The notes under the pieces: generated by a model
Seen by the model: only the letters and a program-made list of their open reading frames with translations
The model's database searches: none
What the model was told of the DNA's origin: nothing
Source of the DNA: Cyanobium sp. NS01
Lineage (GTDB): Bacteria > Cyanobacteriota > Cyanobacteriia > PCC-6307 > Cyanobiaceae
Assembly (NCBI RefSeq): GCF_014280235.1
Contig: NZ_CP047940.1
Location: 62,001 to 126,000, forward strand
DNA length: 64,000 nt
Direction of reading: 5' to 3'
Part shown: piece after piece, positions 1 through 64,000 of the stretch
How the letters are laid out: every line of letters starts with the position of its first letter
How positions within the stretch are numbered: position 1 is the stretch's first letter
Translations under genes and position numbers: made by a program

Positions 1-1224
1 TACACCAGCGGCATCACCGAAGAGGAATACGAGCGCAAGCGCGACAAGGGCTACCGCATCCGCGACCGGGTGGGCCGCACGGGGTTGGAGAGCGCCTTCG
101 AATCCCATCTGCGCGGCCAGTGGGGCGGCCAGCAGGTGGAGGTGAATGCCGCGGGCCAGGTGCAGCGGGTGCTCGGCGACAAGCCGGCCGAGGCGGGCAA
201 AGACCTGCGGCTCACCCTGGATCTGCCCCTGCAGCAGGCGGCGGAGCGGGCGCTCGACTCGGTGCGCAAGGGCGCCATCGTGGCGATGGATCCCGAGACG
301 GGGGCGATCCGGGCGCTGGCCAGCCGGCCGGCCTTTGACCCCAACGTGTTCTCGCCGGCTCCGTCGAGCCAGGAGTGGGCCGCCCTCAACGGCCCGGAGG
401 CGCCCTTGCTGAACCGTGCCTTCCAGGGGTTCCCCCCCGCCAGCACCTTCAAGGTGGTCACCACCGCGGCGGCGCTGGAGTCGGGGGTCTACGGCCCCAA
501 CGACAAGGTGCTCACCACCAGCTCCTTCTGCTACGCCGGCCTCTGCTACCGCGACCACGGCGCCCATGGGCTTGTGGGTTTCCCCTTCGCCTTGGCGGTG
601 AGCAGCAACACCTTCTACTACCGGGCCGGCCTGAAGATCGGCCCTGATGCCCTGTTCGCCACGGCGCGGCGGCTGGGTTTCGGCAGCCCCACCGGCATCG
701 AGCTCAGCGATGAGGAAACGGGGGGGCTGCTGGGGGATCAGGCCTGGAAGCGCAAGGCGCTCGATGAGCCCTGGACCCCCGTGGACACGATCACCTCCTC
801 GATCGGCCAGGGGGCCCTGCTGGTGACGCCGCTGCAGATGGCGCGTCTCTACGCGGCCGTGGCCAATGGCGGCTGGCTGGTCACGCCCCACCTGGTGGAG
901 AAGCCCCCCACCCGCACCCGCATCGGCCTCAAGCCCTCCACCGTGGCCGTGCTGCAGAAGGGTCTGCGCATGGTGGTCACCGAGGGCACGGCGCGGCTGC
1001 TCAACGATCCGAGCCTGCCGCCGGTGGCCGGCAAGACCGGCACCGGTGAGGATCCCCCCCGCCCCGACCACGCCTGGTTCGGTGGCTATGCGCCAGCCGA
1101 CAAGCCCAGCCTGGTGATCGTGGCCTTCGGCGAGAACTCCGGGGGCTACGGCGGCACGGTGGCGGCACCGATGGTCAAGGCCCTGATGACCACCTGGTTC
1201 AGCGGCGGCGCCCGGCCCGACTGA
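1..1224 (+). CDS. mrdA: Penicillin-binding protein 2 (class B transpeptidase), 3' part
   Basis: This is the C-terminal part of a class B PBP, which cross-links peptidoglycan during cell elongation. It is an inner-membrane enzyme whose catalytic domain lies in the periplasm. The reading frame is open from base 1, so the start and the membrane anchor lie outside the window. All three penicillin-binding motifs are visible: S-T-F-K with the catalytic Ser codon at 442-444, S-S-N near 601-609, and K-T-G-T from 1033. Upstream residues such as GRTGLE and the DLPLQQAAERAL segment fit PBP2. PBP2 normally works with MreBCD/RodA, and mreBCD is found at the other end of this window. FtsI is the alternative, but the overall sequence fits PBP2 better. 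Confidence 0.88.
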   Translation, partial: YTSGITEEEYERKRDKGYRIRDRVGRTGLESAFESHLRGQWGGQQVEVNAAGQVQRVLGDKPAEAGKDLRLTLDLPLQQAAERALDSVRKGAIVAMDPETGAIRALASRPAFDPNVFSPAPSSQEWAALNGPEAPLLNRAFQGFPPASTFKVVTTAAALESGVYGPNDKVLTTSSFCYAGLCYRDHGAHGLVGFPFALAVSSNTFYYRAGLKIGPDALFATARRLGFGSPTGIELSDEETGGLLGDQAWKRKALDEPWTPVDTITSSIGQGALLVTPLQMARLYAAVANGGWLVTPHLVEKPPTRTRIGLKPSTVAVLQKGLRMVVTEGTARLLNDPSLPPVAGKTGTGEDPPRPDHAWFGGYAPADKPSLVIVAFGENSGGYGGTVAAPMVKALMTTWFSGGARPD

Positions 1225-1239
1225 GCCCGTGCCGGCTCA
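1222..1239. terminator. Short hairpin between convergent genes
   Basis: TGAGCC and GGCTCA arms (6 bp) surround a CGTGCC loop, beginning at the stop codon of the PBP gene. The 10-bp palindrome GTTGCGCAAC follows at 1241-1250. There is no T-run. The position between convergent genes suggests a bidirectional terminator, but the stem is short. Confidence 0.35.
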
Positions 1240-1253
1240 GGTTGCGCAACTGT

Positions 1254-2402
1254 TCAGGCCACCAGCTGCAGCTGGGGCCGCTCCAGCAGGCGGCAGTAGA
1301 AGCCGCGCAGCTGCTGGGTGGCGGAGGCCCAGCCCCAGCGCTCGGCCTCGCTGCGGGCGGCCTGACGCAGCAGCTGGCGCTCGCCTGGATCCCCCAGCAG
1401 CCGCCCCACCGCCGCCGCCAGACTCGCGGCGCCGCCGTCGGCGCCATCGGGCTCATAGAGGCAGCCGTTGACGCCATCGCTGACGATGTCCGGAATGCCG
1501 CCGCGGTTGGCCCCCACCACCGGGCAACCGGCCGCCATGGCCTCCAGCAACACCAGGCCCAGGGTTTCGGTGCTGCTCGGGAACACGAAGGCATCGCCGC
1601 TGGCATAGGCGCTGGCCAGGGGCGCGCCTGTCAGGTAGCCCACGAAGGTGGTGGCGGTGCCGGCGAACACCTTCTCCAGGGCCTGGCGGTGGGGACCATC
1701 CCCCACCAGGGCCAGGCGGGCCTCAGGCATGGCCTCAAGCACCGGCCGGATCCGCTCGATCTGTTTTTCGGCGGAGAGGCGGCCGATGTAGAGCAGCAGC
1801 TTGCCGGTGTCGCTGTGGCCGCCCAGCAACTGCTCCCGCGTGGCCTGGTTGCGCAGTTCAGGGCGGAACAGTTCGGTGTCCACGCCGCGCTGCCAGAGGT
1901 CGGTGTGCTGGATGCCCTTCTCGCTCAGCTCCTGCACCATGGCGCTGGAGGTGCAGAGGTTGAGGCTGGCCTGGTTGTGGGCGGCCTTGAGCAGTTCCCA
2001 CAGCAGCGGCTCCAGCATGCCCATGCCGTAGTGCTCCAGATACTTGGGCAGGTGGGTGTGGTAGCTGGCGATCAGGGGATAGCCCTTGGTCTTCGCCAGC
2101 CAGATGCCGCCCAGGCCGAGCACGGCCGGGTTCACCACATGCACCAGATCGGGCTGGAACTCCTCGAGGGCCTCCGCCACGGCGGGGCGGGGCAGGGCCA
2201 GCTTCAGCTCCGGATAGAGGGGCAGCGGCATGGCCGGCACCCCCACCACCCGCGCACCCATGTACTCGGCCGGAGCGCCCTCCGGGCAGAAGATCAGCAC
2301 CTCATCTCCCAGATCCACCAGGTGCTGCACCGTCTTGGTGAGGCGGGTCACAATCCCGTCGACCTTGGGCAGGAAGGTCTCGGTGAAGAAGGCGATCTTC
2401 AA
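1254..2402 (-). CDS. sqdX: Sulfoquinovosyltransferase (sulfolipid synthase)
   Basis: This GT4-family glycosyltransferase (382 aa) transfers sulfoquinovose from UDP-sulfoquinovose to diacylglycerol. It makes SQDG, the anionic thylakoid sulfolipid. The N-terminal Rossmann half starts KIAFFTETFLP, and an acceptor-side motif SYHTHLPKY lies at residues 114-122. GRLSAEKQIE is at about 207-216, and the E-x7-E nucleotide-sugar signature (E279, E287, in STETLGLVLLEA) is in the C-terminal half. It follows sqdB on the same strand after about 60 bp, so the two probably form an operon for the last two steps of SQDG synthesis. The length is normal for cyanobacterial SqdX. The partner gene makes the substrate assignment strong. 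Confidence 0.93.
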   Translation of the reverse strand: MKIAFFTETFLPKVDGIVTRLTKTVQHLVDLGDEVLIFCPEGAPAEYMGARVVGVPAMPLPLYPELKLALPRPAVAEALEEFQPDLVHVVNPAVLGLGGIWLAKTKGYPLIASYHTHLPKYLEHYGMGMLEPLLWELLKAAHNQASLNLCTSSAMVQELSEKGIQHTDLWQRGVDTELFRPELRNQATREQLLGGHSDTGKLLLYIGRLSAEKQIERIRPVLEAMPEARLALVGDGPHRQALEKVFAGTATTFVGYLTGAPLASAYASGDAFVFPSSTETLGLVLLEAMAAGCPVVGANRGGIPDIVSDGVNGCLYEPDGADGGAASLAAAVGRLLGDPGERQLLRQAARSEAERWGWASATQQLRGFYCRLLERPQLQLVA

Positions 2403-2462
2403 GGCTCGGGTGCCGCAGGGGGGGAGAGCTGGATGCAGGCGGGTTCGATCAGGTCGCCCGGA

Positions 2463-3656
2463 TCAAGCCGTCTTGATGGCCTGGGCCTGGGTGGTGGTCC
2501 AGGCCGACACGCAGGGGATCCGACTGCGGTCGCAGCGGTCAGCCCAGCGGCGGGCCACATCCACCACTTCGGCCATCAGACCGTCGTCGAGGGTGGTGGG
2601 GTTGAGGCCCAGCTCGATGAAGCAGCGGTTGTCCACGATCAGGTCGTTCTCCACGGCCTCATTGCGAGGGTTGGGCAAGTAGGTGATCTCGGCGTTGGTG
2701 AGGGACGACACCTTGCGGGCCAGTTCGCCCACCTGGTGGCTCTCGGTCATCTGGTTGAAGATCTTCACCTTCTCGCCATGGGCGGGCGGGTGCTCCAGGG
2801 CCAGCTGCACACAGCGCACGGAGTCGCGGATGTGGATGAAGGCGCGGGTCTGGCCGCCGGTGCCATGCACCGTGAGCGGGTAGCCGATGGCGGCCTGCAT
2901 CAGGAAGCGGTTCAGCACCGTGCCGTAGTCGCCGTCGTAGTCGAAACGATTGGTGAGGCGGGGATCCCTTTCGGTGAGCTCCGTGTTGGTGCCCCAGACG
3001 ATGCCCTGGTGCAGATCAGTGATGCGGATCTGGTCGTTTTTGTTGTAGTAGAGGAACAACAACTGATCCAGAGTCTTGGTCATGTGATACACACTGCCGG
3101 GGCTGGCAGGGTGCAGGATCTTCTCGGTGAAGCGGCTGCCATCCGGCTGGGGCACCTCCACCGTGAGGTAGCCCTCGGGAATCGTGGCGCCGCGATGGGA
3201 GCCGTAGCCGTAGACCCCCATCGTGCCCAGGTGCACGATGTGAATGTCGAGGCCGCTCTCCACGATCGCGGCCAGCAGGTTGTGGGTGCCGTTGACGTTG
3301 TTGTCCACGGTGTAGCGCTTGGTGGCGCTGGACTTCATCGAGTAGGGGGCCGCCCTCTGCTCGGCGAAGTGCACCACGGCCGTGGGCCGCTCGTCGCGCA
3401 GCAGATCCAGCAGGCGGGTGTACTCCTGGGCGATGTCCATCCGCACGAAGCGGATCGCCCGGCCCCCCACCTGCTCCCAGGCCCGCAGGCGCTCGCTGAT
3501 GGTGGCGATCGGCGTCAGCGACTCGACCTCCAGGTCGACGTCGATCTTGCGCCGGCTCAGGTTGTCGACGATCACCACATCGTGGCCGGCATCCGCCAGG
3601 TTGACCGCACAGGGCCAGCCGCAGAAGCCATCGCCGCCGAGAACGAACACCTTCAT
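2463..3656 (-). CDS. sqdB: UDP-sulfoquinovose synthase
   Basis: SqdB is an NAD-dependent SDR/epimerase-like enzyme (397 aa) that converts UDP-glucose and sulfite to UDP-sulfoquinovose. The N-terminal dinucleotide-binding motif reads GGDGFCGWP. The catalytic triad is visible as T145 (in HLGTMGVYG) and the Y190-x3-K194 pair (in GSVYHMTKTL). The NNVNGTHNLLAAI segment is also typical. The start used here is the ATG at 3656, one residue-turn before FVLGGDGFCG. Just upstream, the start region is duplicated as a 14-bp tandem repeat, which gives a second ATG at 3670 in another frame (see the uORF entry). sqdX follows about 60 bp downstream on the same strand. Confidence 0.95.
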   Translation of the reverse strand: MKVFVLGGDGFCGWPCAVNLADAGHDVVIVDNLSRRKIDVDLEVESLTPIATISERLRAWEQVGGRAIRFVRMDIAQEYTRLLDLLRDERPTAVVHFAEQRAAPYSMKSSATKRYTVDNNVNGTHNLLAAIVESGLDIHIVHLGTMGVYGYGSHRGATIPEGYLTVEVPQPDGSRFTEKILHPASPGSVYHMTKTLDQLLFLYYNKNDQIRITDLHQGIVWGTNTELTERDPRLTNRFDYDGDYGTVLNRFLMQAAIGYPLTVHGTGGQTRAFIHIRDSVRCVQLALEHPPAHGEKVKIFNQMTESHQVGELARKVSSLTNAEITYLPNPRNEAVENDLIVDNRCFIELGLNPTTLDDGLMAEVVDVARRWADRCDRSRIPCVSAWTTTQAQAIKTA

Positions 3657-3676
3657 TCCGAAACCTTCATTCCGAA
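3649..3676 (-). repeat. 14-bp perfect tandem repeat over the sqdB start codon
   Basis: On the minus strand the unit TTCGGAATGAAGGT occurs twice without a gap. The downstream copy carries the sqdB ATG (3656-3654) and the upstream copy carries another ATG (3670-3668). Because 14 is not a multiple of 3, the two ATGs are in different frames. Confidence 0.95.
3653..3670 (-). promoter_or_regulatory. Five-codon upstream ORF overlapping the sqdB start
   Basis: The upstream copy of the tandem repeat opens ATG-AAG-GTT-TCG-GAA-TGA (M-K-V-S-E-stop). Its TGA overlaps the sqdB ATG as ATGA, the arrangement used for translational coupling. The reading is certain. That it is translated or regulates sqdB is inference, and it depends on the transcript starting upstream of 3670. 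Confidence 0.45.
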
Positions 3677-3743
3677 AACCCCAGACCCCTGCAGGACGAG
3701 CTGTCGCTCATCGGGGCAAGCTACTACAGGCGTTCCGGCGCTC

Positions 3744-3914
3744 TCAGCCGCTGATCCCCACGGCCACCACCACCAGGGCCAGCACCAGAACGGCCCCGCC
3801 GATCAGCAGCAACCGCGACTGGCTGCTGCTGCGCTCGCCCTCCTCCATCACCACCATGCGGGGCTCCCGGGCGAAGGCGTTGAGCTTGCCGCCGTCTTCT
3901 TCGGTGACCTGCAT
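3744..3914 (-). CDS. psb34: Psb34-like photosystem II assembly protein
   Basis: This small gene encodes 56 aa. The N-terminal part reads TEEDGGKLNAFAREPRMVV, followed by an acidic/serine linker and one transmembrane helix (about residues 34-54, LLLIGGAVLVLALVVVAVG). This layout, a short stromal segment with a GG-(R/K)-LN-FA-EP core and one C-terminal helix, matches my memory of Psb34 (Synechocystis Ssl1498). Psb34 is a single-helix protein that binds CP47 in PSII assembly intermediates. The gene has its own convincing promoter (3938-3966) and lies upstream of sqdB on the same strand. The family match is from the motif only. A general Hlip-like small membrane protein is the alternative. Confidence 0.75.
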   Translation of the reverse strand: MQVTEEDGGKLNAFAREPRMVVMEEGERSSSQSRLLLIGGAVLVLALVVVAVGISG

Positions 3915-3937
3915 GGACCAGGGCTCTAGGAGGGCTC

Positions 3938-3966
3938 ACCTTATGGAGAGATGTCCGGGCTGTCAG
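3938..3966 (-). promoter_or_regulatory. Sigma-70-type promoter of the Psb34-like gene
   Basis: On the minus strand, CTGACA (-35, 3966-3961) and TAAGGT (-10, 3943-3938) are separated by 17 bp, and the ATG follows at 3914. The 12-mer TAAGGTGAGCCC that starts at the -10 box is found again, base for base, at the plmA promoter (44356-44367). Confidence 0.6.
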
Positions 3967-4021
3967 GCCGCCGCGGCCAGAACGTCAACGGAAGTTCATG
4001 CGGCGCCCGGCGGAAGGGCGA

Positions 4022-4906
4022 TCAGCTGCCCACGCGCCCCTGGCCGGGGGAGCTGGGGCTGGCCTGGGGGCGTCGCGGCAGCCGTCCGGCCTGGAAGGCC
4101 AGGCGGCCGGCCTGGCAGGCCTGGGCCATGGCCTGGGCCATCAGGGGCGGGTTGCCGGCCAGGGCGATGGCGCTGTTGATCAGCAGGGCATCGGCCCCCA
4201 TCTCCATGGCCTCGGCCGCCTCGCTGGGCACACCGATGCCCGCGTCCACCACCACCGGCACGCTGGCGTTCTCGATGATCAGGGCGATGTTGGCGCCATT
4301 GCGGATGCCCTGGCCGGAGCCGATCGGTGAGGCCAGCGGCATCACCGTGGCGCAGCCCACCTCCTCCAGCCGCTTGGCCAGCAGCGGGTCGGCATTGATG
4401 TAGGGCAGCACCGTGAAGCCCTCCTTCACCAGTTGCTCGGCCGCCTCCAGAGTGCCGAACGGATCGGGTAGCAGGTGGCGGCTGTCGGGGATCACCTCCA
4501 GCTTCACGAAGCTGTTGTCCTCCTGCCCCGCCAGCTTGGCCAGCTCCCGCCCCAGCCTGGCCACCCGCACCGCTTCCTCGGCGGTGGCGCAGCCGGCGGT
4601 GTTCGGCAGCATCCAGATGCGCTGCCAGTCGATCGCCTGCATCAGGCCGCCGTGGCCCGGAGCGCCGCTCTGCACCCGGCGCACCGCCACAGTGACGATG
4701 GCGCAGTCGCTGCGCTCCAGGCTGGCCTGCATGGTGGCGAGATCGGCGTACTTGCCCGTGCCGGTCATCAGCCGGCTGCGGAAGCGGCGTCCGCCGATCA
4801 GCAGGTCGTCGCTGCCGGCGGCAGGGGCCTCGCCGGCGGCGGCGCTGCTGGAGAGGGGGATCCCGGTTGGGTTGGGCACCACGATGGCTTCCGGCGCATG
4901 GCTCAC
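4022..4906 (-). CDS. thiG: Thiazole synthase ThiG
   Basis: ThiG (294 aa) builds the thiazole phosphate ring of thiamin from deoxyxylulose 5-phosphate, dehydroglycine and ThiS thiocarboxylate in the cytoplasm. The family core begins at about residue 35 with [20 protein letters not shown]. Further family segments are [51 protein letters not shown] and [19 protein letters not shown]. The N-terminal 30 residues and the basic, proline-rich C-terminal tail go beyond the usual core of about 255 aa. No thiS or thiO gene is adjacent. It is divergent from the secreted protein gene at 4942 with only 35 bp between the starts. Confidence 0.95.
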
Positions 4907-4941
4907 AATGGCTCTAGCCTCCCATCAACTCCGGCCCTGCC

Positions 4942-5544
4942 GTGCTTCGAACGCTCCTGCTCACGGCTCTGCCCCTCGCTGCGCTGCCGCTGGCCGCTCT
5001 GCCCCTCACACCCGCGCCAGCGGCGGCGCAGTTCCTGGGCGCTGACAGCTTTCTTCCCTTCAGCCTCCCCGCCGAATTCGGCGTCCCTGCCGCCGACCAG
5101 CGCGACTCCAGCGTCGAGACCTTCGATCCCGTCGGTCGCGCCGAGCTGCTGGTGCGCGAGATCCCGCGGTCCTGGGTGGGCTCTTACCAGGCCTTCGGCG
5201 GCAGTGAGGTCGTGCCTGCCAGCCTCAGCCTCTCCGAGCTGAGAGCGGTGGGTCAGATCGTCGATCTGCGCGGCACCATGACCATCAACGGCGCCTCGAC
5301 GGCGGTGCAGGGCAACCTCAATGCCGAGTCCGACCAGCTCGATCTGATCCTGCTCTGCCGCTGCAATGTGGGCGGCCTGGAGATGGGCGGCATGTTCTCG
5401 GGTCAGCAGGGGCTCGCCCTTGTCGGCTGGAATGCCCCGCGGCTCACCAATTCCGGCGGACGCCTGGAGCTGCAGCCCCAGTCTCAGCCCGTCAGCGCCC
5501 CAGGGGGGCCGGCGCCGATCGCGCCCGTGCGCGGGCTCTGGTGA
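4942..5544 (+). CDS. Secreted protein of unknown function
   Basis: I do not recognise this family. The 200-aa product starts at GTG 4942 with a long hydrophobic signal peptide containing the repeat LPLAALPLAALPL. A likely signal peptidase I site follows PAPAAAQ near residue 30, so export is likely. The mature part is about 170 aa, acidic to neutral. It has a compact region with alternating hydrophobic residues (LRAVGQIVDLRGTMTING, DLILLCRC, GLALVGWNAPRL) that could be a small beta-barrel. One Cys-x-Cys is present. The C-terminus is proline-rich. It is divergent from thiG and convergent with the Ycf37-like gene. Confidence 0.7.
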   Translation: MLRTLLLTALPLAALPLAALPLTPAPAAAQFLGADSFLPFSLPAEFGVPAADQRDSSVETFDPVGRAELLVREIPRSWVGSYQAFGGSEVVPASLSLSELRAVGQIVDLRGTMTINGASTAVQGNLNAESDQLDLILLCRCNVGGLEMGGMFSGQQGLALVGWNAPRLTNSGGRLELQPQSQPVSAPGGPAPIAPVRGLW

Positions 5545-5548
5545 GGCT

Positions 5549-5566
5549 GGCGGCCTTCAGGCCGCC
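5549..5566. terminator. Bidirectional hairpin between convergent genes
   Basis: GGCGGCCT and AGGCCGCC form a perfect 8-bp stem around TC, just after the stop at 5544 and across the end of the minus-strand gene at 5557. A short TTCCCC run follows on the plus strand. Confidence 0.5.
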
Positions 5567-6105
5567 TTCCCCTGGGTGCGCTCCAGCCTGTTCAGGCGCT
5601 TGAGGGCCGTGCGGTTGCCGCTGTCGAGTTCGAGCACCTTCTGATAGGTGGCACGGGCCTGCTCGGGGTCCTGCTCCTTCTCCAGGGCGTAGGCGAGGTT
5701 GTTGAGGGCCACGGGATAGTCAGGCTTGGCCTTGAGGGCAGCCCGGTAGTGCTTGAGGGCCGTCTTGTAATTCTTCTGGGCCGCCAGCGCGAAGCCCAGC
5801 GCGTTCTCGATCAGGGCCAGGGCCTCCGCCGGGGCCTCTTCCGCCGTGGCCAGCTGGCGGGCCTCACTGAGGCTCTCCACCGCCTGGCCGAACAGGCGCT
5901 TGCGCAGTTGCACGGAGCCCAGCTCATAGAGGCTGGCGGCATCCCTGGCCTCCGTCTGGGCGCCTTGACCACCCTGGCGCTCGAGGCGCGCCAGGGTGAC
6001 CTCGTCCTGGCGCACCTTCCAGATCTGGCGCGCCACCACCACGGCAGCACCGCCGAGCAAGACGACCAGGCCGATCAGATAGGCCTGGGGAAGCAGGTTT
6101 TCCAA
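5557..6105 (-). CDS. Membrane-anchored TPR protein, Ycf37-like
   Basis: The protein has 182 aa. An N-terminal transmembrane helix (about residues 8-26, LIGLVVLLGGAAVVVARQI) is followed by a charged linker and about three tetratricopeptide repeats. Repeat signatures are YELGSVQLRKRLFGQAVESL, ENALGFALAAQKNYKTALKHY and NNLAYALEKEQDPEQARATY. One N-terminal helix plus three TPRs in about 180 aa is the layout of Ycf37, a photosystem I assembly and stability factor in cyanobacteria. It lies 40 bp downstream of rplT on the same strand and may be co-transcribed. The Ycf37 assignment rests on layout and general resemblance. TPR membrane protein is certain. Confidence 0.75.
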   Translation of the reverse strand: MENLLPQAYLIGLVVLLGGAAVVVARQIWKVRQDEVTLARLERQGGQGAQTEARDAASLYELGSVQLRKRLFGQAVESLSEARQLATAEEAPAEALALIENALGFALAAQKNYKTALKHYRAALKAKPDYPVALNNLAYALEKEQDPEQARATYQKVLELDSGNRTALKRLNRLERTQGKAA

Positions 6106-6145
6106 GGGGCGCCGGGGCTGGGAGGAGGGATCGGGTGGTCGGCGA

Positions 6146-6493
6146 TCAGGCCTTGGCGGAGCCGACGACGCTGCTGAAGCTGGTGGGGTCGACCACGGCC
6201 AGCTGGGCCAGCATCTTGCGGTTCAGGCGCACATCCGCCTTCTTGAGGCCGCCCATCAGACGGCTGTAGCTGACGCCGTTGATCCTCGCCGCGGCGTTGA
6301 TGCGAGCGATCCAGAGCCGACGGAAATCGCGCTTGCGGCGGCGACGGTCGCGGTAGGCATTGCAGAGGGCCTTCATCACCCGCTGGTTGGCGGTGCGGAA
6401 GAGGGAACCATTGCCGCCGCGGAAGCCGCGGGCCAATCTCAGAACTTTATTGCGGCGTTTACGGGCAACGTTGCCCCTCTTGACGCGGGCCAT
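6146..6493 (-). CDS. rplT: 50S ribosomal protein L20
   Basis: L20 (115 aa) binds 23S rRNA early in 50S assembly. The family start [24 protein letters not shown] is easy to recognise, as are the [21 protein letters not shown] and [11 protein letters not shown] blocks. The length is normal. It follows rpmI after about 50 bp on the same strand. In many bacteria infC precedes this pair, but here infC is 39 kb away. Confidence 0.97.
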
Positions 6494-6544
6494 GGCAGGG
6501 AATCAGGTGGAGATGAAGGGAAGGCGTAGCGGTGGCCGCTGCCC

Positions 6545-6742
6545 TCAGGCGTAGGGCAGCATGCCCTTGACGTTGTCGGCGTCGCGCTCGTCGACGACGG
6601 CCATCGTGCCCAGGTAGCGCTTGCGCTTGGGGCTCTTGTGATCGAGCAGGTGGTTGTGGAAGGCCCGGCGACGCATGAACTTGCCGGTGCCGGTGGCCTT
6701 GAACCGCTTGGCGGCTGCTCTGCGGGTCTTGAGCTTGGGCAT
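6545..6742 (-). CDS. rpmI: 50S ribosomal protein L35
   Basis: L35 (65 aa) begins [18 protein letters not shown] and contains the [23 protein letters not shown] block of the family. The ATG at 6742 is chosen because the family always starts MPK(L/M)KT. An upstream in-frame start would add seven unrelated residues. A likely promoter lies at 6770-6799, and rplT follows as the second gene of the operon. Confidence 0.97.
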
Positions 6743-6769
6743 GTCTCCCCGGCGCTGGCACAAACAATC

Positions 6770-6799
6770 ACCCTACGACCTGGCCCCGCCATCCTCCAA
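6770..6799 (-). promoter_or_regulatory. Candidate promoter of rpmI-rplT
   Basis: On the minus strand, TTGGAG (-35, 6799-6794) and TAGGGT (-10, 6775-6770) are 18 bp apart. The sequence TAGGGTGA at the -10 is also seen at the infC promoter. The rpmI ATG follows 27 bp downstream. Confidence 0.45.
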
Positions 6800-6826
6800 G
6801 CTCTTGGTGCCGTCCGCCCCCAGCTG

Positions 6827-8377
6827 ATGTCTCCCACCGCCTCCCTGCGCCATCTGGCCCTCACCAGCCTCTGGGCCGGTGCCCTGCAGGTGGGCACGGG
6901 TTGCTCGGCCCAGCCTCTCGCCCCGCCCCCGCTCCAGAGCACGCTGCGCTGGCCGGTGCCGGCGCCGCCCCGGATCGACCCCGCCAACCCGGTGCTCTGG
7001 GTGGGCCTGGCCCCCCGGCTGAGCGCGGCGATGCCCCTGGAGCTGCGCAGTGGCGGTGGCCTGATGACCCTGGTCACGGCCTCCGGTGGCCGCTACAGCT
7101 CGCCGCGCCTGGTGCTGCATTGGCGCACGGTGCCGGTGCAGCCGGCGCTGGAGATCCGTCGCCAGGTGCTGGGCCCCTTCGCCAGCTTCGAGAGTGCCGA
7201 GGAGGCCGCCGGCCGCTGGCGCGCCGCCGGCGTGGCCCCGCTGATCGCCAATCCGCGCGAATGGGAGGTGTGGGCGCCCCTGGATGCGCCCCTGCCCGAG
7301 GGCCTCGGGCAGGCCCGGCGCGTTGAACAGACCCTCAGCCAGCGGCTGGTGCTGGAGCTGCGCCGTGATGACGGCCCCGTGCTGATGGAGGGGCCCGTGC
7401 GGCTGGAGACCCCAGGCGGGCTGCTCTGGCAGGGCGGTCTGTTCCAGGGACCCTTCCGGCTCCAACCCGATGCCTATGGCACCTGGGCGCTGGTGGAGGA
7501 GGTTCCCGTGGAGCGCTATCTCCAGGGGGTGGTGCCCCACGAGATCGGTGCCGGCTCCCCGCCGGCCGCCCTCGCCGCCCAGGCGGTGCTGGCCCGCACC
7601 TGGGCCCTGCGCAACCAGATCCGCTTCCATGTGGACGGCTACCACCTCTGTGCCGATACCCAGTGCCAGGTCTATGCCGATCCACGCCAGGCCGGCGCGG
7701 CCGTGCGCCAGGCCATCGCAGCCACCCGCTCCCAGGTGCTGAGCTGGCAGGGGGAGCCCATCCACGCGGTTTATCACGCCACCAATGGCGGCGTGGCGGC
7801 CGGCTTTGAGGAGGTCTGGAGCGGGCCTCCCCTCCCCTACCTGAAGCCCTTTCTGGATGGCCCGCAGGCCCTCCAGACCCGTTTCCCGCTGCCCCTGGCG
7901 GCTGCCCAGGTGGCTCCTCTGCTCTCGGGGGGCTCGGCCCTCTACGGCGCCGACCATCCCCGCTTCCGCTGGAGCCGCACCATCACGGCGGTGCAGCTCG
8001 GCCAGGCCCTGCGCGCCACCGCCCCCCAGCTCGGCACCCCCCAGACCGTGTCGGTGCTGGAGCGGGGGGTGAGCGGCCGGGTGCTCGCCCTGGGCATCCA
8101 GGGCAGCGGTGGTTCCACCGTGCTGCGGCTGGATGCGATCCGCCGCACCCTGCGCCAGCTGCCGAGCACCCTGTTCGTGGTGGCGCCCAGCGGCGCCGGC
8201 AGCTGGCGCTTCGATGGCGGCGGCTTCGGGCACGGCGCCGGCCTCTCCCAGGCTGGAGCCATCGACCTGGCTCGGCGGGGCTGGACCCTGCAGCGCATCC
8301 TCAGCCGCTATTACCCCGGCACCACGCTGCAGCCCCTGTCTGCCCTGGACACCAAAGCACCTGGGAGTGCCCCTTAG
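6827..8377 (+). CDS. SpoIID/LytB domain protein, exported
   Basis: The 516-aa product has an N-terminal export signal (RHLALTSLWAGALQVGTGC). The cysteine suggests a lipoprotein, but the lipobox is not ideal. A linker region follows, then a SpoIID/LytB domain in the C-terminal half. Family features are VEEVPVERYLQGVVPHEIG, LAAQAVLARTWAL, the YHATNGGVAA segment and the terminal GGGFGHGAGLSQAGA with GW-x-L-xx-IL-x-x-YYPG. SpoIID is a lytic transglycosylase that trims denuded glycan strands. Cyanobacterial members are probably cell-wall remodelling enzymes, with unknown exact substrate. The ATG at 6827 was chosen because upstream starts would run antisense through rpmI. It is divergent from rpmI. 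Confidence 0.85.
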   Translation: MSPTASLRHLALTSLWAGALQVGTGCSAQPLAPPPLQSTLRWPVPAPPRIDPANPVLWVGLAPRLSAAMPLELRSGGGLMTLVTASGGRYSSPRLVLHWRTVPVQPALEIRRQVLGPFASFESAEEAAGRWRAAGVAPLIANPREWEVWAPLDAPLPEGLGQARRVEQTLSQRLVLELRRDDGPVLMEGPVRLETPGGLLWQGGLFQGPFRLQPDAYGTWALVEEVPVERYLQGVVPHEIGAGSPPAALAAQAVLARTWALRNQIRFHVDGYHLCADTQCQVYADPRQAGAAVRQAIAATRSQVLSWQGEPIHAVYHATNGGVAAGFEEVWSGPPLPYLKPFLDGPQALQTRFPLPLAAAQVAPLLSGGSALYGADHPRFRWSRTITAVQLGQALRATAPQLGTPQTVSVLERGVSGRVLALGIQGSGGSTVLRLDAIRRTLRQLPSTLFVVAPSGAGSWRFDGGGFGHGAGLSQAGAIDLARRGWTLQRILSRYYPGTTLQPLSALDTKAPGSAP

Positions 8378-8401
8378 AGTCCGCACACTTCCGGGAACGC
8401 C

Positions 8402-9823
8402 ATGGCTGCGGACGGCAGTACCACCAACGTCCTGCGTCCGGCGGCGGCCGCTGCTGATCGCCGCCGTGGCAAATCGGCGCTGTTCGTGATCGCCTGCGGC
8501 TGGGCCGGCATGGTGCCCCACTGGCTCGATCCGGCCATTCGGCTCTGGCCCTCCACCGGCATGGCCCTGCTGCTGGGGGGCTACAGCGTCTACGCGGTGC
8601 TGTTGCCGGCGCTGGGGCGGGGCCGTGCCGGTGCGGCCCGGCAGGCAGCCGCCCCCAACCCTTCCCCAGCCGGGATCCCCAGCCCAGGCGCCAGTGCGGT
8701 GGATGTGGTGGTGGCCGCCCGCGATGAGCAGGCCGTGATCGGCCGGCTGGTGGAGCGCATCGCGGCGTTGCGCTACCCGGCCGGTCAGCTGCAGCTGTGG
8801 GTGGTGGATGACGGCAGTTCCGATGCCACTCCCCAGCTGTTGGCTGAGTTGCGCCAGCGCTTTGCCTTCCTGCGGGTGCTGCGGCGCGAGGCCGATGCCG
8901 GCGGGGGCAAGTCGGGAGCCCTGAACCTGGCCCTGCAGCAGCTCCAGGCTCCCTGGATGCTGGTGCTGGATGCCGATGCCGATCTGCAGAGCGACAGCCT
9001 CGAACGGCTGATCCCCTGGGCTGAGGCGGGCGAGTGGGCGGCGGTGCAGCTGCGCAAGGCGGTGGTGAACCCTCTGGGCAACTGGCTCACCCGGGCCCAG
9101 TCGATGGAGATGGCCCTCGACGCCGTGGTCCAGGAGGGGCGCCAGAGCCGCGGCGGTGTGGTGGAGCTGCGGGGCAACGGCCAGCTGCTGCGCCGTGAGG
9201 CCCTGCTGGCCGCCGGCGGCTTCAACGAGGCCACGGTCACCGACGATCTCGACCTCAGTTTCCGCCTGCTGCTGCAGGGGGCCTCGATCGGCATCCTCTG
9301 GGATCCCCCGGTGCGGGAGGAGGCGGTGCTCAGCCTGGCGGCCCTCTGGCGCCAGCGCCAGCGCTGGGCTGAGGGCGGCCTGCAGCGCTTCTTTGATTAC
9401 GGGCCCGGGCTGTTGTCCCGGCAGCTGAGCCGCCGCCGCCGGCTCGATCTCTGCAGTTTCTTCCTGTTGCAGTACGCCATGCCCGTGGTGGCGATGGCCG
9501 ATCTGCTCGGCGCCCTGCTCACCACCACGCCGCCGCTGATCTGGCCCCTGTCGTTCGTGGCGTTCGGGCTGTCGGGCTGCTCCATCCTGCTGGGCTGCCG
9601 CCGGCCCTCGGAGGGCCCGGTGTTCCCGCCCATGGCTCCCTGGAACCTGGCCCTCGGCATTGCCTATCTCGGCCACTGGTTCGTGGTGATTCCCTGGACC
9701 AGCCTGCGCATGGCCCTGCTGCCCAAGCGCCTGGTCTGGGCCAAGACGCTGCACCTGGGCGAGTCCGGCTCTGCGGACCCCTCAGCCGAGGACGCCTCGG
9801 TGGAAGACCCGGCGGTGGCCTGA
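8402..9823 (+). CDS. Membrane GT2 glycosyltransferase, likely monoglucosyldiacylglycerol synthase
   Basis: This 473-aa processive-type GT2 enzyme has two N-terminal hydrophobic segments (about residues 25-70) and three or more near the C-terminus. The catalytic domain shows VDVVVAARDE, VVDDGSSDATP, the DADAD motif (VLDADADLQSD), the GNGQLLRREAL acceptor segment, TDDLDLSFRL and the R-Q-R-RWAEGG variant of Q/RxxRW. This pattern matches the cyanobacterial enzyme that adds glucose to diacylglycerol (MGlcDG synthase, Sll1377 type), the first step to galactolipids. Cellulose synthase-like or hyaluronan-like GT2 proteins are the alternative. The gene starts 24 bp after the SpoIID gene. Confidence 0.72.
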   Translation: MAADGSTTNVLRPAAAAADRRRGKSALFVIACGWAGMVPHWLDPAIRLWPSTGMALLLGGYSVYAVLLPALGRGRAGAARQAAAPNPSPAGIPSPGASAVDVVVAARDEQAVIGRLVERIAALRYPAGQLQLWVVDDGSSDATPQLLAELRQRFAFLRVLRREADAGGGKSGALNLALQQLQAPWMLVLDADADLQSDSLERLIPWAEAGEWAAVQLRKAVVNPLGNWLTRAQSMEMALDAVVQEGRQSRGGVVELRGNGQLLRREALLAAGGFNEATVTDDLDLSFRLLLQGASIGILWDPPVREEAVLSLAALWRQRQRWAEGGLQRFFDYGPGLLSRQLSRRRRLDLCSFFLLQYAMPVVAMADLLGALLTTTPPLIWPLSFVAFGLSGCSILLGCRRPSEGPVFPPMAPWNLALGIAYLGHWFVVIPWTSLRMALLPKRLVWAKTLHLGESGSADPSAEDASVEDPAVA

Positions 9824-9848
9824 GCGCAGCCCCCGCTGCTCAGGCCAC
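9815..9848. terminator. Strong bidirectional hairpin at two convergent gene ends
   Basis: GTGGCCTGA (9815-9823) pairs with TCAGGCCAC (9840-9848), and the inner arms GCAGC and GCTGC enclose a CCCC loop. A GC bulge interrupts the left arm. Both stop codons, of the glycosyltransferase and of dnaX, lie within the stem. Confidence 0.6.
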
Positions 9849-11654
9849 ATCCTGGCCGGCGTCGTCGAGGGGCCCGTCCAGTTCCACCACTTCGCCGTTG
9901 AAGAAGTCCGCCAGACGGCGGGCCTTGTCATCCAGGGGGGAGGAGTGGCCAGGGCCTGGCTCGCCGGCGGCCCTGGCCGGGCCTGCGGAGCTGTTGCTGG
10001 GGGCTGGATGGCTTGGGCTTGGAGGTGGGGCCGGGGTCGGCGGCGCTGCGGGCCGGCTCGGGGGCGGTGGCGGTGCGGCCTCGGCGGTGGGGGTTGGGGC
10101 GGGGCTGGGGGCTCCTGCCCGCACGACGCGTTCGGGCGGCGGGGCTGCCGGTGCTGCGGGCGTGGGCTCTCGGCCGGCTTCCAGCACCAGCTGGCGGGGG
10201 CTGCCGAGGGCCTTGGCGATCGCCTGCTCCACCAGGGCCTGGCGGTTGTGCACCATGGCGACCCACTGGCTGGCCACCTGCACCACCGCCCGGCGTTCAT
10301 CCAGCCCCACCAGGCGGCCCTGCTGGCTCAGCAGCATGCGGGTGGAGGGCAGCTCCAGGCAGGCCAGGATCTGCTGCCAGAGCTCGCTGAGGTTCACCGC
10401 CCGTGGCTCCGGGGCCAGCTGTTGCGGGGATGTCGCAGCCGGCTGCGGGGCCACCGGGGGCCCCGGCGGCGTGGCGGCTGGGGTGGCGGCAGGAGTGGCT
10501 GCTGGCGGCGGCGCGGCAGCAGCCCGCTGCGTCTCAGGCTGGCTGGCGGCCACGGGCTGCCGCGGCGCCAGCAGGCCCAGCAGCAGCACCTCAAGCCAGA
10601 GGCGGGGGTTGACGCTGTGGCGCAGCTGCTGCTCGCTGCCCTTGAGCTGGGCCTGCCACTGCAGCAGGCGTGGCTGACCCAGGCGGCTGGCCAGATCCGG
10701 CAGCTGGCTGCGGAACTGCCGGGACACGGCCGTGAGCTCGAGTCGCTCGGGGGCCAGGCCCACCAGCACCAGATCCCGCAGCAGACTGGCCATCCCCTGC
10801 AGCACGGCCGCCGGCTCCCGGCCCCGCTCCAGCAGCTCGCGGCTGGCCTCGATCAGGCCGAGTGGCTCGGCCCCCGCCAGGGCCGCGGCCAGGTGCAGCA
10901 GCTCCTGTTCCGGCACCGCCCCGAGCAGGTCCCACACGGCCTCCACCTCGATGGGCGGGGGCAGCAGGCTGAGCTGATCGAGCAGGCTTTCGGCATCGCG
11001 CAGCCCGCCCTGGGACCGCTGGGCCACCACGTGGAGGGCCTCGGGCGTGATCGCGATCGCTTCCTGGGCGGCGATCCAGCCCAGATGGCGCTCCAGGGCC
11101 GGCAGGGGGATGCGGCGGAAGTCGAAGCGCTGGCAGCGGCTCAGGATCGTGGGCAGCACCCGCTGGGGGTCGGTGGTGGCCAGCACGAACACCACCTGCG
11201 GCGGTGGCTCCTCCAGGGTCTTGAGCAGGGCGTTGAAGGCCGCCGTGGAGAGCATGTGACACTCGTCCACCACATACACCTTCCAGCGGGCCTGCACCGG
11301 CGCGAAGCGGGAGCGCTCGATCAGCTCGCGGATGTTGTCCACGCCGGTGTTGGAGGCGGCGTCGATCTCGATCACGTCGAGGGCACTGCCGGAGGCGATC
11401 CCGGTGCAGAGCTCGCAGTGGCCGCAGGGTTCAGGCGTGGGCCCGGGGGCGCTGAGGCAGTTGAGCGAGCGCGCCATGATCCTGGCGCTGGACGTCTTGC
11501 CCGTGCCCCTGGGCCCGCTGAACAGGTAGGCCGGCGCGATACGGCCGGAGCGCAGGGCATTGACCAGCGTGGCGGCGATGGCCTCCTGCCCCACCAGCTG
11601 GTCGAAGCGCTGAGGTCTGTACTTGTGGTGGAGCGGCTGGTAGGCCTGGCCCAT
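9840..11654 (-). CDS. dnaX: DNA polymerase III subunit gamma/tau
   Basis: DnaX (604 aa) is the clamp-loader ATPase of the replisome. The N-terminal AAA+ domain has KYRPQRFDQLVGQE, Walker A GPRGTGKTS, a zinc-binding cysteine cluster (C66 region, then CGHCELC), the DECH Walker B (VVDECHMLS) and sensor 1 TTDPQR. Residues from about 375 on form a Pro/Ala-rich linker with several AATP repeats, then a predicted polymerase-binding region. I see no A-run or G-rich slippery site for a programmed frameshift, so a single product is likely. It is the last gene of the clpX-side minus-strand cluster and is convergent with the glycosyltransferase gene. Confidence 0.95.
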   Translation of the reverse strand: MGQAYQPLHHKYRPQRFDQLVGQEAIAATLVNALRSGRIAPAYLFSGPRGTGKTSSARIMARSLNCLSAPGPTPEPCGHCELCTGIASGSALDVIEIDAASNTGVDNIRELIERSRFAPVQARWKVYVVDECHMLSTAAFNALLKTLEEPPPQVVFVLATTDPQRVLPTILSRCQRFDFRRIPLPALERHLGWIAAQEAIAITPEALHVVAQRSQGGLRDAESLLDQLSLLPPPIEVEAVWDLLGAVPEQELLHLAAALAGAEPLGLIEASRELLERGREPAAVLQGMASLLRDLVLVGLAPERLELTAVSRQFRSQLPDLASRLGQPRLLQWQAQLKGSEQQLRHSVNPRLWLEVLLLGLLAPRQPVAASQPETQRAAAAPPPAATPAATPAATPPGPPVAPQPAATSPQQLAPEPRAVNLSELWQQILACLELPSTRMLLSQQGRLVGLDERRAVVQVASQWVAMVHNRQALVEQAIAKALGSPRQLVLEAGREPTPAAPAAPPPERVVRAGAPSPAPTPTAEAAPPPPPSRPAAPPTPAPPPSPSHPAPSNSSAGPARAAGEPGPGHSSPLDDKARRLADFFNGEVVELDGPLDDAGQDVA

Positions 11655-11683
11655 GGGGCGGCCTCAGGAGCGAAGTGTCGAGG

Positions 11684-12388
11684 CTACTGGTCGTCCCCGG
11701 GCTCCAGCAGCCCATGCAGCCGGGATTCGAGCGCGGCCTCCATGTCTTCCACCTCGGCCAGCTGGTCGGCCAGGCCCTGGGCCGTGCGCCGCAGGGCCTC
11801 GAACTGGCCCTGGCCCCAGCGGGCCTCGGCCTTGGCGAGTTCCTCATCCAGCCGACCCTGCAGCTTCTGGCGCAGGCCCTCCAGCTGGGCGATGGTCTGC
11901 CGGGCCAGCTCCAGGCCCTTGTCCAGCTGACCCGGATCCAGATTCAGCGATTCCAGATTCAGGCCTTCGAGGCGGGCACCCTGCCGCAGCAGCAGGCGGG
12001 CGCCGGCGAGCACCGCTGCCGGCATCACCTGCCCCAGGGCCAGCGCCCCCAGGGTGCCGGTGTGCAGCCAGCCCTCCACCTGGGAGCTGCGATGCCGGCC
12101 GGTCTTGCACCAGTGGGCGAAGTGCTCGCAGTTGTTGAACAGCAGGTTGTAGTTCTGCTCCCCGAGGCGGCCCATGGCCCGTCTGAGGCAGACCCCATCC
12201 GGGGAGCAACTGCCCTCGGGATAGGGCACCACGCTCAGCGGTTGGCCGAGGCTGAAGTCGTCGCTGGCGCTGCGCAGGATCTCGCGGCCCTCCAGGTAGT
12301 GGGCCACCGTGCCGTCGCCCAGGTCGATGCCGTGGTGGTTGAACAGGCCGTGCTGGCGCGGCACCTGCAGGTGATCGGCGGCGGCCAC
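11684..12388 (-). CDS. LRAT-domain protein with C-terminal coiled coil
   Basis: The 234-aa product starts at GTG 12388. The N-terminal half carries the LRAT/NlpC-P60 superfamily signature: a His pair in FNHHGIDLGDGTVAHY (about residues 16-31) and the NNCEHFAHWC motif (about residues 85-94) with the catalytic Cys. Members are cysteine acyltransferases, phospholipases or hydrolases. A hydrophobic stretch follows (LGALALGQVMPAAVLAGARLLL), then a long Leu/Glu/Gln-rich segment (about residues 140-230) that looks like a coiled coil. It lies 7 bp after clpX and 29 bp before dnaX on the same strand, so it is probably co-transcribed. Its substrate is unknown. Confidence 0.78.
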   Translation of the reverse strand: MAAADHLQVPRQHGLFNHHGIDLGDGTVAHYLEGREILRSASDDFSLGQPLSVVPYPEGSCSPDGVCLRRAMGRLGEQNYNLLFNNCEHFAHWCKTGRHRSSQVEGWLHTGTLGALALGQVMPAAVLAGARLLLRQGARLEGLNLESLNLDPGQLDKGLELARQTIAQLEGLRQKLQGRLDEELAKAEARWGQGQFEALRRTAQGLADQLAEVEDMEAALESRLHGLLEPGDDQ

Positions 12389-12395
12389 GCAGGGT

Positions 12396-13754
12396 TCAGG
12401 CGCTGGCCTGGGCGCCCTCGTGGCTGGCGCCCAGGGGAACCACCTTGGCCTGGCTGCGCTGCTCCACCAGCTCGCGGGTCACGGTGAAGTCCTTGACGTT
12501 GCTGCGGGAGGGCAGGTCGTACATCAGCTCCAGCATCAGCTCTTCGAGGATGCCGCGCAGGGCCCGGGCCCCGGTCTTGCGGCGGTGGGCCTCGGCGGCG
12601 ATCGCCGCGATGGCGCCGGGCTCGAAGTGCAGCTGCACCTCGTCCATGCTGAGCAGCGTCTGGAACTGCTTCACCAGGGCATCCCGGGGCTCGGTGAGGA
12701 TCGATTCCAGGGCGCGGGTATCGAGCGGTTCGAGCACGGCGCTCACCGGCAGGCGGCCGATGAACTCAGGGATGAGGCCGTACTTCACCAGGTCGTCGGG
12801 CTCCATGTGCCGCAGCACACTGGCCGCCTGGCGCTCCTTGACGCTGCGGGGGCGGCTGCTGCCGTCGGGGTTGATGAAGCCGATGGCATTGCGGCCCATC
12901 CGTTTCTGCACCACGTCGTCGAGGCCCACGAAGGCGCCGCCGCAGATGAACAGGATCTGGCTGGTGTCGATTTGAATGCAGTCCTGATAGGGATGTTTGC
13001 GGCCCCCCTGGGGCGGCACGTTGGCGGTGGTGCCCTCCAGCATCTTCAGCAGGGCCTGCTGCACCCCTTCGCCGGACACATCCCGGGTGATCGAGGGGTT
13101 CTCGCTCTTGCGGGCGATCTTGTCGATCTCATCGATGTAGATGATGCCCCGCTGGGCCAGTTCCACATCCATGTCGGCCTTCTGCAGCAGCCGCAGCAGG
13201 ATGTTCTCCACGTCTTCCCCCACGTAACCGGCTTCGGTGAGGGTGGTGGCATCGACCACGGCGAAGGGCACATCCAGGATTTCGGCCAGGGTCTGGGCCA
13301 GCAGCGTCTTGCCGCAGCCGGTGGGGCCGATCAGCAGGATGTTGCTCTTGTGCAGCCGGGTGGCGGTCTGGTCGGTCTCGCCCTTGCCGTCGCCCTGCCA
13401 GGCCAGGCGCTTGTAGTGGTTGTAGACCGCCACGGAAAGCGATTTCTTGGCCTCTTCCTGACCCACCACCTGGCCATCGAGGAACTCCTTGATCTCCTGG
13501 GGTTTGGGCACTTCCGCCAGGGTGGGAGCCGGTCTGGACGGCTTCTTGGCCGAACTCTTGGCGCGAGTGGGTTCGGGGGCATGGCGGCCGCCCGCCGAGC
13601 CGTGGCTGTCCACCAGCTCCTCATCGAGGATCTCGTTGCAGAGATCGATGCACTCGTCGCAGATGTAGACCCCCGGCCCGGCGATGAGCTTGCGCACCTG
13701 CTCCTGGGACTTGCCGCAGAACGAGCACTTGAGATGGGCGTCGAACTTGGCCAT
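12396..13754 (-). CDS. clpX: ATP-dependent Clp protease ATP-binding subunit ClpX
   Basis: ClpX (452 aa) is the hexameric AAA+ unfoldase that feeds substrates into ClpP. The N-terminal zinc-binding domain has four cysteines (C10, C13, C32, C35). It is followed by a cyanobacteria-like linker, the Walker [16 protein letters not shown], Walker [13 protein letters not shown], the GYVGEDVE pore-1 loop and the sensor-2 region [13 protein letters not shown]. The IGF-type ClpP-binding loop reads NAIGFINP, a slight variant. The gene is downstream of clpP on the same strand, but separated by 287 bp with several palindromes, so it may also have its own promoter. Confidence 0.97.
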
Positions 13755-14041
13755 CGGCAGGAGCGGCAGGACGGAACGTCCGGGTCGGGGGGCGGGAGAG
13801 GAGTGGTCCCCGGGTCAGCATTGACCCTGGAACCGGTTCAGGACACTTTCCTTAAGGATCGGACAGAAAGGTTCAGACGGGGGGCCAGACAGGACGCTTC
13901 AGCGAGGAGGCCTCTGAGCGGCACCCGAGCCGAGCGGTGGAGGGCCAGCTGTCCACCCGGCGGGGGAACCATGGCCAGCAGATCGGCTTCAGGGCCAAGG
14001 GCCTAAAAGATCCCATGGATCGAGCTGGCTCGCCAGGGGGG
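13755..14041 (-). promoter_or_regulatory. clpP-clpX intergenic region with clustered palindromes
   Basis: This 287-bp gap has no convincing gene. Three palindromes lie close together upstream of clpX: GGGTCA-GCAT-TGACCC (13812-13827), AACCGGTT (13831-13838) and TCCTTAAGGA (13849-13858). They would place operator-like sites or RNA stems 58-104 bp before the clpX ATG. No clear -10/-35 pair could be assigned. Confidence 0.4.
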
Positions 14042-14755
14042 TCATGAGGGCCCTTGGGGTGAAGTGGTTTCGGTCACCACCCGGTCGATCAGGCCGTATT
14101 CAACCGCCTCCGCGGGGGAAAGGAAGTAGTCGCGGTCCGTGTCCTCGGTGATCTTCTCAAGGGGCTGGCCGGTGTGCTCCGCCATCAGGCCATTGAGGGT
14201 GTCCTTGAGGTAGAGGATCTCCTTGGCCTGGATCTCGATGTCCACCGCCTGGCCCTGGGCGCCGCCGAGGGGCTGGTGAATCATGATCCGGGCGCTGGGC
14301 AGGGCCAGGCGCTTGCCCTTGCTGCCCCCCGTGAGCAGGAAGGCCCCCATCGAGGCCGCCAGGCCGTAGCAGATGGTGACCACATCCGGAGCCACCTGCT
14401 GCATGGTGTCGTAGATCGCCAGCCCGGCCGTCACCGAGCCGCCCGGTGAGTTGATGTAGATCTGAATGTCCTTCTCGGGGTCCTCGGCCTCCAGGAAGAG
14501 CAGCTGGGCCACCAGGGCGTCGGCCACGGCATCGTCGATGCCCGTGCCCAGAAAGATGATCCGCTCGCGCAACAGGCGCGAATAGATGTCGAAGGCCCGG
14601 TCGCCCTTGCCCGACTGCTCGACCACGGTGGGCAGCACCCCGGGGGCGGCGGCGGGCGCCCCGATGGTGGCCTCGGGCCGCCCTCCCATCCAGAGGTTCT
14701 GGATCGGGTGGGTCCGCAGGGCAGAGGGGGAGTGGGCGTCGATCACGCGCGGCAA
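14042..14755 (-). CDS. clpP: ATP-dependent Clp protease proteolytic subunit
   Basis: ClpP (up to 237 aa) is the tetradecameric serine protease of the Clp system. The catalytic triad is visible: Ser in [11 protein letters not shown], His in IMIHQPLGG and Asp in TEDTDRDY. The core starts at [22 protein letters not shown]. The longest start is TTG 14755. GTG 14746 (M-I-D-A-H) and ATG 14689 (M-G-G-R) are alternatives, because the segment before the core is not conserved in the family. Cyanobacteria encode several ClpP paralogues. Its place between tig and clpX suggests this is the ClpX partner. Confidence 0.95.
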
Positions 14756-14841
14756 GGTCTGGTACCGGCAATCTATGGGGATGGGATCGGTGCTCGCTGG
14801 GTGGATTGCCGCAGCCAGGGGCAGGACAGCCCCCGCACCGC

Positions 14842-16251
14842 TCAGTCTTCGCTGGTCGGAGCCGCCTCCTCGGCAGCAGCAGCCTCATCGCCGGCGGTAG
14901 CGCCCTCGGTGATCGTGCTGTGGCTCTCGAGCCAGTCGAGCAGCTTGTCGCGCAGAAGGTCGTCGCCCACCACCTGGCGCAGCCGATCGGCATCGATGTT
15001 GCTCTGGTTCTCGAGCCCCTGGCGCACTTCCTTCACCTTGGCGTCCAGCTCGGCGTCGTCCACCTTGATCGCCTCGGCAGTGGCGAGGGCCTGGAGTGCC
15101 AGGTTGCGACGCAGGCGCTGTTCCGCCTCAGGCCGGGAGCTGTCCACCAGGCTGCGCACCAGCTCAGGGGTGAACAGTTTTTTCACGTCCATGCCCTGCT
15201 GGGCGATCTGGCCGGCGGTCTGCTCGATCAGGTTGCGGATCTCCTGCTGCAGCAAAGATTCCGGCAGCTCCACCTCCAGCTCCTCCACCAGGGCGCCCAG
15301 CAGGGCCTCGTGGCGGGCTGTCCTGGCCCGGCTTGCGGCGTCGTCCCGGAGGCGCTGCTCCAGATCGGCCCGCAGCTCGGCCATGGTCTGCTTGTCGCTG
15401 GCCTGCTTGGCAAAGGCGTCGTCGAGGGCGGGCAGCTCCCGGGTCTTGAGGTCCTTGAGGTCGATCTCGAAGCGGGCCTGGCGACCGGCGGCCTCCTCCT
15501 GGGGGTAGCTCTCGGGGAACTGGCACTCCACCGTGCGCGCGTCGCCCACGGCCATGCCGATCACACCCTCCACGAAGCCGGGGATCATGCGACCCTCCTC
15601 CAGTTCCACCTCGGTGGCATCGCTGCTGCCGCCGGTGATCGCTTCGCCACTGTCGACAAACACGCCGCTGAAGCTGAGCACGGCCACGTCGCCGCTCTCG
15701 GCGCTGCGGCCCTCCACCGGCACGAGGGTGGCCAGCTGCTTGCGCGACTGCTCGATCAGTTCATCGACCCTGGCCGGGTCGTAGCTGATCGCCTCGGCCT
15801 CGGCCTTGAGGCCGCGGGTGTTGTTCAGCTTCGGGGTGGGTTCCACGTCGAGCTCCAGCGTGAAGCTGAGCGCTTCTCCAGGCTGGAACCTCTCCAGCAC
15901 CAGCTCGAAGGCCTCGTTCAGCTCCGGACGGCTCAGCGGAGACAGCTCCTCCAGGGCCAGGGCGTCGCGGAAGGCGGCATCGACCAGATCCTCCAGGGCG
16001 GTGGCCTTCACCCGCAGGGGGCCGATCTGCTGCAGCAGCACCGCCCGGGGCACCTTGCCCTTGCGGAATCCCGGCAGCTTGATGCTGCGGCTGAGCTTCT
16101 CCACCGCCGTCTCGTAGCTGGCCTTGCAGCGCTCGCCTGGAATCGCCACCTCGAGGGCCATGCGGCTGCCCGGACGTGGCGTGGCGGTCACGCTGAAGGT
16201 GTCGCCCTTGGCGGGGCTGGTGGGGGCGGAAGAGGCGGCAGCAGGACTCAT
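14842..16251 (-). CDS. tig: Trigger factor
   Basis: Trigger factor (469 aa) is the ribosome-bound chaperone and peptidyl-prolyl isomerase. The ribosome-binding signature is present in the N-terminal domain ([15 protein letters not shown], about residues 57-71). An FKBP-type PPIase domain follows ([32 protein letters not shown]), and a long helical C-terminal chaperone domain ends in an acidic/Ala-rich tail. The gene leads a tig-clpP-clpX minus-strand series, a common bacterial order that links folding at the ribosome to proteolysis. A -10-like TAGGAT lies upstream (16278-16273). Confidence 0.96.
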
Positions 16252-16362
16252 GGCAGCTCGATGCAGCCCCCTATCCTAAGAAAGTGGCTTGCAGGCACTG
16301 TTTCCGGTAGTGTTTGCAGCATCAAGACGTGAGATCCCCGTGGTGGTCTCCCTGGCCCATGC

Positions 16363-16381
16363 ATCACAGCTGCGCTGTGAT
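16363..16381. promoter_or_regulatory. Perfect inverted repeat, possible operator
   Basis: ATCACAGC and GCTGTGAT are separated by TGC. The 8-bp arms match perfectly. The site is 112 bp upstream of tig and about 380 bp upstream of asd. Arms with TCACA/TGTGA resemble CRP-family half-sites but in the inverted order, so no regulator is assigned. Confidence 0.4.
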
Positions 16382-16599
16382 TCGCCTGTCAGTTCCGAGC
16401 AACCACGGCAGACTCCGCCCAGGCCCTGCAGATCCAGGCCTTATTGATCCGAGAGCCTGAGATCGTTTGCCGGTCGAGCCCTTCCCCAAGTTTTCCAACC
16501 AGCCCTTCGCCACCACGCTCACCTTTCCTCTCCCTCAACCGTTCACCGTTGGCCCCCGTCTCTTCACCGGTCTTCGGAACCCCTCGATCGCCCACCCTG

Positions 16600-16627
16600 T
16601 TGCAACGCCCCTGTCGCAACGCCCCTG
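16600..16627 (+). repeat. 14-bp tandem repeat, 13 of 14 identical
   Basis: TTGCAACGCCCCTG is directly followed by TCGCAACGCCCCTG, about 135 bp before the asd start. Function unknown. Confidence 0.85.
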
Positions 16628-16760
16628 CTGCGATGAGTCGCCGCTTGCCGCGTTCCCGTTTCCCAGGCCTTAGCCAGGGTTCTGCAGCTCGAGCGGGCCG
16701 CCCTTTCAGGTTCCGAGCCGAGGCTGCATCCCCTCCATCTCTCCCAGGCCCCTACCGCCC

Positions 16761-17899
<1,139 letters not shown>

Positions 17900-17903
<4 letters not shown>

Positions 17904-18817
17904 GCGTTGCCGCCCAGCAGCAGCCCTGGCTGCACGCCCCCTTCGGACGGGTGGCCACGGCGATGGTCACGCCGTTTCAGCCCGACGGCCAGGTGGATTT
18001 GGCCCAGGCGGCCCGGCTCGCTGATCACCTGGTGGCCCACGGCTCTGATGCGCTGGTGCTGTGCGGCACCACGGGCGAATCGCCCACCCTCAGCTGGCAG
18101 GAGCAGCACGCCCTGTTCGCCGCTGTGAAAGACGCCGTGGCGGGACGGGCCCGCCTGATCGCGGGCAGCGGCAGCAACTGCACCGCCGAGGCGGTGGAGG
18201 CCACCCGCGAGGCCGCAGCCCTCGGTGCCGACGGCGCCCTGGTGGTGGTGCCCTACTACAACAAGCCCCCCCAGGACGGCCTGGAGGCCCATTTCCGGGC
18301 GATCGCCCAGGCGGCTCCGAGCCTGCCGCTGATGCTCTACAACATCCCCGGCCGCACCGCCACCAGCCTCGAGCCCGCCACCGTGGCCCGACTGCTCGAT
18401 CTGCCCAATGTGGTGGCCTTCAAGGCGGCGAGCGGCACCACCGACGAGGTCAGCGCCCTGCGCCTGGCCTGCGGCGACCGCCTGGCGATCTACTCCGGCG
18501 ACGACGCCCTCACCCTGCCGATGCTGGCGGTGGGGGCCGTGGGTGTGGTGAGCGTGGCCAGTCACCTGGAGGGCCCGCGCATCAGCCGCATGGTGCAGGC
18601 CTTCCTCGACGGTGATCTGCCCCTGGCCCTGGCCCTGCATGAACAGCTGCTGCCCCTGTGCCGGGCCCTGTTCTGCACCACCAACCCGGTGCCCGTGAAA
18701 GCTGCCCTGGCCCTCAGCGGCTGGCCGGTGGGCGACCCAAGACTTCCCCTTCTCCCCGCGAACGACGACGTGAAACAACGCCTCTGCGAAACCCTGGCTG
18801 CCCTGCGTCCTACCTGA
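17900..18817 (+). CDS. dapA: 4-hydroxy-tetrahydrodipicolinate synthase
   Basis: DapA (305 aa) condenses pyruvate with aspartate semialdehyde in the DAP/lysine pathway. The Schiff-base Lys is in [19 protein letters not shown] is the substrate-binding loop, and [14 protein letters not shown] and MLYNIPGRT hold the catalytic Tyr residues. The start is TTG 17900, overlapping the asd stop by 4 bp. A strong Shine-Dalgarno AAGGAGGTGGGG at 17888-17898 supports it. The order asd-dapA-rnj is common in cyanobacteria. Confidence 0.97.
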
Positions 18818-18892
18818 GACGCCAAGGCTGAATGGCTGATCTGCAATCAGCAACCTTCCAGTTTCAACCTCTGACTCTTCGAGTTTTCTTAC

Positions 18893-20935
18893 ATGTCAAA
18901 TTCCCAGGTTCGTCATAGTTCCTCCCAGAACGGATCCAACGGCAAGCAACCGGCCCTGCGGGTGATTCCCCTCGGTGGCCTCCATGAGATCGGCAAGAAC
19001 ACCTGCGTGTTCGAGTACGGCGATGAGCTGATGATGGTGGATGCCGGTCTGGCCTTCCCCAGTGATGGCATGCACGGCGTCAACGTGGTGATGCCCGACA
19101 CCAGCTATCTGAAGGAAAATCAGAAGCGCATCCGCGGCATGATCGTGACCCACGGTCACGAAGACCACATCGGTGGCATTGCCCACCACCTCAAGAACTT
19201 CACGATCCCGGTGATCCATGGGCCGCGCCTGGCGCTGTCGATGCTCACCGGCAAGATGGAGGAAGCCGGTGTGATGGATCGCACCATCCTCAAGACCGTC
19301 GGCCCTCGCGATGTGGTGAAGGTGGGCCAGCACTTCTCCGTGGAGTTCATCCGCAACACCCACTCGATGGCAGACAGCTTCACGCTGGCCATCACCACCC
19401 CGGTGGGCACGGTGATCTTCACCGGTGACTTCAAGTTCGACCACACCCCCGTGGACGGCGAGCACTTCGACATGGCCCGCCTGGCCCACTACGGCGACAA
19501 GGGGGTGCTCTGCCTGTTCAGTGACTCCACCAACGCCGAGGTGCCTGGCTTCTGTCCTCCCGAGCGCTCGGTGTTCCCGAAGCTCGACCAGCACATCGCC
19601 AAGGCCGATGGCCGGGTGATCATCACCACCTTCGCCAGCTCGATCCACCGGGTGTCGATGATCCTGGAGCTGGCCATGAAGAATGGCCGCAAGGTGGGCC
19701 TGCTGGGCCGCTCCATGCTGAATGTGATCGCCAAGGCCCGCGAACTCGGCTACATGCGCGCCCCCGATGATCTGTTCGTGCCGATCAAGCAGATCCGTGA
19801 TCTGCCGGATCGGGAAACCCTGCTGCTGATGACCGGCAGCCAGGGCGAGCCCCTCGCTGCCCTCAGCCGCATCTCCAGGGGCGAGCACCCCCAGGTGCAG
19901 GTGAAGCCCTCAGACACCATCATCTTCTCGGCCAGCCCGATCCCGGGCAACACCATCTCCGTGGTGAACACCATCGACCGCCTGATGATGCTTGGGGCCA
20001 AGGTTGTCTATGGCAAAGGCGAAGGCATTCACGTTTCCGGCCATGGTTTCCAGGAAGACCACAAGCTGATGCTGGCCCTGGCCAAGCCCAAGTTCTTCGT
20101 GCCCGTGCACGGCGAGCACCGCATGCTCGTGGCCCACTCCAAGACCGGCATGTCGATGGGCATTCCGCCCGAAAACACCCTCATCATCGACAACGGCGAT
20201 GTGGTGGAACTCACCCCCGATTCGATCCGCCGGGGTGAGCCCGTGAAGGCCGGCATCGAGCTGCTCGATGCCTCCCGCAATGGCATCGTCGACTCCCGGG
20301 TGCTCAAGGAGCGCCAACAGCTGGCCGAAGACGGTGTGATCACCCTGCTGGCGGTGATCAGCACCGATGGCGTGATGGCGGCGCCGCCGCGGGTGAACCT
20401 GCGGGGCGTGGTCACCACGGCCGATGCCCGCAAGCTCAGCCTCTGGGCCGAACGCGAAATCTCCTGGGTGCTGGAGAACCGCTGGAGCCAGCTGAGCCGC
20501 AACACCGGTGGCAAGGCCCCGGATGTGGATTGGGTGGGCGTGCAACGGGAGGTGGAGCTGGGGCTGCAGCGCCGCCTGCGCCGCGAACTCCAGGTGGAGC
20601 CCCTGATCCTCTGCCTGGTGCAGCCGGCTCCGGCCGGCACCCCGGCCTACCAGGGGCGGGCCGATGCCGAGCCCGATTCCCGGCCGGCACCCCGCGGCCG
20701 CGCTGGCGGCCGTGACAGCCGCTCGCTGGATCGCACCCCCCGGCGGGACGGGGCTCCGGTGGGAGCGGCCTCAGCCGCCGCCTCGGCGGCCCCGGTGGCG
20801 ACCTCAGCGGCCACTCCTGTCGTCAAAGCCGCGGTCAAGGCGGCCCCGGCAGCGGTCGTGCCGGCTGCGGCCGCTCCCGAGCCCGAGATCGCAGGCCGCA
20901 CCCGCCGCCGCCGCTCGGCGGCCGCCGCGGGCTGA
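18893..20935 (+). CDS. rnj: Ribonuclease J
   Basis: RNase J (680 aa) is a metallo-beta-lactamase/beta-CASP ribonuclease with endo- and 5'-exonuclease activity in RNA processing and decay. The zinc motif HGHEDHIGG is at about residues 84-92. TGDFKFDHTP, SDSTNAEVPG, the beta-CASP block TFASSIHRV, TGSQGEPLAAL and HVSGHG follow in order. After the core (about residue 575) there is a low-complexity tail rich in Ala, Pro, Ser and Val that ends in [12 protein letters not shown], so the protein is longer than typical RNase J. It lies 75 bp after dapA. Confidence 0.95.
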   Translation: MSNSQVRHSSSQNGSNGKQPALRVIPLGGLHEIGKNTCVFEYGDELMMVDAGLAFPSDGMHGVNVVMPDTSYLKENQKRIRGMIVTHGHEDHIGGIAHHLKNFTIPVIHGPRLALSMLTGKMEEAGVMDRTILKTVGPRDVVKVGQHFSVEFIRNTHSMADSFTLAITTPVGTVIFTGDFKFDHTPVDGEHFDMARLAHYGDKGVLCLFSDSTNAEVPGFCPPERSVFPKLDQHIAKADGRVIITTFASSIHRVSMILELAMKNGRKVGLLGRSMLNVIAKARELGYMRAPDDLFVPIKQIRDLPDRETLLLMTGSQGEPLAALSRISRGEHPQVQVKPSDTIIFSASPIPGNTISVVNTIDRLMMLGAKVVYGKGEGIHVSGHGFQEDHKLMLALAKPKFFVPVHGEHRMLVAHSKTGMSMGIPPENTLIIDNGDVVELTPDSIRRGEPVKAGIELLDASRNGIVDSRVLKERQQLAEDGVITLLAVISTDGVMAAPPRVNLRGVVTTADARKLSLWAEREISWVLENRWSQLSRNTGGKAPDVDWVGVQREVELGLQRRLRRELQVEPLILCLVQPAPAGTPAYQGRADAEPDSRPAPRGRAGGRDSRSLDRTPRRDGAPVGAASAAASAAPVATSAATPVVKAAVKAAPAAVVPAAAAPEPEIAGRTRRRRSAAAAG

Positions 20936-20939
20936 GTTC

Positions 20940-20959
20940 GGCTGGGCCTCAGCCCAGCC
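20940..20959. terminator. Hairpin between convergent rnj and the 20949 gene
   Basis: GGCTGGGC and GCCCAGCC form a perfect 8-bp stem with a CTCA loop, 5 bp after the rnj stop. The stop codon of the minus-strand gene lies in the loop. There is no T-run. Confidence 0.5.
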
Positions 20960-21581
20960 TCACATGCAGCAGGCCCCGGGAGAGCTCCTTGATCTCCTCG
21001 GGGCTGAAGCCCTTGGGCTCATCCTGACGGCGCAGGGCCTCCAGCATGCTGCCGGCCGGTTGCAGCCGTTTCACCTCCTGCACCTCCACCACCTGCTGCC
21101 GCTCGGGATCCGCCTGGGCCACCTCGATCTGCTCGGGTTCCTCAATCACCTCCACGGCAATCGGCTCAGGCCGGAGTGGGTTCTCTCCGGCCTGAGGCCC
21201 TGAACCCGGGTCCCCATCCAGCTGCTCCAGCCAGGGCATCGCTGCCTGCTCCGCGGTGTGCTGGTGGTCACGCCCCTGCTGGCGGGCCACCACCTCGGAG
21301 TCCTCCAGGCCCTGCTCGGCGATCTGGCGCAAGCTGGCATCGCTGCACTGGCGCAGCAGGGCGCGGTAGTACCCCTTGGCCGTGGCCACATCCCCCAGGC
21401 CATACAGCCGGGTGTGGGCCAGCAGGAGGATCACCCGCAGGCGCAGCGGGTCGGTGGGATCGTCTGGGAGATCCACCAGCAGTGCTTCTCCCTGGGACTC
21501 AACCTCGGACCACTCGCGTTCGCTGTACACATGCTCGATCGCGGCATAGCGCTGCGCATGGGAGTCATGGTTCCGGGCCAT
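20949..21581 (-). CDS. Conserved-looking hypothetical protein, TPR-like N-terminus
   Basis: I cannot name this 210-aa protein. The ATG at 21581 (MARNHDSHAQRY) is chosen over longer in-frame starts because those would run through tilS. Residues 10-100 are helical with paired repeats of the kind AAIEHVYSEREWSEVESQGEAL and LLLAHTRLYGLGDVATAKGYY, suggesting TPR-like hairpins. The rest is acidic and disordered-looking, rich in E, Q and P, with an ordered C-terminal piece (GFSPEEIKELSRGLL). No signal peptide or membrane segment is seen. It overlaps the 3' end of tilS by 17 bp on the same strand, so it may be translated with tilS. Confidence 0.7.
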   Translation of the reverse strand: MARNHDSHAQRYAAIEHVYSEREWSEVESQGEALLVDLPDDPTDPLRLRVILLLAHTRLYGLGDVATAKGYYRALLRQCSDASLRQIAEQGLEDSEVVARQQGRDHQHTAEQAAMPWLEQLDGDPGSGPQAGENPLRPEPIAVEVIEEPEQIEVAQADPERQQVVEVQEVKRLQPAGSMLEALRRQDEPKGFSPEEIKELSRGLLHVRLG

Positions 21582-22653
21582 GGATCTCGGCTGCTTCGGC
21601 TCTGGTGAGAACCAGTGTGCTGCTTTCCCAGTGCAGACGCCACCCGGCGGACAGCTGCAGGGTGCCTGCCACAGTCCCCGGGGCCAGCCGATCGAGCAGC
21701 GTTTCGAGGCTGCGGCGGCTGAGCCGCTCCCCCAGGTGGTGGCTGAGCCAGTGCTGCAGCAGGGCGCCCTGGTTGGCGCGCTGCAGGGCGCGCAGGGGGG
21801 CAAGCGGCAGCTGCTGATCGCTTTCGGCGCCGTTGCTGTCCCTGGCCCCCAGAGCGGCCAGCGCCAGGGAGAGCAGTTCCCCCTGGGCGTCGTCATCGGC
21901 GGCGAGTTGCTCGGCCAGGGCGGCCAGGCGCCGGGCGGCGCCGGGATGCAGGGCCTCCAGCACCGGCAGCACCTCCTGCCGCAGCCGGTTGCGGCTGTAG
22001 CGCCGGTCGTTGTTGCTGGGGTCAGGCCACACCGGCAGCTGCAGCTGCCGGCAGAGCCGGCCGGTGTCGGCCCGGCTGAACGGCAGCAGCGGCCGGGCCA
22101 GCTGCAGCTCACCCTCCAGGGCCCTCAGGCCGCGCAGGCTGGCCAGCCCCCGGCGGTGGCTCCCCCGGGCCAGGTTGAACAGCAGCGTCTCGGCCCGATC
22201 GCTGGCGGTGTGGCCCGTCACCACCCGGCTGGCCCCGAGCGCTGCGGCGCCGATCGCCAGCCGCCCGTAGCGCCAGGCCCGACCCGCAGCCTCGCTGGGG
22301 ATGGCGCCAGCGCCGCCGCTTGCGGCAGGCTCTCCTGGCTCGGGCTGCCAGCGCTCCCCCAGCAGCGGCAGGCCCTGCCCGGCGGCCCAGGCCGCCAGCT
22401 GCTGCGCCGTTCGGCCTGATTCGGGCCGCCAGCCGTGATCGCCGTGCCAGAGGTGCAGCCGCCAGCCGTGCAGCCGCCGCAGGGCGGTGAGCAGCGCCAC
22501 CAGGGCCATGGAGTCCTGGCCGCCGGAAACAGCCAGCAGCAGGGTGTCGCCATCGGGCAGCAGGGCCGGGTGGCGCCGCAGGTGACGGTGCAGCCGCAGG
22601 TGATCGGCGCTCCAGTCGGCCGCGGCGCTGGGCTGGGGCTGGGGATCGGACAC
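21565..22653 (-). CDS. tilS: tRNA(Ile)-lysidine synthase
   Basis: TilS (362 aa) modifies C34 of tRNA-Ile(CAU) to lysidine, switching it from Met to Ile decoding. It is essential in most bacteria. The N-type ATP pyrophosphatase P-loop is clear in LLLAVSGGQDSMALVALL (about residues 42-58). The LHLWHGDHGWRPES segment, VTGHTASDRAETLLFNL and RPLLPFSRAD are family blocks. The C-terminal part is short, as in other cyanobacterial TilS. It is divergent from the DUF561 gene. Confidence 0.95.
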   Translation of the reverse strand: MSDPQPQPSAAADWSADHLRLHRHLRRHPALLPDGDTLLLAVSGGQDSMALVALLTALRRLHGWRLHLWHGDHGWRPESGRTAQQLAAWAAGQGLPLLGERWQPEPGEPAASGGAGAIPSEAAGRAWRYGRLAIGAAALGASRVVTGHTASDRAETLLFNLARGSHRRGLASLRGLRALEGELQLARPLLPFSRADTGRLCRQLQLPVWPDPSNNDRRYSRNRLRQEVLPVLEALHPGAARRLAALAEQLAADDDAQGELLSLALAALGARDSNGAESDQQLPLAPLRALQRANQGALLQHWLSHHLGERLSRRSLETLLDRLAPGTVAGTLQLSAGWRLHWESSTLVLTRAEAAEIHGPEP

Positions 22654-22708
22654 CCTGACAACGGGGGCTCAGGTGGGAGAATGACCCCACTGTGCAGCTG
22701 TTCCTGCG

Positions 22709-23503
22709 ATGTCGTCCGGCTCCTCCCGTCTTGCCCAGCTGCCTGCCCCGTTGCGGAGCGCCCTGGCGGAGTGTCGCCTGATCAAGGTGATCGCCGGCCT
22801 CACCAACTTCGATGCCGCCGCGGTGGAGCGCATCAGCCAGGCGGCTGGGGAAGGGGGTGCCGACCTGATCGACGTGGCCTGTGACCCGGCCCTGGTGCGA
22901 CGGGCTGCAGCGGCGTCCGGCCTGCCGATCTGCGTGTCGGCGGTGGACCCCGAGCTGTTCCCAGCCGCTGTGGCCGCCGGCGCGGCGATGGTGGAGATCG
23001 GCAACTACGACGCCTTCTATCCCCTCGGTCGCCGCTTCGAGGCCGACGAGGTGCTGGCGATCACCCGCCGCACCCGCGAGCTGCTGCCCGAGGTGGTGCT
23101 GTCGGTCACGGTGCCGCATGTTCTGCCCCTGGATCAGCAGGAGCAGCTGGCTCTCGACCTGGTGGCGGCCGGTGCCGACCTGATCCAGACCGAGGGCGGC
23201 ACCAGCGCCCGGCCCTTCAGCCCTGGCGTTCTGGGCCTGATCGAAAAGGCGGCCCCCACCCTGGCGGCCACCCATGCGATCAGCCGGGCCCTGGCCGCTG
23301 CCGCCGGCCCCGAAGCCCCTGCCGTGCCGGTGCTCTGTGCCTCGGGCCTCTCGGCCGTGACCCTGCCCCTCGCCGTGGCGGCCGGCGCCGCTGGCGTTGG
23401 TGTGGGCTCCGCTGTGAACAGGCTGCAGGAGCCCTGGGCCATGGCGGCGGTGGTGCGGGAGCTGCGGACGGCCCTACCCCGTCCGGTGGCGGCGACGCTC
23501 TGA
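22709..23503 (+). CDS. DUF561/Ycf23 family protein
   Basis: The 264-aa protein matches Ycf23 (DUF561), found in cyanobacteria and red-lineage plastids. It probably has a TIM-barrel fold. Typical pieces are LIKVIAGLTNFDAA, GADLIDVACDP, LPICVSAVDPELF, VEIGNYDAFY, GADLIQTEGGTS and the phosphate-site-like GAAGVGVGSAVN. The biochemical role is unknown. It starts 55 bp from the tilS start in the opposite direction. I am sure of the family and can give no function. Confidence 0.85.
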   Translation: MSSGSSRLAQLPAPLRSALAECRLIKVIAGLTNFDAAAVERISQAAGEGGADLIDVACDPALVRRAAAASGLPICVSAVDPELFPAAVAAGAAMVEIGNYDAFYPLGRRFEADEVLAITRRTRELLPEVVLSVTVPHVLPLDQQEQLALDLVAAGADLIQTEGGTSARPFSPGVLGLIEKAAPTLAATHAISRALAAAAGPEAPAVPVLCASGLSAVTLPLAVAAGAAGVGVGSAVNRLQEPWAMAAVVRELRTALPRPVAATL

Positions 23504-23592
23504 ACGGAGGCCTGGCTCAGCAACCCTCAGTCACAACAGAGTGCCAGTGGGCGTTCCCAGGCCTACGTTTCGAAGGTTCCACCTGAACTGTC

Positions 23593-24021
23593 ATGGGCTC
23601 CCTCGTCTGGCTGCTGCAGTGGCCGATCCGTGCTCTGGTGCTGCTGATCGTCGCCTGGCTTCCCCTGGGTGTTGAGATCGAGAGCTTCCCGATCGCCCTG
23701 CTCGCCGCTGTTGTGATCGGCCTGCTCGGCACCCTGTTGATCTGGCCGCTCAAGCTGCTGCTGGGGCCCTTCTGGGCCGTCACCAGCCTCGGCGGGGTGA
23801 TCAGTCCGGTGAGTCTGCTGTTCAACTGGCTGATCACCGTGATTCTGTTCGGCCTGGCGGCCTGGCTGATCCAGGGCTTCCGGCTGCGCCAGGGGCTGCT
23901 GAGCGCCGTGCTCGGGGCGGTGGTCTACGCGGTGCTGTCGGCGGTGATCCTGCGCATGCTCGGCCTCGATGTGGACTTCACCCGGGTCTCGGCGCTGATG
24001 AGCCAGGTGGCTGCGGGCTGA
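23593..24021 (+). CDS. Phage holin family (DUF/4-TM) membrane protein
   Basis: This 142-aa protein is very hydrophobic with four predicted transmembrane helices (about residues 3-20, 30-55, 65-95, 100-120). The layout and the [19 protein letters not shown] region fit the small family annotated as phage holin 4-TM superfamily, widespread in bacterial chromosomes with no phage nearby. No lysis genes surround it, so a role in lysis is unlikely. Function unknown. It lies between the DUF561 gene and uvrB. Confidence 0.75.
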
Positions 24022-24097
24022 TCCGCGCCCCTGCGGGCCTTCGGGACGGCCATTTCGCTGCTCTCGGCACCGCGGTAGCGGGCGCGGCTCGCCAACA

Positions 24098-26116
24098 ATG
24101 GGCACCATGATGGTTCCCTTCGAGCTCCACGCCCCCTACCAGCCAAAGGGCGATCAGCCCACGGCGATCGCCGGGCTGGTGCAGGGCGTTCAGGCCGGCG
24201 AGCGCTACCAGACCCTGCTGGGGGCCACCGGCACCGGCAAGACGTTCACGATCGCCAATGTGATTGCCAGCACCGGGCGTCCCACCCTGGTGCTGGCCCA
24301 CAACAAGACCCTGGCGGCCCAGCTCTGCAATGAGCTGCGCGAGTTCTTCCCGAACAACGCCGTTGAATACTTCATCTCCTATTACGACTACTACCAGCCG
24401 GAGGCCTATGTGCCCGTCTCCGACACCTACATCGCCAAGACGGCGTCGATCAACGAAGAGATCGACATGCTGCGCCACTCCGCCACCCGCTCCCTGTTCG
24501 AGCGCCACGATGTGATCGTGGTGGCCTCGATCAGCTGCATCTACGGCCTCGGCATCCCCAGCGAATACCTCAAGGCCGCGGTGAAATTCCAGGTGGGCGA
24601 CACGCTCAACCTGCGTGCCTCCCTGCGTGACCTGGTCAACAACCAGTATTCCCGCAACGATATTGAGATCTCCCGCGGCCGCTTCCGGGTGCGGGGCGAT
24701 GTGCTGGAGATCGGCCCGGCCTATGAAGACCGCCTGGTGCGGATTGAGCTGTTCGGCGATGAGGTGGAGGCGATCCGCTATGTGGATCCCACCACCGGCG
24801 AGATCCTGCAGAGCCTCGACGCGATCAACATCTACCCGGCCAAGCACTTCGTGACCCCCAAGGAGCGGCTGGCCGAGGCCATCGCCGCGATCCGCCACGA
24901 ACTGCATGAGCGGCTCGATCTGCTCAATGGCCAGGGGCGGCTGCTGGAGGCCCAGCGGCTGGAGCAGCGCACCATCTACGACCTGGAGATGCTGGAGCAG
25001 GTGGGTTACTGCAACGGCGTGGAGAACTACGCCCGCCACCTCGCCGGCCGCCAGGCCGGCACCCCGCCCGAGTGCCTGATCGACTACTTCCCCGACGACT
25101 GGTTGCTGGTGGTGGATGAGAGCCACGTCACCTGCTCCCAGTTGCAGGCCATGTACAACGGCGACCAGAGCCGCAAGCAGGTGCTGGTGGAGCACGGCTT
25201 CCGCCTGCCCAGTGCCGCCGACAACCGGCCCCTCAAGGGCGAGGAGTTCTGGCAGAAGGCCCGCCAGACCATCTTCGTGAGCGCCACCCCCGGCCAGTGG
25301 GAGCTGGCCGAGAGCCGCGGCCAGGTGGTGGAGCAGGTGATCCGCCCCACCGGCGTGCTCGATCCCGTGGTGGAGGTGCGCCCCACCGAGGGCCAGGTGG
25401 ACGACCTGCTCGGCGAGATCCGCCAGCGCGCCGACAAGCAGGAACGGGTGCTGGTGACCACGCTCACCAAGCGCATGGCCGAGGACCTCACCGATTATCT
25501 GGCCGAGAACGGAGTGCGGGTGCGCTATCTGCACTCCGAGATCCACTCGATCGAGCGCATCGAGATCATCCAGGATCTGCGCAATGGCGAGTACGACGTG
25601 CTGGTGGGGGTGAACCTGCTGCGCGAGGGCCTGGATCTGCCAGAGGTGTCCCTGGTGGCGATCCTCGATGCCGACAAGGAGGGCTTCCTGCGGGCTGAGC
25701 GCTCTCTGATCCAGACCATCGGCCGCGCCGCCCGCCATGTGGAGGGCAAGGCCCTGCTCTATGCCGAAAATCTCACCGATTCGATGGCCAAGGCGATCGG
25801 CGAAACCGAACGCCGCCGTGCCATACAGCACGCCTACAACGAGAAGCACGGCATCACCCCCACGGCCGCAGGCAAGCGGGCGGGGAATTCCATCCTGGCC
25901 TTCCTGGAGGTGTCGAGGCGCCTCAATGACGAACAGCTTGAGCAGGCCACGGATCAGGCCGAGCACAACGCCGTTCCCCTCGATTCCCTGCCGGAGCTGA
26001 TTCAGCAGCTCGAGGACAGAATGAAAACGGCGGCCAAGAACCTCGAGTTCGAGGAGGCCGCCAACCTGCGCGACCGCATCAAGGGGCTGCGGCAGAAGCT
26101 GGTGGGCCGGGCCTGA
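24098..26116 (+). CDS. uvrB: Excinuclease ABC subunit B
   Basis: UvrB (672 aa) is the damage-verifying helicase of nucleotide excision repair. Walker [14 protein letters not shown] lies at about residues 44-56, and the beta-hairpin region [12 protein letters not shown] at about 98-109. Helicase motifs are [32 protein letters not shown] and the QTIGRAARH block. The C-terminal UVR domain ([16 protein letters not shown]) binds UvrC. ATG 24098 is used, and ATG 24107 is possible. Its 3' end overlaps the convergent lysC by 38 bp. Confidence 0.97.
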
Positions 26117-27962
26117 GCTCCGGGGCCTCGCTGCCCTCGGCCCGGTGGGTGGTGCTGCCGCCGAGCTCGAAGGTGCGGTGCACCGCCTGAACCGCCTCCA
26201 CCCCCTGGTCGGCCGCCACCACGCAGCTGGTGCGGATCTCACTGGTGGCGATCAGCTCGATGTTGATGCCGGCCTCCGCCAGGCAGCGGAACATGCGCGC
26301 GGCGGTGCCCGGAGTGCATGGCATGCCGGCGCCCACGGCGCTCACCCGGGCGATGGCCGCTCCCTCTTCAAAGCGGGAGCCGGGCCACTGGCCCAGCAGC
26401 GGCCCGAGGGCCTGTTCGGCCCGGCTGCGGTCGTCGCGCTTCAGGGTGAAGCTGATGTCACGGGTGCGCTGCTGGCCGCTGAGGCCGGTGCGCTCCGACT
26501 GCACGATCGCATCGAGGCTGATGCCCGCATCGGCGAGGGCCCTGCACACGGCGGCGGCGGTGCCGGGGCGGTCAGGCACCTGGCGCACGGCCACCTGCGC
26601 CTGGCCGGTGTCGAGGGCCACGCCCCGCACGGCCGCCTCGCCGCTGTGGCACGGGGGTGGATCGTGGCGCAGCTGGCTCTCCTGCAGCTCAAAGGCCTCG
26701 GCGGCCGCCCGCAGGGCGCGGCTGCCCTGGTCGCCGGCCACCAGGCAGCTCACCTTCACCTCGCTGGTGGCGATCAGCCGCAGGTTGATGCCGTAGCGGG
26801 CCAGGGTGTCGAACAGCCGCGCCGCCACACCGGGGCGGCCCATGATGCCGGCGCCGGAGATGCTCAGCTTGGCCAGCCCCGCTTCGCCGCTGAGGGTGGC
26901 GGCTCCGGCCCCCAGCTCGGCTCCCATGCCGGCCAGCACCTCGCGGCACACCAGCTGGGCCTGCTCCAGATCGGCCTCGGGCAGGGTGAAGGCAATGTCG
27001 TTGGTGAAGCTGCAGGCCTCGTCGGTGGTGCCCACATGGGTGGCCTGCACGATCAGATCCACGTTGAGGGCCGCCGCTCCCAGGGCCTCGAACAGCTGGG
27101 CCGCCACGCCGGGGCGATCCGGCACGTGCGAGAGCGCCACCACGGCCTGGCGATTTTCGAGATCGGCGCCATCCACCGGCTTGCCCAGCTCGAGGCCGCC
27201 CTGCCCGATCGGCTGCGGTGCCCCGCTGGTGAGCCGGGTGCCCGGCGCCTCGCTCCAGCTGGAGCGCACCACCAGCGGCACGCCGTAGTTGCGGGCGATC
27301 TCCACGGCCCTGGGATGCAGCACGGCCGCCCCGAGGCTGGCCAGCTCCAGCATCTCGTTGCAGCTCACCTCCGTCATCAGCTGGGCATCCGGCACCTTGC
27401 GCGGGTCGGTGGTGAGCACCCCGGGCACATCGGTGTAGATCTCGCAGGCCTCGGCGCCGAGGGCGGCGGCCAGGGCCACGGCGGAGGTGTCGGAGCCGCC
27501 CCGGCCCAGGGTGGTGATCTCCGGCGTGCCGGCCAGGCCGCTGCTGGTGCCCTGAAAGCCCGCCACCACCACCACCTGGCCTTCACCCAGCAGGCGCCGC
27601 AGCCGTTCGGTGCGGATCTCGAGGATGCGGGCGCGGCCGTGGGCCGACTCCGTCATGATCCCCACCTGTGGCCCGGTCATGGACACCGCCGGCACGCCCT
27701 CGGCATGCAGGGCCATCGACAGCAGCGCGATCGACACCTGTTCCCCGGTGGCCAGCAGCATGTCCATCTCCCGCTGGGGTGGATCGCTGCTGATCGCCCG
27801 GGCCAGGCCCGAGAGTTCGTCGGTGGTGTGGCCCATGGCCGACACCACCACCACCAGCTCATGGCCCTCGTCACGGCACTGGGCCACCCTGCGGGCCACC
27901 GCCTGGATCCGGGCCACGTCGGCCACCGAGGTGCCGCCGAACTTCTGAACCAGCAGGGCCAT
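26079..27962 (-). CDS. lysC: Aspartate kinase with four ACT domains
   Basis: LysC (627 aa) phosphorylates aspartate, the first step toward lysine, threonine and methionine. The N-terminal kinase has [20 protein letters not shown] and [16 protein letters not shown]. Four ACT domains follow in two pairs (starts near residues 280, 365, 455 and 545), seen from repeated [15 protein letters not shown]-type and [24 protein letters not shown]-type segments. A double ACT pair is the known cyanobacterial form, in contrast to two ACTs in most bacteria, and gives concerted inhibition by Lys and Thr. Its 3' end overlaps uvrB. Confidence 0.95.
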
Positions 27963-28022
27963 GGGGGTGAGGGATCGGGGGTGGGGTCTTGGGTGGGGGC
28001 CCAGGGTGATCGCAACGGCCGA

Positions 28023-29072
28023 TTATCGGCTGCGGCCCTGCGCCGGGGTGAGCTGCTGGGCGGCGGCACCGAGCAGAAAGCCATCGCGGAAGGCATCCCC
28101 GGGGGCCGTGCCCCGTTTGAGGGCGGCCTCTACCTCCAGCAGCCGTGCCAGCAGGGCCAGGAAGCGGGAGCTGGGAATCCCCCTGATCTGTTTGCGCATC
28201 ACATAGATGCGGCGCGGATTGCCGATGCCGGCGGCCTTGGCGATCGCGGCCACGTCCTGCTCACCGCGCTGATCCAGCAGGCACACCCACAGCCAGCCCC
28301 GGATCTGGCTGGAGAGGGTGGCCACGATGCGCAGCGCCGGTTCGCCCGCCTCGATCAGGGCATCCAGCAGGGCGATCGCCTCGGCGGGCCGTTCCTGCAG
28401 CAGGGCATCGCCCACGGCCAGGGCGCTGGTGCTCTGGCCCCCCACCAGCGCCTGCACAGCCTCCAGGCTGATCGTCCTGTCGGCCTGGGGTGCTGCCGAG
28501 CCGGCTGGCGCGCTCTGGCAGTAGAGCGCCAGCTTTTCCAGTTCACTGGCCAGCCGGGCGCTGTCGCTGCCGATGGCCTCGCTGAGGGCCTCGGCGGCAC
28601 GGAGCTGCAGCTGCAGGCCCAGCTCCCTGGCCGTGCGCTGCACCAGCTCCAGCTGGCCGGCCCCATCCCAGATCGCCGGCAGGGGGAAGCCCTGCTCCTC
28701 GGCCTGGCCCTGCTTCACCAGCTTCTGCAGCGCCTTGGTGGTGCGCAGGCGGCCATCGGGTTTGGCTGTGTTCACCAGCAGCAGATGGCAGCTCTCCGGC
28801 ACCAGCGGCAGGGTGGCCTCAAGCTGATCGGCCAGCTCGGCGGGGCACTGGTTGCAGAACGGGCTGCGCTGCAGCAGCACCAGCCGCGCCCCTGCCCCCA
28901 GAGGGGCGGTTCGCGCCTCCCCCAGGGCCTGGGCCGCCTGGGCGGGATCCTGGCCATCCAGGCGGCTGAGGTTGATCGAGGCCCAGGCGGGGTCCACCAG
29001 CCGGGCGATCAGGCCATCCACGGCCCGGCCCCGGGCGGCGTCGTCATCGCCCCAGAGCAGGTGGATCGGCAT
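28023..29072 (-). CDS. holA: DNA polymerase III subunit delta
   Basis: HolA (349 aa) opens the beta clamp during clamp loading. The start MPIHLLWGDDDAARGRAVDGLI is typical of the family. The RTTKALQKLVKQGQ and LERLALYCQ-like segments are consistent, as is the C-terminal QIRGWLWVCLL with QIRGIPSSRFLALLARLLEVE. It is diverged, as usual for delta subunits, but the head and collar pattern supports it. dnaX, the partner, is also in this window. It is divergent from cobH, with 32 bp between the starts. Confidence 0.88.
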   Translation of the reverse strand: MPIHLLWGDDDAARGRAVDGLIARLVDPAWASINLSRLDGQDPAQAAQALGEARTAPLGAGARLVLLQRSPFCNQCPAELADQLEATLPLVPESCHLLLVNTAKPDGRLRTTKALQKLVKQGQAEEQGFPLPAIWDGAGQLELVQRTARELGLQLQLRAAEALSEAIGSDSARLASELEKLALYCQSAPAGSAAPQADRTISLEAVQALVGGQSTSALAVGDALLQERPAEAIALLDALIEAGEPALRIVATLSSQIRGWLWVCLLDQRGEQDVAAIAKAAGIGNPRRIYVMRKQIRGIPSSRFLALLARLLEVEAALKRGTAPGDAFRDGFLLGAAAQQLTPAQGRSR

Positions 29073-29104
29073 GGCGGCGGGGGTGCATAGGGTTGGAGGG
29101 CGCC

Positions 29105-29806
29105 ATGGCTGTGAGGGCGGTCAGGCCAGAGCACTCCCGCCCGATCCCCCCGAGTTCCATCGAGACCCCCATCCTCCAGGATCATCCGATTTTTCTCGAG
29201 AGCCTGCGGCTGATCCGGGCCGAACTGGCCGAGCGCGGTGTGGCCGGCCCCACCGATCCCCTGGAGCGGGCCGTGCTGGAGCGCTGCATCCACAGCAGTG
29301 GCGACCTCTCGATCGCGGCGGATCTGCGCTTCAGCCCGGGGGCCTGCGCCGCCGGCGCCGCCGCCCTGGCCGCCGGCGGCGCCATCCTCACCGACACGGC
29401 CATGGCCGCGGCGGCGGTGGCGCCGATGGCGGCCCGCAGCTTCGCCAATCCGGTGCACAGCGTGCTCGCCTGGGCACCAGCGCGGGCGCCCGAGGGCAGC
29501 ACCCGCACGGCCGTGGGCATGGAGGGTGCCCTGGCGGCCCTGGGGCCGGGCCTGGTGGTGCTGGTGGGCAGTGCCCCCACGGCCCTGGAGCGTCTGCTGG
29601 AGCTGGTGGCTGCCGGCGCGGAGCCAGCGCCGGCCCTGGTGATCGGCATGCCGGTGGGGTTCGTGGGGGTGGCGGAGAGCAAGCGTCACCTGGGCGCCAG
29701 TGGCCTGGCCCAGGTACGGCTGGAGGGCTCCCGGGGCGGAGCCGCCCTGGTGGGCGCGGCCTGCAACGCCCTGCTGCGGGCCGGCTGCCGTCAGGCGGCG
29801 TCCTGA
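29105..29806 (+). CDS. cobH: Precorrin-8X methylmutase
   Basis: CobH/CbiC moves a methyl group from C11 to C12 in the corrin ring during cobalamin or pseudocobalamin synthesis. The 233-aa product from ATG 29105 contains [11 protein letters not shown]-like and [20 protein letters not shown] family blocks, with the catalytic His in the latter. It also has [12 protein letters not shown] and the signature [15 protein letters not shown] 29105 is preferred over TTG 29093. No other cob gene is nearby, which is common in cyanobacteria where the pathway is scattered. The stop overlaps the convergent mutS by 16 bp. Confidence 0.93.
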
Positions 29807-32613
29807 CCCACCCGCACGTGGCTGTTGGCCTCGACGCGACTCAGCACCTGGCGGGCCCGCAGCAGCACCGAGGCGGGAATGCCGGCCAGGCGGGCCGCCT
29901 CGATGCCGTAGCTGCGGCTGGCGCCGCCGGGCACCACCCGGTGCAGGAAGCGCAGGTCGCTGCCGGTTTCCTCCACGAGCACCTGGGCGTTGGCCACGTT
30001 GGGCATCAGCTCGGCCAGCTCGTTGAGCTCGTGGTAATGGGTGGCGAAGACGCTGCGGGCGCCGATGCCCTGGGCCAGCTCCTCGGCCACGGCCCAGGCG
30101 ATCGAGAGACCATCGAAGGTGGCGGTGCCGCGGCCGATCTCATCCAGCAGCACCAGTGAGCGGGCCGTGGCGTGGTGAAGGATGTTGGCGGTTTCGGCCA
30201 TCTCCACCATGAAGGTGGACTGGCCGGCGGCCAGGTCATCGCCGGCGCCGACCCGGGTGAAGATGCGATCGGCGAGGCCCAGCCGGGCCGAGCGGGCCGG
30301 GATCCAGCTGCCCATCTGGGCCATCAGCTGCAGCAGCCCGGTCTGGCGCAGGTAGCAGCTCTTGCCGCTGGCGTTGGGCCCCGTGAGGATCAGAAGGTCG
30401 GGCGCTGACTGTGGGCCCTCCCAGCCGAGGGCGATGCCGTTGGCGGTGAAGGGCTCCTCCACCAGCAGCTGCTCCACCACCGGGTGCCGGCCGGCCTCGA
30501 TCTGCAGCTCCCGGCCGTCGCTGAGCTGTGGGCGGCAGTAGCCGCCGCTGGCGGCCAGCTCGGCCAGGGCCACCAGGGCGTCGAGCTCGGCCACCAGCCG
30601 GGCGGCCTGGCGGATGGCGGCCGCCTGCACGCCCACCCGGCCGCGCAGCTGGCAGAAGAGCGCATATTCCCGCTCGGCGGCGCGGGCCCGCAGCTGCTGG
30701 ATCTCGGCCTCGCGGCCCTTGAGGGCGGGCGTCACGAAGCGCTCCTCGTTGGCCAGGGTCTGGCGGCGGATCCAGTGGTCAGGCACGGCGGCGGCCTTGG
30801 CCCGGCTCACCGCCAGGAAGTAGCCGAAGGTGCGGTGGTGCTGCAGCCGCAGGCTGGCGATGCCGCTGGCCGCCCGTTCGGCGGCCTCCTGGCGGCCCAG
30901 CCAGGCGTCCTGGTCATCGAGCTGGTTGCGCAGGCCATCCAGCAGCGGATCGACGCCGTCATGGATCAGGGCCCCTTCCGTGAGCGAGAGCGGCGGCGTC
31001 TCCAGCAGCACGTGGCGCAGGTCCTCGGCCAGGGCATCGAGCCTGGGCCAGGGCCGCGCCAGGGCCGCCAGGGGGGCGGCAGCGCAGCGCTGCAGCAGGC
31101 CGGCGAGCTGGGGCAGCCGCTCCAGCCCATCGGCCAGGGCCACCAGATCGCGGGCCGAGGCACTGCCGGCGCCGGCGCGGCCCGCCAGGCGCTCCAGATC
31201 CCCCATCGGTCGCAGCAGCCGGCGCAGGGCCAGCCGCAGCGGGCGCTGACCCACCAGCTCCCCCACCGCCGCCTGGCGCGCCTCGATCCTCTCCAGATCC
31301 AGCAGGGGCGCCTCCAGCCAGCGCCGCAGGCAGCGGCCCCCCATGGCGGTTTGGGTGCGATCGAGGGCCCAGAGCAGGGAGCCCTCGAAGGCGCCGCTCA
31401 GCTGGGTGCGGGTGAGCTCCAGGTTGCGGCGGGTGGCGGCGTCCAGCACCAGGGCCTCGTCGGGGTGCCAGGTGGTGGGGGGATCGAGCGGCACCTGGCC
31501 GCTCTGGGTGCCATCGAGGTAGGCCACCAGCCCACCGGCGGCCCGCAGGGCCAGGGGGTGCTCCCCCAGGCCGAGGCCAGCCAGGCTGGCCAGGCCGAAG
31601 CGCTGTTTGAGGGTGGCCGTGGCCTCGGGCGTCTCGAACGGCGTGCGCGGCAGGGCGGTGCGCCGCAGGGTGGCTGGACACCAGGCCGCGGCTGCCGCCG
31701 CATCCTCACTGGCCACCGCCGGCCAGAGCACCTCGGCCGCCTCCACCTGCAGCAGCTCCTGATGCAGGGCATCACTGCCCTGCTGCTGGCTGACGCGGAA
31801 CTCGCCGGTGCTCACATCGGCCACCGCCAGCCCCCAGCGGGCGCCGCTGCCCGGCGGCTCCAGCACCACGGCGCAGAGCCAGTTGTTGCGGCGGGCCGCA
31901 AGCATCCCCTCCTCGATCACGGTGCCAGGGGTGAGCACGCGGGTGATGCCCCGGCGCAGCAGTTCGCCCTTGGCGGGGGTGCTCTCGAGCTGGTCGCAGA
32001 GGGCCACGCTGAAGCCGCGGCGCACCAGCTCGGCGCAGTGGCGCTCAGCGGCGTGGTGGGGGATGCCCGCCATCGGCACCCGCCCGATCGCCTTGCCGGC
32101 CTCCTTGCCGGTGAGGGTGAGCTCCAGCAGCCGCGAGAGGGTGATGGCGTCTTCGAAGAAGCACTCGAAGAAATCGCCCAGCCGGTAGAGCAGCACCCGC
32201 TCGGGGTGGTCGCGCTTGAGCTGCACGTAGTGGCGCAGCATCGGCGGCAGCCGGGCCGGCTCCACCAGGCTGTGGTGGTGCCAGGGGGGCAGATCGCTCT
32301 GCGGAGCGCTCGCACCTGAAGCGCTGGACCCCGGAGCGCTGCTGCCAGGGGCCTGGGGGACTTCGTCTGCGTTGGCGGCCTCGTGGGGCTCAGGCTCTAC
32401 TCGGCGGACTCGTGCCGCCCGCTGCCGCGGTCGGGCGGCGGCGTCGGCAAGCGGGTCCGATGCTGCCGTGCCTCCCTCGCCTGCCGCAGTGTCCCCAGCT
32501 GCGGCCTCGCCGCTGGCACCGGCCTGCCCCGGGCCCTGGATCTCGGCGAATAGGGAGCCCTGCAGGACGGGCTCGGGCATGAGCGAAAGCTGCTGGTCGG
32601 CTTCCGCGGCCAC
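29791..32613 (-). CDS. mutS: DNA mismatch repair protein MutS
   Basis: MutS recognises mismatches. The mismatch-binding Phe-x-Glu motif is in [16 protein letters not shown] (F148, E150), Walker A is [13 protein letters not shown], Walker B is [16 protein letters not shown], and STFMVEMAE and ATHYHEL follow. The product is 940 aa from GTG 32613, about 90 aa longer than E. coli MutS. The extra length is an N-terminal low-complexity segment (about residues 25-105, rich in A, G, P, E) plus [13 protein letters not shown] just before the core. An ATG (M12) is another possible start. Its beta-clamp-type QLSLMPE near the N-terminus is worth noting. Confidence 0.95.
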
Positions 32614-32795
32614 GGCGCTGCGCTGGAGGCCATTTGATCGTAGGTCGATCGCTGCGGCTGCCTGCGCCGCCGGGGCCGCAGCTGCCCGATCCCGGAGCCC
32701 GACAACTTGTGAAGGATCGGGGCTGGCCGCGCCGGAGACCCCGGGCCTGCGTGTGAGAATCCCGGCACTGACCGGCCCGGCGACGCCGCAGATCC

Positions 32796-32984
32796 ATGCA
32801 GATCCTCAACACGCTCACCGTTCTGGCCCTGGTGGTGATGTCCTTCGCCCTGATCGTGGCGGTGCCCGTGCTCTACGCCACCAGCGAAGACAGTGGCCGC
32901 TCCAACCGTCTGATCCTGATCGGTGGCATCGCCTGGTTGGCCCTGGTGCTGGTGAACTGGGGCATGAGCTACTTCGTGGTCTGA
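32796..32984 (+). CDS. psbZ: Photosystem II protein PsbZ
   Basis: PsbZ (62 aa, also known as Ycf9) is a two-helix subunit of the photosystem II core that affects antenna coupling. Two transmembrane segments are visible (about residues 3-25 and 40-60), separated by the polar loop [11 protein letters not shown]. The ends [19 protein letters not shown] and [16 protein letters not shown] match the family. It is a single gene 182 bp from the divergent mutS start and 67 bp before ribH, a neighbour order also known in marine Synechococcus. Confidence 0.95.
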
Positions 32985-33051
32985 AGCCGCCTCAGCAGCG
33001 CGCCTTCTACCCTGAAGCCACCTTGCCGCGTCACTGCTGTGGCGCCTGCCT

Positions 33052-33531
33052 GTGGCAATTTTCGAGGGCCGCTTCGTCGGTGCCGAGTCCCTCCGGATCG
33101 GCGTGGTGGTGGCCCGCTTCAACGATCTGGTCACAGCGAAGCTGCTGAGCGGCTGTCTCGACTGCCTTGGTCGCCATGGCATCGACACCTCCGCCAGCAG
33201 CGCCCAGCTGGATGTGGCCTGGGTGCCCGGCAGCTTTGAGATCCCCCTGGTGGCCCAGCGCCTGGCAGCAAGCGGCCGCTATCAGGTGGTGGTCACCCTG
33301 GGGGCTGTGATCCGCGGCGATACGCCCCACTTCGATGTGGTGGTGAGCGAGGTGAGCAAGGGCGTGGCGGCGGTGAGCCGCCAGAGCGGTGTGCCGGTGA
33401 TCTTTGGCGTGCTCACCACCGACACGATGCAGCAGGCCCTGGAGCGGGCCGGCATCAAGAGCAACCTGGGCTGGAGCTATGGCCTGCAGGCGCTCGAAAT
33501 GGGCAGCCTGATGGCAGGCCTGCCCGGCTAG
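33052..33531 (+). CDS. ribH: 6,7-dimethyl-8-ribityllumazine synthase
   Basis: RibH (159 aa) makes lumazine, the direct riboflavin precursor, and usually forms 60-mer or pentamer shells. [30 protein letters not shown] and [14 protein letters not shown] with the catalytic His are typical. The [16 protein letters not shown] block is also seen. Start GTG 33052 puts the family N-terminus at [10 protein letters not shown]. The nearest upstream gene is psbZ on the same strand. Confidence 0.96.
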
Positions 33532-33572
33532 GGGTTGCTTTCCAGACTGACTGATGTGCCCTGGCGAACATC

Positions 33573-33600
33573 TTGCAGTGGCCGCATGGATTGGTACCTT
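33573..33600 (+). promoter_or_regulatory. Candidate promoter of the two-repeat secreted protein gene
   Basis: TTGCAG (33573-33578) and TACCTT (33595-33600) are 16 bp apart, and the ATG follows at 33627. The -35 and spacing equal those of the infC promoter. Confidence 0.45.
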
Positions 33601-33626
33601 GCAAGCTGAAACACTCAGGCAACGCC

Positions 33627-34172
33627 ATGAAAGTTGATATCGGGATGGCAGTGCTTGCCGCCTCGGGTTTGGTGATGGCTGCTCCGATCAGCATCAGGGC
33701 GGCTGAGGTGCCAGCGGCCGCAACCACAGCTTGTCTGACGGCTGTGAATTCAAACTATGGAGGCAACGTTGGTGATCTGAAGGTGGCCAGCAGTGAGTTT
33801 TCCGAGGCCAACTCCATCGTGATGGTCAAGGCCCTACGGGTCCGCGGCACGAACAAGGCGGAATCCTGGAAGTGTCTGGTCTCCAATCGTGGCCAAGTGC
33901 AAGAGCTGACCATGGTTTCTTCTGGTTCCTCCCACGGCCACGCCGGTGCGGCCGTGAGTGAGCAGTCGAAGTCGGCCTGCATGGCCCGTGTCAATGATCT
34001 CTATGGAGGTAATGTTCGTGACCTGCAGGTCACGCGAACCAAGTATGAAAAACCCAATTCTGTGGTGGTTGTCCGGGCGATTGGGGAGCGTGGAGGATCA
34101 ACCAATCAAAAGTATCGTTGTCTGGTCTCGAACACCGGCACCGTGCAGGACCTCAAGGCTGTGAGCCACTGA
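33627..34172 (+). CDS. Secreted protein with two tandem 63-residue Cys-pair repeats
   Basis: I do not recognise this family. The 181-aa product has a signal peptide (about residues 1-26, cleaved near IRAAEV). It then has two repeats, residues 36-98 and 118-180, with 29 of 63 identical positions by my hand alignment. Each repeat starts with Cys (C36, C118), has VNxxYGGNVxDLxV and ends KCLVSN or RCLVSN (C83, C165) with GxVQxL. The two Cys are 47 residues apart in each, so a disulfide per repeat in the periplasm is likely. Base use is clearly richer in A/T than the neighbours, with codons such as AAA, TCA and TAT that are rare around it, which suggests recent transfer or relaxed selection. Confidence 0.85.
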   Translation: MKVDIGMAVLAASGLVMAAPISIRAAEVPAAATTACLTAVNSNYGGNVGDLKVASSEFSEANSIVMVKALRVRGTNKAESWKCLVSNRGQVQELTMVSSGSSHGHAGAAVSEQSKSACMARVNDLYGGNVRDLQVTRTKYEKPNSVVVVRAIGERGGSTNQKYRCLVSNTGTVQDLKAVSH

Positions 34173-34191
34173 GCACCGTCTCCTTCTCGGC

Positions 34192-34221
34192 GCAGGCCTG
34201 CTGGTTGACCAGCAGGCCTGC
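34192..34221. terminator. Strong 14-bp perfect hairpin
   Basis: GCAGGCCTGCTGGT and ACCAGCAGGCCTGC pair perfectly around TG (4-nt TTGA loop if the last pair is open). It is 20 bp after the stop of the two-repeat gene and 12 bp before the end of the convergent GNAT gene, so it can serve both. Confidence 0.65.
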
Positions 34222-34232
34222 TTGGCAGGCCA

Positions 34233-34736
34233 TCAGACCTGCTCAGGGCCGGGTCCGACCCGTTGGGAGGGCGAGGTCTCCAGGGGATGGTGCGCCAACA
34301 GCTGCTGGCTCTCCACCCTGTGAAAGCCGAGCTGCTCGTAGAAGCCGGCACTGTTGGTGGTCATCAGATACACCCGCTCCACCCGCTGCAGGCGCGGATC
34401 GCTGAGCAGGCCCGCCACCACCTGGCGGCCCAGGCCCCGCCCCTGCAGATCGCCCGCCACCACCACGTCCCAGAGCACGGCCCGGCAGACGCCATCGCTG
34501 CTGGCCCGCCCGAAGCCCACCAGCCGCTTGCCCCGCCACAGGCTCACCACCACGGGGCTGCCGGCCAGCAGGGTGCGCAGCTGGGCGTAGCTGCGGTCCT
34601 GGGCCCAGAAGGCGTGGTGGTTGAACAGGCGCCGCAGCTTGAGCAGGGCGCGGCTGGGGCGCAGGCCGGGGCCGAGGCCGAACCAGCGCAGGCCTGGGGC
34701 GCCGGGAGCATGGCGAAGCAGCTGGATCGCGACCAT
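34233..34736 (-). CDS. GNAT family N-acetyltransferase
   Basis: The 167-aa product has the GNAT core in its C-terminal two thirds. [21 protein letters not shown] forms the central strands, and the acetyl-CoA loop is in [15 protein letters not shown] (Q/R-x-x-G-x-G/A). [13 protein letters not shown] is the typical beta5-alpha4 piece. The first 50 residues are basic and could include a short extension. It resembles plastid-type NSI/GNAT proteins, but the substrate cannot be given from sequence. Its start overlaps the divergent rfbA ORF start by 2 bp, so one of the two starts is probably further inside. Confidence 0.82.
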
Positions 34737-35670
34737 GGCAACAACACCATGGCAACATCCTCCCAGTCACCCCGACGCTTTGATCCAGCAGCGCAAGGGC
34801 ATCGTTCTGGCCGGAGGCAGCGGCACCCGGTTGCACCCGATCACGCTGGCCGTGAGCAAGCAGCTGCTGCCGGTGTTCGACAAGCCGATGATCTACTACC
34901 CCCTCAGCACCCTGATGCTGGCGGGGATCCGCGAGGTGCTGATCATCACCACCCCCGCTGATCAGGAGCCGTTCCAGCGGCTGCTGGGCGACGGCCGCCG
35001 CTGGGGCATGGCCATTAGCTACGCCGTGCAGCCCAGCCCCGATGGCCTGGCCCAGGCGTTTCTGATCGGGGAGTCCTTCCTGGCCGGCGCTCCCGCTGCC
35101 CTGGTGCTGGGTGACAACCTCTTCCATGGGCAGGACTTCAGCCCCCAGCTGCAGGGCTGCAATGGCCAGCAGCAGGGTGCCACGGTGTTCGCCTACCCGG
35201 TGCGCGATCCGGAGCGCTACGGGGTGGTGGCCTTCGATGGCGAGGGTCGGGTGCTGAGCATCGAGGAGAAGCCCGCCCAGCCCCGCAGCCGCTACGCCGT
35301 GACCGGTCTCTACTTCTATGACGACTCCGTGGTGGAGCGGGCCCGGCGGGTGGTGCCCTCGGCCCGGGGCGAGCTGGAGATCACCGACCTCAACCTCCAG
35401 TACCTGGAGGAGGGCAGGCTGAGGGTGGAGCTGATGGGCCGCGGCATGGCCTGGCTGGACACCGGCACCTGCGATTCCCTTCATGAGGCGGGCAGCTACA
35501 TCCGCACGCTCGAGCATCGCCAGGGCCTGAAGGTGGGTTGCCCTGAGGAGGTGGCCTGGCGGATGGGCTGGATCGACGCTGAGCAGCTCGCCGGCCTGGC
35601 TGCCCCCTTGCGCAAGAGTGGCTACGGCGAGTATCTGCTGCAGGTGTTGGAGACAGACGATGCAGGTTGA
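34735..35670 (+). CDS. rfbA: Glucose-1-phosphate thymidylyltransferase
   Basis: RfbA makes dTDP-glucose from glucose 1-phosphate and dTTP. The nucleotide-binding signature [16 protein letters not shown] is near residue 22. [53 protein letters not shown] and [10 protein letters not shown] follow. ATG 34735 gives 311 aa but adds 15 unrelated residues and overlaps the divergent GNAT start. TTG 34780 (M-I-Q-Q-R-K-G) gives the usual family length of about 296 aa and may be the true start. The four rfb genes overlap head to tail. Confidence 0.95.
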
Positions 35671-36244
35671 GCCGCTGCGCAGTGCCTCAGGAGCCGTTCT
35701 GGAGGGGGTGCTGCAGCTGAGCCCAAGGGTGTTCGGCGACGAGCGGGGCTTTTTCTACGAGAGCTGGAACCAGCAGACCTTCAATGCCGCCGCGGGCGCC
35801 ACGAGCTTTGTGCAGGACAACCACTCCCGCTCGCAGCAGGGGGTGCTCAGGGGCCTGCACTACCAGCTGCCGCCCCACCCCCAGGGCAAGCTGGTGCGCT
35901 GCGTGCTGGGTGAGATCTTCGATGTGGCGGTGGACATCCGCCGCAGCTCGCCCACCTGGGGACAGTGGGGCGGCGCCCTGCTCAGCGCCGACAACAAGCA
36001 GCAGCTGTGGGTGCCGCCGGGCTTCGCCCACGGCTTCCTCACCCTCAGCCCCGAGGCCGAGGTGCTCTACAAGACCACCGACTTCTGGAGCAGGGACTGC
36101 GAGCGCGCCATCCGCTGGGATGATCCGGCCCTGGCGATCGCCTGGCCCCTGGAGGCCCTGGCCGGGGCCCAGCCCCAGCTGAGTGGCAAGGACGGCGCCG
36201 CGCCGCTGTTCGCCGAGCTGGCCGCGGGGGACCTGTTCCCATGA
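35660..36244 (+). CDS. rfbC: dTDP-4-dehydrorhamnose 3,5-epimerase
   Basis: RfbC (194 aa) epimerises C3 and C5 of dTDP-4-keto-6-deoxyglucose. The cupin core shows the catalytic-His segment in [23 protein letters not shown], then [19 protein letters not shown] and [21 protein letters not shown] contains the expected Tyr. It overlaps rfbA by 11 bp and is joined to rfbD by ATGA, so it is translationally coupled on both sides. Confidence 0.95.
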
Positions 36245-37257
36245 GCAACCCGGCCATGTGGCCGCCGGCCGGTGAGCCCCTCAAGGTGCTGCTCACCGGC
36301 GCCGCCGGCCAGCTGGGCCAGGCGCTGGTTGCCAGTGCGCCGGCGGGCCTGGAGCTGATCGCCACCAGCCGCAGCGGCGGCGAGGGTCTCAGCGCCCTGG
36401 ACCTGGCCGATGCGGCCGCCTGCCGCCAGCTGGTGCAGGAGCTGCGCCCCCACTGGGTGCTCAACGCCGGTGCCTACACGGCGGTGGACCGGGCCGAGAG
36501 CGAGCCGGAGCTGGCCGCCGCCGTGAATGCCGCGGCGCCGGCGGCCTTCGCCGAGGCCCTGGCCGGCAGCGGCGGCCGGCTGCTGCAAGTGAGCACCGAT
36601 TTCGTCTTCGACGGCAGCCAGGGCACGCCTTACCGGCCCGACCAGCCCCTGGCGCCCCTGGGGGTGTATGGCGCCAGCAAGGCGGCCGGTGAACAGGCGG
36701 TGCTGGCCAGCGCCCTGGCGGAGGCAGGCCGCGCGCAGGTGTTGCGCACCAGCTGGGTGTATGGCCCGGTGGGCCGCAATTTCTGCCTCACCATGCTGCG
36801 CCTGCACGCCGAGAAGCCGGAGATCGGCGTGGTGGCCGACCAGGTGGGCTGCCCCACCAGCACCCTCACCCTGGCGGAGGCTTGCTGGCGGCTGATCGCG
36901 GTGGCCAGCGGTGGGGAGAAGGCCGCCGTGTCGGCCGACCTGGCCGAGCCCCTGCCGCCCCTGCTGCACTGGAGCGATGCCGGCGCCGCCAGCTGGTACG
37001 ACTTCGCCGTGGCCATCGGCGAGCTGGGCCAGGAGCTGGGGCTGCTGCAGCGCCAGGCGCGGGTGCGGCCGATCACCACGGCCGATTACCCCACCCCGGC
37101 CCGCCGGCCCAGCTATTCGCTGCTGGAGTGCACCGCCAGCCACCGCCTGCTCGAGCTGCCGCCCCGCCACTGGCGCGCGGCCCTGCGCCAGGTGTTGCAA
37201 CAGCTGCCCTCGTCCCTTTCCCGCCCCCTTCCGTTTCCCGCCGCCGCTCCCCCGTGA
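36241..37257 (+). CDS. rfbD: dTDP-4-dehydrorhamnose reductase
   Basis: RfbD (338 aa) reduces the epimerised sugar to dTDP-L-rhamnose with NADPH. The Rossmann start LKVLLTGAAGQLGQALV is at about residues 14-30. NAGAYTAVDRAE, STDFVFDG and the catalytic YGASKAAGE (Y-x3-K) follow. TSWVYGPVGRNF and PTSTLTLAE are family blocks. The enzyme is somewhat longer than the usual 290-300 aa, with extra residues at the C-terminus. It overlaps rfbC by 4 bp and rfbB by 4 bp (GTGA). Confidence 0.94.
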   Translation: MSNPAMWPPAGEPLKVLLTGAAGQLGQALVASAPAGLELIATSRSGGEGLSALDLADAAACRQLVQELRPHWVLNAGAYTAVDRAESEPELAAAVNAAAPAAFAEALAGSGGRLLQVSTDFVFDGSQGTPYRPDQPLAPLGVYGASKAAGEQAVLASALAEAGRAQVLRTSWVYGPVGRNFCLTMLRLHAEKPEIGVVADQVGCPTSTLTLAEACWRLIAVASGGEKAAVSADLAEPLPPLLHWSDAGAASWYDFAVAIGELGQELGLLQRQARVRPITTADYPTPARRPSYSLLECTASHRLLELPPRHWRAALRQVLQQLPSSLSRPLPFPAAAPP

Positions 37258-38357
37258 ACCACCTCCCCTCCCTGCTCGGTCCCCGCCGCCGCGTGCTGGT
37301 GACCGGTGGCGCCGGCTTCATCGGCGGCGCCGTGGTGCGGCGTCTGCTGCGCGACAGCGAGGCCACGGTGTTCAACCTCGACAAGTGCGGCTACGCCAGC
37401 GATCTCACCAGCGTGGAGGCCGTGCTGGATGAGCTCGGTGATGGCGCCGGGGTCCGCCACCAGCTGCTGCGGGTGGACCTCACCGATGCCGAGGCCACGG
37501 CCGCGGCGGTACGCCAGGCCGATCCGGATCTGGTCATGCACCTGGCCGCCGAGAGCCACGTGGACCGCTCGATCGAGGGTCCGGAGGCCTTCATCGCCAG
37601 CAACGTGAGCGGCACCTTCCACCTGCTGCAGGCCCTGCGGGGCCACTACGAGGGTCTGAACGAGGAGCGGCGCGCCGCCTTCCGGCTGCACCACATCAGC
37701 ACCGATGAGGTGTTCGGCTCGCTGGGGCCCACGGGCCGCTTCTCGGAGACCACCCCCTACGACCCCCGCTCCCCCTACTCGGCCAGCAAGGCCGCCAGCG
37801 ACCACCTGGTGAGCGCCTGGCACCACACCTACGGCCTGCCGGTGGTGCTCACCAACTGCTCCAACAACTACGGCCCCTGGCAGTTCCCCGAGAAGCTGAT
37901 CCCGGTGGTGATCCTCAAGGCCGCCGCCGGCGAGCCGATCCCCCTCTACGGCGACGGCGCCAACGTGCGCGACTGGCTCTATGTGGAGGACCACGTGGAC
38001 GCCCTGCTGCTGGCCGCCACCCAGGGCGAGCTGGGCCGCAGCTATTGCGTGGGCGGCCACGGCGAACGCACCAACAAGCAGGTGGTGGTGGCGATCTGCG
38101 CCCTGCTCGATCAGCTGCGTCCGGCCGGTGCCCCCCACGCCCGCCTGATCACCCCGGTCACCGACCGCCCCGGGCATGATCGCCGCTACGCCATCGACCC
38201 GGCCCGCATCAGCGGCGAGCTGGGCTGGCAGCCGCGCCACAGCTTCGAGGCGGGCCTGGAGGCCACGGTGCGCTGGTATCTGGAGCAGCAGGGCTGGTGT
38301 ACGGCCGTGCGCGAGCGCGGCGGCTACACCGGCGGACGGCTGGGGTTGGTGGGGTAG
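37254..38357 (+). CDS. rfbB: dTDP-glucose 4,6-dehydratase
   Basis: RfbB makes dTDP-4-keto-6-deoxyglucose. The start is GTG 37254, which overlaps rfbD as GTGA and gives 367 aa. VTGGAGFIGGAVV, LAAESHVDRSI, HHISTDEVFGSL and the catalytic YSASKAASD pair are present. NCSNNYGPWQFPEKLIP, YGDGANVRDWLYVEDH and the Tyr/Arg-rich HDRRYAID segment are typical. This dTDP-sugar is the branch point for L-rhamnose and also the usual substrate for NDP-hexose 2,3-dehydratase, which is encoded at 52604. Confidence 0.95.
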   Translation: MNHLPSLLGPRRRVLVTGGAGFIGGAVVRRLLRDSEATVFNLDKCGYASDLTSVEAVLDELGDGAGVRHQLLRVDLTDAEATAAAVRQADPDLVMHLAAESHVDRSIEGPEAFIASNVSGTFHLLQALRGHYEGLNEERRAAFRLHHISTDEVFGSLGPTGRFSETTPYDPRSPYSASKAASDHLVSAWHHTYGLPVVLTNCSNNYGPWQFPEKLIPVVILKAAAGEPIPLYGDGANVRDWLYVEDHVDALLLAATQGELGRSYCVGGHGERTNKQVVVAICALLDQLRPAGAPHARLITPVTDRPGHDRRYAIDPARISGELGWQPRHSFEAGLEATVRWYLEQQGWCTAVRERGGYTGGRLGLVG

Positions 38358-38488
38358 GGGCTCAGCTGAGCCCGCTGACCAGGCACCGCTAATCAATCCA
38401 GTCACTGGAGGCCTTGGGATGGGCTGTGGCTACGGTCTGAAGTGGCGCTGCAGCCCCTTTCGCAGCGCTCCTGCGCGCGCTTCCGCCG

Positions 38489-39394
38489 ATGCCGGCCACC
38501 ATCTACCTGCACTGGGCCGCCACCTCCTACAGCTGGGTGCGCTCCGGGCTGTATCACACGATCATCGGCGGCGATGGCCGCTTGCACAGGCTGCATGCCT
38601 ACAGCATCGATCTGCCGGCCCACACCTGGCGCCGCAACAGCAATGCCGTGGCCCTTTCCTGTGCCTGCATGGGCGGCCGCCCCGATCCCTGGACGCTGCC
38701 CCCCACCGAAGCCCAGCTGGAGGCCCTCTGCCGCGAGGCCGCCCAGGTCGCCCGCAGCTGGGGCTGGGGTGCGGCCGACATCGGCATCGAGCGGGTGATG
38801 ACCCATGCCGAGGCCGCCTCCAACCGCGATGGCCAGTGGATGCATGAGAACTACGGTCCGGTGATCTGGGGCGGCACCGGCGAGCGCTGGGACTTCCTGC
38901 AGCTCACCCGGAACGGCCCGCCCACCGGCGGGGACCAACTCCGGCAGCGCATCCGCAGCGTGCTGGCGGCGCCCCAGCTCCCCCCCGAGCTGCCGCTGCA
39001 GTCCTCCGAGGCAGCGCTGGTCTTTCGCCGGGCCGCCACCATGCCCGCCCGCGGCCAGGAGCTGGCGGTGGAGATCGATGCCGCCGGCAGCTCCTGGGCC
39101 CTGGCCGCCGAGCTGCTCGCCCCCTACGAGATTCCCTATGCCTGGGAGGCCAGCCGGCGCCGCATCCTCGTGGGCAGCCTCGATGTGGTGCCCAGCTTTC
39201 GGGAGGATCAGGTGCAGCCCTCGGTGGGCTGGCCCCTGTTTGAGATGACCCTGCAGAGCGGCAATGCCCCGGTGATCCTGCGCGGCATCCTGCGGGAGAA
39301 CCGGGCCTGGTGTCGGGTGCTGGAGTTCGCCGAGGAGTTCGGCATCAGCGTCACGTTTGATCCGTTCGTGCTGCTGGAGAGGCGCGGCGGATGA
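38489..39394 (+). CDS. N-acetylmuramoyl-L-alanine amidase-like (Amidase_2/PGRP) protein
   Basis: The 301-aa product has an Amidase_2-like N-terminal domain (about residues 1-130). Features are IYLHWAATSYSW at the start, GLYHTIIGGDGRLHRLHAYS in the middle, PAHTWRRNSNAVALSCACMGG next, and VMTHAEAA late. The spaced His residues fit a T7-lysozyme/PGRP-type zinc site, although the typical Cys or third ligand could not be fixed by eye. The C-terminal 170 residues show no known domain. No signal peptide is visible, so export is uncertain. It is 132 bp after rfbB and 119 bp before secA, as a single gene. Confidence 0.68.
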   Translation: MPATIYLHWAATSYSWVRSGLYHTIIGGDGRLHRLHAYSIDLPAHTWRRNSNAVALSCACMGGRPDPWTLPPTEAQLEALCREAAQVARSWGWGAADIGIERVMTHAEAASNRDGQWMHENYGPVIWGGTGERWDFLQLTRNGPPTGGDQLRQRIRSVLAAPQLPPELPLQSSEAALVFRRAATMPARGQELAVEIDAAGSSWALAAELLAPYEIPYAWEASRRRILVGSLDVVPSFREDQVQPSVGWPLFEMTLQSGNAPVILRGILRENRAWCRVLEFAEEFGISVTFDPFVLLERRGG

Positions 39395-39513
39395 GCGGTG
39401 AGGCTCCCCCGCAGGCCATCCAGAGCGGGCGCCGCTGGCCGTGGTACGGCCTTCTGGAGCTCCGCCGAGCCCGCCCTCGGTAGGCTGACTTCCCTGCGTG
39501 CCGGCTTCCCTCC

Positions 39514-42387
39514 ATGCTCAAGCTCCTGCTGGGTGACCCCAATGCCCGCAAGCTGAAGCGCTACCAGCCGGTTGTCTCCGACATCAACCTGCTGGAGGAG
39601 GAGATCGCCCCCCTCTCCGACGACGAGCTGCGCCGCCTCACCGGCGAGTTCCGCCAGAGGCTGGAGCAGGCCCGTGATGCCGGCGGCAATGCCGAGGCCG
39701 TGCGGGCCCGGGAGCGCAAGCTGCTCGATGAGCTGCTGCCCCAGGCCTTTGCCGTGGTGCGCGAGGCCGGTAAGCGGGTGCTGGGCATGCGCCACTTCGA
39801 TGTGCAGCTGATCGGCGGCATGGTGCTGCACGACGGCCAGATCGCCGAGATGAAGACCGGCGAGGGCAAGACCCTCGTGGCCACCCTGCCCAGCTACCTC
39901 AATGCCCTCACCGGCCGGGGTGTGCACGTGGTGACCGTGAACGACTACCTTGCCCGCCGCGACGCCGAGTGGATGGGGCAGATCCACCGCTTCCTCGGCC
40001 TCTCCGTGGGCCTGATCCAGCAGGACATGGCGCCCTCGGATCGGCGGGAGAACTATGGCTGCGACATCACCTACGCCACCAACAGCGAGCTGGGTTTTGA
40101 TTACTTGCGCGACAACATGGCCACCGACATCGCCGAGGTGGTGCAGCGCGATTTTCACTACTGCGTCATCGACGAAGTCGACTCGATCCTGATCGACGAG
40201 GCCCGTACGCCCCTGATCATCTCCGGCCAGGTGGAGCGTCCCCAGGAGAAATACCAGAAGGCCGCCGAAGTGGCCGCCCGCCTGGAGCGGGCGGCGGAGC
40301 TCGGCAAGGACGGCATCGATCCCGAGGGCGACTACGAGCTGGACGAGAAGCAGCGCAGCTGCACGCTCACCGATGAGGGCTTCGCCAAGGCTGAGCAGAT
40401 GCTGGGGGTGAGCGATCTCTTTGATCCCGCCGACCCCTGGGCCCACTACATCAACAATGCCCTCAAGGCCAAGGAGCTGTTCATCAAGGATGTGAACTAC
40501 ATCGTGCGTGGTCAGGATGCCGTGATCGTCGATGAGTTCACAGGCCGGGTGATGCCCGGTCGCCGCTGGAGCGACGGCCAGCACCAGGCCATTGAGGCCA
40601 AGGAAGCTCTGCCGATCCAGCCCGAAACCCAGACCCTGGCCTCGATCACCTATCAGAACTTCTTCCTGCTCTATCCGCGCCTGGCTGGCATGACCGGCAC
40701 GGCCAAGACCGAAGAGGTGGAGTTCGAGAAGACCTACAAGCTCGAAGTGGCCATCGTGCCCACCAACCGGCCCCGGTCCCGGGCTGACTGGACCGACCAG
40801 GTATACAAGACCGAAACCGCCAAGTGGCGCGCCGTCGCCCTGGAAACCGCCGAGGTGCACAACTCCGGCCGGCCGGTGCTGGTGGGCACCACCAGTGTGG
40901 AGAAATCGGAGCTGCTCTCAGCCCTGCTGGCCGAGCAGGAGGTGCCCCACAACTTGCTTAACGCCAAGCCCGAGAACGTGGAGCGGGAAGCGGAGATCGT
41001 GGCCCAGGCGGGCCGTGCCGGCGCCGTGACGATCGCCACCAATATGGCCGGCCGCGGCACCGATATCATCCTCGGCGGCAACAGCGACTACATGGCCCGC
41101 CTGAAGCTGCGCGAGGTGCTGCTGCCTGTGCTGGTGCGCCCTGAGGAGGGGCACCGCCCGCCGGTGCCGCTGCAGCGCTCCGCCGAGGCGGCCGGCTTCG
41201 GCGCCGGCAAGGGCCAGGCCGCCGGCGCCCGCAACGGCAGCGCCCCCTCGGAAGCCCGCGCCATCGGAGCCCTCTACCCCTGTTCCTTGCCCGAGGAGGA
41301 GGACCAGGCCCTGGCCGCCCTGGCCCGGGAGCTGGTGAAGGCCTGGGGCGATCGCGCCCTCAGCGTGCTGGAACTGGAAGATCGCATCGCCCAGGCGGCC
41401 GAGAAAGCCCCCACCGAGGATCCGCAGGTCGCCCTGCTGCGCGAGCGCATCACGGCCGTGAAGGCCACCTACGACGCCGTGGTGAAGCAGGAGGAGGGCC
41501 GGGTCAGGGAGGCCGGTGGCCTGCATGTGATCGGCACCGAACGCCATGAATCCCGCCGGGTGGACAACCAGCTGCGCGGCCGCGCCGGCCGCCAGGGCGA
41601 CCCCGGCTCCACCCGCTTCTTCCTGTCACTGGAAGACAACCTGCTGCGCATCTTCGGCGGCGACCGGGTGGCCTCTCTGATGAACGCGTTCCGCGTGGAG
41701 GAAGACATGCCGATTGAATCCGGGATGCTCACCCGCTCGCTGGAGGGCGCCCAGAAGAAGGTGGAAACCTACTACTACGACATCCGCAAGCAGGTGTTTG
41801 AGTATGACGAAGTGATGAATAATCAGCGCAAAGCGGTTTATACAGAACGCCGCCGGGTGCTGGAGGGCCGTGAGCTCAAGCAACAGGTGATCGGCTATGG
41901 CGAACGCACCATCGACGACATCGTGGAGGCCTACGTGAATCCGGATCTGCCGCCGGAAGAGTGGGATCTCAGCCGCCTGGTGGAGAAGGTGAAGGAGTTC
42001 ATCTATCTCCTCGAAGACCTTGAACCCAAGCAGCTCCAGGGCCTGGGGGTCGAGGAGCTCAAGGCCTTCCTGCAGGAGCAGATGCGCAATGCCTATGACA
42101 TCAAGGAGGGTCAGATCGAGCAGCAGCGCCCAGACCTGATGCGCCAGGCCGAGCGCTTCTTCATCCTGCAGCAGATCGACACCCTCTGGCGCGAGCACCT
42201 GCAGGCGATGGATGCCCTGCGGGAGTCGGTGGGCCTGCGCGGCTACGGCCAGAAAGACCCGCTGATCGAATACAAGAACGAGGGCTACGACATGTTCCTC
42301 GAGATGATGACCCAGATGCGCCGCAACGTGATCTACTCGATGTTCATGTTCCAGCCGGCGCCTGCACCCCAGCGCGCCACCGTCTGA
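39514..42387 (+). CDS. secA: Preprotein translocase ATPase SecA
   Basis: SecA (957 aa) drives protein export through SecYEG and also serves thylakoid translocation. Walker [14 protein letters not shown] is at about residues 112-124. [13 protein letters not shown], the [20 protein letters not shown]-type segment, the preprotein cross-linking domain and helicase II region ([29 protein letters not shown]) follow. A cyanobacterial insertion between about residues 540 and 650, rich in Ala, Gly and charged residues, precedes [31 protein letters not shown]. The zinc-binding C-terminal tail of E. coli SecA is absent, as in other cyanobacteria. Confidence 0.97.
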
Positions 42388-42390
42388 GCG

Positions 42391-43140
42391 CTAGCGGGTG
42401 GTGCCGGGGTTGTCGCCCAGGAACTCGAGGATCTCGCGGTCCTTGAGGCTCTGGGCCTCGCCGCGGCAGGGGTCAGGCAGCGGCCGCCCGGCGGCGATCT
42501 CCCGCAGGCAGGCCTGGGCCCGGGCCAGCTCCCCCTCCAGGTTGTCGATCCGCTCCATCAGGTTGCGGATCACGCGGGCCTCGGTGTCCGGCAGGGCGGA
42601 GTGGGCCAGGGGATCCACCCGCACGCCGCTCTGGTGCACGACCCGGCCGGGAATGCCCACCACCGTGCTGTCCGGGCCCACGTCCCGCAGCAGCACGGAG
42701 CCGGCGCCGATGCGGGTGTTGGCGCCCACCGTGATCGCGCCAAGCACCTTGGCGCCCGCCCCCACCACCACGTTCTCCGCCAGGGTGGGGTGACGCTTGC
42801 CGTGGGCCTTGCCCGTGCCGCCCAGGGTCACGCCCTGATACAGCAGGCAGTTGTTGCCCACCTCAGTGGTTTCACCGATCACCACGCCCATGCCGTGGTC
42901 GATGAACACGCCATGGCCGATCCGGGCGCCGGGGTGAATTTCGATGCCGGTGAGCAGGCGGCCCAACTGGCTGAGCAGCCGCGGCAGGATCGGCAGCCCG
43001 GTGCTCCAGAGCCGGTGGCTGATGCGATGCAGCACCAGGGCATGCAGCCCCGGATAACACAACAGGATCTCCAGCACCCCGCGGGCGGCAGGATCCCGAT
43101 CCTTGATGATCGCCAGGTCGGCCTGGATTGCCTTGAGCAT
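42391..43140 (-). CDS. cysE: Serine O-acetyltransferase
   Basis: CysE (249 aa) makes O-acetylserine for cysteine synthesis. The start MLKAIQADLAIIKDRDPAARG is typical. The left-handed beta-helix segment IHPGARIGHGVFIDHGMGVVIGETTEVG, the acetyl-CoA-binding LLYQGVTLGGTGKAHGKRHPTL and VGAGAKVLGAI follow. A C-terminal stretch of about 60 aa beyond the hexapeptide repeat is helical and charged. It is convergent with secA with 3 bp between the stops. The tRNA-Gly lies 121 bp upstream. Confidence 0.95.
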   Translation of the reverse strand: MLKAIQADLAIIKDRDPAARGVLEILLCYPGLHALVLHRISHRLWSTGLPILPRLLSQLGRLLTGIEIHPGARIGHGVFIDHGMGVVIGETTEVGNNCLLYQGVTLGGTGKAHGKRHPTLAENVVVGAGAKVLGAITVGANTRIGAGSVLLRDVGPDSTVVGIPGRVVHQSGVRVDPLAHSALPDTEARVIRNLMERIDNLEGELARAQACLREIAAGRPLPDPCRGEAQSLKDREILEFLGDNPGTTR

Positions 43141-43261
43141 GCAGGCATCCTGCCGGACCCTGGAGGCGTTTGACCGAGGGGCACCCGCTCGTGCATGATC
43201 AGCTGGTCGGCGTCGCCGGCCCAGTCCCGTCAGCGGTTTCAGCCGCAGGCCGTTCGGGATT

Positions 43262-43333
43262 GCGGATGTAGCTCAGTGGTAGAGCATCTCCTTGCCAAGG
43301 AGAGGGTCGAGAGTTCGAATCTCTTCATCCGCT
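43262..43333 (+). tRNA. tRNA-Gly(GCC)
   Basis: This is a complete cloverleaf of 72 nt without an encoded CCA. GCGGATG pairs with CATCCGC in the acceptor stem, GCTC-AGTGGTA-GAGC is the D arm, and TCTCC/GGAGA encloses the loop TTGCCAA with anticodon GCC. GAGAG/CTCTT closes around TTCGAAT, with one G-T pair. T is the discriminator base. A short T-run follows. No integrase or duplicated 3' end is nearby. Confidence 0.97.
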
Positions 43334-43342
43334 TTTCAGCCC

Positions 43343-44332
43343 TCAGGCGGCCAGCACGCCGATCTCCTTGCGCAGCTGGTCGATGGTGGCGCCGCCGAGG
43401 TAGCTCTGGGCGCAGTGCACCACGGGCATGCGCATCAGCTGGGAGCGGTTCTGGCGCAGGCTCTGCTCCACCAGCGGCAGGCTCGGCCGGTCGCAGAGCA
43501 CATGGCCCGCCGCCCGCAGCAGCGCCAGCAGGCGGCTGCCGGTGTCGGGATTGGCGGTCATCACCAGCAGCTCATTGCCCCGCAGGCTGTGCAGGATCAC
43601 CTCGGCGGCCCGCAGCACCCCCGGACTGATGCTCACCAGGCCCACGCAGCTGCCGGAGCGCAGCTCCTTGAGCAGGTTGAGCTCCTGGTGGAAGTCGTTG
43701 AGATCCACCGGCACCGCCCGCACCCCATGGCGCTTGGCGATCGCCTCCACCGGCTGCAGGAAGTAGCGGCTGGTCACCACCGTGCCGTTGTTGGAGGTTT
43801 CCAGCACACCCTCCAGCTCTTCCATCGGCACCACTTCCACCGGCACCTCGAGGCTGGGCGCAAGCTCTTCGGCGATCAGCAGGGAGGCGCCGATGTCTTC
43901 CCGTGGCGTGCTCACCAGTACTCGGGCGCCACAGCGCAGCCGCCAGTCGATCTCGCGGGTCAGCATGTCGCGGGCCTGCTGCAGGGTGCAGCCCCCGTTC
44001 AGCAGGCCGTCAATGCTCTCACGCACCTGGCGTTCCGCGTCCGGCAGCACCCGGTTGCGGGGGCCGGGCGGTGGCTTGATCTCACGCGGCTTCTGCTGGT
44101 CGCGCACGTAGATGCCGGAGCCCGCCATGGCTTCCACCACGCCGTCGGTTTCCAGCTGCCGATACACCTTGCTGATCGTGTTGCGGTGCAGACCGGTCTG
44201 CATGGCCAGCTGGCGCGTGCTCGGCAAGCGGTGGCCCGGGGGGTAGTGACGCGCCGCGATCGCGAAGCAGATCTGGTTGTACAGCTGGGTCGACGCCGGG
44301 ATATCGCTTTCCTGTTGGATGTGAAATCGCAC
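43343..44332 (-). CDS. plmA: GntR-family regulator PlmA
   Basis: The 329-aa protein has an N-terminal winged helix-turn-helix: STQLYNQICFAIAARHYPPGHRLPSTRQLAMQTGLHRNTISKVYRQLETDGV. A larger C-terminal effector or interaction domain follows. PlmA is a GntR regulator restricted to cyanobacteria that is linked to plasmid maintenance in Anabaena, and it interacts with the PII-PipX nitrogen/carbon signalling complex. The length, the HIQQESDIP start and the HTH fit. Its promoter (44362-44390) shares 12 identical bases with that of the Psb34-like gene. It is divergent from the dienelactone hydrolase gene. Confidence 0.9.
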   Translation of the reverse strand: MRFHIQQESDIPASTQLYNQICFAIAARHYPPGHRLPSTRQLAMQTGLHRNTISKVYRQLETDGVVEAMAGSGIYVRDQQKPREIKPPPGPRNRVLPDAERQVRESIDGLLNGGCTLQQARDMLTREIDWRLRCGARVLVSTPREDIGASLLIAEELAPSLEVPVEVVPMEELEGVLETSNNGTVVTSRYFLQPVEAIAKRHGVRAVPVDLNDFHQELNLLKELRSGSCVGLVSISPGVLRAAEVILHSLRGNELLVMTANPDTGSRLLALLRAAGHVLCDRPSLPLVEQSLRQNRSQLMRMPVVHCAQSYLGGATIDQLRKEIGVLAA

Positions 44333-44361
44333 GCAGGAGTGAACCAGGGGAGCAGGGGCTC

Positions 44362-44390
44362 ACCTTACGGAGCCTGAGCCCTGCGGACAA
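44362..44390 (-). promoter_or_regulatory. Promoter of plmA
   Basis: On the minus strand, TTGTCC (44390-44385) and TAAGGT (44367-44362) are 17 bp apart. The 12 bases from the -10 box, TAAGGTGAGCCC, are identical to those of the Psb34-like promoter. Confidence 0.5.
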
Positions 44391-44456
44391 TCCCCCCGTT
44401 GGCATACGGAGCTGTGCCGGTTCGTGGTCAGAATCCCCCTGAACTGCCTCTTGCCG

Positions 44457-45227
44457 ATGGCTGATTCCGCCTCCCGCCCGGTGCTCTCGGCCTGGCAGCA
44501 GCTGCCGGGCGACCACCAGCCGTCCCTGCGCTGCTGGTGGTCGCGGCCGGCCAGCGGCGCCCCCCGGGCTGCCGTGCTGGTGCTGCCTGAGGTGTTCGGT
44601 GTCAATGCCTGGGTGCGCAGCGTGGCCGACCGCCTGGCGGCCGAGGGCTATGCCGCCCTGGCCCTGCCGATCTTTGCCCGCACCGCGCCGCAGTTCGAGG
44701 TGGGCTACGACGCCGCCGGCCTGGAGCTCGGCCGCCGGCACCGCGACCAGGTGACGGCCGCCGGCTGCCTCGAAGACGCCCGCCGCGCCATCGCCTGGCT
44801 GCAGGGCCAGCCCGGGTTGGAGGGCCGCCCTGTGGGCTGTGTGGGCTTCTGCTTCGGCGGCCACCTGGCCCTGCTGGTGGCCGGCCTGGAGGGGGTGGCC
44901 GCCACCTGCGACTTCTATGGCGCCAGGGTCTCGGTGTTCCGCCCCGGGGGTGGACCGCCCAGCCTGGAGCAGCTGCCTGGGATCTCCGGGGATCTGCTCT
45001 GCCTCTGCGGGGAAGACGATCCGCTCATGCCTGAGCCGGAGCGGCAGGCCATCGCCGCCGCCCTCGAGGCCGACAGCCGCCGCGATCCGGCTCGCCTGCG
45101 CCGTCTGGTGCTGGCCCCCGGCGCCGGCCACGGCTACATGTGCGAGCAGCGCGCCGACCACAACCCCTCAGCGGCGGCCGAGGGTTGGCGGCTGATGCTG
45201 GAGCTGTTCGCCCGCCGCCTGGGCTGA
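44457..45227 (+). CDS. Dienelactone hydrolase family protein
   Basis: The 256-aa alpha/beta hydrolase has the dienelactone hydrolase fold. RAAVLVLPEVFGVNAWVRSVADRLAAEGY is the N-terminal block with the oxyanion/Glu region. VGCVGFCFGGHLALL holds the nucleophile Cys in G-F-C-F-G-G. The Asp is in LCLCGEDDPLMP, and the His in GAGHGYMC. Cyanobacterial members have no proven role, and enzymes of this family hydrolyse esters or lactones. ATG 44457 is chosen. It lies divergent from plmA and convergent with infC. Confidence 0.9.
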   Translation: MADSASRPVLSAWQQLPGDHQPSLRCWWSRPASGAPRAAVLVLPEVFGVNAWVRSVADRLAAEGYAALALPIFARTAPQFEVGYDAAGLELGRRHRDQVTAAGCLEDARRAIAWLQGQPGLEGRPVGCVGFCFGGHLALLVAGLEGVAATCDFYGARVSVFRPGGGPPSLEQLPGISGDLLCLCGEDDPLMPEPERQAIAAALEADSRRDPARLRRLVLAPGAGHGYMCEQRADHNPSAAAEGWRLMLELFARRLG

Positions 45228-45239
45228 GCCGCTGCTGCA

Positions 45240-45935
45240 CTAGGGCGTCGCCGGGCTGGATCCGCCGCCTGGGGGTTCCGCGTTTCTGGACTCGACGGTT
45301 CTGGTCACCACCCGAGCGGCTGTCTTGACGGGCACCGGCTTGGGAGTGGCGGGCTTGCCCGCAGCAGGGGCCGAGCCCGGCTTGGGCACCGCCGCCTTGC
45401 GCGGGGTGAGAAACATGATCATGTTGCGCCCCTCCCGCTTGGGGGGCTGCTGGATTTCAGCCGCCATCTCCAGATCGCGGGCCATGCGGTGCAGCAACAC
45501 CTCCGCCAGGGCGGTGTGCTGAATCTCGCGCCCCCGGAAGATCACCGTGCACTTCACTTTATCGCCGGCCTTGAGAAAGCGGGAAGCCTGGCCGATACGC
45601 ACATCATAATCGTGCTGGTCAATCTTGTAGCGCATCTTCACTTCTTTGACCTCCGTTTGATGCGACTTCTTCTTGGCTTCCTTGGCTTTCTTTTCCTGCT
45701 CGAACTTATACTTGCCGTAGTCCATGATCCGGCACACGGGCGGATCGGCCTTCTCGCTCACTAGCACCAGATCAAGCTCCCGGTCTTTGGCCACATCCAG
45801 GGCCGCCTCGCGGGTGATCACTCCCAGTTGACTGCCGTCGGCGTCGACCACCCTGAGCTGGGGGTAGTTGATGCGCTCATTGATGTTGGGCAGCTCCCGA
45901 ACGGGAGCACGGCGGTCAAAACGGGGACGGGGCAT
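45240..45935 (-). CDS. infC: Translation initiation factor IF-3
   Basis: IF-3 (231 aa) prevents early 50S joining and checks the start codon. [43 protein letters not shown] and the C-domain [18 protein letters not shown] are family blocks. The C-terminal tail of about 50 aa after [14 protein letters not shown] is Pro/Ala/Lys-rich and absent from E. coli IF-3. The start is ATG, unlike the ATT of E. coli, so the classical start-codon autoregulation is not present. A promoter and a leader hairpin lie upstream. rpmI-rplT, often joined to infC, are 39 kb away. Confidence 0.96.
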
Positions 45936-45958
45936 TCAGTGGGGTGAGGATCTGGGGG

Positions 45959-45999
45959 GTGAGGGGTCTGTCGGGTGCAGGGCTCTGGCAGCCCCTCAC
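45959..45999 (-). promoter_or_regulatory. Hairpin in the infC leader
   Basis: GTGAGGGG and CCCCTCAC (perfect 8 bp) close a long loop, extended by a CTG/CAG pair with one bulged A. It lies between the predicted promoter and the infC ATG. It could be a regulatory leader stem. Confidence 0.4.
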
Positions 46000-46010
46000 A
46001 AGCACACCTT

Positions 46011-49089
<3,079 letters not shown>

Positions 49090-49419
49090 ATGGGTCCCGT
49101 CGCACCCCTGCTCACACCCTGGCGCTGGGCGGCCCTGCTGGGATTCGCTCTGGTGGCGCCGGCTGGCCTGCCCGCCGGGGGCGGCGACTGGCGCATGCCT
49201 GAGCTGCGCCGTCGTCAGAGCAGCCGCGAACCCCTGCTCAGCCCAGTTCCCCTGGCGCTGCGCTGCGCTCCCGAGCGCCAGGCGCCCACGATCACTGCGG
49301 CGGCAGCCGGCGAGCCGCTGCGGGTGCTGCGCGCCTGGTCGCGCCAGGACGGCGAACGCTGGCTGCAGGTGGAGCTGGCCAGCCCGGGCGGCCAGCGTCG
49401 GGGCTGGCTGCCGGGCTGA
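49090..49419 (+). CDS. Small exported SH3-like protein
   Basis: The 109-aa product has an N-terminal signal peptide (about residues 1-30, PWRWAALLGFALVAPAGLPAGG). A compact C-terminal segment (about 55-108) follows: LRCAPERQAPTITAAAAGEPLRVLRAW then RWLQVELASPGGQRRGWLPG. The pattern, Leu-Arg ... G-E-P-L-x-V-L ... W-L-Q-V ... G-W-L, fits a bacterial SH3b domain that binds cell-wall material. The ATG follows the gyrB TGA with no gap, suggesting translational coupling, but gyrase and an SH3 protein have no known link. Function unknown. Confidence 0.72.
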   Translation: MGPVAPLLTPWRWAALLGFALVAPAGLPAGGGDWRMPELRRRQSSREPLLSPVPLALRCAPERQAPTITAAAAGEPLRVLRAWSRQDGERWLQVELASPGGQRRGWLPG

Positions 49420-49425
49420 TCAGGA

Positions 49426-49896
49426 TCAGGCGGCCAGGGCCGCTTCGATGGCCGCCGTGAGCTCACCGGCCTCGGGTTCCACGCCGCTCTTGAAGCGGGC
49501 CAGCACCGTGCCGTCCTTGCCCACCAGGAATTTCTCGAAGTTCCAGGCCACGGGCCCGCTCGGCTCCGCCTGGGTGAGGGTGGTGTAAGGGTCTTCCGCC
49601 ATCGCCACCTTGTCGAACAGGGTGAAACTGGCGCCGTAGGTGCTGGAGCAGAACTGCTGGATCTCTTCGAGGGTGCCGGGCTCCTGGGCCCCGAAGTCGT
49701 TGCAGGGGAAGCCGAGCACGGCCAGGCCCTGGGGGCCGTAGGTCTCGTTCAGTTTCTGGAGCCCGGCGTACTGGCGGGTGAAACCACAGCGGCTGGCCAG
49801 GTTCACGATCAGCAGCACCTGGCCGCCCCACTCGCCCAGGCGGCGCTCGCGGCCGGCGGCGTCGCGCACCACCACATCGCTCACGTTCACGCTCAT
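49426..49896 (-). CDS. Glutathione peroxidase (Cys type)
   Basis: The 156-aa peroxidase of the thioredoxin fold has a Cys in place of selenocysteine. LLIVNLASRCGFTRQYAGLQKL holds the active Cys, and GFPCNDFGAQEPGT the resolving-Cys-containing block. The Trp/Asn residues of the family are in PVAWNFEKFLVG. Such enzymes in cyanobacteria often use thioredoxin or NADPH for lipid or alkyl hydroperoxides rather than glutathione. It is convergent with the SH3-like gene, with 6 bp between the stops, and divergent from mgtE. Confidence 0.93.
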   Translation of the reverse strand: MSVNVSDVVVRDAAGRERRLGEWGGQVLLIVNLASRCGFTRQYAGLQKLNETYGPQGLAVLGFPCNDFGAQEPGTLEEIQQFCSSTYGASFTLFDKVAMAEDPYTTLTQAEPSGPVAWNFEKFLVGKDGTVLARFKSGVEPEAGELTAAIEAALAA

Positions 49897-49982
49897 GCTG
49901 GCTGGAGTTCCGGAGGCCGAACACTAGCGGCTGACCGCCAGGCGCCGGCCCATAAACTCGTGAGTTCCTGGGCTGAGAGCCG

Positions 49983-51395
49983 ATGAGCGAGGCGAAGGCC
50001 CCGAACCAGGAGCTCTCCGGCGTCGGCCGCGTCATGGTTGCTGAGATGGTGTCTCGCCAGCTGGCCACCCTGCTGGAGGCCGGCAACTATGACGGCGCCA
50101 AGCTGCTGCTGCAGCCCGTGCAGGAGGTGGACATCGCCGAGGCGATCGGCACGCTGCCGCGCACCCTGCAGGCCCTGGCCTTCCGGCTGCTGCCCAAGGA
50201 CGAGGCCATCGAGGTCTACGAATACCTCGACGGTGCGGTGCAGCAGAGCCTGCTCGACCGGCTGCGCTCCGGCGAGGTGCTGGAGCTGGTGGAGAGCATG
50301 TCGCCGGATGATCGGGTGCGGCTGTTCGATGAGTTGCCGGCCAAGGTGGTGCGCCGGCTGCTGGCGGAGCTGAGCCCGGCCGAGCGCAGGGTCACCGCCC
50401 AGCTGCTGGGCTACGCCGCCGAGACGGCGGGGCGCCTGATGACCACGGAATTCATTGATCTGAAGGAGTTCCACAGCGCCGCCCAGGCCCTTGAACTGGT
50501 GCGCCGCCGCGCCCGCGACACCGAGACCATCTATTCCCTCTATGTGACCGACGGCTCGCGCTATCTCACCGGCATCCTGTCGCTGCGGGACCTGGTGGTG
50601 GCCGACCCCCAGGACCGCATCGGCGATGTGATGACCCGGGAGGTGGTGAGCGTGTCCACCGAGACCGACCAGGAGGAGGTGGCCCGCGCCATCCAGCGCT
50701 ACGACTTCCTGGCCGTGCCCGTGGTGGACCGCGAGGAGCGGCTGGTGGGGATCGTCACGGTGGACGACGTGATCGACGTGATCGAGCAGGAGGCCACCCG
50801 TGACCTCTACGCCGCCGGCGCCGTGCAGGCCGGCGATGAGGACGACTATTTCCAGAGCAACCTGTTCACCGTGGCTCGGCGCCGGGTCGTGTGGCTCTCG
50901 GTGCTGGTGGTGGCCAACGGCTTCACCTCCGAGGTGATCGCCCTGCAGGGCGAGGTGCTCAACCAGGTGGTGCTGCTGGCGGCCTTCATTCCGTTGCTGA
51001 TCGGCACCGGCGGCAACGTCGGCGCCCAGAGCTCCACCGTGGTGATCCGCGGCCTCAGCACCCAGCGGATCCAGGCCCTGGGGGCCTGGCGCACGATCGT
51101 GCGGGAGGCGGTGGCCGGAGCCCTGCTGGGCCTGCTGATGCTGGTGGTGGTGGTGCCCTGGGCCTGGTGGCGCGGCGAAGGCCCCCTGGTGGGGCTCTCG
51201 GTGGGGATCAGCCTGCTGGCGATCACCACCCTGGCGGCCACGGCAGGGGCGGCGCTGCCGCTGCTCTTCGATCGTCTCAAGCTGGATCCGGCGCTGATGT
51301 CGGCACCCTTCATCACCACCGCCACCGATGTGGCCGGGGTGTTCATCTACCTGAGCACCGCGGGCTGGCTGATCGGCCACTTCGGCATGGGCTGA
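49983..51395 (+). CDS. mgtE: Magnesium transporter MgtE
   Basis: MgtE (470 aa) is an inner-membrane Mg2+ channel. The N-terminal helical domain contains DIAEAIGTLPRTLQAL and EVLELVESMSPDDRVRLFDELPAK. Two CBS domains follow (about residues 140-265; DRIGDVMTREVVSVSTETDQEEVAR, LVGIVTVDDVIDVI). The five-helix pore has PLLIGTGGNVGAQSSTVVIRGL, the Mg2+ selectivity region, near residue 340. The start MSEAKAPNQE is normal. It is divergent from the glutathione peroxidase gene, and the sigma factor gene follows 87 bp downstream. Confidence 0.95.
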   Translation: MSEAKAPNQELSGVGRVMVAEMVSRQLATLLEAGNYDGAKLLLQPVQEVDIAEAIGTLPRTLQALAFRLLPKDEAIEVYEYLDGAVQQSLLDRLRSGEVLELVESMSPDDRVRLFDELPAKVVRRLLAELSPAERRVTAQLLGYAAETAGRLMTTEFIDLKEFHSAAQALELVRRRARDTETIYSLYVTDGSRYLTGILSLRDLVVADPQDRIGDVMTREVVSVSTETDQEEVARAIQRYDFLAVPVVDREERLVGIVTVDDVIDVIEQEATRDLYAAGAVQAGDEDDYFQSNLFTVARRRVVWLSVLVVANGFTSEVIALQGEVLNQVVLLAAFIPLLIGTGGNVGAQSSTVVIRGLSTQRIQALGAWRTIVREAVAGALLGLLMLVVVVPWAWWRGEGPLVGLSVGISLLAITTLAATAGAALPLLFDRLKLDPALMSAPFITTATDVAGVFIYLSTAGWLIGHFGMG

Positions 51396-51448
51396 GGGGC
51401 CCCGGGCCGCCGTTTGGGCCTAGATGAGAGAGCGTTCACACTTCTTCA

Positions 51449-51462
51449 GGTTAGGCTTAACC
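51449..51462. promoter_or_regulatory. Short inverted repeat upstream of the sigma factor gene
   Basis: GGTTA-GGCT-TAACC lies 20 bp before the ATG at 51483. A TTCACA box (51435-51440) with 17-bp spacing to TAACCA (51458-51463) could be a weak promoter overlapping it. Regulator unknown. Confidence 0.3.
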
Positions 51463-51482
51463 AAAGTTCAAGGGCCAGAAGC

Positions 51483-52523
51483 ATGACGATCGCCATCGCC
51501 CCCACCCCCATCACCGCCCCCCGCGGCCAGCGCTCCGAGCGTCCGGCCCGCTCGATGCCGGCCGTGGATGGAGACCTGGTGCGCAGCTACCTGCGGGACA
51601 TCGGCCGGGTGCCGTTGCTGAGCCATGAGCAGGAGATCACCCTGGGCCGCCAGGTGCAGGAGCTGATGGCTCTTGAGGAGATCGAACAGGAGCTGACGAT
51701 GCGTGCCGGGGGTACGGCGCCGGAGCGGCCGGAGCTGGCGGCGGCGGCGGGCCTGAGCCTGCCGGTGCTGAAGAAGCGTCTGCAGGCGGGCCGCCGTGCC
51801 AAGGAGCGGATGGTGGCGGCGAACCTGCGGCTGGTGGTGAGCGTGGCGAAGAAATACACCAAGCGGAACATGGAGCTGCTGGACCTGATCCAGGAGGGCA
51901 CGATCGGCCTGGTGCGGGGTGTGGAGAAGTTCGACCCGACGCGGGGCTACAAGTTCAGTACGTATGCGTACTGGTGGATCCGGCAGGGGATCACGCGGGC
52001 GATCGCGGAGAAGAGCCGCACGATCCGGCTGCCGATCCACATCACCGAAACGCTGAACAAGCTGAAGAAGGGTCAGCGGGAACTGAGCCAGGAGCTGGGC
52101 CGCACGCCCACGGTGAGCGAGCTGGCGGTGTTTGTGGAGCTGCCGGAGGAGGAGGTGAAGGACCTGCTGTGCCGGGCGCGGCAGCCGGTGAGCCTGGAGA
52201 CGAAGGTGGGTGACGGCGAGGACACGGAACTGCTCGACCTGCTGGCCGGTGATGGGGAGCTGCCGGAGGAGCGTGTGGACGGAGAGTGCCTGAAGGGCGA
52301 CCTGCGTGCGCTGCTGGAGCAGCTGCCTGAACTGCAGGGCCGGGTGCTGAAGATGCGCTACGGCATCGATCCCGCGTCGGCCGAGATGGCTGAGCCGATG
52401 AGCCTCACCGGGATCGGTCGCGTGCTGGGCATCAGCCGCGACCGCGTGCGCAACCTCGAGCGCGATGGTCTGGCCGGCCTGCGCCGTCTGGGCAGCGCCG
52501 TGGAGGCCTATGTGGCCAGCTGA
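51483..52523 (+). CDS. Group 2 sigma-70-family RNA polymerase sigma factor
   Basis: The 346-aa protein has regions 1.2 to 4.2. [22 protein letters not shown] is region 1.2, and [40 protein letters not shown] is region 2.1-2.2. [20 protein letters not shown] is 2.3-2.4, and [20 protein letters not shown] is 4.2. It lacks region 1.1, so it is a group 2 (SigB/C/D/E-type) factor. The exact paralogue cannot be fixed. Codon use changes sharply inside the gene: Ala GCG, Thr ACG and Arg CGG dominate between about 51700 and 52340, in contrast to GCC, ACC and CGC at both ends and in neighbours. Confidence 0.92.
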
Positions 52524-52603
52524 GCTCGGCTGCCGCTGAGCTCGTCAGCTGCAGGGTTAGCGTCGCCCCGAAGCCCTGCGGCCCCCAGTCCCCGTCGCTG
52601 CCC

Positions 52604-53956
52604 ATGCCGCCTGAGTCGCTGCTGTCCTGGTTGGACCATCGCCGCCGGCTCTGCGACATGGATGTGGAGGAGATCCCCTGGCGGCAGTCGCGGGAGTGGC
52701 ACTACAGCGGTGGCGCCCTGCAGCACCACTCGGGTGGCTTCTTCAGCATCGTGGGGGTCCAGGCCGAAACCGGCTCCGGCGTCACCCTGCGCCAGCCCCT
52801 GATCAACCAGCCTGAGATCGGCATCCTCGGCTTTCTGCTGCAGCGCCGCGGCGGCGTGCCCCATCTGCTGATCCAGGCCAAGCCGGAACCGGGCAACATC
52901 GGCCTCTGTCAGGCCGCTCCCTCGGTGCAGGCCACCCGCAGCAACTACCAGCGCCTGCACCACGGCAAGGCCACCCCGTTTCTCGACTTCTTCACCGGCC
53001 ATGCGGCCGCCCTGGTGCATGCCGACAGCCTGCAGTCCGAGCAGGGCACCCGCTTCCTGGGCAAGTACAACCGCAACATGACGGTGGAAGTGCCACCGGA
53101 GCTGCCCCTCGACACGCCGGAGGGGTATCACTGGGCCCCGGTACCCGAGGTGTGTGCCCTGCTGGGCAGCGACTTCCAGATCAACACCGATGCCCGCTCG
53201 GTGCTGGCCAGCTCCGACTGGTCGCTGCTGGCCGGCGGCACGGTGCCCTTCGGCCGCTGGCACGGTCAGGGGGGGATCGGTGAGAGCCTGCTGCGCTCCC
53301 ACGCGGCGCCGGCCGGCCAGGCCCACAGCAGCGAGCAGACCATCCTGGCGGCGCTGGAGCAGCTGCGCCAGGCCTACCCCTTCCAGGTGCGCACCGTGTC
53401 GCTGGATCGGGAGCTGGACTGGCTGGAGGGCCGCCAGCCGCGCCTGCTGGGGCCAGCGGGCAGCTTCGATGTGCGCCAGGTGGCCGTGCGCTCCAGCGAA
53501 CGCGAGGTGCAGAGCTGGGATCAGCCGATCGTGGCCCAGGAGCGCCAGGGCACGGCGGTGCTGCTGGGGCGCCACGTCAACGGAGTGCTGCACCTGCTGT
53601 TCCGCTGCCGCGCTGAGATCGGCTTCCGCGAGGGTTTTCAGTACGGCCCGGCCCTTCAGGATGCCGGCGGAGCCCCCTCGCCGGTGCCGGAACTCGATGC
53701 TGAGGAGCTCGTGCTGCAGGAACTCCTGGGGCGGGCCACCCCCTTGCTCAGCAGCCTCCATTCCGATGAGGGAGGGCGCTTCTACCGCTCCGTCGCCCGC
53801 TACAGCATCGCCCTGATGGCGGAGGACGATGCGCTGCCCAGCTCGCCATCACTGGGCTGGATGACCCTCGGCCAGATCGAGCGGCTGCTCAAGCGCCAGG
53901 GCGTGTTCTCCAATGAGGCGCGCAGCCTGATCTCGATGCTGCTGGCTTACCTGTGA
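52604..53956 (+). CDS. NDP-hexose 2,3-dehydratase family protein
   Basis: The 450-aa protein matches the EvaA-type NDP-hexose 2,3-dehydratases. These remove water from dTDP-4-keto-6-deoxyglucose on the way to 2,6-dideoxysugars, mainly in actinobacterial antibiotics. The two-lobe layout is visible: a first lobe with WHYSGGALQHHSGGFFSIVGVQ, GILGFLLQRRGGVPHLLIQAK and PSVQATRSNY, and a second, repeated lobe with VAVRSSEREVQSWDQPIVAQ and GVLHLLFRCRAEIGF. The LLAGGTVPFGRW segment joins them. The gene starts 80 bp after the sigma factor gene and overlaps the GT2 gene by 4 bp (GTGA). No 3-ketoreductase partner is adjacent. Confidence 0.85.
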   Translation: MPPESLLSWLDHRRRLCDMDVEEIPWRQSREWHYSGGALQHHSGGFFSIVGVQAETGSGVTLRQPLINQPEIGILGFLLQRRGGVPHLLIQAKPEPGNIGLCQAAPSVQATRSNYQRLHHGKATPFLDFFTGHAAALVHADSLQSEQGTRFLGKYNRNMTVEVPPELPLDTPEGYHWAPVPEVCALLGSDFQINTDARSVLASSDWSLLAGGTVPFGRWHGQGGIGESLLRSHAAPAGQAHSSEQTILAALEQLRQAYPFQVRTVSLDRELDWLEGRQPRLLGPAGSFDVRQVAVRSSEREVQSWDQPIVAQERQGTAVLLGRHVNGVLHLLFRCRAEIGFREGFQYGPALQDAGGAPSPVPELDAEELVLQELLGRATPLLSSLHSDEGGRFYRSVARYSIALMAEDDALPSSPSLGWMTLGQIERLLKRQGVFSNEARSLISMLLAYL

Positions 53957-55029
53957 GCGCCGTGCTGCCCCCGGCCGCCCGCGTCAGTTTCGTGATCGCC
54001 ACCTACCAACGGGTGGATGCCCTGCGCAGCACCCTGCGGGCGCTGCAGCTGCAGACCTGTGCCGACTGGGAGGCCGTGGTGGTGGGCGACTGCTGCGCGC
54101 CTGACACGGGCGCCATGCTCGCTGAGCTGGCTGATGCCCGCCTGCGCTACTACAACCTGAGCGAGCGCTTCGGGGAGCAGTCGGGCCCCAATTCCTTCGG
54201 GCTGGCCCTGGCCAGGGCGCCGGTAGTGTGTTTCCTCAACCACGACGACCTGCTGCTGCCGGATCACCTGGAACTGGGCCTGCAGCGGCTTGAGCAGAGC
54301 GGCGCCGACCTGCTGCTGGCGCCGGCCCTGAAGCTGGCCACCTGCCACGAAGCGCCCGATGGTTCAATTCGGCCCGTGTTCATGAAGCGCCTCACGATCG
54401 GCCCCGAGCTCAGGGATCTGCGCCTGCTGCTCCGCCCCGAAGACCTCTACTACGACCCCAGCAGTTTCTGGCTGGTGCGCACGGCCTACGCCCGCCGCGT
54501 CGGCCCCTGGATCCATTCCAGCCGCCTCTGGCGCACCTCCCTGCGCGACTGGCTGCTGCGCGCCTGGCGCCTGGGCGGCCGTTTCGTCTTCACGCCAGAC
54601 CTCGCCGGCATCCGGGTGGTGAGCCACAACCACCGCGGCAGCCGCCATCGCTACAACGCCCTCACCCCGGAGCACCAGCGGCTGATCCGCCTGTTCGAAT
54701 CGCTCAGCCCCGAGCAGCTGCGCCAGCGGCTTCCGCGCAAGCTGCGCCAGACCGCCGCCCAGCTCGGCCGTCCCATCGGCCGGCGTGAGCGGCCTGCCGC
54801 CCTGACCCCGGGCCTGCGGCTGCAGGCGCTGCTCTATCGCCTGCTGGGCTTCGACTGGCAGGTGCTGCGCTGGCGTCGCCAGGGGGTGGAGCCCGGTGCC
54901 TACCACTCCCGGCTGCTGCGCCAGCGCACCGGAGAAACCCTGGCGCTGGTGCCGGATCTGGCCAGGCTGCTGGCCGAACCTGAGCGCTACCGGGAGGCGT
55001 CTGTTCCCGGTTCCCAGCAGGCGCGGTAG
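53953..55029 (+). CDS. GT2 family glycosyltransferase
   Basis: The 358-aa protein starts at GTG 53953, overlapping the dehydratase stop. The N-terminal GT-A fold shows VSFVIATYQRVDALRSTLRAL, WEAVVVGDCCAP, and the D-x-D-like FLNHDDLLLPDHL. GEQSGPNSFGLALA fits the acceptor-side strand. The C-terminal 150 residues are basic and have no recognised domain. No membrane helix is evident, so it is probably cytoplasmic. Overlap with the dehydratase gene suggests it transfers the sugar that the dehydratase helps make. This is inference. Confidence 0.85.
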   Translation: MSAVLPPAARVSFVIATYQRVDALRSTLRALQLQTCADWEAVVVGDCCAPDTGAMLAELADARLRYYNLSERFGEQSGPNSFGLALARAPVVCFLNHDDLLLPDHLELGLQRLEQSGADLLLAPALKLATCHEAPDGSIRPVFMKRLTIGPELRDLRLLLRPEDLYYDPSSFWLVRTAYARRVGPWIHSSRLWRTSLRDWLLRAWRLGGRFVFTPDLAGIRVVSHNHRGSRHRYNALTPEHQRLIRLFESLSPEQLRQRLPRKLRQTAAQLGRPIGRRERPAALTPGLRLQALLYRLLGFDWQVLRWRRQGVEPGAYHSRLLRQRTGETLALVPDLARLLAEPERYREASVPGSQQAR

Positions 55030-55042
55030 GGGGAAGCAGGGA

Positions 55043-56272
55043 ATGGGGGCTAGCTCGGCGGTGGCGTGGAGCCTGGAGGCGGCCACGGAGCGGCTCAGCG
55101 GCCAGGCGCCGCTGCTGCGCAGCCGGCTGCTGGCCTGGTGGCGCCTGGAGGGACGCCATGACCTCCCCTGGAAGCTGCATGCCGATGGCCGCCCGCCCCA
55201 GCCCGGCGAGGTCCTCGATCCCTGGGGGATCTGGGTGGCCGAGATCATGCTGCAGCAGACCCAGCTGCAGGTGGCGCTCTCCTACTGGCAGCGCTGGATG
55301 GCGGCCTTCCCGAGCCTGGAGGCCCTGGCGGGCGCCGAGCAGCATCAGGTGCTGCTGCTCTGGCAGGGCCTCGGCTACTAGGCCCGGGCGCGGCGGTTGC
55401 ATCAGGGGGCCAGGCAGCTGTTGACGCAGGCCCCGCCTGACCAGGCCTCTCAAGGCCAAGCCTCTCAAGGCCAAGCCCTGCGCGACCCCTGGCCGCGGCA
55501 GCTGGAGGGCTGGCTGGCGCTGCCGGGGGTGGGCCCCAGCACCGCCGGCAGCATCCTCTCCTCGGCCTACGACCTGCCCCACCCGATCCTGGACGGCAAC
55601 GTGCGGCGGCTGCTGGCGCGGCTGCTGGCCTGCCCCCAGCCCCCGGCCCGCCAGCAGGCGGCGTACTGGCAGCTGAGCCACACCCTCCTGGATCGCCGCC
55701 ATCCCCGCGCCTTCAACCAGGCCCTGATGGACCTGGGCGCCAGCGTCTGCACCCCCCGCCAACCGCGCTGCGGGGTCTGCCCCTGGCAGGGCCACTGCGC
55801 TGCCTACGCTGCCGGCGATCCCGCCCGCTTCCCCGTGAAGGATGCCGCCAAGACCGTGCCCTTCCAGGTGATCGGGGTGGGGGTGGTGCTCGACGCCGAC
55901 GGCCGGGTGCTGATCGATCAGCGCCTGCCGGAGGGCCTGCTGGGGGGGCTGTGGGAGTTTCCCGGCGGCAAGCAGGAGCCCGGCGAGGCGATTGCGGCCA
56001 CCATCGCCCGCGAACTGCGCGAGGAACTGGCCATCGAGGTGCAGGTGGGTGAGGAGCTGATCCGCCTCGAGCACGCCTACAGCCACAAGCGGCTGCGCTT
56101 CGTGGTGCACCTCTGCCGCTGGAGCAGTGGCGAGCCCCAGCCCCTGGCCAGCCAGCAGGTGCGCTGGGTGCGGCCGGAGCAGCTGGCGGACTTTCCCTTC
56201 CCGGCGGCGAACGCCCGCATCATTGCCGCCCTGCAGGACCGGCTTGCCCGGGGGCTGGTGGAGCCCGGCTGA
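55043..56272 (+). pseudogene. mutY: A/G-specific adenine glycosylase with MutT-type Nudix domain, interrupted by an in-frame TAG
   Basis: MutY removes A opposite 8-oxoG, and the C-terminal Nudix domain acts on 8-oxo-dGTP or recognises the lesion. ATG 55043 opens SAVAWSLEAATERLSG, then WGIWVAEIMLQQTQLQVAL (with the catalytic Glu) and LLLWQGLGY, followed by TAG at 55379-55381. The frame continues unbroken with ARARRLHQGARQ, the HhH LPGVGPSTAGSIL with DGNVRRLLARLL (catalytic Asp), the four-Cys Fe-S cluster CTPRQPRCGVCPWQGHC and an intact Nudix box. The stop sits exactly at the second Tyr of the invariant GLGYYARAR motif. TAC or TAT to TAG is one base change. A sequencing error, a recent nonsense mutation or readthrough are all possible. 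A TTG restart exists at 55397. Confidence 0.85.
55448..55477 (+). repeat. 15-bp perfect tandem repeat inside the mutY reading frame
   Basis: TCTCAAGGCCAAGCC occurs twice in tandem, in frame, coding a repeat of the type SQGQA. It lies 67 bp after the TAG, in the segment between GLGYYARAR and the HhH motif that is shorter in E. coli MutY. Confidence 0.9.
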
Positions 56273-56319
56273 CGCCGACTCGGCCCTGGGCCAGCCTGGG
56301 GGGAACTGGCCCCGCTCCC

Positions 56320-57330
56320 ATGGCTGCCTCACCACCGCTGGTGCTCTGCCTCGGCGAGGCGCTGGTGGATCGCCTGGGACCCCTGGGCGGCGATCCCGCC
56401 AGCGCCCCTGCCGGCGACTGCGACGACCGCCTCGGTGGCGCCCCCGCCAATGTGGCCTGCGCCCTGGCCCGCCTGGGCAGGCAGGCGGCCTTCCTGGGCC
56501 GGCTGGGCCGGGACCCGGCTGGCGAGGCCCTGGCGGCGCTGTTCCGGGCCCGGGGCGTCGACACCAGCGGCCTGCAGTGGGATGCCGAGCGGCCCACCCG
56601 CATCGTGCTGGTGCGCCGTGACCTGGCCGGCGAGCGCCAGTTCGGTGGCTTCGCGGGCAACCGTGGCGAGGGCTTCGCCGACGAGGCCCTGCAGGCCGTC
56701 ACCCTGCCGCAGCAGGCCAGCTGGTTGCTGGTGGGCACCCTGCCCCTGGCCGGCGGCGCCGCGGCGGCCCTGGAGCGTGCCGTGGAGCAGGCCGGAATCG
56801 CCGGCGTGGCCCTGGCGGTGGATGTCAACTGGCGACCCACCTTCTGGGATGACACGGCGCCGCCGGACGCGGCTCCCAGGCCGGAGCAGGCCGCTGCCAT
56901 GCTCGCCCTGCTGCAGCGGGCCACCCTGCTCAAGTGCGCCGCCGAAGAGGCGCAGTGGCTGTTCGGCAGTGCCGATCCAGAGCAGGTTCGGGCGGCCCTG
57001 CCCCAGCAGCCGGCCGTGGTGGTCACCGATGGGGCGGCGCCGCTGCGCTGGTGCCTGGGACGATCCAGTGGCGTCATGGCCCCCTACCGGGTGCCGGTGC
57101 TCGACAGCACCGGGGCCGGGGATGCGTTCACGGCCGGGCTGCTGCATGGCCTGGTGGCCAGGCCTGATCTGCTGGGTGGCCAGGACGGGCTGGCGGTGGA
57201 GCAGCTGATGCGCTTCGCCAGCGGCTGCGGCGCCCTGGTGTGCCAGGGGGCCGGCGCCATCGATCCCCAGCCCACTGCCGCTCAGGTGGAGGCCTTTCTG
57301 GCGGCTCGGCAGAGCGGGCCTCCGCACTGA
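56320..57330 (+). CDS. PfkB family carbohydrate kinase
   Basis: The 336-aa kinase has the ribokinase/PfkB fold. [16 protein letters not shown] and [16 protein letters not shown] are the N-terminal signature. The C-terminal signature [17 protein letters not shown] carries the catalytic Asp and anion hole (G-A-G-D). The lid residues around [12 protein letters not shown] and NWRPTFW-D fit fructokinase-like members. The substrate (fructose, or another sugar) cannot be fixed by reading. It starts 48 bp after the mutY fusion and is convergent with tsaE. Confidence 0.9.
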
Positions 57331-57355
57331 TCGGCGGAGCCGGGCTCAGGTCGGG

Positions 57356-57865
57356 CTAGCGAGCCTTGGCCGGGCGCCAGAGCAGGGCCTGGCGGCCGGC
57401 CTCGGGGTCGGCGCCATCCAGCAGCTGCAGCTCCAGCCACCAGGCCTCGCTGGGGGGCAGGCTCAGCCGCTCGGGCCATTCCACGGCCAGCACGGCGCCC
57501 AGCTCAAGCGCACTTTCCTCTTCCTGGGCCAGCAGCTCATCGGCCGCGCCCGCCTGCTCCAGCCGGTAGAGATCGAGGTGCACAAGCGGCCGCGCCGCTG
57601 CATCGGCTCCCCGCGGCAGGTAGTGCTGGGCCAGGGCGAAGGTGGGGCTGGTGATCGGTTCGTCGATGCCCAGGGCCGTGGCCAGGCCCTGCACCAGGCA
57701 GGTCTTGCCGCTGCCGAGGTCGCCCTGCAACAGCAGCATCGGCGCCTGGGCCGCCAGCCCCGGGCCCGTGGGCTTCAGCCACAGCGCCAGCGCCGCCCCC
57801 AGGGCCCGGGTGGCGCAGGCATCGGCGAGCTGCTGGCGGCGCCAGGGCGGGCTGGAGGGGCTCAC
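57356..57865 (-). CDS. tsaE: tRNA threonylcarbamoyladenosine biosynthesis protein TsaE
   Basis: TsaE (169 aa, YjeE) is the ATPase of the TsaBDE complex that makes t6A37 in tRNAs reading ANN codons. Walker A is in [36 protein letters not shown] (the P-loop partner block), [11 protein letters not shown] and [10 protein letters not shown] are characteristic. The start is GTG 57865. It is divergent from ahcY, which begins 124 bp away. Confidence 0.94.
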
Positions 57866-57988
57866 GCGAATCGGGAAGCTGTCTGTAGATTGCCGCTCAA
57901 GCGAGCCCGAAGCCTCGGCGTCTCTGCAGATATTTCCCCAACCACGCCCTCCCAGCCGGGAGTGAGCTGTTCTTCAGGAGTCCCAACC

Positions 57989-59416
<1,428 letters not shown>

Positions 59417-59444
59417 GCTGATTCGTCGGTCTGGCGCCCCGGTC

Positions 59445-59465
59445 GGGCCCCCTCCGTGGGGGCCC
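59445..59465. terminator. Bidirectional hairpin between ahcY and ssb
   Basis: GGGCCCCC and GGGGGCCC form a perfect 8-bp GC stem with loop TCCGT, 29 bp after the ahcY stop and 11 bp before the convergent ssb stop. Confidence 0.55.
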
Positions 59466-59475
59466 TGGCCTGCGT

Positions 59476-59886
59476 TCAGAACGGCACTTCCTCCTCACTG
59501 GGTTCGCCACCGCCGTAGCCGCCCCCACCGCCGAAGCTGCCGCCACCTCCGCCCATGGCGCCCTCGGCGTCGCGGCGGGAGCCCAGCAGCTCGAGGCGAT
59601 CCACCCGGATCACCGGTTTGGTGCGTTCCTCACCGCTGGTGCGGTCGGTCCAGCGGTCGAGCTTGAAGCTGCCGATGATCCCCAGCAGGGAGCCCTTGCG
59701 CACATAGTCGGCGGCCACCTGGGCCTGCTTGCCCCAGATCTCGAGGTTGAACCAGTCCGGTTCGTCGTCGCGGCTGCGCCGGTTCACCGCCAGGGTGAGG
59801 TTGGCCACCACGCTGCCGGACTCGAAGTAGCGCACTTCGGGATCGCGGCCGGCACGGCCGACGAGAGTGATGGAATTGACGCCCAT
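59476..59886 (-). CDS. ssb: Single-stranded DNA-binding protein
   Basis: SSB (136 aa) covers ssDNA in replication and repair. The OB-fold start MGVNSITLVGRAGRDPEVRYFESG is typical, with WFNLEIWGKQAQVAADYVRKGSL and RTKPVIRVDRLELLG. The C-terminal part is Gly-rich and ends in the acidic tip EEEVPF, which recruits partner proteins. Short cyanobacterial SSBs of this size are common. The gene is divergent from mreB. Confidence 0.95.
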   Translation of the reverse strand: MGVNSITLVGRAGRDPEVRYFESGSVVANLTLAVNRRSRDDEPDWFNLEIWGKQAQVAADYVRKGSLLGIIGSFKLDRWTDRTSGEERTKPVIRVDRLELLGSRRDAEGAMGGGGGSFGGGGGYGGGEPSEEEVPF

Positions 59887-59994
59887 AGCGGGTCTCCTTG
59901 GTCGATTGGATCAATGATGCGGCACCCCTTGAGGCGCCCTCAGCGGTTCAGTTCCACCCTGGGGGCCGGCTGTAACGCTCCCCGATGGTCCCCG

Positions 59995-60000
59995 TATGAT
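59995..60000 (+). promoter_or_regulatory. Candidate -10 box of mreB
   Basis: TATGAT (5 of 6 to TATAAT) lies 19 bp before the mreB ATG. A matching -35 was not found, so it may need an activator or be a chance match. Confidence 0.35.
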
Positions 60001-60018
60001 GCGGGGCTGCCTCAACAG

Positions 60019-61071
60019 ATGTCCGTGTTCTTTCGTCGTTTCCAGTTCTCCCGCGACATCGGCATCGATCTGGGCACGGCCAACACCTTGATGTATGTGT
60101 CGGGCAAGGGCATTGTGCTGCAGGAGCCTTCAGTGGTGGCCCTGGATCTGGAGCGCGGTGTGCCCCTGGCGGTGGGCGATGAGGCCAAGCTGATGCTGGG
60201 CCGCACCCCCGGCAACATCCGGGCCATCCGGCCGCTGCGCGACGGCGTGATCGCCGACTTCGACGCCGCCGAACAGATGATCAAGACCTTCATCCAGAAG
60301 GGCAACGAGGGCCGCGGCATCGTGGCGCCGCGGCTGGTGATCGGCATCCCCAGCGGCGTCACCGGCGTGGAGCGCCGCGCCGTGCGGGAAGCGGGGCTGG
60401 CGGGCGCCCGGGAGGTGCATCTGATCGATGAGCCCGTGGCCGCGGCCATCGGCGCCGGTCTGCCGGTGACCGAGCCCGTGGGCACCATGATCGTGGACAT
60501 CGGCGGCGGCACCACCGAGGTGGCGGTGCTCAGCCTCGGCGGCACGGTGCTGAGTGAATCGGTGCGCGTGGCGGGCGATGAACTCAGTGATTCGATCGGC
60601 GTGTACCTCAAGAAGGTGCACAACCTGGTGGTCGGTGAGCGCACCGCCGAGGACATCAAGATCCGGATCGGCTCGGCCTTCCCCGACGACGAGCACGACG
60701 AGACCTCCATGGACGTGCGCGGCCTGCACCTGCTCTCCGGCCTGCCCCGCACCATCAACGTGCGGGCCGGCGACATCCGCGAGGCCATGGCCGAGCCCCT
60801 CAACGTGATCGTGGAGGCCGTGAAGCGCACCCTGGAGCGCACGCCGCCGGAGCTGGCGGCCGACATCGTTGATCGCGGCATCATGCTGGCCGGCGGCGGC
60901 GCCATGGTGCGCGGCATCAGCGACCTGATCAGCCACGAGACGGGCATCCTCACCCACATCGCCGAAGACCCGCTCCTCTGTGTGGTGATGGGCTGCGGCA
61001 TGGTCCTGGAGGACTACAAGCGCCTGGAGCGCGTGCTGGACACTCCTGACTTCGTGCGCATGGCGGCCTGA
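60019..61071 (+). CDS. mreB: Rod shape-determining protein MreB
   Basis: MreB (350 aa) is the bacterial actin homologue that guides lateral-wall synthesis. ATG 60019 gives MSVFFRRFQFSRDIGIDLGTANTLMY. The phosphate-1 block is GIDLGTANT, the phosphate-2 IVDIGGGTTEVAV, and the adenosine-binding ITLAGGGAMVRG. An earlier in-frame start would add 35 residues of unrelated sequence. mreC starts 6 bp after mreB and mreD follows, which is the classical order. Confidence 0.97.
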   Translation: MSVFFRRFQFSRDIGIDLGTANTLMYVSGKGIVLQEPSVVALDLERGVPLAVGDEAKLMLGRTPGNIRAIRPLRDGVIADFDAAEQMIKTFIQKGNEGRGIVAPRLVIGIPSGVTGVERRAVREAGLAGAREVHLIDEPVAAAIGAGLPVTEPVGTMIVDIGGGTTEVAVLSLGGTVLSESVRVAGDELSDSIGVYLKKVHNLVVGERTAEDIKIRIGSAFPDDEHDETSMDVRGLHLLSGLPRTINVRAGDIREAMAEPLNVIVEAVKRTLERTPPELAADIVDRGIMLAGGGAMVRGISDLISHETGILTHIAEDPLLCVVMGCGMVLEDYKRLERVLDTPDFVRMAA

Positions 61072-61076
61072 GCTCC

Positions 61077-61817
61077 ATGCCGTCGGACCGCCAGCCGCGA
61101 CTGCCGCCGCTGCGCCGGCTCAGGGCCTTCTGGCCCTGGGGGCTGCTGCTGCTGGCCCTGGTGGGGGTCCGTCTCAGCAAGGGAGCTGGGCTGAGCGATG
61201 CCTATGCCCTGCTGAGTCGCCCGTTCTGGCCGGGCAGTGCCCAGGGGGAATGGATCAGGTCGGCCCAGCAGCTCGACCAGCAGACCCGCCTCTCGATGCT
61301 GGAGGCGGACAACCTGCGGCTACGGGAGCTGCTTGATCTGCAGCAGGCCGGCGGCAAGGCGATTCCTGCCCCGGTGATCTCCCGCACCGCCGGTGGCTGG
61401 TGGCGCCAGCTGGTGCTCGGGCGGGGCTCCCTGCAGGGGGTGGCGCCGGGCCAGGCGGTGGTGGCCCCGGGCGGTCTGGTGGGGCGGGTGGTCAGCGTGA
61501 CACCCAGCACGGCCACGGTGGCCCTGCTCACCGATTCCAGCAGCCGGGTGGGGGTGTGGGTGGCCCGGGTCCGGCGCCATGGGCTGCTGGTGGGCCTCGG
61601 CACCCCCAGGCCCGTGCTGCGCTTCATCGATCGGGATCTCACCGTGCGGCCCGGTGATGTGATCGTGACCTCCCCGGCCAGCACCCTCGTGCCCCCCAAC
61701 CTCACCGTGGGAGTGGTGCAGACGGTGGATGAAGACGCGGTGCCGGCCCCGGAGGCCGTGGTGCAGCTCAGCGCCCCCCTGGACGCGGTGGACTGGGTGC
61801 AGGTGAGGCCGCAGTGA
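61077..61817 (+). CDS. mreC: Rod shape-determining protein MreC
   Basis: MreC (246 aa) links the cytoplasmic MreB to periplasmic wall enzymes. A transmembrane helix (about residues 18-36, LLLLALVGVRL) is followed by a coiled-coil-prone segment near 55-85 (QLDQQTRLSMLEADNLRLRELLDLQQ). The beta-rich periplasmic domain contains VAPGQAVVAPGGLVGRVVSV, VALLTDSSSRVGVWV and the GDVIVTSPASTLVPPNL block. It lies between mreB and mreD. Confidence 0.92.
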   Translation: MPSDRQPRLPPLRRLRAFWPWGLLLLALVGVRLSKGAGLSDAYALLSRPFWPGSAQGEWIRSAQQLDQQTRLSMLEADNLRLRELLDLQQAGGKAIPAPVISRTAGGWWRQLVLGRGSLQGVAPGQAVVAPGGLVGRVVSVTPSTATVALLTDSSSRVGVWVARVRRHGLLVGLGTPRPVLRFIDRDLTVRPGDVIVTSPASTLVPPNLTVGVVQTVDEDAVPAPEAVVQLSAPLDAVDWVQVRPQ

Positions 61818-61842
61818 GCGGCGCCCGGGCGGAGACCGGCCG

Positions 61843-62373
61843 ATGAGCGGCCTGGCTCGCCAGCGCTGGTGCGCCGCCACACTGCTGCTGGTGCCCCTGC
61901 TCAGCCTGGGGTCTCCGGCCCTGTTGCAGCTGGCGGGGGTGGGTCCCAGCTGGGCGGTGCTCTGGCTGCTGCCCTGGTCGCTGGTGGATGGGCCCTGGTC
62001 GGGGATGCTGGCGGGGCTGATGCTGGGCCTGATGCTCGATGCCCTGCAGCTCGGCCCTGTGAGCCAGATTCCGGCGCTGCTGTTGCTGGGCTGGTGGTGG
62101 GGCCGGCTGGGACGCCGCCATCCCCGGCTGGAGCGCAGCTTCAACCTCGGCCTGCTGGCCCTGCTCGGCACGGCCCTGCTCGGCCTCAGCGTGATGCTGC
62201 AGCAGCACCTGGCGGGCCAGCTCGGCGCGGCTCCCCTGCACGTGCTCATGGCCCAGACCCTGCTCACCGCCCTGCTGGCGCCCATGCTGTGCTCCCTGCA
62301 GCTGCTGCTCTGGCGCCTGCAGGTTCCTGGACTGCGCAGTGACGTGATGGGAGGCGGAACCCGATGGCCTTGA
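61843..62373 (+). CDS. mreD: Rod shape-determining protein MreD-like
   Basis: MreD (176 aa) is an inner-membrane partner of MreC and PBP2. The protein is almost entirely hydrophobic with five predicted helices. Sequence similarity in this family is low, so the call rests on gene order (mreB-mreC-mreD), size and the GPWSGMLAGLMLGLMLDALQLGPVS region. It starts 26 bp after mreC and overlaps the next gene by 10 bp. Confidence 0.85.
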   Translation: MSGLARQRWCAATLLLVPLLSLGSPALLQLAGVGPSWAVLWLLPWSLVDGPWSGMLAGLMLGLMLDALQLGPVSQIPALLLLGWWWGRLGRRHPRLERSFNLGLLALLGTALLGLSVMLQQHLAGQLGAAPLHVLMAQTLLTALLAPMLCSLQLLLWRLQVPGLRSDVMGGGTRWP

Positions 62374-63695
62374 GGCGGCGAGAGCTGTTGCGACTGCTGG
62401 CGATGGCCGGCGCTTCGGCCGGGCTCAGCGGAGCCCTGGGGGCCTGCGGCGGCCGCGGCGGCGGTGGAGTCGGCCCCGATGGCCGGCGCGAGCTGAACGT
62501 GTGGACCCTGGATCTGGCCCCGCGCTTCAACGACTACCTGGCGGCTGTGATCGCGGCCTGGGAGGCCCAGAATCCCGGCATCCGGGTGCGCTGGACCGAT
62601 GTGCCCTGGGGCTCGGTGGAGCGCAAGCTGCTGGCTGCCGTGTTCGCCCGCACCGCTCCGGATCTGGTGAACCTCAACCCCCCCTTCGCGGCCAACCTGG
62701 CCAGCAAGGGGGGCCTGCTCGACCTGGAGCCCGTGCTGCCGGCGGGGGCCGAGCAGCGCTACCTGCCGCGGATCTGGCAGGCGGGGCAGCAGGACGGCAG
62801 CCAGTTCGCCATTCCCTGGTACCTCACGGCCAGGATCACGATGGCCAACCGGGAGCTGCTGCAGCAGGCGGGCTATGCAGCGCCACCGAGCCGCTGGGAC
62901 CAGGTGCCCGCCTATGCCGAGGCGGTGCGGCGCCGCACGGGCCGCTATGCCCTGTTCACCACCGTGGTGCCCGACGACTCGGCCGAGCTGCTCGAGTCGA
63001 TGGTGCAGATGGGCGTGCGGCTGCTCGATGACCGCCGCCGGGCCGCCTTCGACAGCCCCGCCGGCAGACGGGCCTTTGCGTTCTGGAGTGATCTCTACCG
63101 CCGGGGTCTGCTGCCCCGCGAGGTGGTGAGCCAGGGCTACCGCCGCGCCATCGAGCTCTACCAGTCGGGCGATCTCGCCCAGGTGTCCACCGGGCCGGAT
63201 TTCCTGCGCAACCTCCAGACCAACGCCCCCGGCATCGCTGCACGCACCGGCCCCTTCCCACCCCTCACCGGCGCCGATGGCGCCGCCAACGTGGCCGTGA
63301 TGAATCTGGTGGTGCCGAAGCAGAGCGCCATGGCGGCGGCGGCGGTGAGTTTCGGCCTGTTTCTCACCAACGCCGACAACCAATACCGCTTTGCCGAGGA
63401 GGCCCGGGTGCTGCCCTCGGCCGTCGCGGCCCTGGAACGGCTGCAGGCCAGCCTGCGCCAGCAGGAGAGCGGCGCCCCCGCCGAGCAGCAGCTGGTGGAG
63501 AACGCCCGCCTGCTCTCGGCCACCACCCTGGAGCGGGCCCAGGTGCTGGTGCCGGCGATCCCGGGCATCAAACGACTGCAGACCATCGTCTACACCCAGC
63601 TCCAGCGCGCCATGCTGGGCCAGAGCGACAGCGACACCGCCCTGGCGGCAGCGCGCCAGGAGTGGGACCGCTACGCGGCGTCCCGCTGGCCCTGA
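62364..63695 (+). CDS. ABC transporter extracellular solute-binding protein (sugar type)
   Basis: The 443-aa product has an N-terminal basic segment (ALRRRELLRLLAMAGASAG) and an LGAC lipobox-like site near residue 27, so it is probably an exported lipoprotein. A twin-arginine-like motif is also possible. The body fits the family 1 solute-binding proteins: LNVWTLDLAP, WEAQNPGIRVRWTDVPWGSVERKL, APDLVNLNPPF, AIPWYLTARITMANRELL and KQSAMAAAAVSFGLFL. No permease or ATPase gene is adjacent here. It overlaps mreD by 10 bp, so it is probably translated with mreBCD. Confidence 0.88.
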   Translation: MALRRRELLRLLAMAGASAGLSGALGACGGRGGGGVGPDGRRELNVWTLDLAPRFNDYLAAVIAAWEAQNPGIRVRWTDVPWGSVERKLLAAVFARTAPDLVNLNPPFAANLASKGGLLDLEPVLPAGAEQRYLPRIWQAGQQDGSQFAIPWYLTARITMANRELLQQAGYAAPPSRWDQVPAYAEAVRRRTGRYALFTTVVPDDSAELLESMVQMGVRLLDDRRRAAFDSPAGRRAFAFWSDLYRRGLLPREVVSQGYRRAIELYQSGDLAQVSTGPDFLRNLQTNAPGIAARTGPFPPLTGADGAANVAVMNLVVPKQSAMAAAAVSFGLFLTNADNQYRFAEEARVLPSAVAALERLQASLRQQESGAPAEQQLVENARLLSATTLERAQVLVPAIPGIKRLQTIVYTQLQRAMLGQSDSDTALAAARQEWDRYAASRWP

Positions 63696-63784
63696 GCCGC
63701 GTAGCAGCAGCGCCCCCTTCTGTCTGTTTCTGCAGAAATGCTTAAGCCTGGGCAGAACGGAACTGCCGGAGCCGATCTGGGGGA

Positions 63785-63813
63785 TGACCTTTCGCCTCTC
63801 TCAGGGGTATGGT
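63785..63813 (+). promoter_or_regulatory. Candidate promoter of the response regulator gene
   Basis: TGACCT (63785-63790) and TATGGT (63808-63813) are 17 bp apart, with the ATG at 63844. No HLR1 repeat was seen by eye. Confidence 0.4.
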
Positions 63814-63843
63814 TGCGATTCTTCATCCCCAGGCGCTGCGCCC

Positions 63844-64000
63844 ATGCCCTCCGCGGACATGTCGATCACGCCAGCGGAGCCCAAGGCCACGCTGCTCGTA
63901 GTCGACGACGAGGCGGCCGTGCGGCGGGTGCTGCTGATGCGTCTCCAGCTGGCGGGCTACCGCGTTCTCTGTGCTGAGGACGGCGAAGAGGCCCTCACGC
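63844..64000 (+). CDS. rpaB: Response regulator, likely RpaB, 5' part
   Basis: The first 52 codons of an OmpR-class receiver domain: ATLLVVDDEAAVRRVLLMRLQ with the acidic pair DD, and GYRVLCAEDGEEALT. The phosphorylated Asp lies beyond the window. The match to RpaB, the essential cyanobacterial regulator of high-light response, rests on AAVRRVL, RLQLAGY and DGEEALT and on its position next to mreBCD. Another OmpR-type response regulator cannot be excluded. The gene runs off the right edge. Confidence 0.72.
   Translation, partial: MPSADMSITPAEPKATLLVVDDEAAVRRVLLMRLQLAGYRVLCAEDGEEALT

Follow-up and report, generated by a model that had tools for sequence, protein, structure and literature searches.

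The window, a stretch of 64,000 nucleotides, carries a solitary pair of overlapping genes that encode an EvaA-like NDP-hexose 2,3-dehydratase (DH) and a GT2 glycosyltransferase. The DH has the family membership, the fold and the catalytic glutamates of EvaA, and it belongs to a separately descended branch in which the dehydratase gene is strictly coupled to a GT2 gene and in which no dedicated 3-ketoreductase (KR) is detected by profile. The most economical reading, which we favor tentatively, takes the two genes for a self-contained cassette, spread by horizontal transfer, that would make and transfer a 2-deoxy(keto)sugar without a KR; a shift of substrate within the branch comes second, and the standard 2,6-dideoxysugar pathway third. 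That distantly related bacteria share such a solitary DH–GT2 pair, as one branch and with no partner KR, suggests a route of deoxysugar synthesis or attachment that has yet to be described. A first-pass annotation of this DNA had recognized the pair and read it as an antibiotic-type 2,6-dideoxysugar system; the observation stands, and the reading needs revision.

The gene pair and its genomic setting

The DH gene (52604–53956, plus strand) starts with ATG and encodes 450 residues, and the GT2 gene (53953–55029, plus strand) starts with GTG and encodes 358. At the junction (...TTACCTGTGAGCG...), read directly from the sequence, the GTG at 53953 and the TGA at 53954–53956 overlap as GTGA (53953–53956, plus strand), an arrangement that would couple translation of the two genes. 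A sigma-70 factor gene lies upstream of the pair, and mutY and a pfkB kinase gene lie downstream; Pfam searches of the flanking open reading frames found no other deoxysugar gene adjoining the pair in the window. Both the overlap and the isolation of the pair had been noted in the first-pass annotation, and both hold. The genome that contains the window is a single contig of 2.75 Mb, and a search of it found no PF03559 domains other than the two in the DH. The neighboring mutY gene is split by an in-frame TAG at 55379–55381 into open reading frames at 54896–55381 and 55397–56272, and its orthologue in a genome of the same genus (G099) has Tyr at this position. The mutY match of a second such genome (G072) also contains one TGA. 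These stop codons possibly reflect a mutator lineage or sequencing error.

The assignment of the DH to the 2,3-dehydratase family, proposed earlier from the sequence, is borne out by two PF03559 matches (327 bits for the protein, E = 3.9e-98; 207 and 124 bits for the single domains, cut-off 25). Domain 1 (residues 5–202; 52616–53209, plus strand) aligns to the catalytic pocket A of EvaA, and domain 2 (53339–53941, plus strand) aligns to its remnant pocket B. EvaA (4J7G) is also the best solved relative by sequence comparison (E = 6.6e-69). An AlphaFold2 model of the DH (pLDDT 89.6, pTM 0.92) has the double Nudix fold over its whole length and matches EvaA with a Z-score of 40.6 and an rmsd of 2.3 over 395 residues at 33% identity; the next fold other than EvaA is that of the Nudix hydrolases, at Z 9.0. 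According to a review, from which we take the mutagenesis of EvaA, the active site is pocket A, pocket B being a remnant, and Glu139 and Glu190 are essential (PMC8987622). These glutamates align with Glu95 (codon at 52886–52888, plus strand) and Glu146 (codon at 53039–53041, plus strand) of the window DH, and both positions are Glu in 89 of the 89 sequences compared. Because the EvaA fold and both essential glutamates are kept, the DH is likely to be a working dehydratase, as judged from sequence and model. NCBIfam gives no family name for the DH and PHROGs gives no match. Other antibiotic NDP-hexose 2,3-dehydratases include TylX3, OleV, Gra27, SpnO, UrdS and VinD; the comparison made here is with EvaA only.

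The GT2 matches PF00535 with 56.2 bits (cut-off 23.3), has no Pfam domain C-terminal to the catalytic part and finds only a weak GtrB-like match in PHROGs. It carries the acidic metal-binding motif NHDD. Structure comparison indicates a GT-A fold and returns AvpGT (Z 20.1), WrtF, RmlT, TarP and SpsA, all tied at Z 18–20. These small GT2s share the GT-A fold with the window enzyme at identities of only 14–26%, and the ligands in their structures are of UDP, GDP or dTDP type, or UDP-glucose was used in their assays. Neither donor nor acceptor can therefore be read off from the tied matches. Unlike them, the GT2 of the pair carries signatures of its own, [DE]PxSxW and R[TS][PS]xxxW. In the subgroup that includes the window GT2 these signatures occur instead of DxDLW, the usual site of the catalytic-base Asp, which is present in three GT2s of other pairs (L034, L102, L113); a regular expression for the catalytic base matched only 4 of 41 control GT2s and so is no guide to the presence of the base.

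A branch of dehydratases coupled to a glycosyltransferase

In a tree of 89 DHs, a branch supported at 100/100 separates the 13 GT2-coupled sequences from the 76 others (the KR branch), among which are EvaA and the antibiotic and O-antigen enzymes. The tree contains 80 loci from named genomes together with genus, phylum and EvaA sequences; the 80 loci are the best 80 of 554 relatives in a wider-alignment scan and are biased towards the query. The coupling label requires one change on this tree, compared with a mean of 12.4 for shuffled labels. The label 'antibiotic-type' is therefore not supported as a statement of descent, since the window DH falls outside the EvaA branch. While it shares with EvaA the two PF03559 domains, the whole-protein fold and both essential pocket-A glutamates, it differs in its branch, in branch-specific residues, in its coupling to a GT2 and in having no KR or other deoxysugar genes nearby.

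The 13 members span five phyla and occupy unrelated gene neighborhoods. They come from the genus of the window strain (three), Pseudomonas neustonica (58% identical), an Acidobacteria MAG, three Kordiimonas, another alphaproteobacterium, Nitrosospira, a Balneolaceae MAG, Roizmanbacteria and a further member of the window's phylum (G173). A GT2 gene is adjacent in 13 of 13 branch members, one of them a remnant (L040), but in only 3 of 73 loci elsewhere, and a KR lies within 2.5 kb in none of the 13 but in 62 of the 73, the comparison loci being those outside the branch with enough downstream DNA. These contrasts give Fisher p-values of 4e-8 for the KR and 2e-11 for the GT2, with the window genus counted once and with loci treated as independent, which they are not entirely. 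The coupling of DH to GT2 is thus stronger than could have been recognized from the window by itself. The remaining 11 of the 73 KR-branch genes also have no KR detected nearby, so a missing neighbor KR is not diagnostic on its own. A Bacteroidota group within the KR branch (L055, L067, L070, L104 and kin) has no KR detected beside the DH.

Gene order varies in the branch, with DH–GT2 in some members and GT2–DH in others, and together with the unrelated surroundings this indicates that the linkage survives rearrangement. A comparison of the branch neighborhoods found no third gene common to the module beyond close relatives, and Roizmanbacteria is the one member with a further sugar-pathway gene, among the types sought, within 9 kb. 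Conserved fatty-acid genes beside the module are confined to Kordiimonas and kin. A protein of 355–378 residues encoded directly after the Kordiimonas module is conserved in three genomes (L056 11403–12539, L039, L042); neither Pfam nor NCBIfam gives a match for the copy in L056. Pairwise distances among the DHs correlate with those among the GT2s (r = 0.94 for all 12 pairs, r = 0.86 with one per genus, Mantel p = 0.0002).

As a blind check, 369 genomes from the class that includes Nitrosospira were searched with a DH profile; the two new matches both follow the pattern. The DH of G846, a fourteenth branch member, scores 368 with the GT2-branch model and 264 with the KR-branch model and overlaps a GT2 of the module type (198 bits), with no KR in the stretch seen. 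In G823 the DH fits the KR-branch model better and lies beside a KR and a DegT gene.

Within the phylum of the window strain the distribution is patchy: PF03559 was found in 5 of the 151 family genomes, 4 of the 13 genus genomes (one with only a 74-residue remnant) and 4 of the 386 phylum genomes. Family genomes measure about 1.2–3.2 Mb among those listed, which fits the earlier label 'picocyanobacterium'. Two other species of the genus (G099 and G072) carry the pair at the same site, with a DH 78% and a GT2 79% identical to those of the window, so the arrangement is not due to chance. By contrast, in G157 and G151, where both flanks are seen, the gap between the sigma factor gene and mutY is 0.8–1.2 kb and contains no detectable DH or GT2; set against the intact pairs, these empty sites indicate that both genes were gained, or lost, together. 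The remnant of 74 residues comes from a GT2-branch DH and lies on contig 58 of G151 (L027, about 14176–14394) at a site different from that of the window, and the contig also carries transposase-like and glycosyltransferase-like genes.

This patchiness could mean that the pair is what is left of a horizontal acquisition, decaying or neutral, with no present role. Outside the phylum a pair or DH is likewise sparse, occurring in 1 of 298 Pseudomonadaceae and in 3 of the 369 genomes in the class of Nitrosospira, one of these of the KR branch. The Balneolaceae GT2, upstream of its DH (L040 9537–9945), retains its start and end parts, lacks the middle and by eye looks internally deleted. Such a history is nevertheless very unlikely for the window pair, given that three species keep it intact at one site, 78–79% identical and with all branch-invariant residues, and that the DH–GT2 coupling is strict over five phyla.

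Sugar-nucleotide supply and partner enzymes

A complete rmlABCD set lies upstream of the pair in the window, and the supply by RmlA and RmlB cited in the first-pass annotation is confirmed by matches over the NCBIfam cut-offs at 34.6–38.4 kb. All four genes are on the plus strand: RmlA, glucose-1-phosphate thymidylyltransferase, at 34621–35670 (TIGR01207, 487 bits), a possible source of donor; RmlC, dTDP-4-dehydrorhamnose 3,5-epimerase, at 35618–36244 (TIGR01221, 240 bits); RmlD, dTDP-4-dehydrorhamnose reductase, at 36241–37257 (TIGR01214, 291 bits); and RmlB, dTDP-glucose 4,6-dehydratase, within an open reading frame at 36882–38357 (TIGR01181, 417 bits), the protein beginning at about residue 135 of the frame. 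RmlC and RmlD are also over their cut-offs.

EvaA-type enzymes of known pathways pass their product to a partner, in most cases a 3-ketoreductase (PMC8987622, PMC11284099). Searches with a KR profile found no dedicated KR in the window genome or in the other GT2-coupled genomes searched. The best scores in the window genome are 74 and 63 bits, compared with 426–484 bits in four control genomes, at least three of which contributed rows to the profile (20 DH-linked KRs), favoring their scores. Other genomes with the module reach 155 bits at best, with a partial match, and P. neustonica and Roizmanbacteria have no match at 1e-10. The two proteins of the window genome concerned are Gfo/Idh/MocA proteins closest to scyllo-inositol dehydrogenase and UDP-GlcNAc 3-dehydrogenase types. 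The one good DegT protein of the genome matches PseC best, with 253 of 423.5 bits, and is below every curated cut-off.

These results bear on the standard pathway, in which RmlA and RmlB supply dTDP-4-keto-6-deoxyglucose, the DH converts this to a 3,4-diketo sugar, which is then reduced by an unlinked 3-ketoreductase or aminated by an EvaB-type C3 aminotransferase before the GT2 transfers it. The first part of this proposal, made in the first-pass annotation, agrees with the complete rmlABCD set, and the two Gfo/Idh/MocA proteins and the DegT protein could in principle take the later step. Their scores and closest relatives, however, point to other types of enzyme, no dedicated KR is found in any of the module genomes searched, and RmlA and RmlB are undetected in P. 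neustonica. We regard the standard pathway as distinctly unlikely.

RmlB exceeds its cut-off in 15 of the 17 genomes tested, the exceptions being P. neustonica and the Balneolaceae MAG, whose best matches are fragmentary. In the draft genome of P. neustonica, where a gap is possible, neither RmlB (best 108 of 365 bits) nor RmlA (41 bits) is detected, and the dehydratase-like genes looked at are, as read by eye, UDP-GlcNAc 4,6-dehydratase types and GalE. The genes rmlBDAC usually form one operon, and a single assembly gap could hide them all. Because RmlA and RmlB are not detected in this species, dTDP-4-keto-6-deoxyglucose may not be the common substrate of the branch.

A shift of substrate, with the DH acting on another sugar nucleotide or on a sugar already transferred by the GT2, would make both RmlB and a KR unnecessary. 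About 1.5 changes per site separate the GT2-coupled branch from the EvaA side, and the branch has its own markers: Thr195 (Met237 in EvaA, and Met in all 76 others), Trp206 and Asn437–Glu438. Such divergence would suit a new substrate, as would the gene content of P. neustonica, but nearly all main motifs of both domains are conserved in both branches, and the draft state of that genome weakens its testimony. Overall we consider a substrate shift unlikely, if less so than the standard pathway.

For the two-gene cassette, the favored reading, we envisage that the DH would remove the C2 hydroxyl of a 4-keto sugar nucleotide and that the overlapping GT2 would transfer the resulting labile 2-deoxy keto sugar directly to an acceptor. 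A direct hand-over of this kind is suggested by the strict coupling and the co-divergence of the two proteins, and if the GT2 uses the labile keto sugar directly, a dedicated 3-ketoreductase becomes superfluous; if reduction follows at all, a general enzyme would carry it out. The substrate in the window strain would most likely be dTDP-4-keto-6-deoxyglucose from RmlA and RmlB, and the sugar nucleotide may differ across the branch. Against the cassette, the DegT protein and the two Gfo/Idh/MocA proteins, relatives of other types though they are, could act in trans.

A bolder proposal, possible but somewhat improbable, is that this EvaA-fold branch works only with its own GT2 in a mobile cassette, on a sugar nucleotide other than dTDP-4-keto-6-deoxyglucose or on the sugar once the GT2 has attached it, the outcome being a 2-deoxy (keto)sugar conjugate formed with no 3-ketoreductase. 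A widespread branch that is never found with a KR and always with a GT2 would imply direct use of the labile diketo sugar, or else a different chemistry. The branch would also set apart genes that at present share the plain annotation 'NDP-hexose 2,3-dehydratase', and the pair hints at an uncharacterized deoxysugar in some picocyanobacteria.

Related genes in polysaccharide loci, plasmids and viral contigs

Polysaccharide loci, including those of four genomes of the same phylum (G031, G094, G379, G468), contain DH–KR(–DegT) cassettes of the same dehydratase family as the window. Unlike in the window, a Gfo/Idh/MocA 3-ketoreductase adjoins the DH in these cassettes, often with DegT or Rml genes as well; the DHs of G031 and G094 are 31% identical to that of the window. 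An open-access literature search with limited terms found no paper on such enzymes in cyanobacteria or LPS. Phage records contain no match, and 85 plasmid records, mostly from Streptomyces, all match at below 60% identity (about 35% for those listed). Among IMG/VR viral contigs (L152–L165, some of 160–254 kb) there are 14 DH relatives, all of which score better with the KR-branch model. In the stretches examined, a KR accompanies 12 of the 14 DHs. Most of the DHs sit in DH–KR–DegT cassettes, so phages, or mislabeled contigs, carry KR-branch deoxysugar genes.
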